From: Desulfobacteraceae bacterium
Lineage (GTDB): Bacteria > Desulfobacterota > DSM-4660 > Desulfatiglandales > Desulfatiglandaceae
Length of the DNA: 59,233 bases
Direction: 5' to 3'
NCBI GenBank assembly: GCA_030613055.1
Contig: JAUWMR010000023.1
Location: 1-59,233, forward strand
Positions 1 through 59,233 of this stretch are shown piece after piece. Below the pieces are notes generated by a model. The model saw nothing but the letters and a program-made list of their open reading frames with translations, had not been told where the DNA came from and did not search any database. Position 1 is the stretch's first letter, and every line of letters starts with the position of its first letter. The position numbers and the translations under genes were made by a program.

Positions 1-160
1 GCCGGCAATGCAGGAAAAACTGGCCGAGGTACTTGAGGGGCCAGTAAGTCATGTCAATATTAAGGCCACTACTACCGAACGAATGGGTTTTTGCGGTCGT
101 CGGGAGGGGATAGAGGCCTTTGCTGTAGTCAGTCTTGTAGAGGCAGTCTCCTTCAAATGA
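1..160 (+). CDS. ispF: IspF C-terminal fragment (2-C-methyl-D-erythritol 2,4-cyclodiphosphate synthase), truncated by window edge
   Basis: The reading frame starting at base 2 is open to a TGA at 158-160. Its 52 residues include the segment NIKATTTERMGFCGRREGIE followed by AFAVVSLVEA, which matches the conserved C-terminus of IspF (K-A-T-T-T-E-x-x-G-F-x-G-R-x-E-G-I). IspF makes the cyclic diphosphate of the non-mevalonate isoprenoid pathway in the cytosol. The 5' part lies outside the window. IspF is commonly followed by cysS in related genomes; here cysS is about 9.3 kb downstream, after an inserted sulfur-type gene cluster. Confidence 0.88.
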   Translation, partial: PAMQEKLAEVLEGPVSHVNIKATTTERMGFCGRREGIEAFAVVSLVEAVSFK

Positions 161-454
161 GGAGGCACCATCTTTTTTTGCCATACTGAGTATATTTAAT
201 AAGCTATTTTCGGACAGGCTCTGAGGCACCCATGCCTCAAGCGGATTCGGATGTTTCCCATATTTTTGGGTTACTCAGGCAGTTCGATTTCCTTAAACGG
301 CGGCATGAAGGTGATCGGAAAATCCATGGCATAGTAGACATCCACACAACCCCTGTGATGATAAGCTTATTGGATATGTATCGTTGCGGGAGAAGATTTG
401 CATTGCGGATTACACTTGGAAATATTACCCATTTTTTTGTCACAGGAAAAAGCA

Positions 455-1165
455 ATGCAGAAACAATGGCATCTGAGCGAGCAAGATTTCTTCTACGACC
501 TTCCTGCTGAGAAAGAACACTTTTTGTCTCTATCAGTGAGGAAGTGTGTAAAAAAAGATGACTTTATTTTTTTTGAGGAGGAGTCGGGAGATTTATGCTT
601 TTATCTTGAAAAAGGCTCTGTCAAGATCTTCAGAACAAGTTTTTTGGGAAAAGAACTCGTAATTTTCGTTAGAAAAGCGGGTGAGATGTTTGGTTTGGCT
701 GAAGTCATAGATGGGAAAAAGAGAAAATGCAGCGCCCAGGCAATCACGTCTTGCATTTTGTATGAGATCAAGAAGGATGATTTTGAATTTCTGCTTTCTC
801 GGTATTACTCTCTTGCCAGGAAAGCCATTAGTATTCTGGGCAGACGCCTCAGGTATCTCTGTGAACAGATTGAAAACTTGATGGTTTGCAACGTAACCAC
901 GCGAGTTTTAAGGCTTCTGATTTACTTGACCTACCAAGAGTTAACTAATTCTGGTTCATGGAACAGACCAATTATGGTTCCCGTCAGGCTTACACAGGAG
1001 CAAATTGCAACTTTGATAGGTTCTTCCCAGCAAACGGTCAGTGAAACTTTGAAGAAACTTCGAAAAGATGGACTGATCCTGGTATCTAGGAAAGGAATTA
1101 CCCTTCTTAAACCTTACGAAATTTTTTCCAGAAGCTATCAGCACAAAATTACTGCAGAACTTTAG
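455..1165 (+). CDS. Crp/Fnr-family transcriptional regulator
   Basis: The protein has 236 residues: an N-terminal cyclic-nucleotide-binding-like beta barrel (about residues 20-130), a long dimerisation helix around GRRLRYLCEQIENLM, and a C-terminal winged helix-turn-helix with LTQEQIATLIGSSQQTVSET. The start at 455 is preferred over an upstream ATG at 398 because AGGA lies just before it and the N-terminus then fits the family. Cysteines are present but not in the N-terminal arrangement of oxygen-sensing FNR, so the signal is unknown. It lies about 440 bp upstream of the AprA-like operon on the same strand and is the obvious candidate regulator; that link is inferred from position only. Confidence 0.88.
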   Translation: MQKQWHLSEQDFFYDLPAEKEHFLSLSVRKCVKKDDFIFFEEESGDLCFYLEKGSVKIFRTSFLGKELVIFVRKAGEMFGLAEVIDGKKRKCSAQAITSCILYEIKKDDFEFLLSRYYSLARKAISILGRRLRYLCEQIENLMVCNVTTRVLRLLIYLTYQELTNSGSWNRPIMVPVRLTQEQIATLIGSSQQTVSETLKKLRKDGLILVSRKGITLLKPYEIFSRSYQHKITAEL

Positions 1166-1604
1166 CACCTTAATAAATTAAGCTGGCAGTTTATAATAAT
1201 CTCGTAAAGTGCCTTACAGTAACCTTAAAACATTCCCCGGTAAATGCGTCGTTGTCCACGGTTAAGCCATGTGAATAAAATGCGCGTTACCTGGAGTCCA
1301 ATCTTTTTGCCCCGTAATCGTCTAAATATCCGCTTTCATACCATTCAATAAAATAAATCCATCAATTAAGAACGAAAACACTACCTTTTTATCAGCTTTA
1401 TCAGCCAGCCGATAGATTTACTTGTGTATTTGTGGATAAAGATAAAACCGTAAATGGAAAGAGGCAAAAGAGAGGGTTGTGTATATGTCATGGACAGTAC
1501 AATGAAAATGAAATTTGTAAGAACAGATCAAGAAATTAAGAACGGTATAGTAGGCAGAAGAAAGGAGCATCTAACACTTAAACGAATGAGGAAAGGGGGA
1601 AAAT
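1166..1604 (+). other. Intergenic region upstream of the AprA-like operon
   Basis: About 440 bp of AT-rich sequence without a convincing gene. A 45-codon reading frame begins at ATG 1489 and runs into the start of the AprA-like gene in another frame, but it has no recognisable product. The AprA-like gene has a purine-rich ribosome-binding site (GAGGAAAGGGGG) just before ATG 1605. I see no clear palindromic Crp/Fnr box and no confident sigma-70 promoter. The length is enough for regulatory sites. Confidence 0.5.
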
Positions 1605-3356
1605 ATGGCAAAAAAGTTACCTGATAATATAGATGAAATTCAAACAGAAGTCATTGAGACCGATCTGCTTATCGTCGGCGGTGGAAATGCAGGGTGCTTC
1701 TCCGCCATCGAAGGCAAGAAGATCAACCCTGATTTGAAGGTCACTATCATGGAAAAGGCCCACATAAGCAGGAGTGGTGCAACTGCAGCAGGCATGGACG
1801 CTATTAACACCTATATTCCTGAAGGGAAAACCCCGGAAGATCTTGTTAGATGGAGTCGATCTCAGGTAGGAGGAGGACCTATTCGGGAAGATTTGGCCTT
1901 GAGTAATGCCAAGGAACTAAACCAGGCCGTAGATGATCTCGAAGCGTGGGGCCTCCCCATTGTCAAAAACGAAGATGGAACATTCAAGTACCGTGGTGCA
2001 TGGGATATTTCCATCCACGGCGAGCAACTCAAGCCCATCATGGCTGAGAAGGCCATTGAGGTGGGAGCGGAAGTCTACAATCGCGTAGTTGCGACCTCAC
2101 TGCTGATGGATGGCGAAAGATGCGTAGGGGCCATGGGTTTCGGGGTCAAAGATGGGAAATTTTATGTATTTCGGGCCAAGGCCGTGATTATTTCAACTGG
2201 CGGGGCCTGCGGACTGTATAAATCTTACACCAGTGACGCCACCAATTCACACCACCAAACCTGGATGTGCCCTTTTAACGTTGGAACGGGGTACGCTGTG
2301 GGAATACGACAGGAAGCAGAAATGACGTCCATGGAGCAGAGATGGGTGGCCACCCGTACCAAAGATCACTGTGGTCCTGTAGATACCATTTCAGTGGGAT
2401 ACAAGTCTGCAATTATAAACGCCAAAGGTGATCGCATTTTACAGAAACATTATGCTCATTTAGGTGGGGATAAGGCGCCCCGCTATATTCGAGCCAATGC
2501 CCCCATGGAAGAGTGGCTCGCAGGGAGAGGGCCCACTTTTGTGGATACCACTCACCTATCCCCTGAGGAAGTGAAAGAACTGAAAATTGATTATCTGAAT
2601 GAGAGGCCAACATTTGTTCTGTTTTTGGCCAGTAGAGGTCAAGACATCACCAAGGACCCTATAGAGATATACGGAAGCGACCCGTATATTGTGGGTGGCC
2701 ATACGCAAAGTGGCTACTGGGTTGATCTTGAGCGAATGACGACTATTCCTGGACTATTCGCGGCAGGTGAAACAGCAGGCGGAAGTCCCAATAAATTTGT
2801 GGGTGGTTGTGCAGCAGAGGGGAAGCTGGCAACTCGGGGTGCTATAAATTACATTTCTTCAGTATCTCTACCTGAATTGGATTCCAAACAGGTAGGACAG
2901 GAGAAGGAACGGGTTTTTGCACCTCTTTTACGCGGGCCTGAGTTTGATGGCGTTTCCCCCCTTGAGATGGAGGAGCGGATGCAACGCCTTATGGACGAAT
3001 ATGCGGGTGGGACTTCCCAGTTTTACAGAACCAACGAAGAACGATTGGATTATGCACTGAAGCATCTGAAGATGTTGCAGAGTCAGGTCATATACCTTTA
3101 TGCAAAGGACCTCCATGATCTGATGAATGCCCATGAGGTCATTGACCGCTTAGATGTGGCTGAGGTTCTTACGCACCATCTTAAGTTCCGGAAAGAGACC
3201 CGCTGGCAGGGATGGCAGACACGGTCAGATTACCCTGAGATTAATCCTGAATTTGATTGCTTTGTTGAAAGCAGGCGTAACAAAGAAACGGGTGAGATCG
3301 AAGCCTTTACCCGCCCCTATGAGCAAATCGTCTCAGGGGATCGATATAAACCATAA
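1605..3356 (+). CDS. AprA-like FAD-dependent reductase (adenylylsulfate reductase alpha homologue)
   Basis: 583-residue flavoprotein of the fumarate reductase/AprA superfamily. The dinucleotide motif IVGGGNAG is at residues 23-30. A segment SRSGATAAGMDAINTY matches the AprA signature around the flavin. AprA-type positions remain recognisable: the Asn in DAINTY, the Arg in QRWVATRTKD, and the His in GGHTQSGYW. True dissimilatory AprA is about 650-670 residues, so this is a shorter relative with several loops missing. The downstream ferredoxin is also AprB-like, so the pair probably forms an AprAB-type heterodimer in the cytosol. Whether the substrate is APS/sulfite or another anion is not decidable by eye. 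First gene of a five-gene operon. Confidence 0.8.
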   Translation: MAKKLPDNIDEIQTEVIETDLLIVGGGNAGCFSAIEGKKINPDLKVTIMEKAHISRSGATAAGMDAINTYIPEGKTPEDLVRWSRSQVGGGPIREDLALSNAKELNQAVDDLEAWGLPIVKNEDGTFKYRGAWDISIHGEQLKPIMAEKAIEVGAEVYNRVVATSLLMDGERCVGAMGFGVKDGKFYVFRAKAVIISTGGACGLYKSYTSDATNSHHQTWMCPFNVGTGYAVGIRQEAEMTSMEQRWVATRTKDHCGPVDTISVGYKSAIINAKGDRILQKHYAHLGGDKAPRYIRANAPMEEWLAGRGPTFVDTTHLSPEEVKELKIDYLNERPTFVLFLASRGQDITKDPIEIYGSDPYIVGGHTQSGYWVDLERMTTIPGLFAAGETAGGSPNKFVGGCAAEGKLATRGAINYISSVSLPELDSKQVGQEKERVFAPLLRGPEFDGVSPLEMEERMQRLMDEYAGGTSQFYRTNEERLDYALKHLKMLQSQVIYLYAKDLHDLMNAHEVIDRLDVAEVLTHHLKFRKETRWQGWQTRSDYPEINPEFDCFVESRRNKETGEIEAFTRPYEQIVSGDRYKP

Positions 3357-3374
3357 AATAAGGGAGAAACTAAT

Positions 3375-3701
3375 ATGCCACCGAGAATTGATATAGAAAA
3401 ATGTGATGGATGCAAGGCTCAGGAAGAGCCTCTTTGTGAACAAGTGTGCCCGGGGGGCCTCATGTCTCTTGGCGAAAACATGAAAGCCTACTGCAGGCAG
3501 CTCCGGGATTGCTGGGACTGTATGGCCTGCGTTAAGATCTGTCCTGTGGGCGCTATTGAGACCCGAGTCCCATATCAGTTAGGCTACCACGTGGCCAAGC
3601 TCATCCCCATGATGGGGACCGATACCGTTACCTGGACCTGCCAAGACATTAACGGAAAAGTGGAACGGTTCAAATACAGGAATAGGAATGATGCAGAATA
3701 A
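3375..3701 (+). CDS. AprB-like two-[4Fe-4S] ferredoxin
   Basis: 108 residues with two four-cysteine clusters: C10, C13, C21, C25 and C46, C49, C52, C56. The spacing and the N-terminus (PPRIDIEKCDGCK, then CWDCMACVKICPVGAIETR) follow AprB of sulfate reducers, including a late TVTWT...NGKVERFKY strand. AprB is normally about 150 residues with a C-terminal tail that wraps round AprA; here the protein stops just after the strand, so that tail is missing. It follows the AprA-like gene by 18 bp and its stop overlaps the next start (ATGA/TAATG junction at 3701). It should pass electrons between the AprA-like flavin and the HdrA-type partner. Confidence 0.85.
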   Translation: MPPRIDIEKCDGCKAQEEPLCEQVCPGGLMSLGENMKAYCRQLRDCWDCMACVKICPVGAIETRVPYQLGYHVAKLIPMMGTDTVTWTCQDINGKVERFKYRNRNDAE

Positions 3702-6130
3702 TGAAGAAACTTAACCCTAAGGTAGGAGTTTTTATATGGGATCAAGGAGGCTGGCTCGCCCGGGCCATTGATCTCGATGCCCTGGTAAAAAAGTTTACCA
3801 AGGCAAAAGTTGTGGTTCGCTGCGAGGTCTTGAATGATCTATGGTCAACCGCCCTTCTTGATTTAATTAAGAAAGACTTAGAGGCCGGTCAGGTTGATCG
3901 GGTCATGTGGGTGGGACGTTTTACATCCTATCAAATCAAGTGCATCAAAGGAGAACTCGCTTCCACAGGATTGAATCCATACCTTCATGAATGGTGTGAC
4001 CTTGAAGAACAGGGAATTTGTGTTGAGGGTATAGAACCCGGTGTCCAGACCTGTAAGGCCATGACTTTGATTCAGATGGCGCTTGCCCGGACCCGCTTGC
4101 TTGAGCCCTTAGAGCCCATGGAGCTCCCAGGATCGAATGCAGTTCTCATCATCGGAGCGGGTGTGGCAGGGCTCCATGCGGCGCTTTCTTTTGTAGAGCT
4201 TGGCAAGCGCGTCTATCTGGTGGAAAAGCAAAGCGGTGTTGGTGGAAAGGTCGCTCTGCTTTCTCGTTTTTATCCGCGGCTCTGCGACCCGCGATGTGGA
4301 TTGGAATTTGTGCTGCATAAGCTCAGCGAGTCAGATCTTGTGGGGTTTTACACACTCTCAAATCTTATATCTCTTGATGGGAGCCCAGGAAATTTCCAGG
4401 CGAGGGTTCAAAAACAGCCCCGTTATGTAAACGAAGTACGCTGTAACACCTGTGGGGCATGCGTTGATGCATGCCCTGTGGAACTGTCCTGGTCTTCTGG
4501 GGTCATTCAAAATTTGACTCACAAAACCAAAATTTTGAAGGGGGTTAACGGGTTCCTACAATCAACAAGGAAGGCCATACATCCTTCAATACCAATGGCC
4601 TTTCCCTCCGCTTTTTTGATTGAGAAGGAACACTGCCCCCCAGAATGCAGGGAATGTGAAAAAGTCTGTCCCACACAGGCTGTAGAACTTAATCAATCTC
4701 CTTTGGAGGAGATACTCAGGGTCGGAGCTGTGCTTATTACAACCGGTTGGGACCCATATCCTTTATCTAAAGTTGTGGAAAAAGACTTCGGTTACGGGCT
4801 GTATCCCAATGTGATTAGCAACTTTGAGATGGAGCAGCTTCTGGGCTCTGAAACACAAGGACAAAGCCCACCATCTGGATTCTCCCTCAGTGATCTTAAG
4901 GAGGTTGGATTCATCCAGTGCGTGGGGAGCAGGGATTTAAAGCACCTCAAATACTGTTCTTCTGTTTGCTGCTCAGCAACTTTAAAGCAGGTTCTTTATC
5001 TAAAGGAGCAGGTGCCTGATGTAAATTGTTACATATTTTATCAGGATATCCGTTCCCCCGGTTTCGATGAAGACCTCTATCTGAGGGTAAGACTCCTGGA
5101 CGGCGTCGTATTTTTTCGTGACCTTCCCACAACAGTGGGACCAGAAGGGGATACAGGAAAATTGAATATCATAGCCAATGACATCGTGTTGGGCAGAAAC
5201 GTAGAGGTTAGTCTCGATCTCTTGGTTCTGGCAGGGGGTATGATCCCTTCCGAGGGCTCCCAAGAGGTGGCTCGAGTGCTCAATCTTCCTCAAAATCAAT
5301 ATGGTTTTTTTGAATCACATCTTCAGTGCCATCCAGAGGAAAGCCAAAGAACCGGCATCTATGTGGGGGGATGCGCCCGCGAACCCATGAATGTGGCTCA
5401 GTCCATCGAATCAAGTCATCGAGCTGCCATGAAGGCATTGAAATATTTAGAGGGAACCGTCCAGGTTGAGCCCACCTACCCGGTACTGGATAAGACCAAA
5501 TGCGATCAATGCAAACGCTGCATGGAGGAATGTCCATTTTCCAGCTTTGTATTCGATGAAAAGGGATTCCCTTCCCTGGACTTAGCAAAATGCCGTCAGT
5601 GCGGAAATTGTATGGGGGTCTGTCCTCTGGTGGCCATATCCCTTCGCCATAATACCATCAAACAGATGGCGGCTCAGGTCGCGGCGATAAACAGCTCGTT
5701 TATCGGCAGCAACGAGCCCGTGATCCTGGCATTTCTCTGTGAAAATGGTGCCTATAAAGCCGCCCAGTTTGCAGTTGAACTGGGCTTGTCCATCCCGCCC
5801 AATGTCATTTTCATCAAGGTTCCGTGCGCGGGCGCGGTAAACAACGCCCTTATTGCCGACGCGGTCTCTTCAGGCATCGATGGAGTTTTGATTGCCGGGT
5901 GTAAGGATGGCCAGTGCCAATATGTGTGGGGAAATCAGCTTGTCAGGAAACGAAGTAGTGACCTGAGTGATAAACTGAAAATGATGATGATTGAGCCTGA
6001 GAGAATCCGGTTTGAGGATCTTGAAATACGCGATGCTGGAAAGTACGTGGATATACTCACATCCTATATTGAAGATTTGAGGGCCATGGGTCCGAATCCA
6101 TTTAAGTTTATTAAACAGTTTCTATTTTAA
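3701..6130 (+). CDS. HdrA-MvhD fusion oxidoreductase, QmoB-like
   Basis: 809 residues. An N-terminal region of about 140 residues precedes an HdrA-type FAD domain (VLIIGAGVAGLHAALSF, then VEKQSGVGGKVA). A ferredoxin-like cluster follows (CNTCGACVDACPV), then the HdrA segment GFIQCVGSRDLKHLKYCSS. Near residues 595-645 there are two more [4Fe-4S] motifs (CDQCKRCMEECP and CRQCGNCMGVCP). The last ~130 residues are an MvhD/FrhD-type domain (VPCAGAVNNAL, GCKDGQCQYVWGN). This HdrA-MvhD layout is that of QmoB, which links AprAB to the quinone pool in sulfate reducers. No QmoA, QmoC, HdrB or HdrC lies nearby, so the membrane or thiol partner is absent or elsewhere. Overlaps the AprB-like gene by one base. 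Confidence 0.85.
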   Translation: MKKLNPKVGVFIWDQGGWLARAIDLDALVKKFTKAKVVVRCEVLNDLWSTALLDLIKKDLEAGQVDRVMWVGRFTSYQIKCIKGELASTGLNPYLHEWCDLEEQGICVEGIEPGVQTCKAMTLIQMALARTRLLEPLEPMELPGSNAVLIIGAGVAGLHAALSFVELGKRVYLVEKQSGVGGKVALLSRFYPRLCDPRCGLEFVLHKLSESDLVGFYTLSNLISLDGSPGNFQARVQKQPRYVNEVRCNTCGACVDACPVELSWSSGVIQNLTHKTKILKGVNGFLQSTRKAIHPSIPMAFPSAFLIEKEHCPPECRECEKVCPTQAVELNQSPLEEILRVGAVLITTGWDPYPLSKVVEKDFGYGLYPNVISNFEMEQLLGSETQGQSPPSGFSLSDLKEVGFIQCVGSRDLKHLKYCSSVCCSATLKQVLYLKEQVPDVNCYIFYQDIRSPGFDEDLYLRVRLLDGVVFFRDLPTTVGPEGDTGKLNIIANDIVLGRNVEVSLDLLVLAGGMIPSEGSQEVARVLNLPQNQYGFFESHLQCHPEESQRTGIYVGGCAREPMNVAQSIESSHRAAMKALKYLEGTVQVEPTYPVLDKTKCDQCKRCMEECPFSSFVFDEKGFPSLDLAKCRQCGNCMGVCPLVAISLRHNTIKQMAAQVAAINSSFIGSNEPVILAFLCENGAYKAAQFAVELGLSIPPNVIFIKVPCAGAVNNALIADAVSSGIDGVLIAGCKDGQCQYVWGNQLVRKRSSDLSDKLKMMMIEPERIRFEDLEIRDAGKYVDILTSYIEDLRAMGPNPFKFIKQFLF

Positions 6131-6205
6131 ATAGGATTGGGACATAGTAAGTATCCCCTATTTGGGGGAATCAACGTCATTGAACAAAGAAGGAGGGTAT
6201 TGAAA

Positions 6206-8002
6206 ATGAGCAAAAAACAGACTTACGTAATTATTTTCATCAGCGCATTCCTTTTGTCATTTGGAATGATACAATCGTCACCAACAGCTGCAATAGAATC
6301 CGCGCTTGCGGCCACTAAACCCCATACTAATATATCATCCGCTGAGTTAAAGGTGGGAGACACCGTCACGGTGGAGGGGCAGATTCCAGCAGGAGAAGAC
6401 CTGTTTATCGTTATTGCCGCGCAGACGACTTTTGCGCCAAAGGATGCGTTAGGGGTAAAGGAGCGAAAGCGATTAACTAATAAAGATAATATTGCCAAGG
6501 ATAAGAAGACCAAAAAAACTATTATTGATCCAGCTACTGGTAAGAAAAAGTTAAAATGGAAGCCCGGCACAACCATTCCTTACCTGTATTACATTGTTAC
6601 CAATAATCCCGAGGTTTTTGGGAAGGTTGGGGATAAAAGGTATGGTGGTGCCTTTTTCTGGAAAGGCCTTTACAAGACAAATATGTTTTATTTGACAAAA
6701 TGGAATAAGTTGTCTGACCTGGTAAAGGAGTATCTGGGGCCTATCAAGACCAAAGAACAGTGGAATTTCCTAACTTATGCCCATGAAAAGAAGTTCGGCA
6801 TTAATACCATTGGCAAGGAAGGGACACTGAAAGGAAAAGTGGTGATCTTTTCCCGCACTGTGGTAACCGATTACAACAAAGAGCCATATTACTGGAATAA
6901 GGGAACCTCTGTCTGGCTGGATAAAGCTACAGGTAAATTTAAGGCAAGCTTTAAGACATTTCGCCACACAGCGCCTAACACGAAATTTGATGTATTTGTG
7001 AATAGCCAAAAGGCGGGGACATACAATTTAGCCGCCAAGGGCTACTGGCTAAGCCGCGGCTGGCGCTATATGAACCCTTTGTGGATACTTCTCGGCGCCG
7101 TCGTGATAGGGATATGGTTTGGTATGATGGGAGCTGGAGGCGGTATGATGATGTCTGCCTATCAGGTGATGGTTGTCCATACATCAGGTCCTATGGGAAT
7201 CAATGCGGCCAACACCCTGAAGCCTTCAAACGCGCCGCTGACTTTTTTTTCTTCCCTTGGCGCCATGTATCGCTACGCCATCAAAGATCGGAGAGTAGCT
7301 TGGCCTTTAGGGATGTGCTTCGGTGCTGGCATCTTTATCGGTGCTTTCTGGATAGGGCCCAACTTTTCGGCCAAGTATCTCCCCATGATGGTCTATAAGC
7401 ACTGGCTTGGCATCCTGACCCTGAGCATGGGTATGCGTCTGGTTTATGAGCTTACCCCGAGAGTGATGGAAAAACGAAAGGCAATCAAGTCCATTATTGC
7501 CAAATTCAATGAAGAGGTAAAAAAAGCTAGGGAAGAAGGGCGTGCGGCCCGAATGGGAAAGATCGAGACTATTAAAGGTGGATTTGGCGCTATCTGGGAC
7601 TACCGATTTAAGTTCTGGGGCGAGGAGTTTGCAATTAAACCTTGGATTTTTGGCTTAACTGGAATCTTTGTCGGTGTGGTAGCAGCCTCTTTCGGCATCG
7701 GTGGCGGATTCTTATTAGTTCCCATTATGACTACCCTGGCGGCGTTGCCCATGTATATGGCGGTGCCCGTATCTATGATAGGAACCATGTTTAGTTCGGT
7801 CTGTGCACTTGCCGGATATTTTTTGCTGGGTTACTACCCCGATCTGGTCATTGCAACATGCATCGTTTTAGGTAGTTTTGCCGGCGGTGTGATTGGGTCC
7901 AGAATTCAGGGATACTTTACTGAAAAGCAGCTAAAGTGGGCCTTGGCTATTCTGATGTTCTTTCTATTCTTCAGATTTACAGGAACGGAGATCTGGATCT
8001 AA
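6206..8002 (+). CDS. TauE/SafE-family exporter with large extracytoplasmic N-terminal domain
   Basis: 598 residues from ATG 6206, which has AAGGAGG a few bases upstream; an earlier ATG at 6137 lacks this. Residues 1-35 form a signal-like hydrophobic segment. Residues 36-290 are a hydrophilic, lysine-rich domain of no family I recognise. The rest is a multi-helix TauE/SafE permease with two glycine-rich repeats (GMMGAGGGMMMSAYQVMVVH and AASFGIGGGFLLVP), the internal duplication typical of sulfite/organosulfur exporters. A charged cytoplasmic loop (KRKAIKSIIAKFNEEVKKAR) separates the halves. Location beside AprAB-like genes suggests export or import of sulfite, sulfonate or another sulfur anion; the substrate is an inference. 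Confidence 0.82.
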   Translation: MSKKQTYVIIFISAFLLSFGMIQSSPTAAIESALAATKPHTNISSAELKVGDTVTVEGQIPAGEDLFIVIAAQTTFAPKDALGVKERKRLTNKDNIAKDKKTKKTIIDPATGKKKLKWKPGTTIPYLYYIVTNNPEVFGKVGDKRYGGAFFWKGLYKTNMFYLTKWNKLSDLVKEYLGPIKTKEQWNFLTYAHEKKFGINTIGKEGTLKGKVVIFSRTVVTDYNKEPYYWNKGTSVWLDKATGKFKASFKTFRHTAPNTKFDVFVNSQKAGTYNLAAKGYWLSRGWRYMNPLWILLGAVVIGIWFGMMGAGGGMMMSAYQVMVVHTSGPMGINAANTLKPSNAPLTFFSSLGAMYRYAIKDRRVAWPLGMCFGAGIFIGAFWIGPNFSAKYLPMMVYKHWLGILTLSMGMRLVYELTPRVMEKRKAIKSIIAKFNEEVKKAREEGRAARMGKIETIKGGFGAIWDYRFKFWGEEFAIKPWIFGLTGIFVGVVAASFGIGGGFLLVPIMTTLAALPMYMAVPVSMIGTMFSSVCALAGYFLLGYYPDLVIATCIVLGSFAGGVIGSRIQGYFTEKQLKWALAILMFFLFFRFTGTEIWI

Positions 8003-8004
8003 AT

Positions 8005-8622
8005 ATGATTTATTTCAATGCAATCTCTGATTTTATGGACCTTATATGGGAAGAAATCAGCGTGGTATTCCCAGCGATAGGTGGACTCTTGGCGATCTTA
8101 TTCTACCCCTTAATTTTGATGGGGCCGGCAGTAGCTATCATCGGCATTGTTCTCTCAACAATACTTATTACCCGTTGGCTTTCCGTACGTACAGAACCAG
8201 AGCGTCTAAAAAAACTCCGCTCAGACTTTCAACACTGGATGAGCGTACGGAAAGCCGCTATGCAAGCCTCTGATAATGAAAATCAAAAAAAAATCAACGC
8301 CAAGGCTGTGGACCAGAGCTATCTTGATGAAATTTATGTTAAGATGTACATTGAATCGACATGCTGGAACGGGCTGACAAAAGGTGTACCGATTCTCTTG
8401 ATGCTCCACTGGGTAACTTGTCAGTTTAATACGGAAAATTTAATAGCTCAATACGGGAAAGGCTATGTAGTTAAACTACCTTTCGCCTTGGGGGTATCGG
8501 GAGATACCCTGGGTGCCTTTGGATGGTTTTTAACTTCCCTCGTTTTATGCTATTTAGGTCTATGGATGTTTAAAATGGTGAAAAGGGGCTCTATTAGGAA
8601 AATTTTCAATATCTGCATTTAG
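8005..8622 (+). CDS. Small membrane protein of the AprA-like operon, unknown function
   Basis: 205 residues starting at ATG 8005, two bases after the exporter stop, so translation is probably coupled. It has about four hydrophobic segments: two close together near residues 20-60, one around GVPILLMLHWV, and one near the C-terminus. A charged helix (RTEPERLKKLRSDFQHW, then KAAMQASDNENQKKINAKA) lies between the first and third. That helix-hairpin-helix arrangement recalls EMC3/DUF106/YidC-type proteins, but I cannot claim homology. It ends the operon. A role as accessory subunit of the exporter is possible from context only. Confidence 0.6.
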   Translation: MIYFNAISDFMDLIWEEISVVFPAIGGLLAILFYPLILMGPAVAIIGIVLSTILITRWLSVRTEPERLKKLRSDFQHWMSVRKAAMQASDNENQKKINAKAVDQSYLDEIYVKMYIESTCWNGLTKGVPILLMLHWVTCQFNTENLIAQYGKGYVVKLPFALGVSGDTLGAFGWFLTSLVLCYLGLWMFKMVKRGSIRKIFNICI

Positions 8623-8813
8623 ACCCCTCCGTAGGACGCGTCCTTAAGTAATTAACTAGTACGTCGCAAGCGGTCGGTGTATGAAAAGGGAAGATATACT
8701 AATTTTGTCCCCTCGCCATACCCCTCTCTCTCGGGAGAGGGGACTATTGGAAACTCCACAGAAAGCAGATTGGGAATTAAAAAAATAATCAATTAATTTA
8801 TTCGACCAGCCGA

Positions 8814-8970
8814 TTACCATCCTCCGGCGATGATCTCCCTTTGACGTATTGCGTAACCAACTCCAGCAGAACTCATCCCAAGATATCTGGCTATTTCAGA
8901 TAGAGACATCCCTGATTACCGCACGGCCCAATAACAAAACAAACTCTTCGCCTCCACCATGATTATGAAG
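8814..8970 (-). pseudogene. Remnant of a REP-associated/Y1-type transposase C-terminus
   Basis: Read on the minus strand from about 8970 to the TAA at 8816-8814, the frame gives SLFCYWAVR, a stop (TAA), then SGMSLSEIARYLGMSSAGVG and YAIRQREIIAG. A C-terminal CYWAVRELGMS..LARxLGMSxxxVGYAVxRGE segment is characteristic of many Y1 (IS200/RAYT-like) transposases with a DnaA-like helix-turn-helix tail. The internal stop and loss of all upstream catalytic sequence (no HUH motif) show it is dead. The match is from memory of the family, but the helix-turn-helix pattern is clear. Confidence 0.62.
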
Positions 8971-9164
8971 TTATGCAAAATAGCTGGAGCGTCAAGGTGT
9001 GCTAATCCCGGCAGGGACGATCTGTTACCATCCATAAATTTGGATTGTTAACCGAATTAGTTAAGGACTAAGCGCCATCTTGTTACCCTTATTTTCAAGC
9101 CGATTTCTCCTTTGACAGCAAGCACTCAATAGCATAGCTTATAGGGGGATATGGAGATGAAACT

Positions 9165-9375
9165 ATGTCGATTGCAAAAGTCCCCATCCCGGAATATAAA
9201 AGAGACTTTCTCACTTGTGACCTTTTGCTGCCCCCGAAGGTTAGGGCCTTGACGGGAGGACTCCAGGGAAATCACCGCCTCAGAGTAGGTAAATGGAGAA
9301 TTCTTTTTACCGTGGACAAAGGGTAGAGAATAATTTTCTGTTTTCGCGATAATTCCCCGTGGCGACGCATACTAA
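9165..9375 (+). pseudogene. Degraded RelE/ParE-type toxin gene
   Basis: From ATG 9165 the frame reads MSIAKVPIPEYKRDFLTCD, then LTGGLQGNHRLRVGKWRILF and TVDKG before a TAG. This is the RelE-type core (L-x-G-x-x-x-G-x-x-R-L-R-V-G-x-x-R-I-x-F-T-V). Reading on past the stop gives RIIF, and after a +1 shift AIIPRGDAY, the expected end of the toxin, closing with TAA at 9373-9375. So one nonsense codon and one frameshift inactivate it. No antitoxin reading frame is evident next to it. Confidence 0.7.
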
Positions 9376-9472
9376 TATCCATTTCACCTATCTGATTAGA
9401 TAACAATCGCTCTTTTTTTCCGGGAAGGACTTAAGGGCGATAGGGCTTATGTATCAATAAGGAGAAGTTTGC

Positions 9473-10933
9473 ATGACGCTTAGACTGTACAATACTGCAA
9501 TACGGAAAAAAGAAACATTTAAACCTTTGCAGGAAGGCAAGGTCGGGATCTACGTTTGCGGTGTGACTGTCTATGATTTATGCCACGTCGGTCACGCCAG
9601 GTCAGCCATTGTATTTGATGTCCTGACAAGGTATCTGAGGGCAAAGGGCTTTGATGTTACCTATGTGCGCAATTTTACGGACGTGGATGACAAGATTATT
9701 GAAAGGGCGAACAAACTCGGCAGGGAAACCGGTGATGTGGCCCAGGAATTTATTGATGCTTTTTACGAGGACATGGACCGGCTTTATGTCCTGAGTGCTG
9801 ATGTGGAACCTAAGGCCACAGAGCATATTGACGGAATGATAGAGATGATTTCCGCTCTGATGGACAGGGGCCATGCTTATGCTGCCGATAGCGACGTGTA
9901 TTTCTCTGTGGAAAGCTTTGAGGAATACGGCAGGCTTTCGGGAAGGAAGTTAGAGGATATGCAGGCGGGCAGCAGGATTGAAGTGGACGCTAACAAAAGG
10001 CATCCCATGGATTTTGCGTTGTGGAAAGGGGCAAAACCGGATGAACCGCAATGGCCGAGCCCCTGGGGTGCCGGCAGGCCCGGCTGGCACATAGAATGCT
10101 CTGTCATGAGCAATCATTATTTAGGCGCAACTTTTGATATTCATGGTGGTGGAAAGGACCTGCTTTTCCCGCACCATGAGAATGAAAGGGCACAGTCCAT
10201 TGGGGCCAATGACGGCGATTTTGCCCGTTACTGGGTCCATAACGGTTTTGTGACTGTCGAGTCGGAAAAAATGTCAAAATCCTTAGGGAATTTTTTGACA
10301 ATACGAAACGCCCTGGAAATATATCATCCGGAAGTCCTGCGCCTTTTTCTCCTTTCCAAGCACTACAGGAGTCCACTCGATCTCTCGAAAGCCGCTGTTC
10401 TGAGTATGCAGTCCGGCCTTGTACGTATTTACAGGACCATTCAGAGGCTTGAAGAAGTGATTGGTCCGGATCCGGAAAAGGCAGGGGAGATCCCTGTGTC
10501 TTTTTTAACGGAAAATATGGACGATTCCTTTCTGAAGCACTTTATTGGTATGATGGATGATGATCTTAATACGGCCGGAGCCATTGGCCTGGTTTTTGAC
10601 AAGGTCAGGCAGATGAACAGGCTGCTGGATTCAGGCAAGGAGTCCCCTGATGATGCAACCCGCCGCAGGCTGAAGAACGACCGGCGTCAATTATTCCTCT
10701 CCGGCCGTGTCCTTGGCATCCTGCATGAGAGGCCGGATGAATTTTTTTCGAAACTGGCGGACTTTGAGGATCAAGTGAATCCCTCTGAGATCGAAAAGAT
10801 GATCCGGGACAGGGAGGCAGCCAGGACCGCAAAAGACTGGGAAAAGGCAGATAAGATTCGCGACCGGCTGAAAGTGATGGGTGTCGTCCTGGAAGACGGC
10901 CAAAAGGGTACTACCTGGAGACTTGATGTTTAA
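9473..10933 (+). CDS. cysS: Cysteinyl-tRNA synthetase
   Basis: 486 residues, the usual length. Class I synthetase signatures are present: HVGH in [19 protein letters not shown] and KMSKS in [10 protein letters not shown]. The zinc-site neighbourhood is seen in YVCGVTVYD and in [10 protein letters not shown] followed by [15 protein letters not shown]. The C-terminal DALR-type helical domain ends with [20 protein letters not shown]. An AGGAG site precedes ATG 9473. It charges tRNA-Cys in the cytosol. The last 8 bases overlap the start of uvrB. Confidence 0.98.
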
Positions 10934-12920
10934 ACTGGTTACAGGCCTTACGCCCTGTGGGGACCAGCCTGAAGCCATTGATGAGCTTTCAAATGGCATT
11001 GAGAAAGGACTCGTCCACCAGGTCTTGTTAGGTGTAACCGGCTCCGGCAAGACCTTTACAGTGGCAAATGTCATCAACAGGGTACAAAAATCTGCCCTTG
11101 TCCTGGCGCCCAATAAGACCTTGGCCGCACAGCTTTATGGTGAATTGAAAAATTTTTTTCCCGAAAACGCGGTGGAGTATTTTGTCAGCTATTACGACTA
11201 CTACCAGCCTGAAGCCTACATCCCGCAGACAGATACTTATATTCAGAAGGACTCCAGCATAAATGATCAGATTGACAAGATGAGGCATTCCGCTACCCGG
11301 TCGCTGCTTGACAGGGATGATGTGATCATCGTGGCCAGTGTTTCGTGTATATACGGGTTGGGTTCTCCCGAGGCATATTACAATATGCTGCTGTATGTTG
11401 AAAAGGAGAGCATCCTTTCAATGGAGGATGCTGCCAAAAAGTTAGTAGAGATGCAATACGAACGGGGGGATATTGATTTTTACAGGGGACGTTTTCGTGT
11501 GCGGGGCGATGTCCTGGATATCTATCCGGTTCACGCAGAGGACAGGGCCATTCGTATCAGTTTTTTCGGTGATGAGGTGGAATCAATTTCCGAGATTGAT
11601 CCTTTAACCGGCAAGGCCGTTAAATCTTTGAATCGTATTGCAGTATATCCGGCCACCCATTACGTAACTACGGTAGATATCAGAGAAAGGGCAATCCGGC
11701 AAATCAGGGAGGAACTTGAACAACAGATCCGGTATTTCCGTTCGCAGGACATGCTCATAGAAACACAGCGAATTGAGGAGCGCACACTTTTTGATCTTGA
11801 GATGATGCTTGAGATGGGATACTGTCATGGCATAGAAAACTATTCCAGGCATCTTACAGGAAGGACGCCAGGCGACCCCCCACCAACGCTCCTTGATTAC
11901 TTCCCAAAGGACCTCCTGGTTATTATTGATGAAAGCCATATTACCATCCCGCAATTACATGGAATGTACCGTGGGGACAGGTCCAGGAAAGAGACCCTTG
12001 TGCGTTACGGGTTTCGGCTTCCCTCGGCCCTGGATAACAGGCCCCTGAGATTTGAAGAGTTTGAATCAAGAGTAAAACAGGTAATCCATGTCTCAGCCAC
12101 TCCCGGCCCGTATGAACTTGAAAAGTCTCCTGTGATAATAGAACAGGTTATCCGGCCTACAGGGTTGATCGACCCGGAGATCGAGGTCCGTACGGCCACC
12201 AACCAGGTAGATGACCTCCTTGGCTGGATCAGGAAAAGGGTGGACGCAAACGAACGGGTCCTTGTTACTACCCTGACAAAGAGGATGGCCGAGGATCTTA
12301 CGGAGTATTACTCCGACCTGGGAGTGAATGTCAGGTATATGCATTCCGATATAAAGACAATTGAGAGAATGGAGATTATAAGAGACCTTCGATTAGGGGT
12401 TTTCGATGTGCTGGTGGGAATAAACCTTTTAAGAGAAGGTCTGGATCTCCCTGAGGTGTCATTAGTTGCTATACTTGATGCGGATAAGGAGGGCTTCCTC
12501 CGGTCAGAACGTTCTCTTATCCAGACCTGCGGGAGGGCGGCCAGAAATATCAACGGTATGGTGCTTTTTTACGCGGATGAAATAACCGGCTCTATGACAA
12601 GGGCTATTGATGAGAGCGATAGAAGGCGCATGATCCAGCTTGAATATAATAAACTTAATAATATTACGCCGGAATCCATTCAAAAAAACATTGATGACAT
12701 CCTGGGGTCCGCATATGAGGCAGACTATGTGACTGTTCCTGCTGTGGCGGAAGAGGAAGCGGAGTACCTCACACCTGAGCGCCTTGATGAAATGATCAGG
12801 GACCTGACCGGAAAGATGAAGAAAGCGGCGGCAAGGCTGGAGTTTGAAGATGCGGCCCTTCTGAGAGATCAGATAAAGGCCTTTGAAAAAAAGGAGTTTG
12901 AAGCGCTCTCCTTTAGTTAA
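10926..12920 (+). CDS. uvrB: Excinuclease ABC subunit B
   Basis: 664 residues from ATG 10926, which lies inside the end of cysS (ATGTTTAA overlap) and gives the standard N-terminus [18 protein letters not shown]; the open frame extends further upstream but only through cysS. Walker A is GVTGSGKT, the beta-hairpin region contains [20 protein letters not shown], the helicase motif DESH is in [12 protein letters not shown], and motif VI is [13 protein letters not shown] domain ([19 protein letters not shown]) closes the protein for UvrC contact. It acts in nucleotide excision repair with UvrA and UvrC. The stop is one base from the convergent fabD stop, leaving no room for a terminator between them. 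Confidence 0.98.
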
Positions 12921-12921
12921 A

Positions 12922-13914
12922 TTAACTGCCGGTTCGTTTCGTGAGCTCTTTTACTGTTTTTTCAAGAGATTCCACGTCTTCCACATTAAGCCTCTGTATA
13001 GACGGGTCAATATCATTGATCATGTTACTTAAGACCATTTTTGGTCCTATTTCAATAAAAAGGTTTTCCCTGTTGAGGATGATTCTCTCAATCGTTCCCC
13101 GCCAGTTAACGATATTAAAGATCTGTTCATAGAGTTCTTGTCTTATGTGATTGGGGTCTACGATTGCCTCTTTTGTCACGTTTGCCATGATCGGTTTTGT
13201 AGCAATATGAATTTCGCTTTTATCTAATTCCTTTTTGAATTTATCAGCAGCAGGTTTCATGATAGGCGTATGAAACGGTCCTTCCACCTTCAACATCGTA
13301 GGGCGCTTGCCTTCTTTTTTCAGCTCTTTGGCCATTTCTGCCAATCTCTTTTTTGATCCACCAACTACAATCTGGCTTTTTGTGTTGTTCAACGTGATAA
13401 AAACACCAATATCCTTGCACAGGGCACATATTCTGTCGTAGTCCAGCTCTCTTCCTCTATCCACGATGGCCATTAAGCCCGCGCCAGGATAGGCCTTGCC
13501 CCATTCTGTCATGAAGGTTGCCCTTTTTTGTACAAGGCCAAGAGTGGTTTTAAAATCCATTGCCTCCGAAACTAATAATGCCGTATATTCACCTAAACTG
13601 TGTCCTGCCAGTAAAGAGGCATTTAAATCGACGTTGCATTCCTTACATGTTTCATCAAGCACTCTGTAGCAGGCATAACTCATGGTCAGTACGGCGGGCT
13701 GTGTATAAATCGTTTTGTTCAGATCTTCCTTGTGCATGAACTTTCCAAGCGTATGCCTTTTAAAACATAGTTCAGAAATATCATAGCCAAGCAGCTGAGT
13801 GGCCTCATCGTATATATCCCTGACAAGTTTAAACCTGTCATATAATTCTTTTCCCATACCCACATACTGTGAGCCCTGGCCCGGGAAGATCAGTATGGTT
13901 CGCTTTATTCCCAT
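12922..13914 (-). CDS. fabD: Malonyl-CoA:ACP transacylase
   Basis: 330 residues. The N-terminal motif ILIFPGQGSQYVGMG and the nucleophile elbow AGHSLGEYTAL (Ser-His catalytic pair, with His in GPFHTPIM) identify a FabD/acyltransferase-fold enzyme. It loads malonyl groups onto acyl carrier protein for fatty-acid synthesis. It is slightly longer than the usual ~310 residues. It stands alone on the minus strand, not in a fab cluster, and converges on uvrB. A specialised malonyl transferase for another carrier is possible but nothing nearby supports it. Confidence 0.9.
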   Translation of the reverse strand: MGIKRTILIFPGQGSQYVGMGKELYDRFKLVRDIYDEATQLLGYDISELCFKRHTLGKFMHKEDLNKTIYTQPAVLTMSYACYRVLDETCKECNVDLNASLLAGHSLGEYTALLVSEAMDFKTTLGLVQKRATFMTEWGKAYPGAGLMAIVDRGRELDYDRICALCKDIGVFITLNNTKSQIVVGGSKKRLAEMAKELKKEGKRPTMLKVEGPFHTPIMKPAADKFKKELDKSEIHIATKPIMANVTKEAIVDPNHIRQELYEQIFNIVNWRGTIERIILNRENLFIEIGPKMVLSNMINDIDPSIQRLNVEDVESLEKTVKELTKRTGS

Positions 13915-14371
13915 AACATCAATACTATTGCGTAAAAATTCGAATTCATCAAGTGTTTGTCGTTTAGTATTTTATTTGAAATATATGCCGTTATACCGGC
14001 ATGTTAGATCACCAAACACTAAAAACCAAATACAAAACACTCTTGTAAAAAAGTCGCTTTTCTGACTTTTTGCGGGACCGTCAATGTATCAAAGGCTAAA
14101 TAATTTAGCTGGTTGTGTCAAGACATCAATTTTTATGAAAGAGCGGCCCTGAACAAGAATTATTGATTGTTCTTGACAATAATGGCACCTAAAATATTAT
14201 ATGACCGCACTGAAGGTGTATATTTAGATCATTCTTTTCAAATATCATCAACTGTAAAACCCACAGGATTCATGGAGAAAATGCCTTTCCCTGTTCCCTG
14301 GCCCCCTACAGGCCGGAGGCTGAGCCCTGTGGACTATTACTTACCTTTTTAATAGCACCCGGAGATATTTT
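13915..14371 (+). other. Divergent intergenic region between fabD and the carboxylase gene
   Basis: About 457 bp without a gene. It includes a short palindrome near 13988-14000 (TGCCGTTATACCGGCA) and a strong sigma-70-like promoter for the downstream carboxylase at 14173-14200. The last 100 bp hold a GC-rich stretch (around 14300-14325) of no clear meaning. Confidence 0.5.
14173..14200 (+). promoter_or_regulatory. Sigma-70 promoter for the acyl-CoA carboxylase gene
   Basis: TTGACA at 14173-14178, a 16-bp spacer, then TATTAT at 14195-14200. The -35 box is perfect and the -10 close to consensus. It points at the carboxylase gene starting at 14372, leaving an untranslated leader of about 165 bases. 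Confidence 0.6.
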
Positions 14372-15922
14372 ATGGACATTGAGGACAAGATAAAGGAACT
14401 GGAAAGTAGAAACCTTGAGGCGGAGATAGGCGGCGGTCAGAAGCGTATCGACCAGCAGCATGACAAGGGCAAGATGACCGCAAGGGAAAGGATTGATTAT
14501 CTCCTTGATGAGGGCAGTTTTCAGGAAGTGGACAAGTTTGTTGTCCACCGGTGCCAGGATTTTGGCATGGAGAAAAAAAAGATACCGGGTGACGGGGTTG
14601 TGACCGGTTACGGGACCGTAAACGGAAGAAAGGTTTTTCTGTTTGCACAGGACTTCACGGTATTCGGCGGTTCCCTGAGCGGCGCATTCGGCCAGAAGGT
14701 GTGCAAGGTCATGGACCTTGCCCTGAAAAATGGTGCTCCCATGATCGGGTTGAATGACTCCGGAGGGGCCAGGATCCAGGAAGGTGTCATGAGCCTCGCA
14801 GGCTATGGGGATATATTTAAGAGAAATGTATGGAGTTCCGGGGTTATTCCCCAGATATCGGTTATTATGGGCCCCTGTGCCGGGGGCGCTGTCTATTCTC
14901 CGGCGCTCACTGATGTAACCATTATGGTCAAAAAGACGAGCAACATGTTTATCACCGGCCCCCAGGTCATTAAAGCGGTTACCTCCGAGGAGGTGACCGC
15001 GGAGGATCTCGGGGGTGCCATGGCCCATAATACCAAAAGCGGGGTAGCGCACTTTGCAGAGGACTCAGACCAGGCCGCCCTTGACAGGGTCAAGGAAATT
15101 CTTTCATATCTTCCTCAAAATTACAGAGAAACGACGCCTTCTGTTGAATGCACGGATGACCCTGGCCGGACAGATAAATCTCTGAACAAAGTTGTGCCCA
15201 CCAATCCCAGGCTGCCCTATGACATGACGGAGATCATTCGAACGGTACTGGACAACAACCTGTTTTTAGAGGTCCATAAGCACTTTGCAAAAAACATGGT
15301 TGTGGGCTTTGGCCGGCTGAACGGTCTTTCCGTGGGTATTATCGCCAACCAGCCCAGGTTCTTAGCCGGCTGCCTTGATACCAGGGCCTCCGTAAAGTGT
15401 GCCAGATTTGTGCGGCTGTGCGATGCCTTTAATGTTCCTCTGATCACGTTTGTGGACGTTCCCGGATATCTGCCTGGGGTTCAGCAGGAGTATGATGGTA
15501 TCATCAAACACGGTGCGAAGATTATTTTTGCGTATTCCGAGGCCACGGTCCCGAAGCTTACCGTGGTAACCCGTAAGGCATATGGCGGAGCCTATATCGC
15601 CATGTCCGCAAAACACTTGGGAGCGGATATCAACTATGCCTATCCCACGGCCGAGATCGCGGTAATGGGGCCTGAAGGGGCAGCCAATATTATCTTCAAA
15701 AAAGAATTAGCCGAAGCTGACGATCCGGATGCAACCAAAGAGAGGCTGGTTGAAGAGTACAGGAATAACTTTGCCAGTCCATTCAAGTCCGCGGAATTAG
15801 GTTATACGGACCATATTATCTTTCCGGAAAAAACCCGGCCAAGATTGATCAAGGCCCTGATGATGCTAAAAGATAAGAAGGAATCAATTCCTGACAGAAG
15901 GCACGGCAATATCCCGCTTTAG
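14372..15922 (+). CDS. Acyl-CoA carboxylase beta (carboxyltransferase) subunit, propionyl-CoA carboxylase type
   Basis: 516 residues, the normal length of PCC/MmdA beta subunits. It carries the two crotonase-fold halves: acyl-CoA site with [20 protein letters not shown] and [15 protein letters not shown] in the first, and a carboxybiotin site with [19 protein letters not shown] and [10 protein letters not shown] in the second. It transfers CO2 between biotin and an acyl-CoA, probably propionyl/methylmalonyl-CoA. No biotin carboxylase or biotin carrier gene lies in the window, so those subunits must be encoded elsewhere. It has its own promoter. Confidence 0.9.
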
Positions 15923-15948
15923 GGAAGTTATGATGCGGCTTTTAAAAA

Positions 15949-15995
15949 GAGATCCCCATGTCCCGGTCCTGTTTTCAAAGGGCTAAACTATTACC
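15949..15995 (+). repeat. Dispersed 47-bp repeat, copy 1
   Basis: Begins AGATCCCCATGTCCCGG and ends CTAAACTATTACC. Near-identical copies lie at 23612-23657 and 53641-53685, all in plus orientation and all in intergenic DNA. No coding potential or strong hairpin is visible in it. Confidence 0.75.
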
Positions 15996-16087
15996 TTTTC
16001 AGTTGGAATTTTTAATTTAGTGATGTAAAATGGGCAAGTGTTGTAAGCAGACTATTTGCAGATTCTTTAGTATCCTGGAGGTGCATT

Positions 16088-17017
16088 ATGTCAAAAAAAG
16101 TTTTGATTGCTACTGAAAAGCCTTTTACTCCGGAAGCACGGGAAAAGGTTGTAAGTATCCTTGAAAAGGCTGCTTACGAAGTAAAGGTCCTTGAAAAATA
16201 CTCGGATAAGTCCGAACTGTTAGAGGCTGTCAAGGAGTCCAATGCCCTGATCGTGCGCAGTGATAAAGTGACCCCGGATGTGATGGATGCTGCTTCTGAG
16301 TTGGAGCTTGTTGTCCGGGCCGGAGCAGGCTACGACAATATCGATTGCCAGGAAGCGAAAAAACGAGAGATCGTGGTAATGAACACCCCGGGCCAGAACT
16401 CCAACGCCGTGGCGGAACTGGTAATCGGTATGATGATTATGATGGTCCGGGGCAAGTTCAGCGGTAAGCCAGGGACCGAGCTCAGGGGAAAGACACTGGG
16501 GCTGCAGGGATTCGGAAACGTGGGCAGAAGGGTGGCCGAGATTGCCTCCCTGGGGTTTAAAATGAGGATACTTGCTTATGACCCTTTAATCCCGCCGGAG
16601 AAGATACGAGGATCCGGGGCCGAACCGGTCGACTCACCCGAAAAGTTGTACGCTGAAAGTGATTGTATCTCTATCCATATTCCAGCTACACCGGAGACAG
16701 TCCGGTCCATCAATTACGATCTGTTGTATAAAATGAAGCAAGGCGGGGTCCTGGTCAATACTGCCCGGGCCGAGGTCATTGACGAAGATGACCTTCTCAG
16801 AATCTACGCGGAACGGCCCGATATCAGGTACATCTCCGATATCGCCCCAACGAATCAGGAAGGCATTCTTGTCTGTGATGGTAATCGTTGTTTTTTCACC
16901 CCGAAAAAGATGGGGGCCCAGACCGCAGAAGCCAACTTCAACGCCGGCGTAGCTGCTGCCAACCAAATCATCGGCTTCTTTGAGAAGGGTGATACAACAT
17001 ATAAGGTTAACAACTAA
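16088..17017 (+). CDS. D-2-hydroxyacid dehydrogenase / phosphoglycerate dehydrogenase-like protein with atypical active site
   Basis: 309 residues with the family's two Rossmann-like domains: substrate domain with LIVRSDKVTPDV and VRAGAGYDNIDCQEA, NAD domain with LGLQGFGNVGRRVAEIASLG. The catalytic Arg is present in NTARAEVIDEDDL. The usual Glu-containing DVFExEP segment is replaced by SDIAPTNQEG, and the family's TPHIGAST with the catalytic His reads TPKKMGAQT. So two of the three canonical catalytic residues appear missing. It may use another mechanism or be non-catalytic. CTGGAGG precedes ATG 16088. It does not have the C-terminal ACT domains of long SerA. The start of serine biosynthesis is one possible role, but the substitutions argue for caution. 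Confidence 0.75.
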   Translation: MSKKVLIATEKPFTPEAREKVVSILEKAAYEVKVLEKYSDKSELLEAVKESNALIVRSDKVTPDVMDAASELELVVRAGAGYDNIDCQEAKKREIVVMNTPGQNSNAVAELVIGMMIMMVRGKFSGKPGTELRGKTLGLQGFGNVGRRVAEIASLGFKMRILAYDPLIPPEKIRGSGAEPVDSPEKLYAESDCISIHIPATPETVRSINYDLLYKMKQGGVLVNTARAEVIDEDDLLRIYAERPDIRYISDIAPTNQEGILVCDGNRCFFTPKKMGAQTAEANFNAGVAAANQIIGFFEKGDTTYKVNN

Positions 17018-17062
17018 GTGAAGACATCGATTTTGTTTATTATCTTTTCTCTGCCTATCTTA

Positions 17063-18181
17063 CTATCCCCCTCTCCGAACCAGCCATGCACGGAAAAACG
17101 GGTTGGCAAACTGGACCTCCTTACCCTTCTCAAACAGGATATTCAGAGATATCATTCTGCTCACTGCCTTCCTTACCGAGGACGGATTTGCGGCACCTGA
17201 AGCTTTTGCTATACGTGCGGATAGCACATTTTTCCCACCTTCACTTGTAATGGCCATCAGGCATTTCTGCTGCAGATCAGTAAGCAGGCTAAGGTAATTC
17301 TCGTATGCGTTTCTCTCCCTGGCAAATATCAGAGTCAGCGCGTCTGCTATGTTTGTATCCTTAATTTCCGCCCCTTCCGGGGTAACTTCCCACAGCGCCT
17401 CGCAGAACTGCTGGATATCACCGGTTACGTTGTCGGCCATCTCGAAGATCTTCTGCATGAACTCATCACGGATCGTCCGTTTTCCCGTCCTAAATTTCCC
17501 CATAAGGAACTTTGAGTATTCGAAATAGGGCAGGGAATCGATGTTTATGAGTATTGCCGACTTGAAAAACGGCGAGTCAGGAGAGGAGAATACCCAGTCC
17601 ATTTTGTGCCGGATGCTTCCTGCAAAAATGTACGGCACATCACTCTGGAATTGAATGGTGCTACGCAAAAGTCCAAGGGCTTCGTGGGAATCATTGATAT
17701 CGAGAATAGCTTGGAATTCGTCAAATACGGCGACGAGCGGTTTCTCGTTAGCAAGCTTTTCTATGAGCGAGAGGATTCCGGGGATTGATTCTTCTCTCAA
17801 CTCAGTGGATGCGTCGAAGGTTAGAGAAATCGCACCCGTAAGGGGGTCAACCGACAGTTTTGGCCTGATATAGGGAATGGCTTTTATGATTTTCGTTATC
17901 CACGTTTCTTTTTTTTCCATCAGAGTAATTCCATGGATAATCCGTTTGCACATAGCATCGATGGACTTGACGCCAAAGAAATCTACGTACAGAGTACGGA
18001 GGCCCTTCGTCTTTCTGGCCGCTTCTCGAACGAGGGACGTCTTCCCGATCCGTCTCTCGCCGATGATTGCAATATTCTGGGCCGACTCGATATGCTTAAC
18101 TATTCCTCCAAGCAGTTCATACCGACCGCAAAAATCTTTGCCGGTAACGACAGTTCCATATTTAAAAGGGTTCGTGGTCAT
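17063..18181 (-). CDS. AAA+ ATPase of the archaeal-type (STAND-like) ATPase group
   Basis: 372 residues. Walker A is IIGERRIGKTSLV near residue 40 and Walker B is PLVAVFDEFQA. A sensor region follows (VPYIFAGSIRHKMDWVF), and the C-terminal ~100 residues look like a winged helix (SARIAKASGAANPSSVRKAV). This is the layout of Arch_ATPase proteins, common as lone genes in archaea and anaerobic bacteria, function unknown. It is a single-gene unit on the minus strand between plus-strand genes, with its own strong promoter. No nuclease or other effector domain is present and no partner gene overlaps. Confidence 0.82.
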   Translation of the reverse strand: MTTNPFKYGTVVTGKDFCGRYELLGGIVKHIESAQNIAIIGERRIGKTSLVREAARKTKGLRTLYVDFFGVKSIDAMCKRIIHGITLMEKKETWITKIIKAIPYIRPKLSVDPLTGAISLTFDASTELREESIPGILSLIEKLANEKPLVAVFDEFQAILDINDSHEALGLLRSTIQFQSDVPYIFAGSIRHKMDWVFSSPDSPFFKSAILINIDSLPYFEYSKFLMGKFRTGKRTIRDEFMQKIFEMADNVTGDIQQFCEALWEVTPEGAEIKDTNIADALTLIFARERNAYENYLSLLTDLQQKCLMAITSEGGKNVLSARIAKASGAANPSSVRKAVSRMISLNILFEKGKEVQFANPFFRAWLVRRGG

Positions 18182-18200
18182 ATACTTTATTCTCCTGTAT

Positions 18201-18256
18201 TATACTATACGGAATTATACTAACTGGTATTATACATATTAGCATAATTTTGTCAA
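18201..18256 (-). promoter_or_regulatory. Promoter and GTATAAT repeats of the AAA+ ATPase gene
   Basis: On the minus strand, TTGACA (18256-18251), a 16-bp spacer and TATAAT (18234-18229) form a consensus sigma-70 promoter 48 bp from the ATPase start. GTATAAT also recurs twice downstream (around 18220-18214 and 18205-18199). The three copies could be overlapping -10 elements or binding sites for an autoregulator. Confidence 0.65.
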
Positions 18257-18461
18257 GCTGTTTTAGGGTTGTGCCGTACATATTGCACTCCAGTGGTTTA
18301 GAGAAATTGGAATGCGATTGGCTGCAACGAGTCTAGCTCAATAAAAAAAGGAATCACTTGAAAAAGAATTACTTTAGACTATCTTATATTACTTGATATA
18401 GAAATTATTTTCGTATATGTAACCCCGTTAACAATTAATTCCAAGCAAGGGGAGGGATTAT

Positions 18462-19670
18462 ATGGAAGGGCCAATAAGGCTGGTCAGATCGGATAAGATC
18501 GCGGAATACGAGAATCTCGGACCCATCTATGAATGGTCGGAGGGCAAGGCATATCTTACTATTGACCGGGTGGTTTATCAAGGGAAGCCCGGCGCTGTCC
18601 TCTGCTACTATAACCCGCCGGTACATCAGGTCGGAAACCAGTGGCTGGATGCCTATCTGGAAGGGCTGGACAAGGTTTTTGAGAAAAGGGATGACCTTGA
18701 ATTCCTTATCATTTATGGCGCGAATGATCCGGTGCATGCAGGTGGTGATCTTAAGGAAAGTCTCAATAGACTGGATACGACCCTTGAAATAAAAAAGGAG
18801 AAAGAGAAGGCCGGCGCCCCGGCAGAAGAGATAGCCCGGCTATTTGACTGGGCGGATAATCGAATAAAGAAGGGTATAACTCTCCACGGAAGTGTCAGAA
18901 AGATTGCCGGGTATTTAAGGGTCGTTGCTGTTTGTGGGGGTGGAACCAGGTTTGGTGGCTCGGCAGAGATTCCCCTGATGGCCGATTACCTGGTCGGCGA
19001 TTCCAGAAGCGGCATGTGTTTCAGCGAGGCCATGATCGGTCTTATTCCGGGCTGGTCGGGAGTAGCAAGGACAGTGGTTAAGGCCGGTCCGACCAATGCG
19101 GAGTATATGGCCAAAACATCAAAAGACGTGAAGGCCGATCAACTAAGAGGAATGGGAATCTATAATATCGTTGTAGATACACCCTTTTCGTTTCCAAAAC
19201 GGCAAAAGACCGGTGATCCAGGGGCGGATAAGGCGGCGTATCTTGGGGCCCTTGAGACCCACAACGACGATACAGGATTCCTCCTGCTTCCGAAAGGTCT
19301 GGGCCTGGCCACCTGCCCGGCAGAAGAAATCCCTAAAATTAGTGAAAAAGAAAGGCTGACCTTGGCGACCAAAGAGGAGATCTCTCTTGAGGTTGATAAG
19401 AGAAATGACCCGGAAAATTATTCACATCTCTGGGGAAAACCCTTAAGAGAAGTGAAAGAGGAAATGGTTAGGATTGGAAGACCCCTGGCACCGCAATCCA
19501 TAGATGCCTTAAACAACCTTCTTAAGGATTATAATCCATCAAGATTTGATGAAAATACATTTGTAAAAAACGAGGCACAGGCAGACTCAAGGCTTTACAG
19601 GAATCCCAGATTCCGTGCCGGTCTAATCGCGACGCTCGAACAGCGTGTTGCAGACTATAGGGAGGCTTAA
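18462..19670 (+). CDS. Crotonase-superfamily protein (enoyl-CoA hydratase/isomerase/hydrolase fold), substrate unknown
   Basis: 402 residues, much longer than the ~260 of ordinary enoyl-CoA hydratases. Oxyanion-hole segments are recognisable: IIYGANDPVHAGGDLKES and VVAVCGGGTRFGGSAEIPLM, followed by CFSEAMIGLIPGWSGVARTV. A long C-terminal extension (from about residue 270) is charged. It lacks the QYNSYTT and QEIGM segments of BamA ring-opening hydrolases, so I do not assign it there. It is 4 bp from the GcdA-type gene, in the same operon, which suggests a substrate with a carboxyl or oxo group near the thioester. GGGAGG precedes ATG 18462. Confidence 0.78.
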   Translation: MEGPIRLVRSDKIAEYENLGPIYEWSEGKAYLTIDRVVYQGKPGAVLCYYNPPVHQVGNQWLDAYLEGLDKVFEKRDDLEFLIIYGANDPVHAGGDLKESLNRLDTTLEIKKEKEKAGAPAEEIARLFDWADNRIKKGITLHGSVRKIAGYLRVVAVCGGGTRFGGSAEIPLMADYLVGDSRSGMCFSEAMIGLIPGWSGVARTVVKAGPTNAEYMAKTSKDVKADQLRGMGIYNIVVDTPFSFPKRQKTGDPGADKAAYLGALETHNDDTGFLLLPKGLGLATCPAEEIPKISEKERLTLATKEEISLEVDKRNDPENYSHLWGKPLREVKEEMVRIGRPLAPQSIDALNNLLKDYNPSRFDENTFVKNEAQADSRLYRNPRFRAGLIATLEQRVADYREA

Positions 19671-19674
19671 TGAA

Positions 19675-21414
19675 ATGAGACAGTATTTCCGGAAAATGAG
19701 TCCTATAGGGAAGGAACTGAGGGAAAATGAAAGAGAACGGGAAAAGCCGAATGCCCTTGAGGTAACCAGGGTTGAAGAAGAGGTCGCAGAAGCTATAGAG
19801 AAAAGAAAGCTGGCCGGCATCCCTGCCGAGAAGGTTCACAAAAGGGGGGAGAAAACGGCCTGGGAAAGGATCGATTTATTAGTTGATCCCGGCACATTCC
19901 TGCCGCTTAACAGCCTCTACGATCCTGAGTTCAACCAGGAAGGGTCCACCGGCGTTGTGACCGGATTAGGCAAGATATCTGGCAGGTATGCCCTGATCAT
20001 TGCTTCTGATAACAAGGTCCTTGCAGGGGCCTGGATTGCGGGCCAGCGTGAACATGTGTTCAGGGCCCAGGATATTGCCGAGCAACTGCGCATTCCACTT
20101 GTCTGGGTACTCAACTGCAGCGGTGTCAAGTTGACCGAACAGGAAAAGGTATACGCGGGCAGGAGGTCCGGCGGAAGGACCTTTTTCAGGCATTCCGAAC
20201 TGATCGAAAAGGGGATACCCGTGATCGTGGGCATGTTTGGGACCAATCCGGCCGGAGGCGGATATCATGCTATCAGCCCCGCTATCATATTTGCCCACGA
20301 AAAATCGAATATGGCTGTGGGCGGCGGCGGGATTGTCAGCGGGATGTCTCCTAAGGGGCATTTTGACGTCGAAGGTGCGCAGACCCTCATTGATGCAACA
20401 AGACAGTTTAAGCAGGTCCCGCCAGGCGGCGTCAAGATTCACCATGATAAGACCGGTTTTATGAGAGAGGTGTTTGACACTGAGGAAGGGGTCCTTGAGG
20501 CCGTGAAAAAATGTATGGCAGGTATGCCGCTATATGATCCTTCAACCTTCAGGGTTGCAGAACCGGCTGATCCGGTTTATCCGGCAGAGGATCTTAACCT
20601 TATTGTTCCCTTTAATCAAAAAAGGACCTATAGCATTGAACAGGTCCTGGCAAGGCTTTTTGATGGAAGCGAACACATGGAATACAGACCGGACTATGGT
20701 CCTGAAGTGTACTGTGGCCTTGCAAAGATAGACGGTTTTTTAGTCGGGGTGATTGCCAATCGCCAGGGATTCCTTGGCAAGGGGTATCCCCAATATGCAG
20801 AGGGCCAGTACCCGGGCATAGGAGGCAAGCTTTACAGGGAAGGTCTGATTAAGATGAATGAACTGGTCATGTTCTGCGGCAGGGACAAGGTGCCCATGAT
20901 CTGGTTCCAGGATACAAGCGGTATTGATGTGGGGGATATTGCGGAACAGGCGGAACTTTTAGGGCTCGGGCAGTCACTTATCTACTCTATTGAGAGCTCA
21001 CACATTCCGATGATGTGTGTTGTCTTGAGAAAGGGGACGGCTGCGGCACATTACATCATGGGAGGGCCCCAGGCAACCCGGAATAATGCCTTTACCCTGG
21101 GGGTGCCGACAACTGAAATTTATGTTATGCACGGGGAAACGGCAGCTGCCGCCGCTTTTTCAAGACGGTTGGTAAAGGAACAGGATGCTGACCACCCTCT
21201 TGAACCGGTAATTGATAAGATGAACGCCCTTGCACAACAATATTACGACCAGTCAAGACCTGTATACTGCGCAAAGGCCGGCCTGGTGGATGAGGTCACC
21301 CCCACAACGCGGCTAAGGGATTATTTTATTGGCTTTGTGGGAAGCTGTTACCAGAACCCGACCAGTATTTGTCCCCATCATCAGATGCTGCTGCCAAGAT
21401 CAATAAAGGGCTAA
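19675..21414 (+). CDS. gcdA: Glutaconyl-CoA decarboxylase alpha (carboxyltransferase) subunit, GcdA type
   Basis: 579 residues from ATG 19675; this start lies just after the crotonase stop, and the N-terminus MRQYFRKMSPIGKELRE resembles that of GcdA. The carboxyltransferase core includes LNCSGVKLTEQEKVY, FGTNPAGGGYHAISP, WFQDTSGIDVGDIAE and AAAHYIMGGPQATRNNAF. Length matches GcdA (about 587) rather than the PCC-type gene at 14372. GcdA moves CO2 from glutaconyl-CoA to biotin, giving crotonyl-CoA. The membrane sodium-pump subunit (GcdB) and biotin carrier are not in the window. It sits between a crotonase and an HMG-CoA-lyase-like gene, so a related dicarboxyl-CoA substrate is possible. Confidence 0.85.
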   Translation: MRQYFRKMSPIGKELRENEREREKPNALEVTRVEEEVAEAIEKRKLAGIPAEKVHKRGEKTAWERIDLLVDPGTFLPLNSLYDPEFNQEGSTGVVTGLGKISGRYALIIASDNKVLAGAWIAGQREHVFRAQDIAEQLRIPLVWVLNCSGVKLTEQEKVYAGRRSGGRTFFRHSELIEKGIPVIVGMFGTNPAGGGYHAISPAIIFAHEKSNMAVGGGGIVSGMSPKGHFDVEGAQTLIDATRQFKQVPPGGVKIHHDKTGFMREVFDTEEGVLEAVKKCMAGMPLYDPSTFRVAEPADPVYPAEDLNLIVPFNQKRTYSIEQVLARLFDGSEHMEYRPDYGPEVYCGLAKIDGFLVGVIANRQGFLGKGYPQYAEGQYPGIGGKLYREGLIKMNELVMFCGRDKVPMIWFQDTSGIDVGDIAEQAELLGLGQSLIYSIESSHIPMMCVVLRKGTAAAHYIMGGPQATRNNAFTLGVPTTEIYVMHGETAAAAAFSRRLVKEQDADHPLEPVIDKMNALAQQYYDQSRPVYCAKAGLVDEVTPTTRLRDYFIGFVGSCYQNPTSICPHHQMLLPRSIKG

Positions 21415-21518
21415 GCGCAAAGTCATAGGATCCATATTTTTTAATGAAAAGGCGATGCGGGCGGGGATAAACCATAAAAGCGCTTGAATAAGGCGGAAAA
21501 TGAATAACCTATTGCTTT

Positions 21519-21620
21519 CGTCATTCCCGCCCCGCATCAAGTGCGGGATAAACTATGTCGGGAATCCAGTTGTTTTCCAAGATGATTCGGGTTTCTGGAT
21601 ACCCGCCTTCGCGGGTATGA
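21519..21620 (+). repeat. Palindromic intergenic repeat (TCATTCCCGC type), copy 1
   Basis: Contains two hairpins: CCCGCATCAAGTGCGGG near 21531-21547 and ACCCGCCTTCGCGGGT near 21601-21616. A 26-bp stretch (21530-21555) recurs exactly at 50180-50205. It has the form of the TCATTCCCGC...GCGGGAATGA repeats widespread in delta-proteobacterial intergenic DNA. Confidence 0.75.
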
Positions 21621-21699
21621 CGGCTATCATATCTGGTTGATATTAAATTTTGAATTTATTTAGCAGTTAGAAATTTAAATTTCTGAGAAGGAGGGAAAG

Positions 21700-22875
21700 A
21701 TGAGTGAATATGATATTTTCAAGGTCAACCCGAGGATGCCGAAGAAGGTCAGATTAGCCGATATTACCGTCAGGGACGGGTTTCAGCATGAAGAGGCATG
21801 GATTCCCACTGAGGCCAAGATATATTATCTTCAGGAATTGGCCTTTGCTGGTGTAAGAAGGATTGAGGTGGCAAACCTGGGAAACCCGAGAATCATGCCC
21901 CAGTTCAAGGACGCTGAAGAGGTGCTGAAAGGAATCAGGAGCGATATATTTGAAAAAAGGTTGGTCAAAAAGGGCATTGACCCGAAAGATATTGAATGGA
22001 CCGCTGTAACGATCAGAGAACCCGGTGTTGACCGGGCAATCAGGCTCAAGGAACAGGGATGCGGCCCGGATCGGGTCTTGATGATGGTCTCAACGGATGA
22101 GGAGCATCACTTTGCCAACAGCGGCACAACCCTGCCGGCTTACTGGGCCGAGGCGGAAAGGTGTATCAAGAAATGCAAAGACGCCGGTATCAAGATGAAC
22201 GGAACAGTGAGCACCATCTGGGGCAGCCCAATATCGGGGCCGACAAGATTAGAGGATGCCATAGAATTCACAAAGCGATTTCTGAGTATCGGAGCGGACG
22301 ATATCGAGCATGCCGACCATGACGGCTCGGCCCCGCCTGATCAGGTTTACCGTTACTATTCCATGCTATTGGATGAGATTCCCAATCCGGATTTGCATGT
22401 GGCCCATTTTCATGTGACCAGAGGCTGGGGACTGGCAAATGTCTTTGCCGCCCTTCAGGCAGGTATTGAGATCTTTGAGGGGACCTTAGGAGGTATGGGG
22501 GGGCAGCCGACAAATTTCCTTGACAGGACACCAGTGGCCGGGACAGGAGCGTATTATTACAAAGATCCTAATGTCGTTGGCCTGGTCACCTTTGAGGATA
22601 TGTGTGTCATGATGGATGAGATGGGCATTGATATCAGTGGAATCAATATCGAAAGGATTTTTGAACTTGGCACACTGATGGAAAAGACCGTCGGGAGAAG
22701 ACTGCGTTCGGAGGCCATCCTCAACGGCAGGATTCCAAAGGAGCCAAGGGAAGGATTCAAAAGGCCCAAGTTACACTCCGACAAGAAGAAATTCGGCGAA
22801 AAGCCCGGTCAGCTCGTTCCCGATGGATGGCCTGAAAAGGCAGAAGTTCCCAGGGAGATGCTGCAAAGGAAATAA
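21700..22875 (+). CDS. HMG-CoA lyase-like DRE-TIM metallolyase
   Basis: 391 residues with a TIM-barrel of the HMGL/isopropylmalate synthase group. The metal/catalytic signature is ADITVRDGFQHEE (family R-D-G-x-Q). Metal-binding histidines are seen in DLHVAHFHVTRGWGLANVFA, and a conserved glycine-rich turn in GTLGGMGGQPTNFLDRTP. HMG-CoA lyases are about 300 residues; the extra ~80 C-terminal residues are lysine-rich and not recognised. The family cleaves or forms 3-hydroxy-acyl-CoA carbon bonds. It lies 285 bp after the GcdA gene with an AGGAGGG site of its own. Whether it works on HMG-CoA or on a product of the neighbouring crotonase and carboxyltransferase is open. Confidence 0.82.
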   Translation: MSEYDIFKVNPRMPKKVRLADITVRDGFQHEEAWIPTEAKIYYLQELAFAGVRRIEVANLGNPRIMPQFKDAEEVLKGIRSDIFEKRLVKKGIDPKDIEWTAVTIREPGVDRAIRLKEQGCGPDRVLMMVSTDEEHHFANSGTTLPAYWAEAERCIKKCKDAGIKMNGTVSTIWGSPISGPTRLEDAIEFTKRFLSIGADDIEHADHDGSAPPDQVYRYYSMLLDEIPNPDLHVAHFHVTRGWGLANVFAALQAGIEIFEGTLGGMGGQPTNFLDRTPVAGTGAYYYKDPNVVGLVTFEDMCVMMDEMGIDISGINIERIFELGTLMEKTVGRRLRSEAILNGRIPKEPREGFKRPKLHSDKKKFGEKPGQLVPDGWPEKAEVPREMLQRK

Positions 22876-22914
22876 TGGGGGCCTCTCCAGCTGTTACTTG
22901 TGAGAGGCTATCCG

Positions 22915-23439
22915 CTAAGATGCCTTGCTGTCTTCAAGATAGAAACGCCACTTGCAGAACAGATCTTCCGGATGGGGATCAGGCGGCGCGAAAAGGCATT
23001 CGATTCCTATTCGGGGATCAATCTTCCGGGTAAAGCTTGCAAATTCCCCCCTGTGCATTTCCTTACACACAAATTCACCTAATCCTCGCCTCAGCCTGGC
23101 CTCCTGTGTGGGGCAGGACGGTACGGAGATGATGACCTCCTGGTCGGATTCTTCAATCTCATACCCCACAAGGATAGTCCATGGCCAAAACTTGAGTGCC
23201 TTCACAAATCCTTTGAGACCCTTTTCCTGGATGTTGAAACGGGATATCAGGTCTTTTGCGGCCATAGCAGGCACGCGACCCCAAACCTTTTCATTGATCC
23301 GCTCTGCCGTTGGCTGGTCAAACTGCTCGGCCACATTAAGAAACCAGAAGGCGTCCATTACCCTGTAATGCCAGAGGAGAAATTCAATATACTTTCGGAG
23401 TTCAGGTGCATTCATTTTCTGAATAATTTCAAGATCCAT
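22915..23439 (-). CDS. DUF6125-like conserved hypothetical protein
   Basis: 174 residues, soluble, with no signal peptide. It begins [20 protein letters not shown] and contains [49 protein letters not shown] and a C-terminal FCKWRF. Conserved-looking Cys residues (in CPTQ, FVCKEM, FCKWRF) resemble the small DUF6125/L-2-amino-thiazoline-type proteins found in anaerobes, which are of unknown function. An AGGTAAT site precedes its start. It converges on the HMG-CoA-lyase-like gene. Confidence 0.6.
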
Positions 23440-23499
23440 GTATTACCTCCATTGTTCAGCTACCAACCATTAAAACTTGTCTGTGTGCATTCTCTCTTA

Positions 23500-23600
23500 C
23501 CTGCCTGCCGGCAGGCAGGTAGCGTAGCGCCGGGCTTTTGCCCTGCATCAAAATGGTCCCGCTAAAGCGGGACTAAAGCTCTGCGCTACAAAAAAAGGTT
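23500..23600. repeat. Palindromic intergenic repeats
   Basis: A perfect palindrome CCTGCCTGCCGGCAGGCAGG lies at 23500-23519. It is followed by a second hairpin GTCCCGCTAAAGCGGGAC near 23554-23571 and flanking GTAGCG/CGCTAC arms. It has the look of a REP-like element with nested stems; no coding potential. Confidence 0.7.
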
Positions 23601-23611
23601 AAACTCAAATG

Positions 23612-23657
23612 AGATCCCCATGTCCCGGTACTGTTTTCAAAGAGCTAAACTATTACG
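23612..23657 (+). repeat. Dispersed 47-bp repeat, copy 2
   Basis: Matches the copy at 15949 with one or two differences in the first 40 bases, and the copy at 53641. It lies directly downstream of the palindromic repeats and close to the 3' end of the GHW-repeat gene. Confidence 0.75.
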
Positions 23658-23687
23658 GAACTTTAAACCTGAGTCGTTTGCATAAAT

Positions 23688-24023
23688 CTATCGCCAATGG
23701 CCGGCTATCCAGCGCCCCCTTGGTCCACGATGACCGGGAACCCATGCCTTGCCCGGTTTGCGGGGAGCCCTCAGATATTTCCAATGCCCCGGGACCCACT
23801 TTCCGCTGGCATTATAGTGCCCTAAGACCCAGGTCTTTCCTTTTACGGGCGAACCCGTATGTTTCCAGTGGCCGGGTATGTGAATGCCGTTGCTGGAGAT
23901 ATGGGCCGCTACCCAGCCGAAATTAACCCCTGGTCTTGGCGGTCTTGCATGACTGAGGGTTCCGAAAAAAAATGGTAAAACTAATAAACAGAAGACAAAT
24001 AAAATTTTTATCAGCCTATTCAT
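23688..24023 (-). CDS. Small secreted protein with GHW (YXWGXW-type) repeats
   Basis: 111 residues. A classical signal peptide occupies residues 1-26 (KILFVFCLLVLPFFFGTLSHA). The mature part carries five evenly spaced repeats: IPGHWKHTG, VLGHYNASG, VPGHWKYLR, VPGHRGPRG and IAGHWR. Repeats of the W/I-x-P-G-H-W kind are known in YXWGXW-repeat proteins of the envelope; their function is unclear. The gene is monocistronic, with AGGAGG upstream of the start. Confidence 0.78.
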   Translation of the reverse strand: MNRLIKILFVFCLLVLPFFFGTLSHARPPRPGVNFGWVAAHISSNGIHIPGHWKHTGSPVKGKTWVLGHYNASGKWVPGHWKYLRAPRKPGKAWVPGHRGPRGRWIAGHWR

Positions 24024-24168
24024 AACATCCTCCTTTTCTGATTGGCCCTCAACAGGCCGATTTTTTTGTCTATACAGTTTAACGATTCTTTCCGATTTGC
24101 CATTGGCCTAAAAGTTGGGCTTCGATACATCCGGTTCATTTTTTTCACGTGCTCCAAATTTCTTTACT

Positions 24169-24594
24169 TTAATCCCTTGTGCTTTCAATAAATCGCCGCG
24201 TACGTTTTACCCGGCCCCTGCGATGTTTTATCTCCAATCTGCGCTGTTTTGATGCTAATGTCGGCCTTGTCTTGCGTCGCACTTTGGGCTTTTTGTCTGC
24301 CCTGCGTATCAGTTCGGCCAGACGAGCCATTGCATCCTGACGGTTTTTTTCCTGGGTACGAAAACGCCGGGCGCTAATTATCAGTATGCCGTCTTCAGTA
24401 ATCCGTTTGCCGGCCAGCCCGATTAACCGCTCGCGAACGTCATCAGGCAGAGAAGATGATTTGGCTACATTGAAACGGAGCTGCACGGCCGTTGATACCT
24501 TGTTTACATTCTGCCCGCCCGGCCCGGAGGCACGGATGAAGTCCTCCTTTATTTCGTTTTCGCCAATCGCTATATTAGGTGTGATTTGAATCAT
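24169..24594 (-). CDS. arfB: Alternative ribosome-rescue factor ArfB (peptidyl-tRNA hydrolase of stalled ribosomes)
   Basis: 141 residues when started at MIQITPNIAIGENEI (24594); an ATG 30 bases earlier lacks support. The release-factor GGQ motif is in IRASGPGGQNVNKVSTAVQL, and the C-terminus is the basic tail (KPKVRRKTRPTLASKQRRLE) that enters the empty mRNA channel of a stalled ribosome. It hydrolyses peptidyl-tRNA on non-stop ribosomes. Monocistronic on the minus strand. Confidence 0.93.
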   Translation of the reverse strand: MIQITPNIAIGENEIKEDFIRASGPGGQNVNKVSTAVQLRFNVAKSSSLPDDVRERLIGLAGKRITEDGILIISARRFRTQEKNRQDAMARLAELIRRADKKPKVRRKTRPTLASKQRRLEIKHRRGRVKRTRRFIESTRD

Positions 24595-24684
24595 GTTCTG
24601 CCCCTGCCCGTGACATCTGCTCATTTAGTCACATTGTCACCCCATTCTCGGGCATTCCCTTACGATCAGATTCTTTTGGTCTGG

Positions 24685-24701
24685 CAACGTTAGGGTTTAA
24701 T
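24685..24701 (+). repeat. TTTATGCAACGTTAGGGTT-family repeat, partial copy
   Basis: GCAACGTTAGGGTTTA, six bases from the left end of the 302-bp mobile element. It belongs to a family of about seven copies listed in the findings. Confidence 0.7.
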
Positions 24702-24706
24702 AATAT

Positions 24707-25008
24707 GGTTCTTCTCCCAATTAGTTGGGAGAAAGGGGTCCGGGATTCGAGGAGTCAAGGGGTCAAGGCCTTAAGCATCCTTTCAACCTCACCGATCTTT
24801 GTTTGAAATTCTAATAAACTTTCCTTATTAAGATAGTACAGATCTCCGGATAATAATAGTTGTGTCTCCAATTCACATGTCGAACCATAGCCGTTAAGAC
24901 TTTTGCCAAACCATCAATTCTTTATAGTTTTTGAGCATTTCACTGGAATCCCTGAATCCTTGGCCCCTTGAATCCTCTCAGAATCACCAACCAATTTGGA
25001 GATGATCC
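24707..25008 (-). mobile_element. 302-bp non-autonomous element with inverted ends and a deleted four-helix-bundle gene, copy A
   Basis: The minus-strand sequence is about 95% identical by eye to 55307-55608, and both are exactly 302 bp. The ends read GGATCATCTCCAAATTGGTT and GGTTCTTCTCCCAATTAGTT, an imperfect terminal inverted repeat; one end also folds on itself (TCTCCCAACTAATTGGGAGA). Inside, MLKNYKELMVWQKS (a four-helix-bundle/23S intervening-sequence protein start) is followed by a stop. Another frame then encodes CELETQLLLSGDLYYLN, TKIGEVERMLKAL, the normal end of such a protein. The middle of the gene is missing. No transposase is encoded. Confidence 0.8.
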
Positions 25009-25027
25009 ATTAATGTTAACCATGTTG

Positions 25028-25052
25028 TTTATGCAACAGTAGGGTAAACGCC
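25028..25052 (+). repeat. TTTATGCAAC..TAGGG-family repeat
   Basis: TTTATGCAACAGTAGGGTAA, just 3' of the methyltransferase stop and 20 bp from the right end of mobile element copy A. Confidence 0.7.
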
Positions 25053-25064
25053 GTTGTATAGAAG

Positions 25065-25622
25065 TTAGGGCTTACTTAGTAATGCCCTACGGCCTCCCGC
25101 CTTGCCGTACAGAGAGTCGGATCGAAAACCGGTCTTTTCAGCAGTTGCCACGGTCTGAGCAAACCGGTCCTGGGAGACGTGGCCCTTGGGCTCGATAACT
25201 AACAATTTGCCTCCGGGTTTCAGGACATTTAGTACCTCGGTGAAGAAAGATGACTGATCCGGCACCTCATGCACCATGTGAAGGGCCGCGGCAAAGTCCA
25301 CTTTGTCCGAAAGATCATCCAGGCCAAATCCCCCGTCTGTAGCCTGACGAAGATCGATTCTGTCCAAAAGGCCCGCTTTTTCGGCCCTGCGGCCAAGGGC
25401 TGATAGCATCTTTTGCTGGACCTCCACTGCTATAACCCTACCCTGTGGCCCAACCATCCGGGCCAAAGGCAAAGTGAAATAACCCATGCCGCAGCCGGGT
25501 TCCAGGACGATCATTTCCTCCCGAACGAATTGCCCCAGTATCTTATCTGGATTTTCAAGCAGTCTCCGAAAGGGGCTTAGCAGGAGATACCCCACCCAAA
25601 AAGGACAAACATGCTCAGCCAT
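25065..25622 (-). CDS. Class I SAM-dependent methyltransferase
   Basis: 185 residues. Motif I is VLEPGCGMGYFTLPLARM, motif II acidic residue in RVIAVEVQQKML, and the post-motif region contains FAAALHMVHEVPDQSSFFTE and LKPGGKLLVIEPKGHVS. It belongs to the broad Methyltransf_11/25-like group; the substrate is unknown. The N-terminus CPFWVGYLLLSPFRRLLENP is a feature of many anaerobe methyltransferases of this kind. AGGAG lies upstream of the start. It is 3' of lipA on the same strand, with a 200-bp gap. Confidence 0.8.
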   Translation of the reverse strand: MAEHVCPFWVGYLLLSPFRRLLENPDKILGQFVREEMIVLEPGCGMGYFTLPLARMVGPQGRVIAVEVQQKMLSALGRRAEKAGLLDRIDLRQATDGGFGLDDLSDKVDFAAALHMVHEVPDQSSFFTEVLNVLKPGGKLLVIEPKGHVSQDRFAQTVATAEKTGFRSDSLYGKAGGRRALLSKP

Positions 25623-25821
25623 TCACTCTCCTCCGTTTGTAACTACACAGGTATTTATTAGACAGGATAACTGTTTTGATTTACAAGACTAAAACAATCT
25701 AGTCCATCTTGTTAATCCTGTCAAAAGAATGGACGGCTGAACTATTGCGACAAAATTTTTGAAGTAATTCCTAAGTGTGCATTTCAATGGTTTCGATGTT
25801 TGCACAAAGGCTCAATGCCTG

Positions 25822-26706
25822 TCAGCGTGCGGCCTGATAAAGCTCCTTTGCGTGATAAGAACTCCTCACAAACGGACCACTGGCGACTTCGGAAAATCCC
25901 ATGTCAAGGGCTTTTCCCTTCCAGCTGTCAAATTCTTCAGGTGGTACAAAGCGCTCAACCAACAGGTGTTCCTTTGAGGGCTGGAGATATTGACCCAGTG
26001 TCAGGATGCCGCAGCCCGCATCAAGAATGTCCCGCATTGTTATGTCGACTTCTTCGGAAGACTCTCCCAGGCCTAACATAAGGCCTGACTTGGTGGGAAC
26101 GGCGGGGGCATAGGTCCGGGCATGCCTTAAGAGGTCGAGTGAGCGATTATACACGGCCTCCGGCCGTACCCGGGGATAAAGCCTCGGCACGGTTTCAAGA
26201 TTATGGTTCAAGACATTCGGGCCCGCATTAAGCACGGTCTGTAGCGCACGTGTATTTCCCTGAAAATCGGGTATCAAAACCTCCACAAGGGCATATGGCA
26301 TTCTCTTGCGGATTTCTTTGATTGTTTCCGCGAAAAGGCCGGCCCCGCCGTCAGGAATATCATCCCGCGTAACAGAGGTAATAACCACATAGCTCAATCC
26401 CATGCTCGTTGCCGCTTCAGCTACCTTGGCGGGTTCGCCAGGATCAGGCGGGTCTGATGGTCCATGGGCAATTGCGCAGAAGCGACAATCGCGTGTGCAA
26501 CGATCCCCCATAATAAGAAAGGTCGCGGTCTCCTGTGAAAAGCATTCCCAGATGTTGGGGCATCTGGCTTCCTGGCATACGCTGTGCAATTTGCCCCCGC
26601 CAAATACTGCCCGGACCCTTTCATATTCAGACCCTTTTGGCAGACTTCGCTTGAGCCACGCTGGTTTTCGGGGTTGTGTTTCCTTTAGCTGTTTATGATT
26701 CATCAT
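25822..26706 (-). CDS. lipA: Lipoyl synthase
   Basis: 294 residues. The auxiliary-cluster cysteines are in SVCQEARCPNIWECF and the radical-SAM CxxxCxxC is in CTRDCRFCAIA. The C-terminal RSSYHA serine ligand of the auxiliary cluster is present. It inserts sulfur at C6 and C8 of octanoyl groups on lipoyl domains, here presumably GcvH and other 2-oxoacid dehydrogenase E2s. The start overlaps the stop of an upstream RelE-type toxin gene (26693-26706), so lipA may be translated with the toxin-antitoxin pair. ATG at 26703 is an equally good start. Confidence 0.96.
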   Translation of the reverse strand: MMNHKQLKETQPRKPAWLKRSLPKGSEYERVRAVFGGGKLHSVCQEARCPNIWECFSQETATFLIMGDRCTRDCRFCAIAHGPSDPPDPGEPAKVAEAATSMGLSYVVITSVTRDDIPDGGAGLFAETIKEIRKRMPYALVEVLIPDFQGNTRALQTVLNAGPNVLNHNLETVPRLYPRVRPEAVYNRSLDLLRHARTYAPAVPTKSGLMLGLGESSEEVDITMRDILDAGCGILTLGQYLQPSKEHLLVERFVPPEEFDSWKGKALDMGFSEVASGPFVRSSYHAKELYQAAR

Positions 26707-26959
26707 TAGACCTGTATGCTTCTCGCCTATGCCTGATTCTTAAGACAAGAGCGGTATCACCAATAAGGGAGTAAACTATACGATAATCTCCGACCCTGCA
26801 TTTTTTTAGACCAGTGAATTTTACTGTTAAAGACGGGTAGGTATCGGCTTTTTCAGGAAGCTCTTCTTCTATTTTTTTTAGGATTCTATCTGCTTGGTCT
26901 TTGCCAATCCTTTTCAAGTCACGCCCTACTGATTTTTTGAATGCAATCTTATAGCTCAA
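26693..26959 (-). CDS. RelE/ParE-family toxin
   Basis: 88 residues. The motifs YKIAFKKSVGRDLKRI and CRVGDYRIVYSLIGDTALVL, then IRHRREAY, follow the RelE pattern (R-x-G-x-Y-R-I-x-Y and the C-terminal H-R-x-x-x-Y). Such toxins cleave mRNA on the ribosome. It overlaps the antitoxin gene by 11 bp and lipA by 14 bp, making a tightly packed toxin-antitoxin-lipA unit. Confidence 0.88.
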   Translation of the reverse strand: MSYKIAFKKSVGRDLKRIGKDQADRILKKIEEELPEKADTYPSLTVKFTGLKKCRVGDYRIVYSLIGDTALVLRIRHRREAYRSNDES

Positions 26960-27167
26960 GCTCTTTCCTCATGTCACCCAAAGATATCACAGGATCAGAT
27001 GTATCATGCAATCGATCAACTGCGATTTGTAAATCAGCAAGTTCTTCCAAATAAGCCTCTAAAGCTTTTTGTATGTGAAAGGATTTTGGTCTTTCAGTCT
27101 CTTGTGCGATTGACGAAAGTTCCGAAGCAAGGCTGTCTGGAATCCTAACTGAGATTGCTGTGCTCAT
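26949..27167 (-). CDS. Ribbon-helix-helix (CopG/RelB-type) antitoxin
   Basis: 72 residues from ATG 27167, which has GGAGGTGTTGT in front; an upstream ATG would add 20 unlikely residues. The N-terminus STAISVRIPDSLASELSSIA is a ribbon-helix-helix DNA-binding strand plus helix. The acidic C-terminal part (LGDMRKELEL) would mask the toxin. It overlaps the RelE gene and should autoregulate the unit. Confidence 0.86.
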   Translation of the reverse strand: MSTAISVRIPDSLASELSSIAQETERPKSFHIQKALEAYLEELADLQIAVDRLHDTSDPVISLGDMRKELEL

Positions 27168-27509
27168 ACAACACCTCCGATGTATTTCATTGTCATACAT
27201 TGTAATCATTGTTTGAAAAGAATGCAAGTGATTTTTGGAGCTTTGGTTGTTGGTTGGGGTCGGGACACGCTAACTTATTGAATATTATAGCTTAACATTC
27301 CAAAAATAGGTATTTTCAGGCCCTATATCCTCCTTTTTGGCCTTTAAGCCACATCCGCCGATCCTTTTCAAATTTCAGCAGGCCCCAGTTAAATAGTTTT
27401 TGACATAGCCGCAAAAAGGCGCCCGTCCTCCGCAGAAGCTGCTACGGAGGGTGGGCAAAATTAACAAAAATAAAAAATGACCATCAGTAATATCAGGTGG
27501 TTATAAGCA
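27168..27509. other. 342-bp intergenic region between the toxin-antitoxin unit and lipB
   Basis: No gene. A hairpin (CCGTCCTCCG...CGGAGGGTGGG) lies at 27424-27455. The 27200-27230 stretch just upstream of the antitoxin is AT-rich and could hold its promoter. A 30-codon minus-strand open stretch (about 27318-27410) has no start and was not called. Confidence 0.45.
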
Positions 27510-28256
27510 TCAAAAATTCGATATCCGACTTTTTACGATTTCATCAATCTTCAATTCCTCAAGGTCAGTCATAACAAGCTCAACAGAAAAGACCGCTTCA
27601 ACGTGACGCTTTATGGCCTCCCGTACCTGGGCCATGGATACCTTGCGTGAGAGTTCCTGTTCCATGGATGTCATCCCGATATCCTTAAGACCGCAGGGCC
27701 TTATCCAGCCAAAAGGTCTCAGTGAGAGATTAACATTAAATGCCATGCCATGAAAAGAAATTCCCCGTCGAATTGCGATCCCGATGCTCCCTAATTTATT
27801 GTTGCCGACCCATACGCCTCTGTTTACGGGATTTCTCTCAGCATTAATTCCCCAGTCTGAGGCAGTCCGGATCATGACCTCTTCAAGGTGCTCGACAAAA
27901 TCGAGCACTCCCAACCTTGCAACCCTGATATCTATGATGGGATACATAACGATCTGCCCGGGTCCGTGAAATGTAATGTCTCCGCCCCGTTCCACATGGA
28001 TTACCGGGATGCCCGCATTATTGAGGAAATCTTCGGACACAGTGAGATTTTTCAACCCGCCCCTGCGTCCAAGTGTAAAAACAGGGGGGTGTTCCAGTAA
28101 CAGGACAATATCCTTGTCAAGAACCCCACCTTTTCTGGCAGCGACAATATTACTCTGCAGGTCCCACGCCCGGGTGTACTCCATGGCTGGAAGTTCAATC
28201 AAGAGCCACCTGTTGTGTTGCGGCTCCGTCTCCGGATTCCGTTGGTGTGTGGTCAA
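27510..28256 (-). CDS. lipB: Octanoyltransferase LipB
   Basis: 248 residues, a little longer than usual because of a charged N-terminus. Signatures: HVERGGDITFHGPGQIVMYP, KLGSIGIAIRRGISFHGMAF (Lys of the catalytic pair) and IRPCGLKDIGMTSM (Cys of the catalytic pair). It transfers octanoate from ACP to lipoyl domains, upstream of LipA. It lies between the flavoprotein gene and the lipA unit on the same strand, and near the glycine cleavage genes that need lipoate. Confidence 0.95.
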   Translation of the reverse strand: MTTHQRNPETEPQHNRWLLIELPAMEYTRAWDLQSNIVAARKGGVLDKDIVLLLEHPPVFTLGRRGGLKNLTVSEDFLNNAGIPVIHVERGGDITFHGPGQIVMYPIIDIRVARLGVLDFVEHLEEVMIRTASDWGINAERNPVNRGVWVGNNKLGSIGIAIRRGISFHGMAFNVNLSLRPFGWIRPCGLKDIGMTSMEQELSRKVSMAQVREAIKRHVEAVFSVELVMTDLEELKIDEIVKSRISNF

Positions 28257-28290
28257 TTGAGATTACCCATGAGAAGTCATTGAAACACTA

Positions 28291-28356
28291 ATCCCCCCTG
28301 ACCCCCCTTTTGTAAAGGGGGATTTATCCGCCTCTGGCGGGTTGAGGGGGATTTTT
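28291..28356. repeat. CCCCCTTT..AAAGGGGG intergenic hairpin
   Basis: TAATCCCCCCTGACCCCCCT followed by AAAGGGGGATTT and a second stem CCGCCTCTGGCGG. This is a common type of palindromic filler in delta-proteobacterial genomes and could terminate transcription of the flavoprotein gene. Confidence 0.6.
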
Positions 28357-28394
28357 CAGATTTCGCTTGGCTTGGACTTTGACGTTGCCCGGCA

Positions 28395-29783
28395 TCAGGT
28401 CTGAGGAAAAACTACCTTATCGCATTCCTTTGGTCCAAGCCTGAGCCTTTTGAGACCGATCTCAGCAACCTGGGAGATGGGATCATACATCTGTGATACC
28501 GGGGGATTGTAGGAAAGCTCGGCATCCATTAGGTCATAGAGGGTCATATTTCCATGTATGGCAAGGGCAAACACGTTTATTCTCCAGCCGGCCCCTTCTT
28601 CACCCACGGCCTGCGCCCCTAATATTTTTCCGTCCTTTGCACCCACGATCACCCTCAGGTTGATCTCTTTTGCACCCGGCATGTAATGGGGTCTTATTTC
28701 GCGTTTTGTGGAGACGGCCTTTGTATCATAACCCAGGCTTTCCGCCATCTCCAGGGAATACCCTGTTGAGGCAATTTCCAGACCACCCACGCACACAAGT
28801 AACGTGTTGAGTGCGCCGGGGTAAAAGGTGTTTCCCCCTGCCGCGTTTATCCCTGCGGTCATCCCCTGGCGATAGGATGAAGTGGCAAGCTGCATGGTTA
28901 TAGGTGTACCATCTATACGCGAATAGGTCCGGACAAGGTCCCCGACCGCGTACACGTCTTTGACGGTTGTTTCCATCCGGTTATTCACCAGGACCAGACC
29001 TTTTTCGGTCTTTGCGCCGATGATTTCAGCTAACTTCGTGTTCCCGCGCATCCCCACGGCCATGACCACAACGTCGCATTCAATGGTTTCACCGGCGATC
29101 TCCACCGATTCCACTTTATGAGTACCATTGATGCGGTCTATACCCTTACCAAAGAGTACCCGTATCCCCAGTTTTTCAAGATGTTCAATAATAATCTTTC
29201 CCATTGCCGGGTCCAGGTTACGGGGGAACGGGTGGGGCGTCCTCTTGGTCACTGCCACTTCAAGTCCTAATTCCTTTAATCCTATGGCCACCTCCAGGCC
29301 GGTTGCACCACCACCAACAATAACAGCGCTTTTCTTGCCGGATGATTTCGCGGCTTCGAGAAGCGCCCTTGTGTTTTCTATATCAGATACGAAATGGACC
29401 CCTTTTCCCACAAAGTCTTTCGCGCCTGGAACCGGCAGATTAATCGGGGATGCACCGGTCGCAAGTATCAGTGAATCATATTTGATTTCCTTCATGTCCG
29501 AAGTGGCAAGGTCCACTACTTGCACGAGCTTCTTTTCATGATCAACTGAGACCACTTCATGATGAATAAGCTTGGTCAGCTTAGTTGACATTTCAGGGAC
29601 ATCGTACTTCAGGGCCTCGAAGTCTTTGACCGTCCCCTCAATGACATAGGGAAGGCCGCAGGGTGAGAACTGGTCAAAGTTCCTCTTCTCAATGATTGTT
29701 ACATGGCATTTCCTGTTAAAGCCAAGGGCGTTTTTTGAGGCATAAAGCCCGCCCGGGCCGAGCCCGACAATAACGATTTCCAT
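28395..29783 (-). CDS. FAD-dependent pyridine nucleotide-disulfide oxidoreductase, CoA-disulfide reductase/NADH oxidase type
   Basis: 462 residues. The FAD motif is VIVGLGPGGLYASKNALG at residues 4-21. The single active cysteine is C42 in SPCGLPYVIEG, as in CoA-disulfide reductases and NADH oxidases. The NAD motif is VIVGGGATGLEVAIGLKELG, and VYAVGDLVRTY marks the second FAD contact. Dihydrolipoamide dehydrogenase would have a CxxxxC pair, which is missing, so this is not a normal glycine-cleavage L-protein. It lies beside lipB and gcvPB and could serve thiol or CoA-disulfide reduction in the same pathway. Confidence 0.86.
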   Translation of the reverse strand: MEIVIVGLGPGGLYASKNALGFNRKCHVTIIEKRNFDQFSPCGLPYVIEGTVKDFEALKYDVPEMSTKLTKLIHHEVVSVDHEKKLVQVVDLATSDMKEIKYDSLILATGASPINLPVPGAKDFVGKGVHFVSDIENTRALLEAAKSSGKKSAVIVGGGATGLEVAIGLKELGLEVAVTKRTPHPFPRNLDPAMGKIIIEHLEKLGIRVLFGKGIDRINGTHKVESVEIAGETIECDVVVMAVGMRGNTKLAEIIGAKTEKGLVLVNNRMETTVKDVYAVGDLVRTYSRIDGTPITMQLATSSYRQGMTAGINAAGGNTFYPGALNTLLVCVGGLEIASTGYSLEMAESLGYDTKAVSTKREIRPHYMPGAKEINLRVIVGAKDGKILGAQAVGEEGAGWRINVFALAIHGNMTLYDLMDAELSYNPPVSQMYDPISQVAEIGLKRLRLGPKECDKVVFPQT

Positions 29784-29799
29784 AGGTTATTCCATGTTT

Positions 29800-30050
29800 G
29801 CTTATTGGAAATTACAAATACCAAATCACAAATAACAAACAATAAAAAGATGAACGTCGAACATCGAACGCTCAACATCGAACATCGAATGTGGATGTCG
29901 CTTCACTCCGTTTTTTTAATAAAATTGAAACGCCAAAGGCGTACCATAATTCGACGTTGGAAGTTCGATGTTCGATGTTGGTCATTGGAATTTAGAATTT
30001 ATTTCTTATTTGGATATTGTATATTGGTGCTTTAAAAGTTGGTACTTGGA
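29800..30050. repeat. Long-inverted-repeat intergenic element
   Basis: A 17-bp perfect inverted repeat (CAACATCGAACATCGAA at 29873-29889 and its complement at 29964-29980) sits inside wider imperfect AT-rich arms (around 29805-29850 and 29981-30035). The intervening ~75 bp includes CGCCAAAGGCG. It fills the gap between the flavoprotein gene and gcvPB and has no coding potential. Confidence 0.75.
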
Positions 30051-30149
30051 ATATTGGACGTTTTTCGTTGATTAGCCTCGCCAATACTCCAAAACTCTCC
30101 TTAATAAATCATGTTTCTCAATTTTCAATCGTCAATCTTCAATTACCTC

Positions 30150-31607
30150 TCATCCCGCAAGACACGGTTTCCGGGCTGCCAGGGTCTCATCCAGCCGTTT
30201 TACTTTGCATTTATTCGGGGCCCCGTGAAGCAGGTTCGGGTCATCTTTGGCCTCATTCACAATGGCCTTTAATGCCTCAATATACTGGTCCAGTTCCTCT
30301 TTGGACTCCGTCTCAGTGGGTTCCATCATAATGGCACCGTCCACTACAAGCGGGAAGTAAACGGTGGGTGGATGAAATCCGTAATCCATAAGTCTTTTGG
30401 CCATATCCAGGGTTGTAATATGGTCGTCTATCTGGTGTTTGTCGGAGAAAACACATTCGTGCATGCAGGGTCTGTCGTAAGCAAGGTGCAGTACCCCCTT
30501 TAACCTTTCCTTTATGTAGTTTGCGTTCAGCACGGCAAGCTGACTGGCTTTTTTCAGATTCTCCGGTCCCATGCTGCGAATATAACTGTATGCCTTTATT
30601 ATAACACCCACACTTCCGTGAAAGGCCTGTAATTTCCCGATAGATTCCGGATAATCATCAGAAAGAACGTACCTGCCGTTTTCCTCCACCACGCGGGGAA
30701 CAGGCAGAAACGGTTCAAGATGCTTTTTCACGCACACCGGACCCGAACCGGGTCCACCTCCCCCATGGGGCGTGGAAAAGGTTTTGTGGAGGTTCAGATG
30801 CATCACGTCAACCCCGATTGCGCCCATTTTAACCACACCCATGACCGCATTCATGTTTGCACCGTCACAATATACCAGGCCCCCTCTGCCATGGATGACT
30901 TCGGCTATTTTCCGGCTATTTTCCTCAAAAAGGCCTAATGTATTGGGGTTGGTTATCATGATTCCGGCCGTGTCATCGTCCATGACATCAAAAATGGCCT
31001 CCACGGAGAGGATCCCCTGTTCATTAGATTTTACAGGCACGGGACGGTATCCGCAGAGCGCGACACTGGCCGGGTTTGTTCCATGTGCCGTATCCGGGAC
31101 AATGATCTTAGACCGCTTATTTCCCTTTTTCCTGTGAAAGCCGTGAATAAGGAGCATTCCGGCAAGCTCGCCGTGGGCCCCGGCTGCAGGTTGAAGCGTG
31201 GCGGCATCCATACCTGTGATTTCGGCAAGATACAGCTCAAGTTCAAACATCATTCTGAGAATTCCCTGGCACAGACCGGCGGGAAGCAGGGGATGTGCCC
31301 CTGTAAATCCAGGCCTGCCTGCCTGGGTTTCATTGGTCTTGGGACTGTACTTCATGGTGCATGAACCTAACGGGTACATGCCGGTATCCACCCCGAAATT
31401 CCACTGGGATAACCTTGTGTAATGGCGCACCACGTCAACCTCGCTCAAATCCGGAAAGTCGGGGCCTTCCCCTGTAAGTTCCGGGGCTAAGGGGCAGGAT
31501 TCAACGTCACGCCGGGGAAGGGAAAAGCCGCTTCTACCCTTTTTCCCCTTTTCCCACAGCAAAGGCTCGTTTAGTATCAGACCTGTTGTACCCAAAGATT
31601 CTTTCAT
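30150..31607 (-). CDS. gcvPB: Glycine dehydrogenase (decarboxylating) subunit 2
   Basis: 485 residues with the PLP lysine in HLNLHKTFSTPHGGGGPGSG. The N-terminus (LPRRDVESCPLAP) and YPLGSCTMKYSPKTNE fit the B subunit of the split P-protein used by many anaerobes. With subunit 1 it decarboxylates glycine and loads aminomethyl onto lipoylated GcvH. The start ATGA overlaps the gcvPA stop by 4 bp, so translation is coupled. Confidence 0.97.
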   Translation of the reverse strand: MKESLGTTGLILNEPLLWEKGKKGRSGFSLPRRDVESCPLAPELTGEGPDFPDLSEVDVVRHYTRLSQWNFGVDTGMYPLGSCTMKYSPKTNETQAGRPGFTGAHPLLPAGLCQGILRMMFELELYLAEITGMDAATLQPAAGAHGELAGMLLIHGFHRKKGNKRSKIIVPDTAHGTNPASVALCGYRPVPVKSNEQGILSVEAIFDVMDDDTAGIMITNPNTLGLFEENSRKIAEVIHGRGGLVYCDGANMNAVMGVVKMGAIGVDVMHLNLHKTFSTPHGGGGPGSGPVCVKKHLEPFLPVPRVVEENGRYVLSDDYPESIGKLQAFHGSVGVIIKAYSYIRSMGPENLKKASQLAVLNANYIKERLKGVLHLAYDRPCMHECVFSDKHQIDDHITTLDMAKRLMDYGFHPPTVYFPLVVDGAIMMEPTETESKEELDQYIEALKAIVNEAKDDPNLLHGAPNKCKVKRLDETLAARKPCLAG

Positions 31608-32935
31608 GATCTAACCTCCCTGACCAGGGCATCCATATCCTCCTTAGACCTGGTCTCTGTTACGCACAAAAGGTAGTGGTTGGCAAGTTCAGGATAGTAG
31701 GGAGCCAGGGAAAGGCCCGGCACTGTATTTTTCTTCAGGAGGCGTGCGTATGTGGCCTCAAAGCCCGGCGGGAATTCAACCACGAATTCATTGAACGTGG
31801 GACTGTCAAAAGGTATGGTAAATCCTTCCTTTTTCAGTTGGGCTTTGAGGTACTCGGCCTTGTCATGGTTGAGCAGTGCAAGTTCCCGTATCCCGCTGCC
31901 ACCGACCGAGGCCATGTACATGGCAGCGGCTAATGCACAGAGGCTGTTGTTGGTGCAGATGTTGGAGGTAGCCTTTTCCCGCCGGATATGCTGCTCTCTG
32001 GTGGCAAGGGTCAAAACAAAGCCCCTTTTTCCATCCAGATCCTTAGTCTGGCCGACCAGGCGTCCCGGTAATTTTCGCATGTACTTCTTGCCGGTTGCGA
32101 GCATACCAAGGGCCGGCCCGCCAAAGGAACGGGGGATACCGAGGCTCTGGCCTTCGCCGCAGACAATATCTGCCCCTGAGCTTCCCGGGTTTATCAGGAG
32201 ACCGTAAGCAAGGGCTTCCGTAAAGGAGGACACAAAAAGGGCATCTTTATCATGGGCCTTTTCCCCCACGGCCTTAAGGTCCTCAATGCAACCGAAAAAA
32301 TTAGGAGACTGGACCGCAACGGCCGCAAGACCATCCATTTCATCAAGCCCGGAAAGATCGGTCAGGCCGGTATTCAGATATGGCAGTTCCAGGACTTCAT
32401 AACCGGTGGGCTCAAAATAGGTCTTGACCACCCGGCGATACAGGGGATGAATCAGGCTTGAAACGGCGACTTTTCTCTGTCCGGTTATACGAACGGCCAT
32501 GAGCAGTGATTCCGCAAGGGCCGTGGCCCCGTCATAGTGGGACGCGGTGGCCACTTCCATCCCTAACAGTCTGGCCACAAGGGTCTGGTATTCGTAAATG
32601 GCCTGAAGGGTTCCCTGGCTCATTTCCGGCTGGTAGGGGGTATAGGAAGTCACAAACTCGGAGCGATTCAGGAGATATGACACGGATGCAGGAATAAAAT
32701 GCTCATAACTGCCGGCCCCCATGAACACCCTGTACTCCGGGGAAACAGCCATTTCATTGGAAAGGGCCGCCATATGTTCGTCTAATTCCCACTCGGTCAA
32801 TGCCTCCGGCAGATCAAGACCTTCCTGTAAACGGCAGTCCTCCGGGACCGTGGAGAACAGATCGTCTAAATGCTCAACACCAACGGCCTGAAGCATAGAT
32901 TCAATGTCTTCTGCAGTATGTGGCAGGTAATGCAT
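31604..32935 (-). CDS. gcvPA: Glycine dehydrogenase (decarboxylating) subunit 1
   Basis: 443 residues, standard for the A subunit of the split P-protein. Recognisable segments are YLPHTAEDIESMLQAVG, FMGAGSYEHFIPASVSYLL and TPYQPEMSQGTLQAIYEYQT. It starts immediately after the gcvH stop and overlaps gcvPB by 4 bp. The order gcvH-gcvPA-gcvPB forms one operon on the minus strand. Confidence 0.97.
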   Translation of the reverse strand: MHYLPHTAEDIESMLQAVGVEHLDDLFSTVPEDCRLQEGLDLPEALTEWELDEHMAALSNEMAVSPEYRVFMGAGSYEHFIPASVSYLLNRSEFVTSYTPYQPEMSQGTLQAIYEYQTLVARLLGMEVATASHYDGATALAESLLMAVRITGQRKVAVSSLIHPLYRRVVKTYFEPTGYEVLELPYLNTGLTDLSGLDEMDGLAAVAVQSPNFFGCIEDLKAVGEKAHDKDALFVSSFTEALAYGLLINPGSSGADIVCGEGQSLGIPRSFGGPALGMLATGKKYMRKLPGRLVGQTKDLDGKRGFVLTLATREQHIRREKATSNICTNNSLCALAAAMYMASVGGSGIRELALLNHDKAEYLKAQLKKEGFTIPFDSPTFNEFVVEFPPGFEATYARLLKKNTVPGLSLAPYYPELANHYLLCVTETRSKEDMDALVREVRS

Positions 32936-33346
32936 CTACTTTGCTCCTTTCAGCTTTTCCAGACATTGGACATTGGTCATAAGGCTTTCCATTTCAGAAG
33001 GATCGGTGGGATTGACCTCAACCATCCATCCCTTGTCATAGGGACTTTCATTCATCAGTTCAGGGGATTCTTCAAGCTCACTGTTCACGGCGATAATCTC
33101 TCCGCCCACAGGGAGGTAGCATTCACAAACCGCCTTGACCGATTCCACGGTTGTGAATTCCTCACTCTGCTTAAAGGTATCCCCCACCCTGGGAAGTTCC
33201 ACGAAAACAATGTCCCCCAACTGGTCCTGGGCATAGTCGTCAAGCCCGACAGTTACCTTGTTTCCCTCGAGCCTTGCCCATTCATGATCTTCTGCATAGC
33301 GGATGTCATCGGGTAAGTTCAATTCATCGATTTCTTTCATATTCAT
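32936..33346 (-). CDS. gcvH: Glycine cleavage system H protein
   Basis: 136 residues. The lipoylated lysine is K71 in FTTVESVKAVCECYLPVGGE. The barrel begins YAEDHEWARLEGNKVTVGLD. It carries the aminomethyl group between the P and T proteins and depends on LipA/LipB encoded about 5 kb away. First gene of the gcvH-PA-PB operon; AGGAG (33350-33354 complement) precedes the start. Confidence 0.96.
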   Translation of the reverse strand: MNMKEIDELNLPDDIRYAEDHEWARLEGNKVTVGLDDYAQDQLGDIVFVELPRVGDTFKQSEEFTTVESVKAVCECYLPVGGEIIAVNSELEESPELMNESPYDKGWMVEVNPTDPSEMESLMTNVQCLEKLKGAK

Positions 33347-33727
33347 TTCTCCTTAATATGTATTTATGTAATAGCTTGATAAATAGGGATAACAACTCAT
33401 GGATTCCCGCCTATCGAAGATGCCGCTTGCGGTGCGCGGGAATGACGAAACCTGATTTTTTTTTGCCTGAAAGCTTACTGCCTTTATCACAAACTACATG
33501 TGAATGCAAATTCCATTGAATCCGCCAAAGGCGGACAAGGGTTAATTCCCCGCAGCTTGCTGCGAGATAGTTCATTTTGGTTCTAATATTGACGAAAGAC
33601 CTCAAGCCTGATATCAGTGCATTGATTCCAATTGTGCGTCTGATATGTGCCTCTCCGAGCCGTAGGCCCACAAAATTCCGTGCGATTTATCCATTCCAGG
33701 GATGACAAGGAGGAAATTATTAATCTC
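33347..33727. other. Divergent intergenic region between gcvH and the gcvT fusion
   Basis: 381 bp with no gene of its own. It contains a palindrome of the CATGGATTCCCGC...GCGGGAATGACG type (33399-33449) and the small stem TCCGCCAAAGGCGGA (33512-33526), a version of which recurs at 39451-39464. No glycine-riboswitch consensus was recognised. The gcvT-fusion start has AAGGAGG at 33708-33714. Confidence 0.55.
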
Positions 33728-36379
33728 ATGAGCGAACTTCAACAAACTATTTTCCATGACAGGCATGTGGCCTTAGGGGCCAAGATGGTGGAATTCGCCG
33801 GTTGGGATATGCCTATTTTCTACCCCATCGGCATTATCCAGGAACATCTGGCTACCCGCAAAGGGGCAGGGCTTTTTGACGTCTCCCATATGGGACGCTT
33901 CATTGTCAGGGGCCACGGTGCACTCAGGTTTCTCCAGCACGTCTTGAGCAATAATGCCGAAGCCCTTGACATCAGGGTGACGGGTGCCCAGTACACCCTC
34001 ATTCCCACCGAATCCGGCGGGGCCGTTGATGACGCGTATCTCTATCGCTTTATTGAGGATGAGTATTTGCTGGTGGTAAATGCCGCCAACTTAGACAAGG
34101 ACTGGGCTCACCTGCAACTGCTTTTAAAGGATTTTGACGACGTTGAGCTGACGGACCGCTCCGAAGAAATCGCCATGCTCGCGCTTCAGGGTCCCATGTC
34201 GCGCCAACTGATGGAGCAGATCATTGAATCCGGACAACTCCCGGAACCCATGCGAAACGCCGTAAGCACGGTCACCATTTCCGGTGCGCGGGTAAAAGTT
34301 GCCCGTACCGGCTACACCGGAGAGCCCCTGTGCTTTGAACTTTTTGCTGATCAGGAAGACGGCCCCAGGCTGTGGGATGAGATTGTGGCAAGGGGAGCAA
34401 CGCCCATCGGTCTTGGAGCAAGGGATACCCTTCGCCTTGAGGCCGGCCTGCCTCTCTACGGCAATGAGTTAGGGGAAGACCCTGATAATAAGGAAATACC
34501 CATCATGTCCTGCCCTTTGGCGAAATTCGCGGTCAGTTTTTCGTCCTTGAAAAGCGAGTTCTTAGGCCGCGCGGCCCTGAGAAAGCAGCAGGAGGCTTTA
34601 AAGAAGATACTGGCGAGGGACTACTCCCTGATCCTAGACCTGCCGCGCATGACCAAAACCATTGCCGTTTCCGGCCGCGGAATCGCCCGTGATGGTGCCA
34701 GGGTGTTCAAGGGCGAAAAGCATATGGGCTATGTCACCAGCGGCACAATGATTCCAACGTGGACCGTTGAAGGCGAAGGACTAAAATCGGCCCAGACCGA
34801 TCAGCATCAGTTGCGGTCAATCTGCTTTGGCTATATCGACAGTGACATTATCAATGGAGACGAAATTACCATAGATATCCGCGGTAAGGCGGTTGATGCC
34901 GTGGTAGTGCCATTCCACATGCGCACCGATTCTCCTCCCTACTCCCGGCCCATCATCTACGATCACCAGTTGCCGGCCGAGGAAATACCGGGCGGCGATT
35001 CACCCGTTAAGGTCCGCAGACTCTTAGAAAAGGCATTAGAGAACACCCTGTGGCGCCAGAAGGAATGTATCAACCTGATCCCCTCGGAAATGACCATGTC
35101 ACCCATGGTCCGGATGCTTTCCGTGATGGACCCTGCTTTCCGTTATGCCGAGCACAAGAAGTCAAAGGCATTTTACGACGCGGACATCTTCTATTACCAG
35201 GGCACCGAATTCATTGATCAGGTGGAGCGAATGCTTGAACAGGAGATGCGGGAGTTCTTAGGGTGTGACCACGTGGAGACCCGCCTCATCAGCGGGCAGA
35301 TGGCCAATACTGCCGTTTTCAGCGCCATGGTGGACTACATCAATCGCGCCGACCGCAAGCGCGAGCCGCGGCGAATTCGCCAGGTGATGAACAACCATAT
35401 CGGCAAGGGCGGTCACTTAAGCGCCCAGCCCATGGGCGCGCTTAAAGACTACGTTGCCCGGGACCCCCGCACGGAGCGGCCTGCAGTGGTAAACTTCCCG
35501 GTGTTAGTCGAAAACCCTTTTAAGATAGATGTTCCGGCCACCCTGGAACTGATAAGTGCGTACCGGCCGGAGCTTATCATTTTTGGCAAGAGCATGGTCC
35601 TTCACAAGGAGCCGGTGGCCGAGATCCGCCGGTTCCTTGACGCCCAGGACATAGACGCGGTGGTGATGTACGACATGGCCCATGTATTGGGGCTTATCGG
35701 TCCCCACTTCCAGGAGCCGTTTGCGGAAGGGGCCGACCTTGTCACAGGGTCCACGCATAAGACCTTCTTCGGCACCCAGCGCGGCGTGGTGGGCAGCCGT
35801 TTTCAGGAGCATGAAGAGCGTTACGCCCTCTGGGAGGCCCTGGAACGCCGGGCCTTCCCCGGGTCTGTTTCCAATCACCACCCTGGAACGTTACTTGGCC
35901 TGCTCATGGCCACATATGAGATGAATCATTTCAAGGGAGAGTACCAGGCAAAGGTCATAGCAAACGCAAAGGCATTTGCCCGGTCATTAAGCGATTCAGG
36001 GCTGAATGTGGCCGGTGACCCCGCCATAGATTTTACGGAAACCCATCAGGTGGTGGTGGATGTGGGCTATAGTCGCGGACCGGAAATCGCCGGCCGGCTG
36101 GAAGCCAACAACATTATTTGCAACTACCAGGCAAGCACCGACGAAGAGAGTTTTACTGCGTCAGGGGCACTGAGGATGGGTGTATCGGAGATGACCCGCT
36201 TCGGCATGGAAGAAGATGATTTCCGCGACCTGGCAGGGCTGATCCATGACGTGGTAATGAACAATAGCAATGTTATTGATCAGGTCAAGGCGCTCCGGGA
36301 ACGATTCCGCAACCTCAGGTTTTGTTTCAGTAGCGATGAATATACTGACCTGCTCCAGGACCTTCACGGTCTTCTTTAA
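33728..36379 (+). CDS. GcvT-serine hydroxymethyltransferase fusion protein
   Basis: 883 residues from ATG 33728 (AAGGAGG upstream). Residues 1 to ~400 are an aminomethyltransferase: FAGWDMPIFYPIGIIQEHLA, GLFDVSHMGRF, YTLIPTESGGAVDDAYLYR, GYTGEPLCFELF and the C-terminal barrel GYVTSGTMIP. From about 415 to the end is a divergent serine hydroxymethyltransferase: LWRQKECINLIPSEMTMSP, YDMAHVLGLIG, and the PLP lysine near residue 678 in TGSTHKTFFGTQRG. One chain could thus release methylene-tetrahydrofolate from GcvH and pass it to glycine to make serine. It is divergent from gcvH. Both halves look intact. Its 3' end overlaps a minus-strand gene by 53 bp. Confidence 0.92.
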   Translation: MSELQQTIFHDRHVALGAKMVEFAGWDMPIFYPIGIIQEHLATRKGAGLFDVSHMGRFIVRGHGALRFLQHVLSNNAEALDIRVTGAQYTLIPTESGGAVDDAYLYRFIEDEYLLVVNAANLDKDWAHLQLLLKDFDDVELTDRSEEIAMLALQGPMSRQLMEQIIESGQLPEPMRNAVSTVTISGARVKVARTGYTGEPLCFELFADQEDGPRLWDEIVARGATPIGLGARDTLRLEAGLPLYGNELGEDPDNKEIPIMSCPLAKFAVSFSSLKSEFLGRAALRKQQEALKKILARDYSLILDLPRMTKTIAVSGRGIARDGARVFKGEKHMGYVTSGTMIPTWTVEGEGLKSAQTDQHQLRSICFGYIDSDIINGDEITIDIRGKAVDAVVVPFHMRTDSPPYSRPIIYDHQLPAEEIPGGDSPVKVRRLLEKALENTLWRQKECINLIPSEMTMSPMVRMLSVMDPAFRYAEHKKSKAFYDADIFYYQGTEFIDQVERMLEQEMREFLGCDHVETRLISGQMANTAVFSAMVDYINRADRKREPRRIRQVMNNHIGKGGHLSAQPMGALKDYVARDPRTERPAVVNFPVLVENPFKIDVPATLELISAYRPELIIFGKSMVLHKEPVAEIRRFLDAQDIDAVVMYDMAHVLGLIGPHFQEPFAEGADLVTGSTHKTFFGTQRGVVGSRFQEHEERYALWEALERRAFPGSVSNHHPGTLLGLLMATYEMNHFKGEYQAKVIANAKAFARSLSDSGLNVAGDPAIDFTETHQVVVDVGYSRGPEIAGRLEANNIICNYQASTDEESFTASGALRMGVSEMTRFGMEEDDFRDLAGLIHDVVMNNSNVIDQVKALRERFRNLRFCFSSDEYTDLLQDLHGLL

Positions 36380-37247
36380 CCAGGATGTGAAACCTTTTTT
36401 CAACTTCCTTAACGTCTTTCATCCTTTCAGGATCGAGAAACATGTTATAGATAGGGTCCCCTCTGTCTAAGGTCCTGCAAAGCAGCTTCTGTTCCATGAG
36501 GGAAAGGGCTTCGATGGATTTGTCACAGACAGGATAGCCCCTGTCATCGAGTGGGATTGTCCGGTTAAACGAGACCCTGGAAATATTGTTGATGTCCACG
36601 AGCCTGATATTTCCAAAACGGGTGAGAATGAGGTTGCCTACGCCAGCAAGATCCGGGATATGATTTGATTGCGCGATCATCTGTTTGAGTCTATCTATGA
36701 AATGTTCAGCCTTTTCCCGTATTCTGCGAATCCATCGGTTACTTATCCTTTCTAAATCCTCATCTTTTGCAAAACCCATGAAAGACAAAAGCGAAACCAG
36801 ATGGTTTTCATCCAGATGGCTCCAAGGATCAATTACCTCACCTTCCACATACTCCTGAAGACCGCAAAGAAGAAGTTCGTATTTCCCGTGCCGTGCATAA
36901 TGTACGAGAAATTCATCGGACCTTGCGATATAATCGGGTGCAAGGTGTTTTCCCACAATCTTTATCCTTTTTAACTCCTCTTCAGCGTCTCGCAGGCTGT
37001 TAAATCTCGTTCTGAAAATCCTCAACATCTTTAATGGCCTGGCCCTGGGAAAATGCTTCAATCCATCAATGATGACACCCGCCGTTTCCCTTGCCACATC
37101 CTCCGGACTTAATACCTCCATGATATGCGAGCGCAGCCCGGCACGATAGTGCTGCCTGTACAGAAATATCCCCGGGCTTCTGATAAAATTCAGGCGAAGT
37201 ACGTCTTCGTGCTCTAAACTCGGTTTGTCTCGAACGTCTTCTTTCAA
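36327..37247 (-). CDS. Kinase-fold-like conserved hypothetical protein
   Basis: 306 residues, soluble. No family name is certain. The stretch HIPDLAGVGNLILTRFGNIR followed by LVDINN resembles the catalytic loop and metal loop of protein-kinase-like folds (H-x-x-D-x(4-5)-N ... D-x-N), as in LPS-kinase-type proteins. A proline-rich phosphate loop is not obvious in the N-terminal half. The rest is helical and charged. It is read into the end of the GcvT-SHMT gene (53-bp convergent overlap), so expression of one could affect the other. It may be a small-molecule or protein phosphotransferase; unproven. Confidence 0.6.
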   Translation of the reverse strand: MKEDVRDKPSLEHEDVLRLNFIRSPGIFLYRQHYRAGLRSHIMEVLSPEDVARETAGVIIDGLKHFPRARPLKMLRIFRTRFNSLRDAEEELKRIKIVGKHLAPDYIARSDEFLVHYARHGKYELLLCGLQEYVEGEVIDPWSHLDENHLVSLLSFMGFAKDEDLERISNRWIRRIREKAEHFIDRLKQMIAQSNHIPDLAGVGNLILTRFGNIRLVDINNISRVSFNRTIPLDDRGYPVCDKSIEALSLMEQKLLCRTLDRGDPIYNMFLDPERMKDVKEVEKRFHILVKEDREGPGAGQYIHRY

Positions 37248-37335
37248 ATCACTAAAAACCTTTATACGGGATTACAGGCCTGATAACATGATCTTCATGG
37301 CTAAAATCGTATCCAAGCCCCTTTTTTCAAAGTAA

Positions 37336-37533
37336 ACCCTAACGTTGCAAAAGTCGAGGGTGCTGTCCCGCCATGGCGGGACTTTCCCGGAGGGTAAATA
37401 AGATGGCTGTTTTTCACTGTTTTCAAGATATGACTTGGATTGTATTCCAAAAAAACAGTTAATAATGTTGGAATGGTCTTTATTTATTGTTTATAAACCC
37501 ACTTTGCCATTTTATTTATGCAACGATAGGGTT
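37336..37533. repeat. 198-bp imperfect palindromic element bounded by the TTTATGCAAC..TAGGGTT repeat
   Basis: The left end is AACCCTAACGTTGCAAAA and the right end TTTATGCAACGATAGGGTT, inverted copies of one another. Next to them, GCCATCTTATTT and AAATAAAATGGC complementary segments extend the stem (around 37395-37406 and 37503-37514 as complements). A CCCGCCATGGCGGG palindrome (37366-37379) sits inside one arm. No open reading frame. It abuts the stop of the next gene. Confidence 0.65.
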
Positions 37534-37535
37534 CT

Positions 37536-37970
37536 TTATTGCTTAGACATATAAGCATGAGCTTCGTCAATCCTTTGCTCGATATATGACAATAGAATTT
37601 CATCCTGATTATCGTAATCAAAGCAGTGAGCATCCTCGCCTAAAAGACCTCCGGGCACAAAATCACCAAACTCATCCTTGTCTGTAATCATGTCTCTAAA
37701 AAAACATATGGAAAGCCACCTGTTGGCAGGGTCATCATCTATAATATCTACCATTACAAACAGCGGTTTGTCGGTTACATCTGAATCCTTCACTGTTGCC
37801 CGTAATGAATAAGTGATACCGGGCCGGGAATTAAAACTTAAAACAGCATTTTTTTTCTTTGCCAAATTATTCTTTAAGCGAATAAATGTCGTCTTCATGC
37901 CATGCGGATCCGTTTCCCAGCTTTCAAGCATTTCATCCATTTCCATTTCATCTTTTTTGTCCTGAAACAT
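37536..37970 (-). CDS. Hypothetical soluble protein
   Basis: 144 residues from ATG 37970, chosen because AAGGAGAT lies directly upstream; in-frame ATGs further upstream lack this. The N-terminus is acidic (QDKKDEMEMDEMLESWETDP) and the core reads as a mixed alpha/beta domain (MVDIIDDDPANRWLSICFFR, DEFGDFVPGGLLGEDAHCFD). I do not recognise the family. It lies between two copies of the dispersed repeat, which suggests it belongs to the same accessory patch as the next gene. Confidence 0.6.
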   Translation of the reverse strand: MFQDKKDEMEMDEMLESWETDPHGMKTTFIRLKNNLAKKKNAVLSFNSRPGITYSLRATVKDSDVTDKPLFVMVDIIDDDPANRWLSICFFRDMITDKDEFGDFVPGGLLGEDAHCFDYDNQDEILLSYIEQRIDEAHAYMSKQ

Positions 37971-38217
37971 ATCATCTCCTTTCATCCTGCATTCAATGGA
38001 TTCCTTCATCTCCTTGTTAAACTCACCACCACCAGATGTGGTGGCTTGAAATATCATTCCGGAAAGCCCTCAGAGAACGATATTTTGCTCTTACTAATAA
38101 ACTTTCTCATCACAAGGGACCATTAAATCGGCAGAAATAGACAGTATCCCTCAACTTTAGGCACTTTTTCATAACTACTGTCACGGTAACACCTTTTTGC
38201 AGCGCCACTGTTTGAGG

Positions 38218-38244
38218 TAGTTGTTTATGCAACATTAGGGTTTA
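38218..38244 (+). repeat. 27-bp inverted repeat, left copy, bounding the DUF3795 gene
   Basis: Begins TAGTTGTTTATGCAAC and ends TAGGGTTTA. It matches the inverted right copy at 38780-38806 in 24 of 27 positions. The inner end overlaps the stop codon of the DUF3795 gene. Confidence 0.82.
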
Positions 38245-38763
38245 CAATGACCCATCCAATTCATCTGCTACAGGTTTTTTACAGGCCCTACAACGTTGTG
38301 CCCCCCTGAAGAGCAGTTTGCCGCACGAAGAGCAGTGATATCGTTCGCATTCTGCCCGGGCCCATTCTACACTACCCTTATCATCACCGTGCTCAGCTAC
38401 TTTGGCTTGCCATACAGGAATCGTTCTTTTCATTACCCTTACGCCGGTTGCAAAGCCGAAATTTTCGATCTTGCCGCAAGGCCATTCCTCACATTGATGG
38501 CAAGAGTAGTATCCTTTTGATTTTACGCAATCCCTTATCGCACATGTCTTACAAAACCCATAAAGCTTTTTCGGTGGATCAGGCTGCATACACCCTAAAC
38601 ATTCTGTTTCTTCGGGTTTTGTACCATAGAGGCTCCCCATTACAGCCTTAAATTTTTCATTTCCGTCCCTGGTTGCAATATAAACTCCGCATACACCGCA
38701 GTATAATCCGCAGGGTGCCATCAAATCTTTGTTCCTGATTTCATCTTCGGTCCATCCTTCCAT
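38242..38763 (-). CDS. DUF3795-type cysteine-rich protein
   Basis: 173 residues with many cysteines in zinc-ribbon-like sets: APCGLYCGVCGVYI, ECLGCMQPDPPKKLYGFCKT followed by CAIRDC, SCHQCEEWPCGKI and a C-terminal pair HCSSCGK...CRACKKP. The first block (M-A-P-C-G-L-x-C-x-x-C) is the hallmark of DUF3795 proteins of anaerobes, of unknown function. The C-terminal zinc ribbon is an addition. The whole gene lies between 27-bp inverted repeats, so it may be cargo of a mobile cassette. Confidence 0.8.
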   Translation of the reverse strand: MEGWTEDEIRNKDLMAPCGLYCGVCGVYIATRDGNEKFKAVMGSLYGTKPEETECLGCMQPDPPKKLYGFCKTCAIRDCVKSKGYYSCHQCEEWPCGKIENFGFATGVRVMKRTIPVWQAKVAEHGDDKGSVEWARAECERYHCSSCGKLLFRGAQRCRACKKPVADELDGSL

Positions 38764-38779
38764 TTACATGCCTCCTTAT

Positions 38780-38806
38780 TAAACCTTACAGTTGCATAAA
38801 CAACTA
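38780..38806 (-). repeat. 27-bp inverted repeat, right copy, bounding the DUF3795 gene
   Basis: On the minus strand it reads TAGTTGTTTATGCAAC then TGTAAGGTTTA. It lies 17 bp upstream of the DUF3795 start, so it would also contain part of the leader of that gene. Confidence 0.82.
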
Positions 38807-38829
38807 TTGGAGTTACAGCGCGACTGTAC

Positions 38830-39093
38830 TCATTCATAGTGGGTCCACATACGGAGGACTTTTACTGTTTTTATGTCTTCGAGAACTTGATAGACAAGGC
38901 GATGCTGAATATTAATCCGGCGCGAATATGCACCCGCAAGATCGCCGATCAGCTTCTCATAGGGAGGGGATGTCTCGAATGGATTTTGCTTCAGGATATC
39001 AAGTAGTCGCTCTGTTTGAGGTATCAAGCCCGAAGCAGCTATCTTTTTCGCGTCTTTTCGAGCTTGCCTTGTATAAACGATTTTCCATCTCAC
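38830..39093 (-). CDS. YoeB/Txe-family toxin
   Basis: 87 residues if started at GTG 39093, which overlaps the antitoxin stop as GTGA; an ATG 21 bases upstream is less likely. Family motifs are QARKDAKKIAASGL, NPFETSPPYEKLIGDLAGAY, SRRINIQHRLVYQV and the terminal VLRMWTHYE. YoeB is a ribosome-dependent mRNA endonuclease. Paired with the YefM-type antitoxin directly upstream. Confidence 0.94.
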   Translation of the reverse strand: MRWKIVYTRQARKDAKKIAASGLIPQTERLLDILKQNPFETSPPYEKLIGDLAGAYSRRINIQHRLVYQVLEDIKTVKVLRMWTHYE

Positions 39094-39332
39094 CAGCCCG
39101 GATCCTCTGAGCACTTGTCTATCGGAGCATTCATTCCTTCCAGGATGCTGTCACGCATACCGGGGATGGAGTGAAGAAAGAGCGTTTCCATAATGGAACG
39201 CCAATCCTCCTCTGACACGAGAACCCCAGACGTACGCTTACCGGTAATATGAACCGGTTCATGCGACTCATGGATCTCATCGAGCAATCTATAGAGCTGT
39301 TTTCGTGCCTGGGTAACGGTAATGGATGCCAT
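39090..39332 (-). CDS. YefM/Phd-family antitoxin
   Basis: 80 residues. The N-terminus ASITVTQARKQLYRLLDEIH is the Phd/YefM DNA-binding fold, followed by the strand HITGKRTSGVLVSEEDWRSI and a C-terminal toxin-binding tail. It should bind YoeB and repress the operon at the palindrome upstream. Confidence 0.93.
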   Translation of the reverse strand: MASITVTQARKQLYRLLDEIHESHEPVHITGKRTSGVLVSEEDWRSIMETLFLHSIPGMRDSILEGMNAPIDKCSEDPGW

Positions 39333-39342
39333 TTCTGCCTCC

Positions 39343-39372
39343 TTTCAGCGTACGATATAGCGTACGCTGAAA
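39343..39372. promoter_or_regulatory. Palindromic operator of the YefM/YoeB operon
   Basis: TTTCAGCGTACG (39343-39354), a 6-bp spacer, then CGTACGCTGAAA (39361-39372): a perfect 12-bp inverted repeat 11 bp upstream of the antitoxin start. The arms contain GTAC, as in known YefM sites. It would mediate autorepression. Confidence 0.82.
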
Positions 39373-39480
39373 AAAGATTGGTGTCAATAGAAAAAAATCT
39401 AATTTAGGTACGCCCATCAGATTTAAATTTTGTAAAATTAATCAAATTAATCCGCCAAAGGCGGGAAGGTTTAATTCGCT

Positions 39481-39509
39481 TTGACACACAAGGGCAAATC
39501 GCCTATATT
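39481..39509 (+). promoter_or_regulatory. Sigma-70 promoter for the E1 alpha/beta operon
   Basis: TTGACA (39481-39486), 17-bp spacer, TATATT (39504-39509). It points at the E1 alpha gene starting at 39572. Confidence 0.65.
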
Positions 39510-39571
39510 TTGGCTCTAAAAAAAGGACTTCTTATCACCTAATAATGATGAACGCATAGGGAGAAAGATAG

Positions 39572-40570
39572 ATGAATATGAAAGCACAAGGCATTGAAAA
39601 ACATATAAGAATAAAGATGTATGAAAAAATGCTCCTTATAAGAAAATTTGAGGAAAAGCTGGTCGAGCTCTCCGGGATAGATGGGAGACTGCCTGGTATG
39701 CAAATATTGGCTAATGGGCAGGAAGCGGTAGCCGTTGGGGTTATAGAGGCCCTGGAAACGTATGATGTGGTTGTGAGTAATCACAGGAGCCATGGCCATT
39801 TACTTGCCAGAGGGGCGGATCCAAAACACCTGATGGCGGAGATTATGGGTAAGGCAACGGGTGTCAACAAGGGAAAATCCGGAACCTTGCACATGTCTGT
39901 GCCGGAGATCAATGTGCTGATGACCAGCACAGTTGTCGGGGCTGGGCCTCCAATGTCTGTCGGGGCTGCCTTTGCACAGCAATACCGTAATGAGAAAAAT
40001 ATTACCGTGGTTTTTTTCGGGGACGGGGCTGCAGCCGAAGGGAGTGTTCATGAGGCCATGAACCTCGCCGCACTCTGGAAACTACCAATAATTTTTGTCT
40101 GCGAAAATAACTGTTGGGCAGGCGCACAGGGCCTCGGTCAGCACTGTTCCATAGGCGATATTGCTGATCGCGGAGCAGCCTACGGAATCCCAGGGGAGTT
40201 TGTAGATGGAAATGATGTGGAAGATGTCTACTACTATGCCTTGCAAATTGCGACACGCTGTAGAAATGGTGGAGGGCCTGGTCTTATCGAGGCCAAGACC
40301 TATAGAATGCGGGGACATGGGGAGTATGATCACCAACACTATGTGGACAAAAAGGAACTTGAGAAATGGTATGCATTAGACCCCGTTAAACGTTATGGAA
40401 AGAGGTTGTTAAATCACGGTTTAATGAAGAAAACGGAATTTGAAACGGTAGAGAGGAATATGGAAAAAGTCATTATTGAAGCCGTGGCATTTGCAGACCA
40501 AAGCCCTTATCCATTGCCTGACGAGGCATTAGAGGATGTTTGGGCCGTGGAGGAAGGAGGTCAATCGTGA
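39572..40570 (+). CDS. Thiamine-diphosphate-dependent 2-oxoacid/acetoin dehydrogenase E1 alpha subunit
   Basis: 332 residues. The thiamine-diphosphate motif is GDGAAAEGSVHEAMNLAALW followed by ENN. The N-terminal LLIRKFEEKLVEL and the HRSHGHLLARGAD loop are typical of PdhA/AcoA. The C-terminus overlaps the beta gene start by 4 bp (GTGA). Substrate (pyruvate, branched-chain 2-oxoacid or acetoin) cannot be told. E2 and E3 are not adjacent. Confidence 0.92.
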   Translation: MNMKAQGIEKHIRIKMYEKMLLIRKFEEKLVELSGIDGRLPGMQILANGQEAVAVGVIEALETYDVVVSNHRSHGHLLARGADPKHLMAEIMGKATGVNKGKSGTLHMSVPEINVLMTSTVVGAGPPMSVGAAFAQQYRNEKNITVVFFGDGAAAEGSVHEAMNLAALWKLPIIFVCENNCWAGAQGLGQHCSIGDIADRGAAYGIPGEFVDGNDVEDVYYYALQIATRCRNGGGPGLIEAKTYRMRGHGEYDHQHYVDKKELEKWYALDPVKRYGKRLLNHGLMKKTEFETVERNMEKVIIEAVAFADQSPYPLPDEALEDVWAVEEGGQS

Positions 40571-41544
40571 AGACAATATCATTCGGTCAGGCCTTGAATG
40601 ATGGACTTGATCTGGCAATGAGCATGGATGACTCTGTTTTTATAGCAGGTGAGGGCGTAGGCGTATCCATTCACGTTGATCCCAACATGCCCACCCATGG
40701 GCTCCTGGCAAAATATAGCCCTGTGAGGGTAAAGGATACTCCTGTGAGCGAGGCGGCTATCGCAGGTTTGGCTGTGGGGGCATCATGCATGGGCCTTCGA
40801 CCTGTTGTTGAGATCATGTTCTTTCCCTTTTTCACATTAGCGAGTGACATGATAGTAAACCATGCGGCCAAGCTACGATATTTAAGCGGAGGAAGTTCTT
40901 CATTTCCTCTGACGGTAAGGGTAAGGGCCGGTGTCAGTTTTTCTGCGGGCTGCCAGCATTCACATAATTTAGAGGCATGGGCAACCCACAGTCCGGGATT
41001 AAAGGTTGTTTTCCCTTCCACACCTGCTGATGCCAAGGGTCTTCTTTTGAGCGCCATTTTTGATCCTGACCCGGTGGTCTTCATTGAAGAAATGGGGCTT
41101 TACTGGATGCAGGGCGAGGTTCCGGAGGGAGACTATCGAATACGACTTGGCGAGGCACAGGTGGTAAGGCCTGGTAAAGACTGCACAGTGGTAAGCTATG
41201 GAAGTGCCGTATTCACCGCCCTGGAAGCGGCGAAGATATTATCAGAAGAGGATGTTTCTCTGGAGGTGTTGGACTTAAGGAGCCTGGTACCCCTTGATAA
41301 AGAGAGCTTGCTTGATTCTGTAAAGAAAACCGGCAGACTGGTTATTCTTCATGATGCCACTAAATTCGCAGGGTTTGGTGCTGAGATAGCGGCTATTGTT
41401 GCCGATGATGCCTTTGACTTGCTTAAGGCGCCCATAAAACGAGTAGCAGCCCCGGATATCCCTGTACCTTTTTCACCTCCCTTGGAGAAATTCTATAAAC
41501 CGAATCCTGAAATGGTGGTAAAGGCAGTGCGGTCAATCTTATAA
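40567..41544 (+). CDS. Thiamine-diphosphate-dependent 2-oxoacid/acetoin dehydrogenase E1 beta subunit
   Basis: 325 residues from GTG 40567, which overlaps the alpha stop and follows GGAGG; an ATG at 40540 inside alpha is less likely. Motifs: FIAGEGVGVS, VSEAAIAGLAVGASCMGLRP, and the transketolase C-terminal domain with LEVLDLRSLVPLDKESL and HDATKFAGFGAEIAA. It completes the alpha2beta2 E1. The 3' end overlaps a minus-strand small gene by 6 bp. Confidence 0.92.
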   Translation: MKTISFGQALNDGLDLAMSMDDSVFIAGEGVGVSIHVDPNMPTHGLLAKYSPVRVKDTPVSEAAIAGLAVGASCMGLRPVVEIMFFPFFTLASDMIVNHAAKLRYLSGGSSSFPLTVRVRAGVSFSAGCQHSHNLEAWATHSPGLKVVFPSTPADAKGLLLSAIFDPDPVVFIEEMGLYWMQGEVPEGDYRIRLGEAQVVRPGKDCTVVSYGSAVFTALEAAKILSEEDVSLEVLDLRSLVPLDKESLLDSVKKTGRLVILHDATKFAGFGAEIAAIVADDAFDLLKAPIKRVAAPDIPVPFSPPLEKFYKPNPEMVVKAVRSIL

Positions 41545-41757
41545 ACTGTAAATCTGAAGGGCGTCCTCAAATTGTTTGTGAAGTGTCTCCTTAAAGAAGT
41601 CCTGCTGAAGGGTGTTGAGTTTTTCGCTTTGCTCGGTTGTCAGCTTCAAGTTTGCGGCATAGCCAAATCCCCTTCCCATGGGGCACCAGGCCACAGCCTG
41701 GGAAACAGCAACCAACAATACCACCATAACACTTATTGCAAGCACTGCTTTTTTCAT
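41539..41757 (-). CDS. Truncated Spy/CpxP-like periplasmic protein
   Basis: 72 residues with a signal peptide (KKAVLAISVMVVLLVAVSQA) and a fragment NLKLTTEQSEKLNTLQQDFF, the first helix of Spy/ZraP-type LTxxQ proteins. Relatives are 140-170 residues, so this is cut to about half and its stop overlaps the E1 beta stop. It may be a truncated gene. It is downstream of the ECF sigma gene on the same strand. Confidence 0.6.
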   Translation of the reverse strand: MKKAVLAISVMVVLLVAVSQAVAWCPMGRGFGYAANLKLTTEQSEKLNTLQQDFFKETLHKQFEDALQIYSL

Positions 41758-41806
41758 TTTTTTCCCTTTTCTTAGGGGTTCTTACGAACCCCATTTTTAA
41801 GGCATA

Positions 41807-42211
41807 TTATTTTGTGGGTATTCTTACTCCTGAATTATCACAGATTCCATCACCATCGGTGTCTACATAATTAGGTCTGGCGACGCCCGTCCTATTAATC
41901 AGTCCGCTTCCATCCCTGACGCCTTTGCCAAAACCTCCGGCTCTCATGCCTCTGCCAAGGCCTCTCCCTCTGCCTCCCTTACCCGCGCCGTAGCCCATGC
42001 CCCGGCCATATCCGGAACCTGCATTGTCACAGATTCCGTCGCCATTCGCATCTGCGTAATTAGGCCGTGAAGGTCTTGTTTTATTAATCTGACCGTTTCC
42101 ATCTCTAACACTTTTGCCAGGACCTCTGTCTTTTCCGCTGCCGGCATACGCATAAGAAACAGCCATCAGCATACATAAACTTAGAATCACAACTTTAATT
42201 AAACTTCTCAT
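41807..42211 (-). CDS. Secreted glycine-rich protein with two calcium-loop-like repeats
   Basis: 134 residues. Signal peptide at residues 1-23 (VVILSLCMLMAVSYAYA). Two repeats of about 40 residues each contain GKxVRDGxGxINxT, then RPNYxDxDGDGICDN; the DANGDGICDN / DTDGDGICDN cores resemble EF-hand or thrombospondin-type-3 calcium loops. Between them is a Gly/Arg-rich stretch (GRGMGYGAGKGGRGRGLGRG). Function unknown. It is followed by the Spy-like gene. Confidence 0.72.
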   Translation of the reverse strand: MRSLIKVVILSLCMLMAVSYAYAGSGKDRGPGKSVRDGNGQINKTRPSRPNYADANGDGICDNAGSGYGRGMGYGAGKGGRGRGLGRGMRAGGFGKGVRDGSGLINRTGVARPNYVDTDGDGICDNSGVRIPTK

Positions 42212-42392
42212 TTTTTATCCTCCTTATCGGTTTTTTTTGACCTTTCACCTGTTAATATATGCGCTCGGCAATTTTTCTTTCACTTTTTTTGATATTTTAG
42301 AAAAAAATAAAAAAGGACAGGCTAATAATGACCTGTCCTTTTGTTATCTTTCTGTGTTTTTTACCAAAAAGCCCTGGAGAGAGTTCCCTGTT

Positions 42393-43157
42393 CTATTTTT
42401 GTTTCACACGTGGTCTTTCATTTTCTCCTTTACATCTGGAATGCCACATTCTGTCTCGACCTCTTCGTCCCTGCCACGGCCGGATCTCATCTGCGACAAA
42501 GTGACTCTCATCTTTCTGTTTCCCAAGGATCTTTATTTTTAAATCATTAGCAGGTCTAAGCCGGCCTCGCCAAATCGTGTCATTAATATTAATCACCCAG
42601 GTATTCCCATGTAAATCTTCAATTTGTAATTCTTGCTCAGGAATTACTTTTATGATCCGCCCGGCAAGTAGCCCCTGCCCAGGCGACATCCACACTTTTT
42701 GTTTACGTTCCTGCCATTCTCTGTAAAAGGGAACATTATCTTGAAATACTATTTCCAGCCTTTCTGGTAATCCGGTTGCGTGTAAAAGCCCGCCACCAAT
42801 AATTGAAAGGACAATACTGCCCAATATTACCCATGTCGTGCGATAACGGTATCCCTGCTCCGTGCGTCGGAAGTAATAATAAGCAAATCCAGTGAATCCC
42901 AGCAGAAAGACCAGCCAAAAAAATGGGATTACCAACAACGCAAACTCTAACAGGCTGTGGCTGAGGTGTTGATACAAATCCCATTCAGCGTATCTTAACT
43001 GGAATAGGGCAATAGCGCTGGCGATGCTTCCAAGAAGGATTGACAGGCCAAATACCGTCCATATTACAGAACGCCTGAACAGAAAGTAGCGTTTCGGATA
43101 TGGACGTACTTTATCTTCTTTGATTTTTCGGAGAATATGTTTGCTTATGTCTTCCAT
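42393..43157 (-). CDS. Membrane protein, probable regulator of the adjacent ECF sigma factor
   Basis: 254 residues with three hydrophobic segments (around residues 30-52, 68-93 and 107-127) and a soluble C-terminal part with a beta-rich module (LAGRIIKVIPEQELQIEDLH). The first residues are cytoplasmic and charged, as in membrane anti-sigma factors, but no zinc-binding anti-sigma motif (HxxxCxxC) is seen. It follows the sigma factor gene by 128 bp on the same strand; that position is the main reason for the suggested role. Confidence 0.6.
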   Translation of the reverse strand: MEDISKHILRKIKEDKVRPYPKRYFLFRRSVIWTVFGLSILLGSIASAIALFQLRYAEWDLYQHLSHSLLEFALLVIPFFWLVFLLGFTGFAYYYFRRTEQGYRYRTTWVILGSIVLSIIGGGLLHATGLPERLEIVFQDNVPFYREWQERKQKVWMSPGQGLLAGRIIKVIPEQELQIEDLHGNTWVININDTIWRGRLRPANDLKIKILGKQKDESHFVADEIRPWQGRRGRDRMWHSRCKGENERPRVKQK

Positions 43158-43285
43158 AGTTATATATAACTTTTGAGAATATATTTTTGGGGGACACAGA
43201 TTTGCTCAGATAAATACAGGGTTTTTAAACATTTTACAATCCGTGCCAATCTGTGTTCATCCGTGTCCAATTTTTTTCTTAAAGT

Positions 43286-43897
43286 CTATATCAGGCTCTC
43301 AAGTTGATGACGCTGCGCTATTTTCTTGAAATTTGATTTTGCCCGGTTAATCAGTGTTGCGACGGTGCCGGCCGGCTTACGAAGGATATCACTAATCTCA
43401 TCATAGCTTTGATCTTCAAAATAGCGAAGGATAAGTATCTCACGGTATTTATCCGGAAGTTCCTCGAGTGCCTCTCTTACCTTTTCAGTATTTTCCCTGG
43501 ATATATAGTTATCTTGAATATCGAATGAATCACGAAAAAGGCCAGCCATATTATTAACATCATCATCTTCAATATTCAAACTGATCATTGATGAATAGGA
43601 TTTATTCTTGCGGTATTGATTAATAATCTCATTATGAGCAATACGGTAAATCCAGCTTGAAAATTTCAACTTTTGATTGAAGCCGTTGAGGTTACGATAT
43701 ACCTTTACAAATATTTCTTGCAGTATGTCTTCTGATTCCTCCTTGCTAATATTTGTTATCCGTTTGATATAACGCAGTATCTTAGGCTCATATCTTTTTA
43801 TCAAGTAATAGAAACAATCCTGGTTCTCTAATGACAGTCGAACCAGTTGCTCATCCGGCATATTTTCATAATTTTCGTGAGATGGTTTCTTGTCCAT
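43286..43897 (-). CDS. ECF-type RNA polymerase sigma factor
   Basis: 203 residues with region 2 (ESEDILQEIFVKVYRNLNGF, SSWIYRIAHNEIINQYRK) and region 4 (ALEELPDKYREILILRYFED, SYDEISDILRKPAGTVATLI). It should direct transcription of its own operon and of the secreted proteins downstream (Spy-like, calcium-loop protein), a pattern often linked to envelope or metal stress. Confidence 0.95.
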   Translation of the reverse strand: MDKKPSHENYENMPDEQLVRLSLENQDCFYYLIKRYEPKILRYIKRITNISKEESEDILQEIFVKVYRNLNGFNQKLKFSSWIYRIAHNEIINQYRKNKSYSSMISLNIEDDDVNNMAGLFRDSFDIQDNYISRENTEKVREALEELPDKYREILILRYFEDQSYDEISDILRKPAGTVATLINRAKSNFKKIAQRHQLESLI

Positions 43898-43938
43898 TAT
43901 AAAATTGATATAAGTTCACTGGTTTAATCGCCAATCTA

Positions 43939-44012
43939 CTGTAGGGGCGGTTTTAACCGCGATCTTGGACGTCGATGCCATATGGAAATCGCGGATAAAT
44001 CCGCACCTACAG
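43939..44012. repeat. Imperfect 25-bp inverted repeat
   Basis: CTGTAGGGGCGGTTTT (43939 on) pairs with the complement of GGATAAATCCGCACCTACAG (43993-44012), with three mismatches over 25 bases. A typical REP-like intergenic palindrome, here upstream of the sigma factor gene. Confidence 0.65.
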
Positions 44013-44060
44013 GGTACGGTGAACGGTTACGAAGCGAGTTATTTCAACAGTCATGGCAGC

Positions 44061-44570
44061 TCAATATTTAGTGATTCGAACGCCCGTGCCCGTCGGTTTT
44101 CTTAAATAAGTTAGGAAGAGAAGATAAAGTCCCAATAAAAGAAATATCCCGTCCCGGATCAAATACAAACACATACATAGGCTATATGTATCTTCCTGGC
44201 TAGTGTTGAAGCAACCGCACTGGATGTCCAGGCCGCGTGCCAGGTTAAATACCAGGGATCCGAAAAAGGTTGCTATAAGAAAATTGCTCAATAAGACTGC
44301 CCCCGGGAGCCAGAGGCCCAGGATCAAGAAGATGCCTAAGATCAGTTCCAGCCACGGAAGAATGACGGCTGTGAGATTAATAAGTGTTTCGGGAAGGATC
44401 TGGTAATTGTTAACCGCCTCTGCAAAGGGCGCAGGGTGGATGATCTTATCTGCACTGGCGTAGATAAATACGCTCCCCAGAATCAACCGTACCGCAAGGG
44501 GCGGGAACTTAGCCCAATTCCATCCCTTTCTCTTTTCATTTGCTTTGGTTGTCGGGTTCTCAAGCATCAC
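44061..44570 (-). CDS. MauE/DoxX-family membrane protein
   Basis: 169 residues with four hydrophobic helices. The motifs RLILGSVFIYASADKIIHPA and LPWLELILGIFLILGLW are typical of MauE/DoxX. A pair of cysteines in LDIQCGCFNTS faces one loop, as in MauE proteins thought to assist disulfide reduction. It follows the rhodanese gene by 63 bp at the distal end of the arsenic/redox cluster. Confidence 0.82.
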   Translation of the reverse strand: MMLENPTTKANEKRKGWNWAKFPPLAVRLILGSVFIYASADKIIHPAPFAEAVNNYQILPETLINLTAVILPWLELILGIFLILGLWLPGAVLLSNFLIATFFGSLVFNLARGLDIQCGCFNTSQEDTYSLCMCLYLIRDGIFLLLGLYLLFLTYLRKPTGTGVRITKY

Positions 44571-44633
44571 TCATTCCTCCGCAGGAGAGATGATAGACAG
44601 CTGGGGGCACGTATTAAAGAAGAAGCAAGACCC

Positions 44634-45236
44634 TCAAGCACCGGGGCTGTGTCCCGTTTTAATAGGGAGTTGATTTTCCTTCCAAAGGCTCCAGCCGTTT
44701 ACGAGGACGCGGACCTTCTCGTATCCTCTATAAAACAACTCCAGGGCCAAATCCTTGCTTAGTTCACAGTTTACCCCGTCACAGTAGATAATAATCAGGG
44801 AATCTTGCGGAATATCGGTCATTACTGCATCGAAATACTCCTCCACTGCCTCCCACGGGAGGTTGCGGGCACTCTGAATGTGGCCCTCCTGGTAGAGCTC
44901 AGGAGGACGGGCATCGAGGAACACCACCTTTTGGGAGAAAAAGCTCTCCCTGGCTTCCTCAAGAGAGATCACCATGCTCGTCCCGGACTCAAAGGTCAAT
45001 CGCGCTTCCGGAGACCAGTCGGCCACCAGGGGTAGCCGGTCGGAACGGATTTGATTGACCAGAACCCCAATAGTGACCGCTAAGAGGACAATCGCCCCCG
45101 CTTGCCAAAACATCCGGAACCCAATTCCTTCGAGTCCTGTTGATTCCATATATCTCTTCATATTTCTTGTCTCTCCTGGCAGATTTATGTATTGTTCTTC
45201 CGCACAGATCATTTCAACAAGCCAGCGTTTTTTCAT
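44634..45236 (-). CDS. Membrane-anchored rhodanese-domain protein
   Basis: 200 residues. A single membrane helix (AGAIVLLAVTIGVLVNQI) precedes a rhodanese domain with VVFLDARPPELYQEGHIQSA and a catalytic loop YCDGVNCELS containing two cysteines. The start at 45236 overlaps the upstream stop (ATGA) and follows AGAGGAGG; an internal ATG at 45161 with AGGAGAG is possible. It would move sulfane sulfur or reduce oxyanions. Neighbours are MauE, a small conserved protein and the ACR3 arsenite pump. Confidence 0.84.
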   Translation of the reverse strand: MKKRWLVEMICAEEQYINLPGETRNMKRYMESTGLEGIGFRMFWQAGAIVLLAVTIGVLVNQIRSDRLPLVADWSPEARLTFESGTSMVISLEEARESFFSQKVVFLDARPPELYQEGHIQSARNLPWEAVEEYFDAVMTDIPQDSLIIIYCDGVNCELSKDLALELFYRGYEKVRVLVNGWSLWKENQLPIKTGHSPGA

Positions 45237-45448
45237 GGGGCATTCCTCCTCTTAAACCCTTCTACCGGGTCTCCCCGGGTATCGAGGTGGGACTTGAGTC
45301 GATTTTGCTGTCCCCTGGTAATCTTGTTATATACTGCATGTGTGAGGAATTTAAGCGCCTCAGCCTCGTCCTCATCAATGATGATTCCTTCCAGCCTCAT
45401 TAACTCCTTCTCATCAAAGGCGATAGCGGTTTTTTTTATCTCTAACAT
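45233..45448 (-). CDS. Small conserved hypothetical protein of the arsenic/redox cluster
   Basis: 71 residues, acidic centre (GIIIDEDEAEALKFLTHAVY) and basic C-terminus. No known domain. Its stop overlaps the rhodanese start by 4 bp and it begins 21 bp after the ACR3 stop, so it is cotranscribed. An AGGAGG site lies upstream. Confidence 0.68.
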   Translation of the reverse strand: MLEIKKTAIAFDEKELMRLEGIIIDEDEAEALKFLTHAVYNKITRGQQNRLKSHLDTRGDPVEGFKRRNAP

Positions 45449-45469
45449 CTTCCCTCCTCCCCTAATTTA

Positions 45470-46669
45470 TCATAGCATCGGTCCCTTGCGGGAAAACCAG
45501 TGGGTGGTCTTCAGACATATCTTTACAAGCATGAGCATCACCGGAACTTCAATGAGCACTCCCACAACCGTGGCCAGGGCTGCCCCGGACGATAGCCCAA
45601 AGAGCATAACGGACGTTGCGATGGCTACTTCAAAGTGATTGGACGCCCCGATCATGGCTGATGGGGCCGCATCTTCATAATTAAGGCGGATCAATCTGGA
45701 CAGACCATACCCGATCCAAAAGATCAGGTTGGTCTGTATAAAGAGCGGGATAGCAATCCAGAGGATAGTAAGGGGGTTGGAGATAATGACATCCCCCTTA
45801 AAGGAGAATAAAAGCACCAGTGTGATTAGTAATGCAATTATAGTGATAGGGGTCAGGATATGGAGAAACTTTTCCTTGAACCAATCTTCACCCTTGGCTT
45901 GAATGATCATTTTTCTGGAAATATAGCCCGCAACAAGAGGAAGCGCCACATATATGCCTATGGAAAGCACCAGGGCCTGCCAGGGAACAGGGAGCCGGCC
46001 TACACCTAAGAGAAATCCACCTAAGGGGCCATAGAGAAAAAGCATGGCAAGAGAGTTAATAGCCACCATGATAAGCGTATGCCCGTCATTTCCCTTAGCC
46101 AGAAATCCCCATACAAGGACCATGGCCGTACAGGGAGCTATGCCTAAGAGGATGCAACCGGCAAGATAGCTCCGCCAGAGGGGCACCTCCAACACCTTAA
46201 TCCCATTGACCAAAACAACCTCCCCTACACCGTGGGTGGCCCCCACAGGGAGATCTAGACCCAGGGGCATCCTCACATAATCCACTGCCTCAGGACCAAT
46301 AAAGGCTAAAAACGCAGTCCCCAGAAAGAAGATGGAAATGGCATACATGGTGAATGGCTTGATGGCCCAGTTTATAATAAGGGTAAGACCCACCGGTTTC
46401 ACATTCTTTCCTGCCATGAGCACTTCCCCGAAATCGATCTTCACCATGATGGGATACATCATGAAGAAAAGGCAGATCGCGATGGGTATGGAGACAACGG
46501 GTGCTTCCCCCACATAAATAGCCAACCCGTCCAGATACTTTGCGACCCCGGGGGCCACTTTTCCCAGCGCAATGCCCGCCAAAATACAGAGGATCACCCA
46601 GACGGAAAGATACTTTTCGAAAAGGCTGAGACCTTTTGGCTCTTTTATTACACTCGCTTCAGTTGCCAT
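45470..46669 (-). CDS. acr3: ACR3-family arsenite efflux transporter
   Basis: 399 residues with about ten membrane helices. ACR3 landmarks: the cysteine in [20 protein letters not shown], the [16 protein letters not shown] loop, and the glutamate in [20 protein letters not shown]. It exports arsenite from the cytosol using the proton gradient. It sits in a cluster with ArsR and an ArsP-type permease but no arsenate reductase gene is present in the window. Confidence 0.95.
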
Positions 46670-46904
46670 GATTTACCTCCCTTATGTCCAGATCCAGGTG
46701 GGCAATACAGTGCAGGGATTGAAAGCTCGAATTGTATTCCGGCTTGAAAATTTCTTTGGCATAGCTATTGAGTAACATGTTTGGTTCCTCTCTGGCCCCT
46801 AAGATTAATAAGGAGAAATCCGATTTGGCTCACTGTACCATTGGGAGAAATGGATTGATGATGAAATAGATTGCAAGCATTATGATCACAGCGCCGGCCC
46901 CCTT

Positions 46905-47543
46905 TCAAAACCAATTCCCGGCCCCTTGCCAGCGGCTGTTTTCCAAAACCCCTTTCACGGCGGCAGTGGAACTTCCGGCTACCACGATGGGGATGCAGTG
47001 GCCGATTGCAAAAAGCAGGATAAAAACGATCCCTGTGGCCACTTTCTGCTGGATGGTGATAATCGCAAGGATAGGGGCTATAAAACCGAAAGTACATGCT
47101 CCGGAAAGAACCCCATAAGCCAGTCCGATGATAAAAGCCCCAAAAAAACCGGTGAGCCTTAGGCGATATAAAAGGCTGCCGGACATGGAGCATTTTTCAA
47201 CGCCGAACATGCCAAGGGCCACCCAGACCAGGACCAATCCTACAAGAATCTGCCAGTAGTTCCCCACGTCCCCCAACATCCTGCCCAACAGGGCGCAAAT
47301 GATACCGATCAGGGCTATGGTGATAAAGAGGCCAATCGTAAAAGAGGCAGAATAGTAAACGGCCTCTTTGGGCTTCAAGACCTGTTGTTGACCGCCAACA
47401 TAGGCCACAATCAAAGGGATGGAAGCCAGATGACAGGGGCTGAAGATCACGCTGATCATGCCCCACAAAAAACAACCTAAGGCCGCAACAGTTGTGCCGC
47501 TTGCAATCCATTCATTTACGGTCAAAAAGAACGTTTCCAGCAT
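46905..47543 (-). CDS. CcdA/DsbD-type thiol-disulfide membrane protein, interrupted by an in-frame TGA
   Basis: 212 residues up to a TGA at 46907-46905. Membrane protein with the paired-cysteine helices of CcdA: VIFSPCHLASIPLIVAYVGG and GVLSGACTFGFIAPILA. Reading through the TGA gives KGAGAVIIMLAIYFIINPFL and a second stop at 46832-46830. That is the expected last helix, so the full protein would be 237 residues plus one decoded TGA. A C-to-T change of an Arg codon (CGA) would explain it. It passes electrons from cytosolic thioredoxin across the membrane to periplasmic thiols, fitting the thioredoxin genes next to it. Confidence 0.84.
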   Translation of the reverse strand: MLETFFLTVNEWIASGTTVAALGCFLWGMISVIFSPCHLASIPLIVAYVGGQQQVLKPKEAVYYSASFTIGLFITIALIGIICALLGRMLGDVGNYWQILVGLVLVWVALGMFGVEKCSMSGSLLYRLRLTGFFGAFIIGLAYGVLSGACTFGFIAPILAIITIQQKVATGIVFILLFAIGHCIPIVVAGSSTAAVKGVLENSRWQGAGNWF

Positions 47544-47624
47544 GTATATCTCCTTCTTAGTCTCATACGTTAGCTTCTGCTTGCTTTTATGTACCTTCCC
47601 ACTTTCGAATTATGTCATCATGGA

Positions 47625-48518
47625 TTAACTAACACCCATTTTCTTGAGCTGTTCCATAATCGCCTTTTTGCTCATGAATCCTTGATGACGGTGAACCTCT
47701 TTGCCGTTGGAATCAAAGAAGGTCACAGTGGGAATCATTCGTATTTTGTATTCCCTGGCAAGGTTCTGATATTTATAAACATCGATCACAAGGACCTCAG
47801 CCTTTCCTGAATGCTCCTTCTTGACTTCCTGAAGTATGGGCCTCATCTGGCGGCAAGGTATACAAGAATTCGACCCGAAATCGACCAGGGCAGGCCTGCC
47901 ACTTTTCAGGGCCTTTGAAAAATCTCCCTCTGTATTAGAGTCGGGCGGTTTGGCTGCAATCTTTTGTAAACCATCCTGGTTGATTTCAACACTGGCGCTT
48001 TTGCGGAGGTCTCCAATGAACTGCTCCAACTGTTCCTGTTGTTTTCCCTGCCGGATTATTTGCTCGATCATCGGAGCCACCTGTTCCAGTGGCCTTCCTT
48101 CCATTCGATCCTTGTACATTTCATAGAACGCCTCAACTTCTTGACGGCTGACAGCAGGGACGGAAGCAAATTTTTTCTCCAGAAACTCCTTAATCGCTGC
48201 TTCCTCAGAGGATGCGGAGTCTTCCGGACCTTCCTTTTCCCTGGCCGGTAGCAGACCCTGTTTTTTAGCTTCCTGCAAGATGAGTGTTCTCATGATCATT
48301 GTCTCAAGAAATTTGGCCGGATCTTCCTTGATGATTCCCCTGGTGGGTTCTTTGAGTTTGGCTATTTCCTGATTAAAGTGGTCAACCGTGATCTTCTCCC
48401 CGTTCACCGTAGCGAGGACCTGTCCTCCAGTCCCCCCGGGATAGAACAGGTATAAAAGGGAAGCTCCCGCGAGCAAAACAATTAGAATTACTCCAATGAT
48501 AATGCTTTTTCGTTTCAT
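47625..48518 (-). CDS. SurA-N-like domain fused to a periplasmic thioredoxin domain
   Basis: 297 residues. N-terminal membrane anchor (IIIGVILIVLLAGASLLYLF), then a SurA/PrsA N-terminal-type helical chaperone region (ATVNGEKITVDHFNQEIAKL), then from about residue 190 a thioredoxin with active site SNSCIPCRQMRPILQEV and the cis-Pro segment MIPTVTFFDSNG. Such a protein could receive electrons from the CcdA-like neighbour and reduce periplasmic targets. Same operon, gap of 81 bp to the CcdA-like gene. Confidence 0.85.
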   Translation of the reverse strand: MKRKSIIIGVILIVLLAGASLLYLFYPGGTGGQVLATVNGEKITVDHFNQEIAKLKEPTRGIIKEDPAKFLETMIMRTLILQEAKKQGLLPAREKEGPEDSASSEEAAIKEFLEKKFASVPAVSRQEVEAFYEMYKDRMEGRPLEQVAPMIEQIIRQGKQQEQLEQFIGDLRKSASVEINQDGLQKIAAKPPDSNTEGDFSKALKSGRPALVDFGSNSCIPCRQMRPILQEVKKEHSGKAEVLVIDVYKYQNLAREYKIRMIPTVTFFDSNGKEVHRHQGFMSKKAIMEQLKKMGVS

Positions 48519-48545
48519 ACTTCCTCCGTCTGATTCACTCTTGCA

Positions 48546-48779
48546 TTATTTCCCTATCCACGTCTTGATCTCATCCTTGTCCGGTATTTTGCCAACGCTC
48601 TTTACTTCGCCGTCAATCACCACTGCCGGTGTTCCAAACACCCCGTACCCGGCAATGTCCATGATATCGGTCACCTTTTCAATCTGGGCATCCACACCCA
48701 TCGCGGCAACCGCCTCCTTTACGTTTTTTTCGGTAGCCTGGCACTTTGGACATCCCGGCCCCAATACTTTGATTTCCAT
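48546..48779 (-). CDS. Small thioredoxin-fold redox protein (TM0996/MTH895 type)
   Basis: 77 residues with the active site GPGCPKCQATEKNVKEAV and the cis-Pro segment VFGTPAVVIDGEVKSVG. This small redox-disulfide family is commonly found next to ArsP-type permeases. Probably cytoplasmic. It lies between the permease and the SurA-thioredoxin gene on the same strand. Confidence 0.92.
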   Translation of the reverse strand: MEIKVLGPGCPKCQATEKNVKEAVAAMGVDAQIEKVTDIMDIAGYGVFGTPAVVIDGEVKSVGKIPDKDEIKTWIGK

Positions 48780-48901
48780 GATGTTGCTCCTTATGTGTTA
48801 GTTGAATGGTTGAGTAGTTGAGTGGTCAAATGGTTGAGTGGTTACACTGATGCCAGTTCTCCCAGCAACCCTTGAGTTTTGCCCTGGGCCTTGCGCCTCC
48901 C

Positions 48902-50074
48902 TTATCCTGCCATCCAGCCGTAACACATGCCAGCTATAGTGGACAAAATTACAATAATACCACTAAATGCAGCGGTTTTTTTGACGCCCAGGACGCTTCC
49001 AATAACAAGCATGTTGGGAAGTGAAAGGGCGGGACCGGCCAGAAGCAGGGAAAGGGCAGGTCCCTTGCCCATGCCTGCGCCAATCAGGCCCTGAAGGATG
49101 GGAACCTCTGTCAGTGTGGCAAAGTACATAAGTGCGCCCGAGACCGAAGCAAAAAGATTTGCCCAGAGGGAATTTCCTCCAACCAGGGTCTGGATATAAT
49201 GCTCCGGGATCAGGGCCGAATGCCCGGGTCTCCCTAACATGAAACCGGCTACCAGCACACCGGCCCCTAAGAGGGGAAAAATCTGCTTCATAAACCCCCA
49301 GGTGGATTGCACCCAGTTAACACACTCATCCTTTGTAAACCAGGCTTTGAGCATAATGCCTAACAGGATGAGCAGCGCCACCGTAATATACCATTTGGCG
49401 GCAAACACGCCCGGCCAGAGGCCAGTGGAACCGGCCGCCGGCCTTGCAAACGCCGCAAAGATCAGGATCAGGACCATGGTCAGCATGTAGAGGGCGTCCT
49501 GGAGCAGAGTACGGCCTTTGTTTTCTTCATCAGGAAGGTATATCTGTCCGGCAGTACGATCCGCATCATCCTTGCGGAAAAAAAAGGCCATTAGCAGCCC
49601 GGTGATAACCGCAAAAAGGACAGCGCCGATTGCCCTTGCCAGCCCAAGCTGCCACCCTAAAATCCTCGCAGTCAGGACAATGGCCAGAACATTAATGGCA
49701 GGTCCTGAATAAAGAAAGGCCGTGGCCGGGCCAATACCGGCGCCCCGTGTATATATTCCGGCAAACAATGGCAAAACCGTACAGGAGCAAACTGCCAGCA
49801 CTGTACCAGAGACAGAAGCTACAGAGTAAGACAGGATCTTATTGGCAGCGGCCCCGAAGTACTTGAGAACCGATGCCTGGGACACAAACACTGCAATGGC
49901 ACCGGCAATAAAAAATGCGGGTATTAGACATGTCAGCACGTGTTCCCTTGCATATTCCTGGAGCATCATAAACGCCTCAAGCCCGGATTGTCGTATGACG
50001 GTATTCCCCCAGGGAATATAGTAGCACGCGAGGAAAATGAGCACGATGAGCAGCAGCTTGGTTCGTTCTTTCAT
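48902..50074 (-). CDS. ArsP/DUF318-type permease
   Basis: 390 residues from ATG 50074; an ATG ten codons upstream gives an unlikely N-terminus. About ten membrane helices. The family cysteine motif is VLAVCSCTVLPLFAGIYTRG, with a matching GPAINVLAIVLTAR helix and the second-half ALMYFATLTEVPILQGLI. Members export trivalent organoarsenicals or other soft-metal or thiol compounds. It follows the ArsR gene. Confidence 0.87.
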   Translation of the reverse strand: MKERTKLLLIVLIFLACYYIPWGNTVIRQSGLEAFMMLQEYAREHVLTCLIPAFFIAGAIAVFVSQASVLKYFGAAANKILSYSVASVSGTVLAVCSCTVLPLFAGIYTRGAGIGPATAFLYSGPAINVLAIVLTARILGWQLGLARAIGAVLFAVITGLLMAFFFRKDDADRTAGQIYLPDEENKGRTLLQDALYMLTMVLILIFAAFARPAAGSTGLWPGVFAAKWYITVALLILLGIMLKAWFTKDECVNWVQSTWGFMKQIFPLLGAGVLVAGFMLGRPGHSALIPEHYIQTLVGGNSLWANLFASVSGALMYFATLTEVPILQGLIGAGMGKGPALSLLLAGPALSLPNMLVIGSVLGVKKTAAFSGIIVILSTIAGMCYGWMAG

Positions 50075-50430
50075 AAGAATTTTTCCATGTTCATAACTAT
50101 GCAAGATGCATAAATAGCTATATTTCTATTTAGCTATATATTGAAGGTCTCGTAAAAAGTCAAAATCACGTCACTCCCTCCCCGCATCAAGTGCGGGATA
50201 AACTACAGCGGGAGCCCATAATTATCTGAAATCACTGGATTCCTGCTTTCGCAGGAATGACAGACAAGGGAAAATCCGACTTTTTATAAGACCATCATAT
50301 TTTATGGTCCTACAAAAAGTCCGGATCCATGTATCTGTTGCCCATAACTAATTGAAATTACTATATATAAATTCTTCTTTTTGTGTATTTTGTGCCTTTT
50401 TGCGGCTATATCATATTTAAGGTAAAAAAA
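50075..50430. other. Intergenic region between the ArsP-type gene and arsR with palindromic repeats
   Basis: 356 bp. It contains AT-rich TAGCTATAT repeats at 50116-50145 (possible regulator site) and copy 2 of the TCATTCCCGC-type repeat at 50165-50262, which shares 26 identical bases with 21530-21555. No gene. Confidence 0.55.
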
Positions 50431-50775
50431 TTATTTCTTACATATATTTTCACGCAGGATGGTGGGAAGTTGTTCAATAAGATTCCCTATCTGCGGATCA
50501 TCCTCCAGCCAGTGTCTGAGATTTCCCAAAAGGCTGGCTACGTATGGGCTGTTGCCCCCGTCTGTGAGGTGGTAGTTTACCCAGGTACCATCTTTCCGGA
50601 ATGCTACGAATCCGGCGTCTTCAAGCAATTTGAGGTGCTTGGAAACAGTGGGCTGAGCTACCTGCAGCGCCTCCCGCATTTCACATACGCACATTGCCTT
50701 ATGTTGCAGCATCTTTATGATTTTTACCCGATTTGGATCAGATAGCGCTTTCATGACCTTAACAAAAGCTTTCAT
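50431..50775 (-). CDS. arsR: ArsR-family metalloregulator
   Basis: 114 residues, winged helix: KVMKALSDPNRVKIIKML, then CVCEMREALQVAQPTVSKHL with the C-V-C metal-binding pair characteristic of arsenic sensors, and LEDAGFVAFRKDGTWVNYHL. It should repress the arsenic/redox genes and release DNA when arsenite or antimonite binds. First gene of the minus-strand cluster; an AGGAG site is seen before the start. Confidence 0.94.
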   Translation of the reverse strand: MKAFVKVMKALSDPNRVKIIKMLQHKAMCVCEMREALQVAQPTVSKHLKLLEDAGFVAFRKDGTWVNYHLTDGGNSPYVASLLGNLRHWLEDDPQIGNLIEQLPTILRENICKK

Positions 50776-51080
50776 ACGGCACTCCTTTATATATATTCAG
50801 TTTTGGTAATATATATCCCTGTAACGTGCCTGTCAAGGTAGTCAGCTTATTCCCTCAAAAAAAGCTTTCGGCTTGCGGTTTCTTTTCACTTGACCCATAC
50901 CTGTTCTTTCCATATACTTCATTTCCGTTTGAATACAACATAGTGGAAGAGTTCAGTTTTTGGCAGTCAAGCCATGATGGGTCCAACTCCCTTTCAGGCC
51001 CCGTAATTACGTCAGGGAGACGGACTATTATTATTTTTTTGTTCGGCCGGTGTGCCGGGAATTCAGTCTGGAGGTAAAAT
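50776..51080. other. Divergent region between arsR and the thiolase gene
   Basis: 305 bp. The left part holds the ArsR operator (50789-50816). The rest has no gene; TCTGGAGGTAAAAT before ATG 51081 is a strong ribosome-binding site for the thiolase gene. Confidence 0.55.
50789..50816. promoter_or_regulatory. Palindromic operator of arsR
   Basis: ATATATATT (50789-50797), a 10-bp spacer, then AATATATAT (50808-50816): a perfect 9-bp inverted repeat starting 14 bp upstream of the arsR start. It fits an AT-rich ArsR-type site for autorepression. Confidence 0.7.
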
Positions 51081-52247
51081 ATGGGAAAGGTAGGAATTAT
51101 TGGTGTCGGCCAGAGCGCCTTTGTCCGGGGATATCCGGGCTCGATCAGGGAATTGGCCTTTGAGGGCTTTAAGGAGGGCATGCAGGATGCGCAAATAACC
51201 ACTAAGGATATTGATGCTTCCGTGATCTGTTCTGCCCCGGAGTATGACAAGCAAAGATCGCCCGCCGGCGTGTTTGCAGAGTATTTCGGTCTTACTCCCC
51301 AGCCCACTTTTTATGTGGAGACCCTGTGTTCTTCAAGCAGCATGGGTGTCAGATTAGCCTATTCACTCATCAAGGCAGGACTTCACGATGTTATAGCCGT
51401 TGTGGGTTTTCAAAAAATGTCGGAGATTTCCTCCGCGGAATCGCAGGAGAGGATGGGCAGGGGAGCTGATATCCAGTGGGAAAGTCCTTTTGGCACTATG
51501 ATGCCCGCCTATTACGCCATGTATGCCAGGGCGCATATGGCTAAATACGGGACCACGTCAGACGACCTGGCCCTAATCCGCGTAAAGGCGGCAACATACG
51601 GGCAGATAAATGAAAAGGCCGTTTACCGCAAGGCAGTGACCTTTGAGATGTTTTCTGATCCCGAAAGCCCGATGTCCAATCCTGTTGCAAGTCCCCTGCG
51701 CGTGGGAGATTGCTGCGCAAATGCAGACGGCAGCTCCTGTGTTATCGTGGCTAATGAGGAGAAGGCTAAGGCCCTTTGCAAGAAACCGGTGTGGATCCTC
51801 GGTTTAGGGGCGGCTTCCACCGCTGTAAACATGGCAGGAAGGGATATGTTTACGGGATTGACCGTAGGTGAACAGGCCGGTGAACAGGCATACAAGATGG
51901 CTGGTGTTACCGCGAAAGACATTGATGTGGCCGAGGTCCATGACTGCTTTACTATTGCCGAAATGATGGCATATGAAAACTTGGGTTTCGCAAAGCCTGG
52001 GGAAGGAAAGGAATTGATTAAGGGAAAAGAAACCTACAAAGAGGGAAGCATACCTGTTAATGTAGATGGTGGTCTGCTATCCAAGGGGCATCCCATTGGC
52101 GCGACAGGCGGATCACAAGTCAGGACCATCGTCCTTCAGCTCAGGGGTGAAGCTGGCGAGATGCAGGTCAAAGATCCGGAAATTGGGCTGGTCCACAATA
52201 TAGGCGGTGTGGGCCTTTACGGAAACGTCACCATATTAGGGAGGTGA
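51081..52247 (+). CDS. Thiolase-family acyltransferase (SCP-x/AcaB type)
   Basis: 388 residues. Active Cys83 in FYVETLCSSSSMGVRLAYSL, then HDCFTIAEMMAYE and GGLLSKGHPIGATGGSQVRT with the second cysteine region replaced by the non-canonical LVHNIGGVGLYGNV. These are the features of the SCP-x-like thiolases that pair with a DUF35 protein, as in archaeal acetoacetyl-CoA thiolase complexes and BbsAB. The substrate is not known. Five bases from the DUF35 gene. Confidence 0.9.
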   Translation: MGKVGIIGVGQSAFVRGYPGSIRELAFEGFKEGMQDAQITTKDIDASVICSAPEYDKQRSPAGVFAEYFGLTPQPTFYVETLCSSSSMGVRLAYSLIKAGLHDVIAVVGFQKMSEISSAESQERMGRGADIQWESPFGTMMPAYYAMYARAHMAKYGTTSDDLALIRVKAATYGQINEKAVYRKAVTFEMFSDPESPMSNPVASPLRVGDCCANADGSSCVIVANEEKAKALCKKPVWILGLGAASTAVNMAGRDMFTGLTVGEQAGEQAYKMAGVTAKDIDVAEVHDCFTIAEMMAYENLGFAKPGEGKELIKGKETYKEGSIPVNVDGGLLSKGHPIGATGGSQVRTIVLQLRGEAGEMQVKDPEIGLVHNIGGVGLYGNVTILGR

Positions 52248-52251
52248 AGGA

Positions 52252-52689
52252 ATGGGCAAGGAAAAGAAAAAAGTAGATGATCGATTCAAAAAATTCGGGA
52301 CGGTAACCTTTACCTCCATAACTAAAATCAATGACTTTATTGACAAACTGGAACAGGGCAAGATAATGGGCACCAAGTGTAAGGAATGTGGCCTTGTCTT
52401 TTTTCCGCCCAGGGCCGATTGCTATCAGTGCTTTAAAAGTGATATGGAATGGTTTGAAGTCACCGGCAAGGGGAAATTGATCAGCTTCAGCAAGCTTGAG
52501 TTTGCCCCTGTGGGTTTCGGGGATGATCTGCCATACGCCATTGCCCTTTTGGACTATGGTGATTACAAGGTCTTCGGCAGGATAGCCGGAGACGTACCAG
52601 AGGATGAGGTTGAAGTAGGCATGGAAATGGTAACGGTGAGTAACACATTGCCAAGCGGCCAGTTGAACTATGTCTTTCAAAAGGCGTAA
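52252..52689 (+). CDS. DUF35 OB-fold zinc-ribbon acyl-CoA-associated protein
   Basis: 145 residues. The zinc ribbon is CKECGLVFFPPRADCYQC, followed by the OB fold GKGKLISFSKLEFAPVGFGD and a Y-A-I-A-L-L-D-Y strand. DUF35 proteins bind the thiolase and help present the CoA thioester. The gene forms an operon with the thiolase and is followed by a strong terminator. Confidence 0.92.
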   Translation: MGKEKKKVDDRFKKFGTVTFTSITKINDFIDKLEQGKIMGTKCKECGLVFFPPRADCYQCFKSDMEWFEVTGKGKLISFSKLEFAPVGFGDDLPYAIALLDYGDYKVFGRIAGDVPEDEVEVGMEMVTVSNTLPSGQLNYVFQKA

Positions 52690-52699
52690 AAGGTTTTTT

Positions 52700-52732
52700 A
52701 AAAACCCTCGCCAAAAACGGCGGGGGTTTTTT
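52700..52732 (+). terminator. Rho-independent terminator of the thiolase/DUF35 operon
   Basis: AAAAACCCTCGCC, loop AAAAAC, GGCGGGGGTTTTTT: a 13-bp stem with one G-U pair and a run of T directly after the DUF35 stop. Confidence 0.93.
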
Positions 52733-52852
52733 ATTGTGGGGTTAAACTAATTGCGATACTTTAGATCTTTGAAAACCGTCCCTACATTCAAGATAGGTTT
52801 TTTCAAGGAGCTAAAGTGTTTCTTACTATGAATAAGGTGCCGGAGTAAGGCA

Positions 52853-53602
52853 TTGAGACGCTTTTTTGTTGAGGAAATAAATTCAAAGGGCGGGGCCTTA
52901 ACTATTACGGGTCCGGAGGCCAAACACATCACTAAGGTCCTGAGGATGGGTCCGGGCGACAGGTTCATCCTTATGGACAGCAGTGGTAGCCGTTATCAGG
53001 CGTTGATAGTATCTGCTGCTTCCGCTCATGTGTCGGTACTTATTGAAAAACATCTCCCCAAACCGCCTCCCTCTCCGGTTGAAATCACCCTCTGTCAGGC
53101 CCTTTTAAAATCCCGTCCAATGGATTACCTGATTCAGAAGACATCGGAATTGGGCATCAATTTTATTATTCCGTTTTCTTCCGAACGGACCGTTGTGAAG
53201 ATTCAGAAAAACAGGTATTCAAATAAAATTAAACACTGGATGGAGATAGCACGAAATTCAGCCAAACAGTCCGATAGAGACTCTCCGGCCAAGATATATG
53301 CCCCGTATACTTTCAAAGAATTAATTGCTGAATGCAAAGGTCAGGATGCTCTCAAGGTTGTTTTATGGGAGGAGGAACAGGCAGAGGACCTGAAGGGCCT
53401 GCTCAGGACATTTTCTCAGGTGAAGAAATATATCGGTATAGTAGGACCTGAAGGCGGGTTCGGGAGCGAAGAAATCGCTGCAACGAGGGAAGCTGGTTTT
53501 ATCCCTGTTTCGTTAGGGAACAGAATCCTGAGGGCCGAGACCGCGGCCATTGTCATGGTGGCTATCGTCCAGTATGAATGGGGAGACCTGAGTTTCAGGT
53601 AG
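52853..53602 (+). CDS. rsmE: 16S rRNA (uracil-1498-N3)-methyltransferase
   Basis: 249 residues, the usual length of RsmE. The PUA-like N-terminus has RRFFVEEINSKGGALTITGPEAKHITKVL-type residues (H-I-T-K-V-L-R). The SPOUT knot has IGIVGPEGGFGSEEI and VSLGNRILRAETAAIV. Start is TTG 52853, with GGAG upstream. It methylates U1498 in 16S rRNA. Follows the terminator and has its own unit. Confidence 0.95.
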   Translation: MRRFFVEEINSKGGALTITGPEAKHITKVLRMGPGDRFILMDSSGSRYQALIVSAASAHVSVLIEKHLPKPPPSPVEITLCQALLKSRPMDYLIQKTSELGINFIIPFSSERTVVKIQKNRYSNKIKHWMEIARNSAKQSDRDSPAKIYAPYTFKELIAECKGQDALKVVLWEEEQAEDLKGLLRTFSQVKKYIGIVGPEGGFGSEEIAATREAGFIPVSLGNRILRAETAAIVMVAIVQYEWGDLSFR

Positions 53603-53640
53603 CTGTTCACATGTTCAGGGCTCAGAGGTTCGGGGTTTAG

Positions 53641-53685
53641 AGATCCCCATGACCCGGTACTGTTTTAAAAGAGCTAAGCTATTAC
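53641..53685 (+). repeat. Dispersed 47-bp repeat, copy 3
   Basis: Begins AGATCCCCATGACCCGG; differs from copies 1 and 2 by a few bases. Same orientation as the others. Confidence 0.75.
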
Positions 53686-53773
53686 CAAATTCTTTTTGTT
53701 GAAACGTATTGTTCTTAGTGCTTCCGCATCCGGGACGGACGTTCTGTTGTCACTATCTGTGAAGGCTTTTCCT

Positions 53774-53802
53774 TTGACACATAAGTGTTATTTCCCTATA
53801 TT
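53774..53802 (+). promoter_or_regulatory. Sigma-70 promoter upstream of the metallo-hydrolase gene
   Basis: TTGACA (53774-53779), 17-bp spacer, TATATT (53797-53802). It points at the gene at 53916, leaving a leader of about 107 bases. Confidence 0.65.
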
Positions 53803-53915
53803 ATTTTTCACATAGCAACTGTTTCGCCTTTGGTATTATATTTAGCAGCAGATTTTGCGTTATTTCTGGCCGTTGATGGAAAAATATTGGATTTTATAAG
53901 AACTGGAGACTTGGT

Positions 53916-54872
53916 ATGCAAGTACATTTTTGGGGAACTCGAGGGTCGATACCCGCTTCGCTTGATGCTGATAGTATCCGGCACAAAGTAAAGGCTGCTC
54001 TGGAGATAGCAGCCCAAAAAGGGTTTAGCTCGAAGAGTGATATTGATGCGTTTATTGATAACGAGCTTCCGTTTTGGGCAAAGGGAACCTACGGCACAAA
54101 TACGTCATGTGTGGAAATACGCGACGGAGATGATTTTATTCTATGTGATGCAGGTTCAGGGCTCAGAGATTTCGGTAATTATGCTGTGCGGACTTACGGC
54201 AAAAAATCGCCAACAGAATTCCATATACTCATATCGCATCTGCACTGGGATCATATCCAGGGGTTTCCTTTTTTCATTCCGGCTTTTATGGAAGGCACTC
54301 GCATCACGGTCTATGGATGCCATAAGGACATGTATCAAGCATTCTCTGTGCAGCAGAGTACCCCCTTTTTCCCAATTGAATATAAAAATCTGGGGGCTGA
54401 GATTCGTTTTATTGAGCTTGTTCCCGATGAAACCTATGATATCAACGGATTCAAGGTAACGGCAAAAGAGCAAAATCACCCGGGAAAGTCCTACGGTTAC
54501 CGCATTGAAAAGGGCGCAAAAGTTGTTGTTTACTCCACTGATTCGGAGCATAAATCCGAAAGCGAAGAGGATTCAGGTCACTTCGTGGATTTTTTTCGTC
54601 GTGCCGATCTGTTGATTTTTGACGCCCAGTACAGCCTTGCAGACGCCTCTACTGTTAAGGCGGACTGGGGACACTCTAACAATTTTATCGGGGTTGAGCT
54701 GGCCCAACAAGCAGGAGTAAAGCATTTATGCCTGTTTCACAATGAACCGGCCTCAAGCGACGAGAACCTGGACAAATTCCTTCTTGATACTCAAAGATTG
54801 GCCTCCCTGCTAACAGAGGATACGGCGCTTCAAATCAGCATTGCCAGGGACGGGATGATAATTGAAGTGTAG
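53916..54872 (+). CDS. Metallo-beta-lactamase-fold hydrolase, class II cyclic-nucleotide phosphodiesterase-like
   Basis: 318 residues. N-terminal HFWGTRGSIPAS, YGTNTSCVEIRDGDDFILCD and the metal motif ISHLHWDHIQGFPFF (H-x-H-x-D-H), further His in EQNHPGKSYGY and the Asp in ADLLIFDAQYS, and a final H in LCLFHNEP. This is the layout of the tRNase Z/class-II phosphodiesterase-like MBL subgroup often linked to regulatory systems. It precedes the partner-switching module with an 80-bp gap. Substrate unknown. Confidence 0.87.
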   Translation: MQVHFWGTRGSIPASLDADSIRHKVKAALEIAAQKGFSSKSDIDAFIDNELPFWAKGTYGTNTSCVEIRDGDDFILCDAGSGLRDFGNYAVRTYGKKSPTEFHILISHLHWDHIQGFPFFIPAFMEGTRITVYGCHKDMYQAFSVQQSTPFFPIEYKNLGAEIRFIELVPDETYDINGFKVTAKEQNHPGKSYGYRIEKGAKVVVYSTDSEHKSESEEDSGHFVDFFRRADLLIFDAQYSLADASTVKADWGHSNNFIGVELAQQAGVKHLCLFHNEPASSDENLDKFLLDTQRLASLLTEDTALQISIARDGMIIEV

Positions 54873-54952
54873 GACGCCGTTATGTCCTGACACGGCAGGA
54901 TGGGCCGGCTGTTACAAAAAGCAAATAGCATGAAGCTTATTAGGAGAATTAT

Positions 54953-55291
54953 ATGGAAATAGTTAATACTGGAAAAGAAAAAAATGCTGTTTTACTCGCT
55001 GTTAAGGGAAGAATAGACGCGTTATCCGCCCCCGAGTTTGAAAAGGAATTAGTAGAATGGATTGAAAAAGGAGAGACTAATTTCATCATTGATCTTGGTG
55101 ATCTTGACTATATCAGCAGTGCCGGACTTCGCAGCATTCTGGCTACAGCCAAGAAACTGAAGGCAAACGAGGGACAAATCCTGCTTTCTTCCCTGAAAGA
55201 CGCTGTGAAAGAGGTTTTTGAGATCTCAGGATTCAGCTCTATTATACCGATCTATGAATCTGTTGAAACTGCCCTTGCACAGATGCAGTAA
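54953..55291 (+). CDS. STAS-domain anti-sigma factor antagonist
   Basis: 112 residues of SpoIIAA/RsbV type. The phosphorylation serine is S56 (or S55) in LDYISSAGLRSILATAKKLK. Unphosphorylated, it binds the kinase/anti-sigma partner (the HATPase encoded downstream). The phosphatase that would remove the phosphate is also encoded here. A mobile element (copy B) separates this gene from the HATPase gene. AGGAG lies before the start. Confidence 0.93.
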   Translation: MEIVNTGKEKNAVLLAVKGRIDALSAPEFEKELVEWIEKGETNFIIDLGDLDYISSAGLRSILATAKKLKANEGQILLSSLKDAVKEVFEISGFSSIIPIYESVETALAQMQ

Positions 55292-55306
55292 AATATTATT
55301 ATTTTT

Positions 55307-55608
55307 GGATCATCTCCAAACTGCTTGGTGATTCTGAGAGGATTCAAGGGGCCAAGGATTCAAGGATTCCAGTGAAATGCTCAAAAACTATAAAGAATTG
55401 ATGGTTTGGCAAAAGTCTTAACGGCTATTGTTCGACATGTGAATTGGAGACGCAACTATTATTATCCGGAGATCTGGGGTATCTTAATAAGGGAAGTTTA
55501 TCAGAATTTCAAACAAAGATCGGTGAGGTTGAAAGGATGCTTAAGACCTTGAATCCTTGAATCCTCGAATCCCGGACCCCTTTCTCCCAACTAATTGGGA
55601 GAAGAACC
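55307..55608 (+). mobile_element. 302-bp non-autonomous element with inverted ends and a deleted four-helix-bundle gene, copy B
   Basis: About 95% identical by eye (roughly 14 differences) to the minus-strand sequence of 24707-25008, and the same length. Terminal inverted ends GGATCATCTCCAAACTGCTT and GGTTCTTCTCCCAATTAGTT. Internal remnants MLKNYKELMVWQKS and CELETQLLLSGDLGYLN with TKIGEVERMLKTL encode the two ends of a four-helix-bundle (23S-intervening-sequence type) protein; the middle is deleted exactly as in copy A. It lies between the STAS and HATPase genes. Confidence 0.8.
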
Positions 55609-55675
55609 TTATTTATCAATTCTTTGGATGTACGCAAAACAGGCATATGTCCCATGCGGAAACGGGATACCTTAC

Positions 55676-56080
55676 ATGTTAACAACAAAACTACCGGCTA
55701 CAATTGAACATCTGAAAAAGCTGGTTGAATTTATCTCCGGTTGTGCCAGGGAAAAAGGATTTACTGACAAGAGAATTCGCGAGATAGAGCTTGCCACTGA
55801 AGAGGCCCTTGTTAATATCTTTAGCTATGCCTATCCTGAAAAAGCAGGTAACGTGGAAGTGACATGCGATCTGGATGTCAATGATAGATTGAAGGTAGAG
55901 ATACTGGATTCAGGGGTCCTATTTAATCCCCTTTCTCTTTCTGATCCGGATCTGACTACCGATGTCGCCAACCGCAAGATTGGTGGGTTGGGCGTGTTTC
56001 TCATCCGTAAAATTGTGGATGATATCCAGTACCGACGCGATGATGACAGAAACATCCTCACTTTCAGGATTTTAAGATAA
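55676..56080 (+). CDS. RsbW/SpoIIAB-like HATPase (anti-sigma kinase)
   Basis: 134 residues from ATG 55676; the open frame extends upstream into mobile element copy B, but this is not coding. GHKL ATPase motifs: N box EIELATEEALVNIFSYAYPE, G1 box ILDSGVLFNPL, and IGGLGVFLIRKIVDDIQY. It would phosphorylate the STAS protein and may also bind a sigma factor or another target. Its stop overlaps the next ATG by one base. Confidence 0.88.
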   Translation: MLTTKLPATIEHLKKLVEFISGCAREKGFTDKRIREIELATEEALVNIFSYAYPEKAGNVEVTCDLDVNDRLKVEILDSGVLFNPLSLSDPDLTTDVANRKIGGLGVFLIRKIVDDIQYRRDDDRNILTFRILR

Positions 56081-57081
56081 TGGGAAAATTAACGGGTAAA
56101 GCGAAGTTCATATTCGGCCTGTTTCCTCTTATTCTAATCGCTGTTCAGGTATCTGCAGAAGAAAGGGCCCTCAAGAGAGCGACATTTATACCACAATGGG
56201 TGCCCCAGGCCCAGTTTGCGGGCTATTATGTTGCCTATGAACGTGGGATTTATAAGAAACATGGCATTGATCTGACAATCATACCAGGAGGACCTGACCG
56301 TCAATCATCGGATTTTTTAAAAAGCCGTAAAGCCGATTTTGCAACCATGTGGCTGTCAGCGGGCATACCAATGAGGGCCGGGGGAATAAAAGTCGTTAAC
56401 ATCGCACAGATAATGCAGCGTTCCGCCCTGATGCTTGTGGCCAAAAAAATCAGCGGTATTAAAAATCCCCAGGATATGAACGGCAAAAAGGTGGGTCTCT
56501 GGGATCCGATTTTTCAAATTCAGCCGCGCGCCTTTTTTAGAAAATACAATCTAAAGGTCAAGGTGATCCGCCAGTCTTACTCGGTCAACCTTTTTTTGAG
56601 GGACGGCGTGGATGTTGCCTCTGCCATGTGGTATAATGAGTATCACACCATCCTGAATTCCGGCCTTAACCCCGATGAGTTAACCACCTTTTTTTTCCAT
56701 AAACATGGTCTGAATTTTCCCGAAGACGGCATCTATACACTTGAAGAAACCCTTCAAAAGGACCCTGGTATTTGCAATGCCTTTGTCAGGGCATCGCTTG
56801 AAGGGTGGCGGTATGCCTTTGCCCATCCTGAAGAGGCGCTGGCAGTTGTGATGAAAAACTTGAAGAAGGAACACATACCGGCAACATTAGTGCATCAGAA
56901 GTGGATGTTAGAAAGAATGAAGGATCTGATAGTACCTGAAGATATTCATATTCCCATGGGAAGGCTTGATGAGGAAGATTATGAGCGGGTGGCGAAAGGG
57001 TTGCATGTTAATGGTTTGATAAAGGAAATACCTGACTTCTCATCCTTCTATAAAGAGTGTGTCGGTCATGATGAAAAATAG
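56080..57081 (+). CDS. NMT1/THI5-like periplasmic substrate-binding protein
   Basis: 333 residues. Signal peptide at 1-26 (FIFGLFPLILIAVQVSA). The mature protein starts with RATFIPQWVPQAQFAGYYVA, the NMT1/SsuA-type fold, with RKADFATMWLSAGIPMRAGG and NGKKVGLWDP. Relatives bind thiamine precursors, sulfonates or similar small organics for ABC import. No ABC permease or ATPase lies nearby. Instead it is fused in operon with the HATPase and the phosphatase (1-bp and 14-bp overlaps), so it probably acts as a periplasmic ligand sensor for that pathway. Confidence 0.88.
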   Translation: MGKLTGKAKFIFGLFPLILIAVQVSAEERALKRATFIPQWVPQAQFAGYYVAYERGIYKKHGIDLTIIPGGPDRQSSDFLKSRKADFATMWLSAGIPMRAGGIKVVNIAQIMQRSALMLVAKKISGIKNPQDMNGKKVGLWDPIFQIQPRAFFRKYNLKVKVIRQSYSVNLFLRDGVDVASAMWYNEYHTILNSGLNPDELTTFFFHKHGLNFPEDGIYTLEETLQKDPGICNAFVRASLEGWRYAFAHPEEALAVVMKNLKKEHIPATLVHQKWMLERMKDLIVPEDIHIPMGRLDEEDYERVAKGLHVNGLIKEIPDFSSFYKECVGHDEK

Positions 57082-58990
57082 GGGATTAGCTCTAAAACTT
57101 ATTCTATTGATTCTTACCAGTATCACGATTATTTTTTCCATTGTCTTCAGTTATAATTATGTTGTTTCTCGCCGGATCATCATCAAAAACATAGAAAAAA
57201 ATGCAAGGAACCTGGCATTAGCGACCGTAAACCGGATAGATATGGAATTGCATTCGGTTGAGAAAGTCCCCAAAAGCCTGGCAATATTTTTAGAGAGTTT
57301 TTCCTTTGTTGGTGGGGATATTCACGATGTGCTCAGTTCGATAATAGAAAACAACCCTGAGATATATGGGGCCACTATTGCTTTTGAACCCTATGCATAC
57401 AACAGGAACTCTTTGTCCTTTGCACCATATTATTACAAATCTGAAAAAGAGGTAAAATTTAAATATATCCCTTATGCATATTTTAACTGGGACTGGTATC
57501 AAATTCCGAAAGAACTCAATCGTCCGGTATGGACTGAACCCTATTATGACGAAGGTGCCGGCGAGATCATAATGGCCACGTATTCTGTTCCCTTTTATAA
57601 AACCTTTTTGGGAGAGAAAAAATTTACGGGAGTAGTAACGGCAGATATCTCTCTCTCGTGGCTTCAGGAAATCGTTGCCGGAATAAAAATCGCTCAGACA
57701 GGTTACGGCTTTTTACTTACTAAAAATGGAACATTTGTAACTCACCCTGATTCAAACCTTATTATGAATGAAACAATATTCAGTGTGGCCGAGGCAAAAG
57801 GAGACGCCCGGATGCGTAAACTCGGTAGAGAAATGATTCAGGGCAAATCCGGATTTGCTCCTTTCAAAAGCCTTTTAACAGGGAAAAAGTGCTGGATGGT
57901 ATACGCCCCCTTATCATCGAGTGGCTGGTCTTTAGGTGTCCTTTTCCCGCAGGATGAATTGATGGCGGATATTCTCCACCTTAATCGCACTGTGTTTTTT
58001 CTCAGTTTGGCTGGTTTTATATTCCTGCTAATTGTCATTATATTGATTGCTCGCTCCATTACACGGCCGTTGACGGCGCTCTCAAAAGCAACAGAAGATA
58101 TCGCGACCGGCAACCTGGAGATTGATCTTCCATCCATCAAAACGCGGGATGAAGTAGGGAAATTAGCGGAATCTTTCAACTCCATGAAAAGCTCTCTGAA
58201 ACAGCATATCAAAGATTTGACGGAGACTACGGCTGCAAAAGAGAGGATTGAAAGTGAACTGAAGGTTGCCCATGACATCCAGATGGATATCCTGCACAAA
58301 GTTTTTCCCCCTTTTCCCGACAGACACGAATTCGAAATATATGCCACTCTTGAGCCTGCAAAAGATGTGGGGGGAGATCTTTATGATTTTTTCTTTATGG
58401 ATGAGGATCACCTCTGCTTTACTGTCGGCGATGTATCCGGAAAAGGGGTGCCTGCAGCACTGTTTATGGCAGTGACAAAGACCCTTATTAAGACGAAAGC
58501 CACAAAAGGGTTGACCCCTGAAAAGGTTTTGGAGAGAGTCAATGAAGATGTCTCAATGGATAATCCTTCAGTGATGTTTGTGACTCTTTTCTTAGGAATT
58601 CTCAATGTCCGCACCGGAGAGCTGAAGTACAGCAACGGTGGTCATAACCCACCATACATAGTTCATATTAGCGGAGATATTGAGCCGCTGGAAACGACAA
58701 ATGGGATGGCGCTTGGGGTGGTGGAGGATTTATCATATCAATCAAAAAAGATTGTACTTGAAAAGGGAGATACGATTTTTATCTACACCGATGGTGTCAC
58801 AGAGGCCATGAACAAGAAAGACGAACTGTTTTCAGAAAAGAGGTTGAAAAAAGACTTAGCTGTCCTAAAAGACAGGCCGGTTGAAGAAATTGTCACCGGT
58901 ATAATGGATGAGGTCAAGAAATATTCAGATGGAGTGCCGCAATCCGACGATATCACCATGATGATTTTGAAATTTTACGGCCGGGGATAG
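57068..58990 (+). CDS. Cache-HAMP-PP2C (SpoIIE/RsbU-type) membrane phosphatase
   Basis: 640 residues from ATG 57068 (a GTG at 57059 and an ATG at 57071 are alternatives). Membrane helix near residues 8-30 and another near 313-335 flank a large periplasmic dCache-type domain. HAMP follows (SITRPLTALSKATEDIATGN). A helical linker precedes the PP2C domain with DVGGDLYDFFFMDEDHLCFT, GDVSGKGVPAALFMAVTKT, YSNGGHNPPYIVHI, YTDGVTEAMN and the end SDDITMMIL. It would dephosphorylate the STAS protein in response to a periplasmic signal, probably from the binding protein encoded just upstream. Confidence 0.93.
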   Translation: MMKNRGLALKLILLILTSITIIFSIVFSYNYVVSRRIIIKNIEKNARNLALATVNRIDMELHSVEKVPKSLAIFLESFSFVGGDIHDVLSSIIENNPEIYGATIAFEPYAYNRNSLSFAPYYYKSEKEVKFKYIPYAYFNWDWYQIPKELNRPVWTEPYYDEGAGEIIMATYSVPFYKTFLGEKKFTGVVTADISLSWLQEIVAGIKIAQTGYGFLLTKNGTFVTHPDSNLIMNETIFSVAEAKGDARMRKLGREMIQGKSGFAPFKSLLTGKKCWMVYAPLSSSGWSLGVLFPQDELMADILHLNRTVFFLSLAGFIFLLIVIILIARSITRPLTALSKATEDIATGNLEIDLPSIKTRDEVGKLAESFNSMKSSLKQHIKDLTETTAAKERIESELKVAHDIQMDILHKVFPPFPDRHEFEIYATLEPAKDVGGDLYDFFFMDEDHLCFTVGDVSGKGVPAALFMAVTKTLIKTKATKGLTPEKVLERVNEDVSMDNPSVMFVTLFLGILNVRTGELKYSNGGHNPPYIVHISGDIEPLETTNGMALGVVEDLSYQSKKIVLEKGDTIFIYTDGVTEAMNKKDELFSEKRLKKDLAVLKDRPVEEIVTGIMDEVKKYSDGVPQSDDITMMILKFYGRG

Positions 58991-59095
58991 ATCAAACGTC
59001 TAATGTAAATAGCCGCGTCCTGCCCCGCCCTCTTTAAATCTGCAAAGTCCGGATCAGGGCATGACCCCAATTTAAAGAAGAAGTCTGGTTGGATT

Positions 59096-59115
59096 AACCC
59101 TAACGTTGCATAAAT
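59096..59115 (-). repeat. TTTATGCAACGTTAGGGTT-family repeat
   Basis: On the minus strand it reads TTTATGCAACGTTAGGGTTA. It lies about 105 bp downstream of the phosphatase gene and 24 bp from the stop of the partial minus-strand gene at the window edge. Confidence 0.72.
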
Positions 59116-59139
59116 TTATCATGATCTGCGAAGTCAAAA

Positions 59140-59233
59140 TTAAGCCGCTTTTTGGATTGTATCAAGATAATGCAACAAGTCTTTACGAACTGCATGGTTA
59201 GCGCTCATTGTAAGGGTGAGTTCTCCTTTAGGT
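59140..59233 (-). CDS. 3' end of a protein, possibly a transposase, truncated by window edge
   Basis: On the minus strand the frame ends PKGELTLTMSANHAVRKDLL then HYLDTIQKAA and a TAA at 59142-59140. Only about 30 residues are in the window. The sequence has the look of an IS transposase C-terminus, but I cannot place the family. A copy of the dispersed repeat lies right after the stop. Confidence 0.4.
   Translation of the reverse strand, partial: PKGELTLTMSANHAVRKDLLHYLDTIQKAA

Follow-up and report, generated by a model that had tools for sequence, protein, structure and literature searches.

The genes described here raise the question of what reaction an APS-reductase-like flavoenzyme catalyses when it is encoded beside a single HdrA-MvhD protein. 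The window, a stretch of 59,233 nucleotides from a Desulfobacteraceae bacterium, contains aprA2, aprB2 and hdrA-mvhD in one tight operon, with a Crp regulator gene upstream of aprA2 and the genes of a TSUP permease and a small membrane protein following hdrA-mvhD (Table 1). The permease ORF opens at 6137 and its ATG at 6206 is preceded by AAGGAGG; the ORF of the small membrane protein, for which no match was found in Pfam or NCBIfam, opens at 7936 with an ATG at 8005 immediately 3' of the permease. PADLOC returned no match.

Table 1. Genes of the aprA2 locus in the window.
Feature	Coordinates	Strand	Basis and remarks
Crp/Fnr-type transcription regulator	455..1165	+	PF00027 and PF13545; ORF from 398; homologues favour a start at 455
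AprA2, FAD-binding alpha subunit, APS-reductase-like, 583 aa	1605..3356	+	PRK06854.1-2, own clade, residue signature, fold
AprB2, 2x[4Fe-4S] beta subunit of 108 aa lacking the C-terminal tail of AprB	3375..3701	+	TIGR02060 below cut-off; aligns to 1jnr_B
HdrA-MvhD fusion, 809 aa	3701..6130	+	NF040770, PF02662
TSUP (TauE/SafE) permease, long N-terminal extension behind a signal-like segment	6206..8002	+	PF01925, 107 bits; hydrophobic segments
Small membrane protein, partner of TSUP permease	8005..8622	+	Homologue or membrane gene of like size after the permease elsewhere

Family searches of the host's contigs located sat, aprBA and qmoABC on contig C12 and dsrAB on contig C18, and AprAB2 is a paralogue, the host being a sulfate reducer with a normal sat-aprBA-qmoABC set and dsrAB. 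The initial annotation had described sat and dsr as absent, which is true of the window only, and had seen no QmoA, QmoC or CCG-type partner; this stands in that no CCG (HdrB/HdrD-type) domain was found on the contig of the locus, but not for the host, which has qmoABC. Its description of the two subunits was borne out: AprA2 has 583 residues against 653 in the host's true AprA, and is about 60-80 residues shorter than AprA, whereas AprB2, with 108 residues against 169 in the host AprB ORF, is without the long C-terminal tail. In its alpha/beta composition, with FAD and two [4Fe-4S] clusters, AprAB2 resembles the AprAB enzymes of A. fulgidus (1jnr/2fja) and D. gigas (3gyx).

The matches of AprA2, AprB2 and HdrA-MvhD to their families are far beyond chance. 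AprA2 scores 606 bits against the NCBIfam profile PRK06854.1-2, passing its cut-off of 557, and this profile is also named APS reductase alpha; against TIGR02061 (aprA) it reaches 384 bits, under the cut-off of 641.75, and AprB2 reaches 87 bits against TIGR02060 (aprB), under the cut-off of 135.65. The top match of AprA2 in the PDB is 8a8o, the assimilatory PAPS reductase of Methanothermococcus thermolithotrophicus (MtPAPSR), followed by AprA (1jnr/2fja), and AprB2 aligns with residues 1-105 of 1jnr_B and also with 8a8o_C. The predicted fold of AprA2 gave Z scores of 43.4 against 8a8o, with 42% identity in the structural alignment, and 36.4 against 2fja. MtPAPSR is the closest solved structure, and its alpha and beta subunits are similarly short. 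Since the structure model of AprA2 is of moderate quality (mean pLDDT of 72) and weak near the active site, residue positions were taken from sequence alignment.

In a quick tree, the AprA2 clade and true AprA each have support of 100 and the MtPAPSR-like clade 95, and AprA2 and true AprA are separate groups, each accounted for by one change on the tree. Judged by sequence, AprA2 is a coherent clade distinct from both true AprA and the MtPAPSR clade, and the protein of the window falls inside neither a characterised AprA clade nor a fumarate-reductase clade. Members are present in Desulfobacterota, Nitrospirota and Bacillota; matches of at least 68% identity were found in 37 of 149 sampled Desulfovibrionaceae-type genomes, about one quarter, and AprA2-type genes also occur in groundwater MAGs and thermophilic Bacillota.

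The residues N74, W234, R265, H398, R317 and K447 of AprA are kept in all 76 AprA2 sequences (A. fulgidus numbering; the set includes some rows of the same species). The first four form the flavin N5 site and are the Asn, Trp, Arg and His that the initial annotation had named as key AprA residues. Unlike AprAB, the same 76 sequences carry fixed changes, Q145 to D, E141 to R, Y95 to W, F261 to W, G274 to D and L278 to V. Q145 belongs to the substrate loop and is conserved in dissimilatory APS reductase (PMC10322725); it is Q in the true AprA tested and D in every AprA2 sequence. The loop that discriminates APS from PAPS reads R..WD in AprA2, E..WQ for APS and R..RS for PAPS. The residues that bind the 3'-phosphate in MtPAPSR, K120, R121 and S122, are not kept in AprA2: the first position varies and is A in the window, and the other two are W and D. 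At the R121 and S122 positions the PAPSR-like clade carries R and, for the most part, S.

Neighbouring genes of relatives were located by tblastn and counted over 39 well-covered loci. In 38 of these, AprA2 has an anion transport gene (DASS, TTT, TSUP or PhnD-like) within a few kb, and a Crp homologue is close in 38 of 39. The clustered neighbour genes include no other recurrent catabolic enzyme, and neither sat nor genes of sulfate activation or cysteine synthesis are recurrent beside AprA2. The MtPAPSR-like clade, taken as a control, is instead flanked by cysD/cysN or cysteine synthase, plus siroheme reductase; gene context therefore does report substrate class.

AprAB2 could still be an alternative APS reductase, taking APS from the cell's own Sat and electrons from the soluble HdrA-MvhD rather than from QmoABC. 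The host has Sat, as do, by family match, 56 of 68 AprA2 carriers, the NCBIfam name and the kept flavin-site residues agree with such an enzyme, and sulfate is a possible cargo of DASS transporters (PMC5840216). However, AprAB2 also occurs without Sat: 12 of the 68 carriers have no match, most of them MAGs, in which one lost contig could remove sat and aprBA together because the two usually adjoin. None of these 12 has CysD over the cut-off, and seven are also without true AprA yet have DsrA over the cut-off; sulfate-derived APS is therefore not the common substrate. The change of Q145 and nearby substrate-loop positions in all members, the lack of any recurrence of sat beside AprA2 and the true AprBA-Qmo already owned by the host also argue against this alternative, which we consider unlikely. 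The earlier suggestion of a soluble APS-reductase-like or other oxyanion reductase thus survives as a distinct, probably soluble AprAB-type enzyme wired to HdrA-MvhD and not to QmoABC, but not with sulfate-derived APS as its common substrate.

It is rather improbable that AprA2 works outside sulfur chemistry, as a member of the fumarate-reductase family with an imported di- or tricarboxylate as its substrate, although it shares a fold family with FrdA/SdhA and although carboxylates are a frequent cargo of DASS and TTT importers. AprA2 reads NKFVGG, with KF as in AprA, where the host SdhA reads NRLGAS; it lacks the NRLG-type arginine motif and has the N, W, R, GGH and NKF residues typical of AprA, and both SdhA and a fumarate-reductase-like protein of the host differ from AprA2 at signature positions. 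The partner subunit is moreover of the AprB type, and DsrA is over the cut-off in 22 of 26 AprA2 carriers tested.

HdrA-MvhD scores 542 bits against HdrA2 (NF040770) and 121 bits against FlpD (PF02662), and consists of an N-terminal domain, a FAD domain and a C-terminal FlpD/MvhD domain, with Fe-S motifs at residues 248, 312, 601 and 631. It is a full-length HdrA2-type protein that shares 36.5% identity with the host QmoB over residues 340-802 only, its second half, and is the only part of a QmoABC-like set in the window. In relatives, HdrC and HdrB, a QmoC-like protein (in locus L070) or a Flx-like NADH module adjoin the AprA2 genes, and some loci are without any HdrA; the minimal partner set described in the initial annotation is therefore not a feature of the clade.

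Taken together, these data suggest, with a probability of roughly 0.55, that AprAB2 is a third class of AprAB-type enzyme, a sulfite-releasing flavoenzyme that acts on an imported sulfo-anion and feeds Dsr. It probably frees sulfite from an imported sulfur compound and not from activated sulfate. Import across the membrane, here by the TSUP permease with its partner, would supply a sulfur oxyanion X-SO3, which AprA2 would bind beside FAD, and N5 of the reduced flavin would accept the sulfonyl group, in line with the mechanism proposed for APS reductase. The kept residues are consistent with departure of X and release of sulfite. Two electrons may pass from HdrA-MvhD, whose own partners would vary by lineage, through the two AprB2 clusters to AprA2, an order suggested by the gene content, and Dsr, present in the host, could then reduce the sulfite.

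Growth of Bilophila wadsworthia QI0013, which has no Sat and two AprAB-like clusters, with added APS as acceptor (PMC11610557) counts against the sulfo-anion reading and fits a scavenger, whose importer takes up external APS or PAPS from other bacteria for reduction by AprAB2; these AprAB proteins, like those of Taurinivorans muris (PMC10507020), are APS reductases according to their papers and are likened to AprA2 by description only, as AprAB-like genes in Sat-less sulfite reducers. Ca. Bilophila faecipullorum, in which AprA2 is the sole AprA-like match at E<=1e-60, Sat is absent and DsrA present, fits a scavenger as well. External hydrolysis may, however, account for growth on APS, D134 would be unlikely to suit a 3'-phosphate, and the same genes occur in the groundwater MAGs and thermophilic Bacillota. 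DASS, TTT and TSUP proteins are also not known to transport nucleotides, and we give scavenging poor odds. APS reductase is reversible and TSUP proteins (PF01925) include sulfite exporters, but a detoxifying oxidation of sulfite with AMP or another acceptor, with HdrA accepting the electrons and TSUP exporting sulfite, is very improbable, as without Sat the APS made cannot become sulfate and ATP, the usual transport genes of relatives (DASS, TTT with a TctC receptor) are of the uptake type and Dsr-bearing relatives can already remove sulfite.

For the sulfo-anion reading, X is probably not AMP made via Sat. The leading single candidate is sulfide, which would make thiosulfate the putative substrate, a possible but doubtful assignment; a small sulfonate or an organic thiosulfate is next. 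Homologues of the permease followed by a similar small membrane gene were found at nine other loci, of which one lies in the host genome, and a PhsA-like molybdoenzyme near five of these nine hints at thiosulfate or polysulfide chemistry. More tentatively than the class itself, we propose that AprAB2 may be a molybdenum-free flavin reductase that needs no nucleotide to split sulfite off thiosulfate or a different imported sulfo-anion. T. muris, a thiosulfate respirer, has an AprAB homologue but neither Sat nor Qmo; its AprAB protein was undetected in cells on taurine, sulfolactate or thiosulfate (PMC10507020). This counts against the sulfo-anion reading, the protein being likened to AprAB2 by its description only. 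The PhnD-like binding protein brought up dissimilatory phosphite oxidation (AMP and phosphite to ADP), a remote idea only, weakened as PhnD-like genes occur in a minority of loci, PhnC and PhnE are not among the recurrent neighbours and the family covers other oxyanion binders too.

We found no paper naming the AprAB2 gene set in the literature covered, outside which most subscription journals lie. If the sulfo-anion reading is true, AprAB2 adds a third substrate class to the AprAB family and gives gut and subsurface bacteria an as yet unassigned way into sulfite respiration. AprA2 is a concrete candidate for the route by which sulfite reducers get sulfite. AprA is a marker of sulfate respiration and annotation pipelines name AprA2 genes APS reductase; since members of the clade are found in sulfite reducers without Sat (genomes of the Bilophila, Mailhella and Avidesulfovibrio types and several Bacillota), such calls can be wrong. 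AprAB has been described in Bilophila as absent (PMC8667426) and as putative (PMC11610557), a conflict that could be explained if the Bilophila protein belongs to the AprA2 class.

The genes described in the initial annotation lie where it placed them (Table) on the window, contig C45 of a 4.26 Mb genome with Desulfobacterota-type relatives. The 18-base gap or overlap between the AprA-like, AprB-like and HdrA-MvhD genes places them in a single operon, and cysS-like and uvrB-like genes follow the small membrane protein gene. The reported absence of sat and dsr holds for the window, but sat-aprBA and qmoABC were found on contig C12 of the same genome and dsrAB on contig C18. By its equipment the host is an ordinary sulfate reducer, and the locus of AprA2 and AprB2, as we name the class of the window's AprA-like and AprB-like proteins, is an additional system. 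The claim that HdrA-MvhD is the sole electron partner agrees with a domain scan of the window contig, which found no CCG protein, but relatives add HdrC, HdrB or a QmoC-like protein. In the true sulfate-reduction cluster on C12, an ETF-QO-like ORF (L016:5082-6782, by eye) lies between aprBA and qmoABC.

Table. Genes of the AprA2 locus in the window.
Feature	Position	Strand	Basis
Crp-type regulator	about 455-1165	+	domain matches
AprA-like	1605-3356	+	profile matches
AprB-like	3375-3701	+	profile matches
HdrA-MvhD	3701-6130	+	profile matches
TSUP/TauE permease	about 6206-8002	+	domain match
Small membrane protein	about 8005-8622	+	after permease

The closest solved structure to the window AprA-like protein is the Methanothermococcus PAPS reductase (MtPAPSR, 8a8o; 515 bits), with the A. 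fulgidus APS reductase second (351 bits). Comparison with an AlphaFold model, of low reliability near the active site, again placed 8a8o at the top (Z 43.4; 2fja, Z 36.4), with FrdA structures about as high as AprA. In a maximum-likelihood tree, built by a quick method and with some long branches, the AprA2 group is split off by a branch with support of 100, as is true AprA (100), and MtPAPSR, together with seven proteins from Desulfobacterota, forms a group with support of 95. Close matches (62-87% identity, a few partial) numbered 62 when 84,980 species genomes were scanned; they come from Desulfobacterota, Nitrospirota (Thermodesulfovibrio among them) and Bacillota. In genomes from the window's own family and order, the only matches were true AprA or more distant flavoproteins (about 40% identity or less); the gene is therefore patchy there, and may have been gained horizontally. 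One Peptococcaceae MAG (that of L120) has a third AprA-like protein (G508:C29:69801-71522; 598 aa frame, 437 bits to TIGR02061), encoded with sat about 3 kb away and true aprA about 5 kb away.

The alignment comprised 76 AprA2 (in some cases more than one from a species), 32 true AprA and seven PAPSR-like proteins, plus MtPAPSR. In A. fulgidus AprA numbering, N74, W234, R260, R265, R317, H398 and K447 are invariant across all AprA2 rows, and every row carries the changes Q145 to D, Y95 to W, F261 to W, G274 to D, L278 to V, S71 to D, H319 to N and E141 to R; E141 also varies among true AprA, D. gigas having S there, beside an insertion. AprA-type residues were not found in the SdhA or the fumarate-reductase-like protein of the same genome. 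The loop around Q145 (S122 in MtPAPSR) has been credited with substrate choice (PMC10322725), and since it differs in AprA2, the class fits neither the APS nor the PAPS pattern. The kept residues together with the changed loop point to sulfite-flavin type chemistry, with another leaving group or another way of gripping it.

If APS made by Sat were the substrate, an APS source would be expected in each carrier of AprA2. A Sat match was present in 56 of 68 carriers and absent from 12, none of which had CysD above cut-off. In seven of the 12 (a Bilophila, an Avidesulfovibrio, another Desulfovibrionaceae, a Mailhella and three Bacillota) true AprA is missing as well, and DsrA scores above cut-off; because these fall in two lineages, genuine absence is likelier than chance loss. 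Three of the 12 keep true AprA, which suggests that incomplete genomes explain some absences, and in three DsrA was not above cut-off. The published isolate genomes of B. wadsworthia (PMC11610557) and T. muris (PMC10507020) are in a like state, with AprAB-like proteins that may be of the AprA2 class and no Sat. The less likely rival reading, that external APS is the substrate of the AprA2 enzyme, has a counterpart in the proposal of external APS as acceptor in Bilophila (PMC11610557). As a control for context, the neighbours of the PAPSR-like clade are those that its known function predicts: cysD/cysN, or cysteine synthase with a siroheme reductase. The MtPAPSR-like proteins of loci L148-L154 in Desulfobacterota, with an R/R/S pocket pattern, adjoin cysD/cysN (L148) or cysteine synthase and siroheme reductase, and are likely assimilatory PAPS reductases outside methanogens.

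Among 39 AprA2 loci with sufficient flank, 38 have a DASS, TTT, TSUP or PhnD-like gene nearby and 38 a Crp homologue. The transport family varies: most loci have DASS, the Bilophila/Mailhella group has TctCBA, as do some others, Nitratidesulfovibrio loci have a different TSUP, the window has TSUP with the small membrane protein, and a PhnD-like protein is an extra in several loci. Electron partners also vary, from HdrA-MvhD alone to HdrA-MvhD with HdrC and HdrB (L086, L087, L091, L106), with a QmoC-like membrane protein and HdrB (L070), or with HdrC and a three-gene module like sulfhydrogenase/AsrAB beta and gamma subunits (L071, L075); some Bacillota have a short HdrA/FlpD protein, and in Desulfovibrionaceae no electron partner adjoins. 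Transporter, AprA2, AprB2 and regulator are the constant set. No further recurrent catabolic enzyme was found among the clustered neighbour genes; this would favour a substrate yielding a second product for which no further pathway is required. At L049-L067, HdrA-MvhD relatives in the window's class contain a TGA in frame, as selenocysteine HdrA does; the window HdrA lacks such a codon.

We propose that a compound X-SO3 would be imported and attacked by flavin N5, freeing sulfite, with electrons supplied from HdrA-MvhD via AprB2 and the sulfite consumed by Dsr. The enzyme architecture is already known, and single genes from gut sulfite reducers have been noted as putative AprAB; the literature searched contains no description of a distinct class that has a pocket signature of its own and a constant transport partner and occurs without Sat. 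Our best guess at a single substrate is thiosulfate, followed by small sulfonates or organic thiosulfates. The sole hint to thiosulfate in particular comes from the permease: nine homologues (eight in other genomes, one in the same genome) have a comparable small membrane gene after them, and five of these nine loci have a molybdoenzyme nearby that appears PhsA-like. For three of these the best NCBIfam match was thiosulfate reductase PhsA, below cut-off, one searched against structures was closest to the Thermus thiosulfate/polysulfide reductase 2vpw, and the remaining two of the five were classed by matching start sequences. AprAB protein was undetected in T. muris on thiosulfate (PMC10507020), which counts against thiosulfate if that protein is of the AprA2 class. 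The homologue in the window's own genome (L177, contig C97; 59% identity for the permease) is a second TSUP permease with small membrane protein, and has no AprA gene nearby. At the five loci with the permease pair near a PhsA-like molybdoenzyme (L178, L180, L181, L183, L184), the enzyme has no evident signal peptide and in several an Fe-S subunit; this set may represent a thiosulfate/polysulfide reductase that works in the cytoplasm and has an importer of its own.
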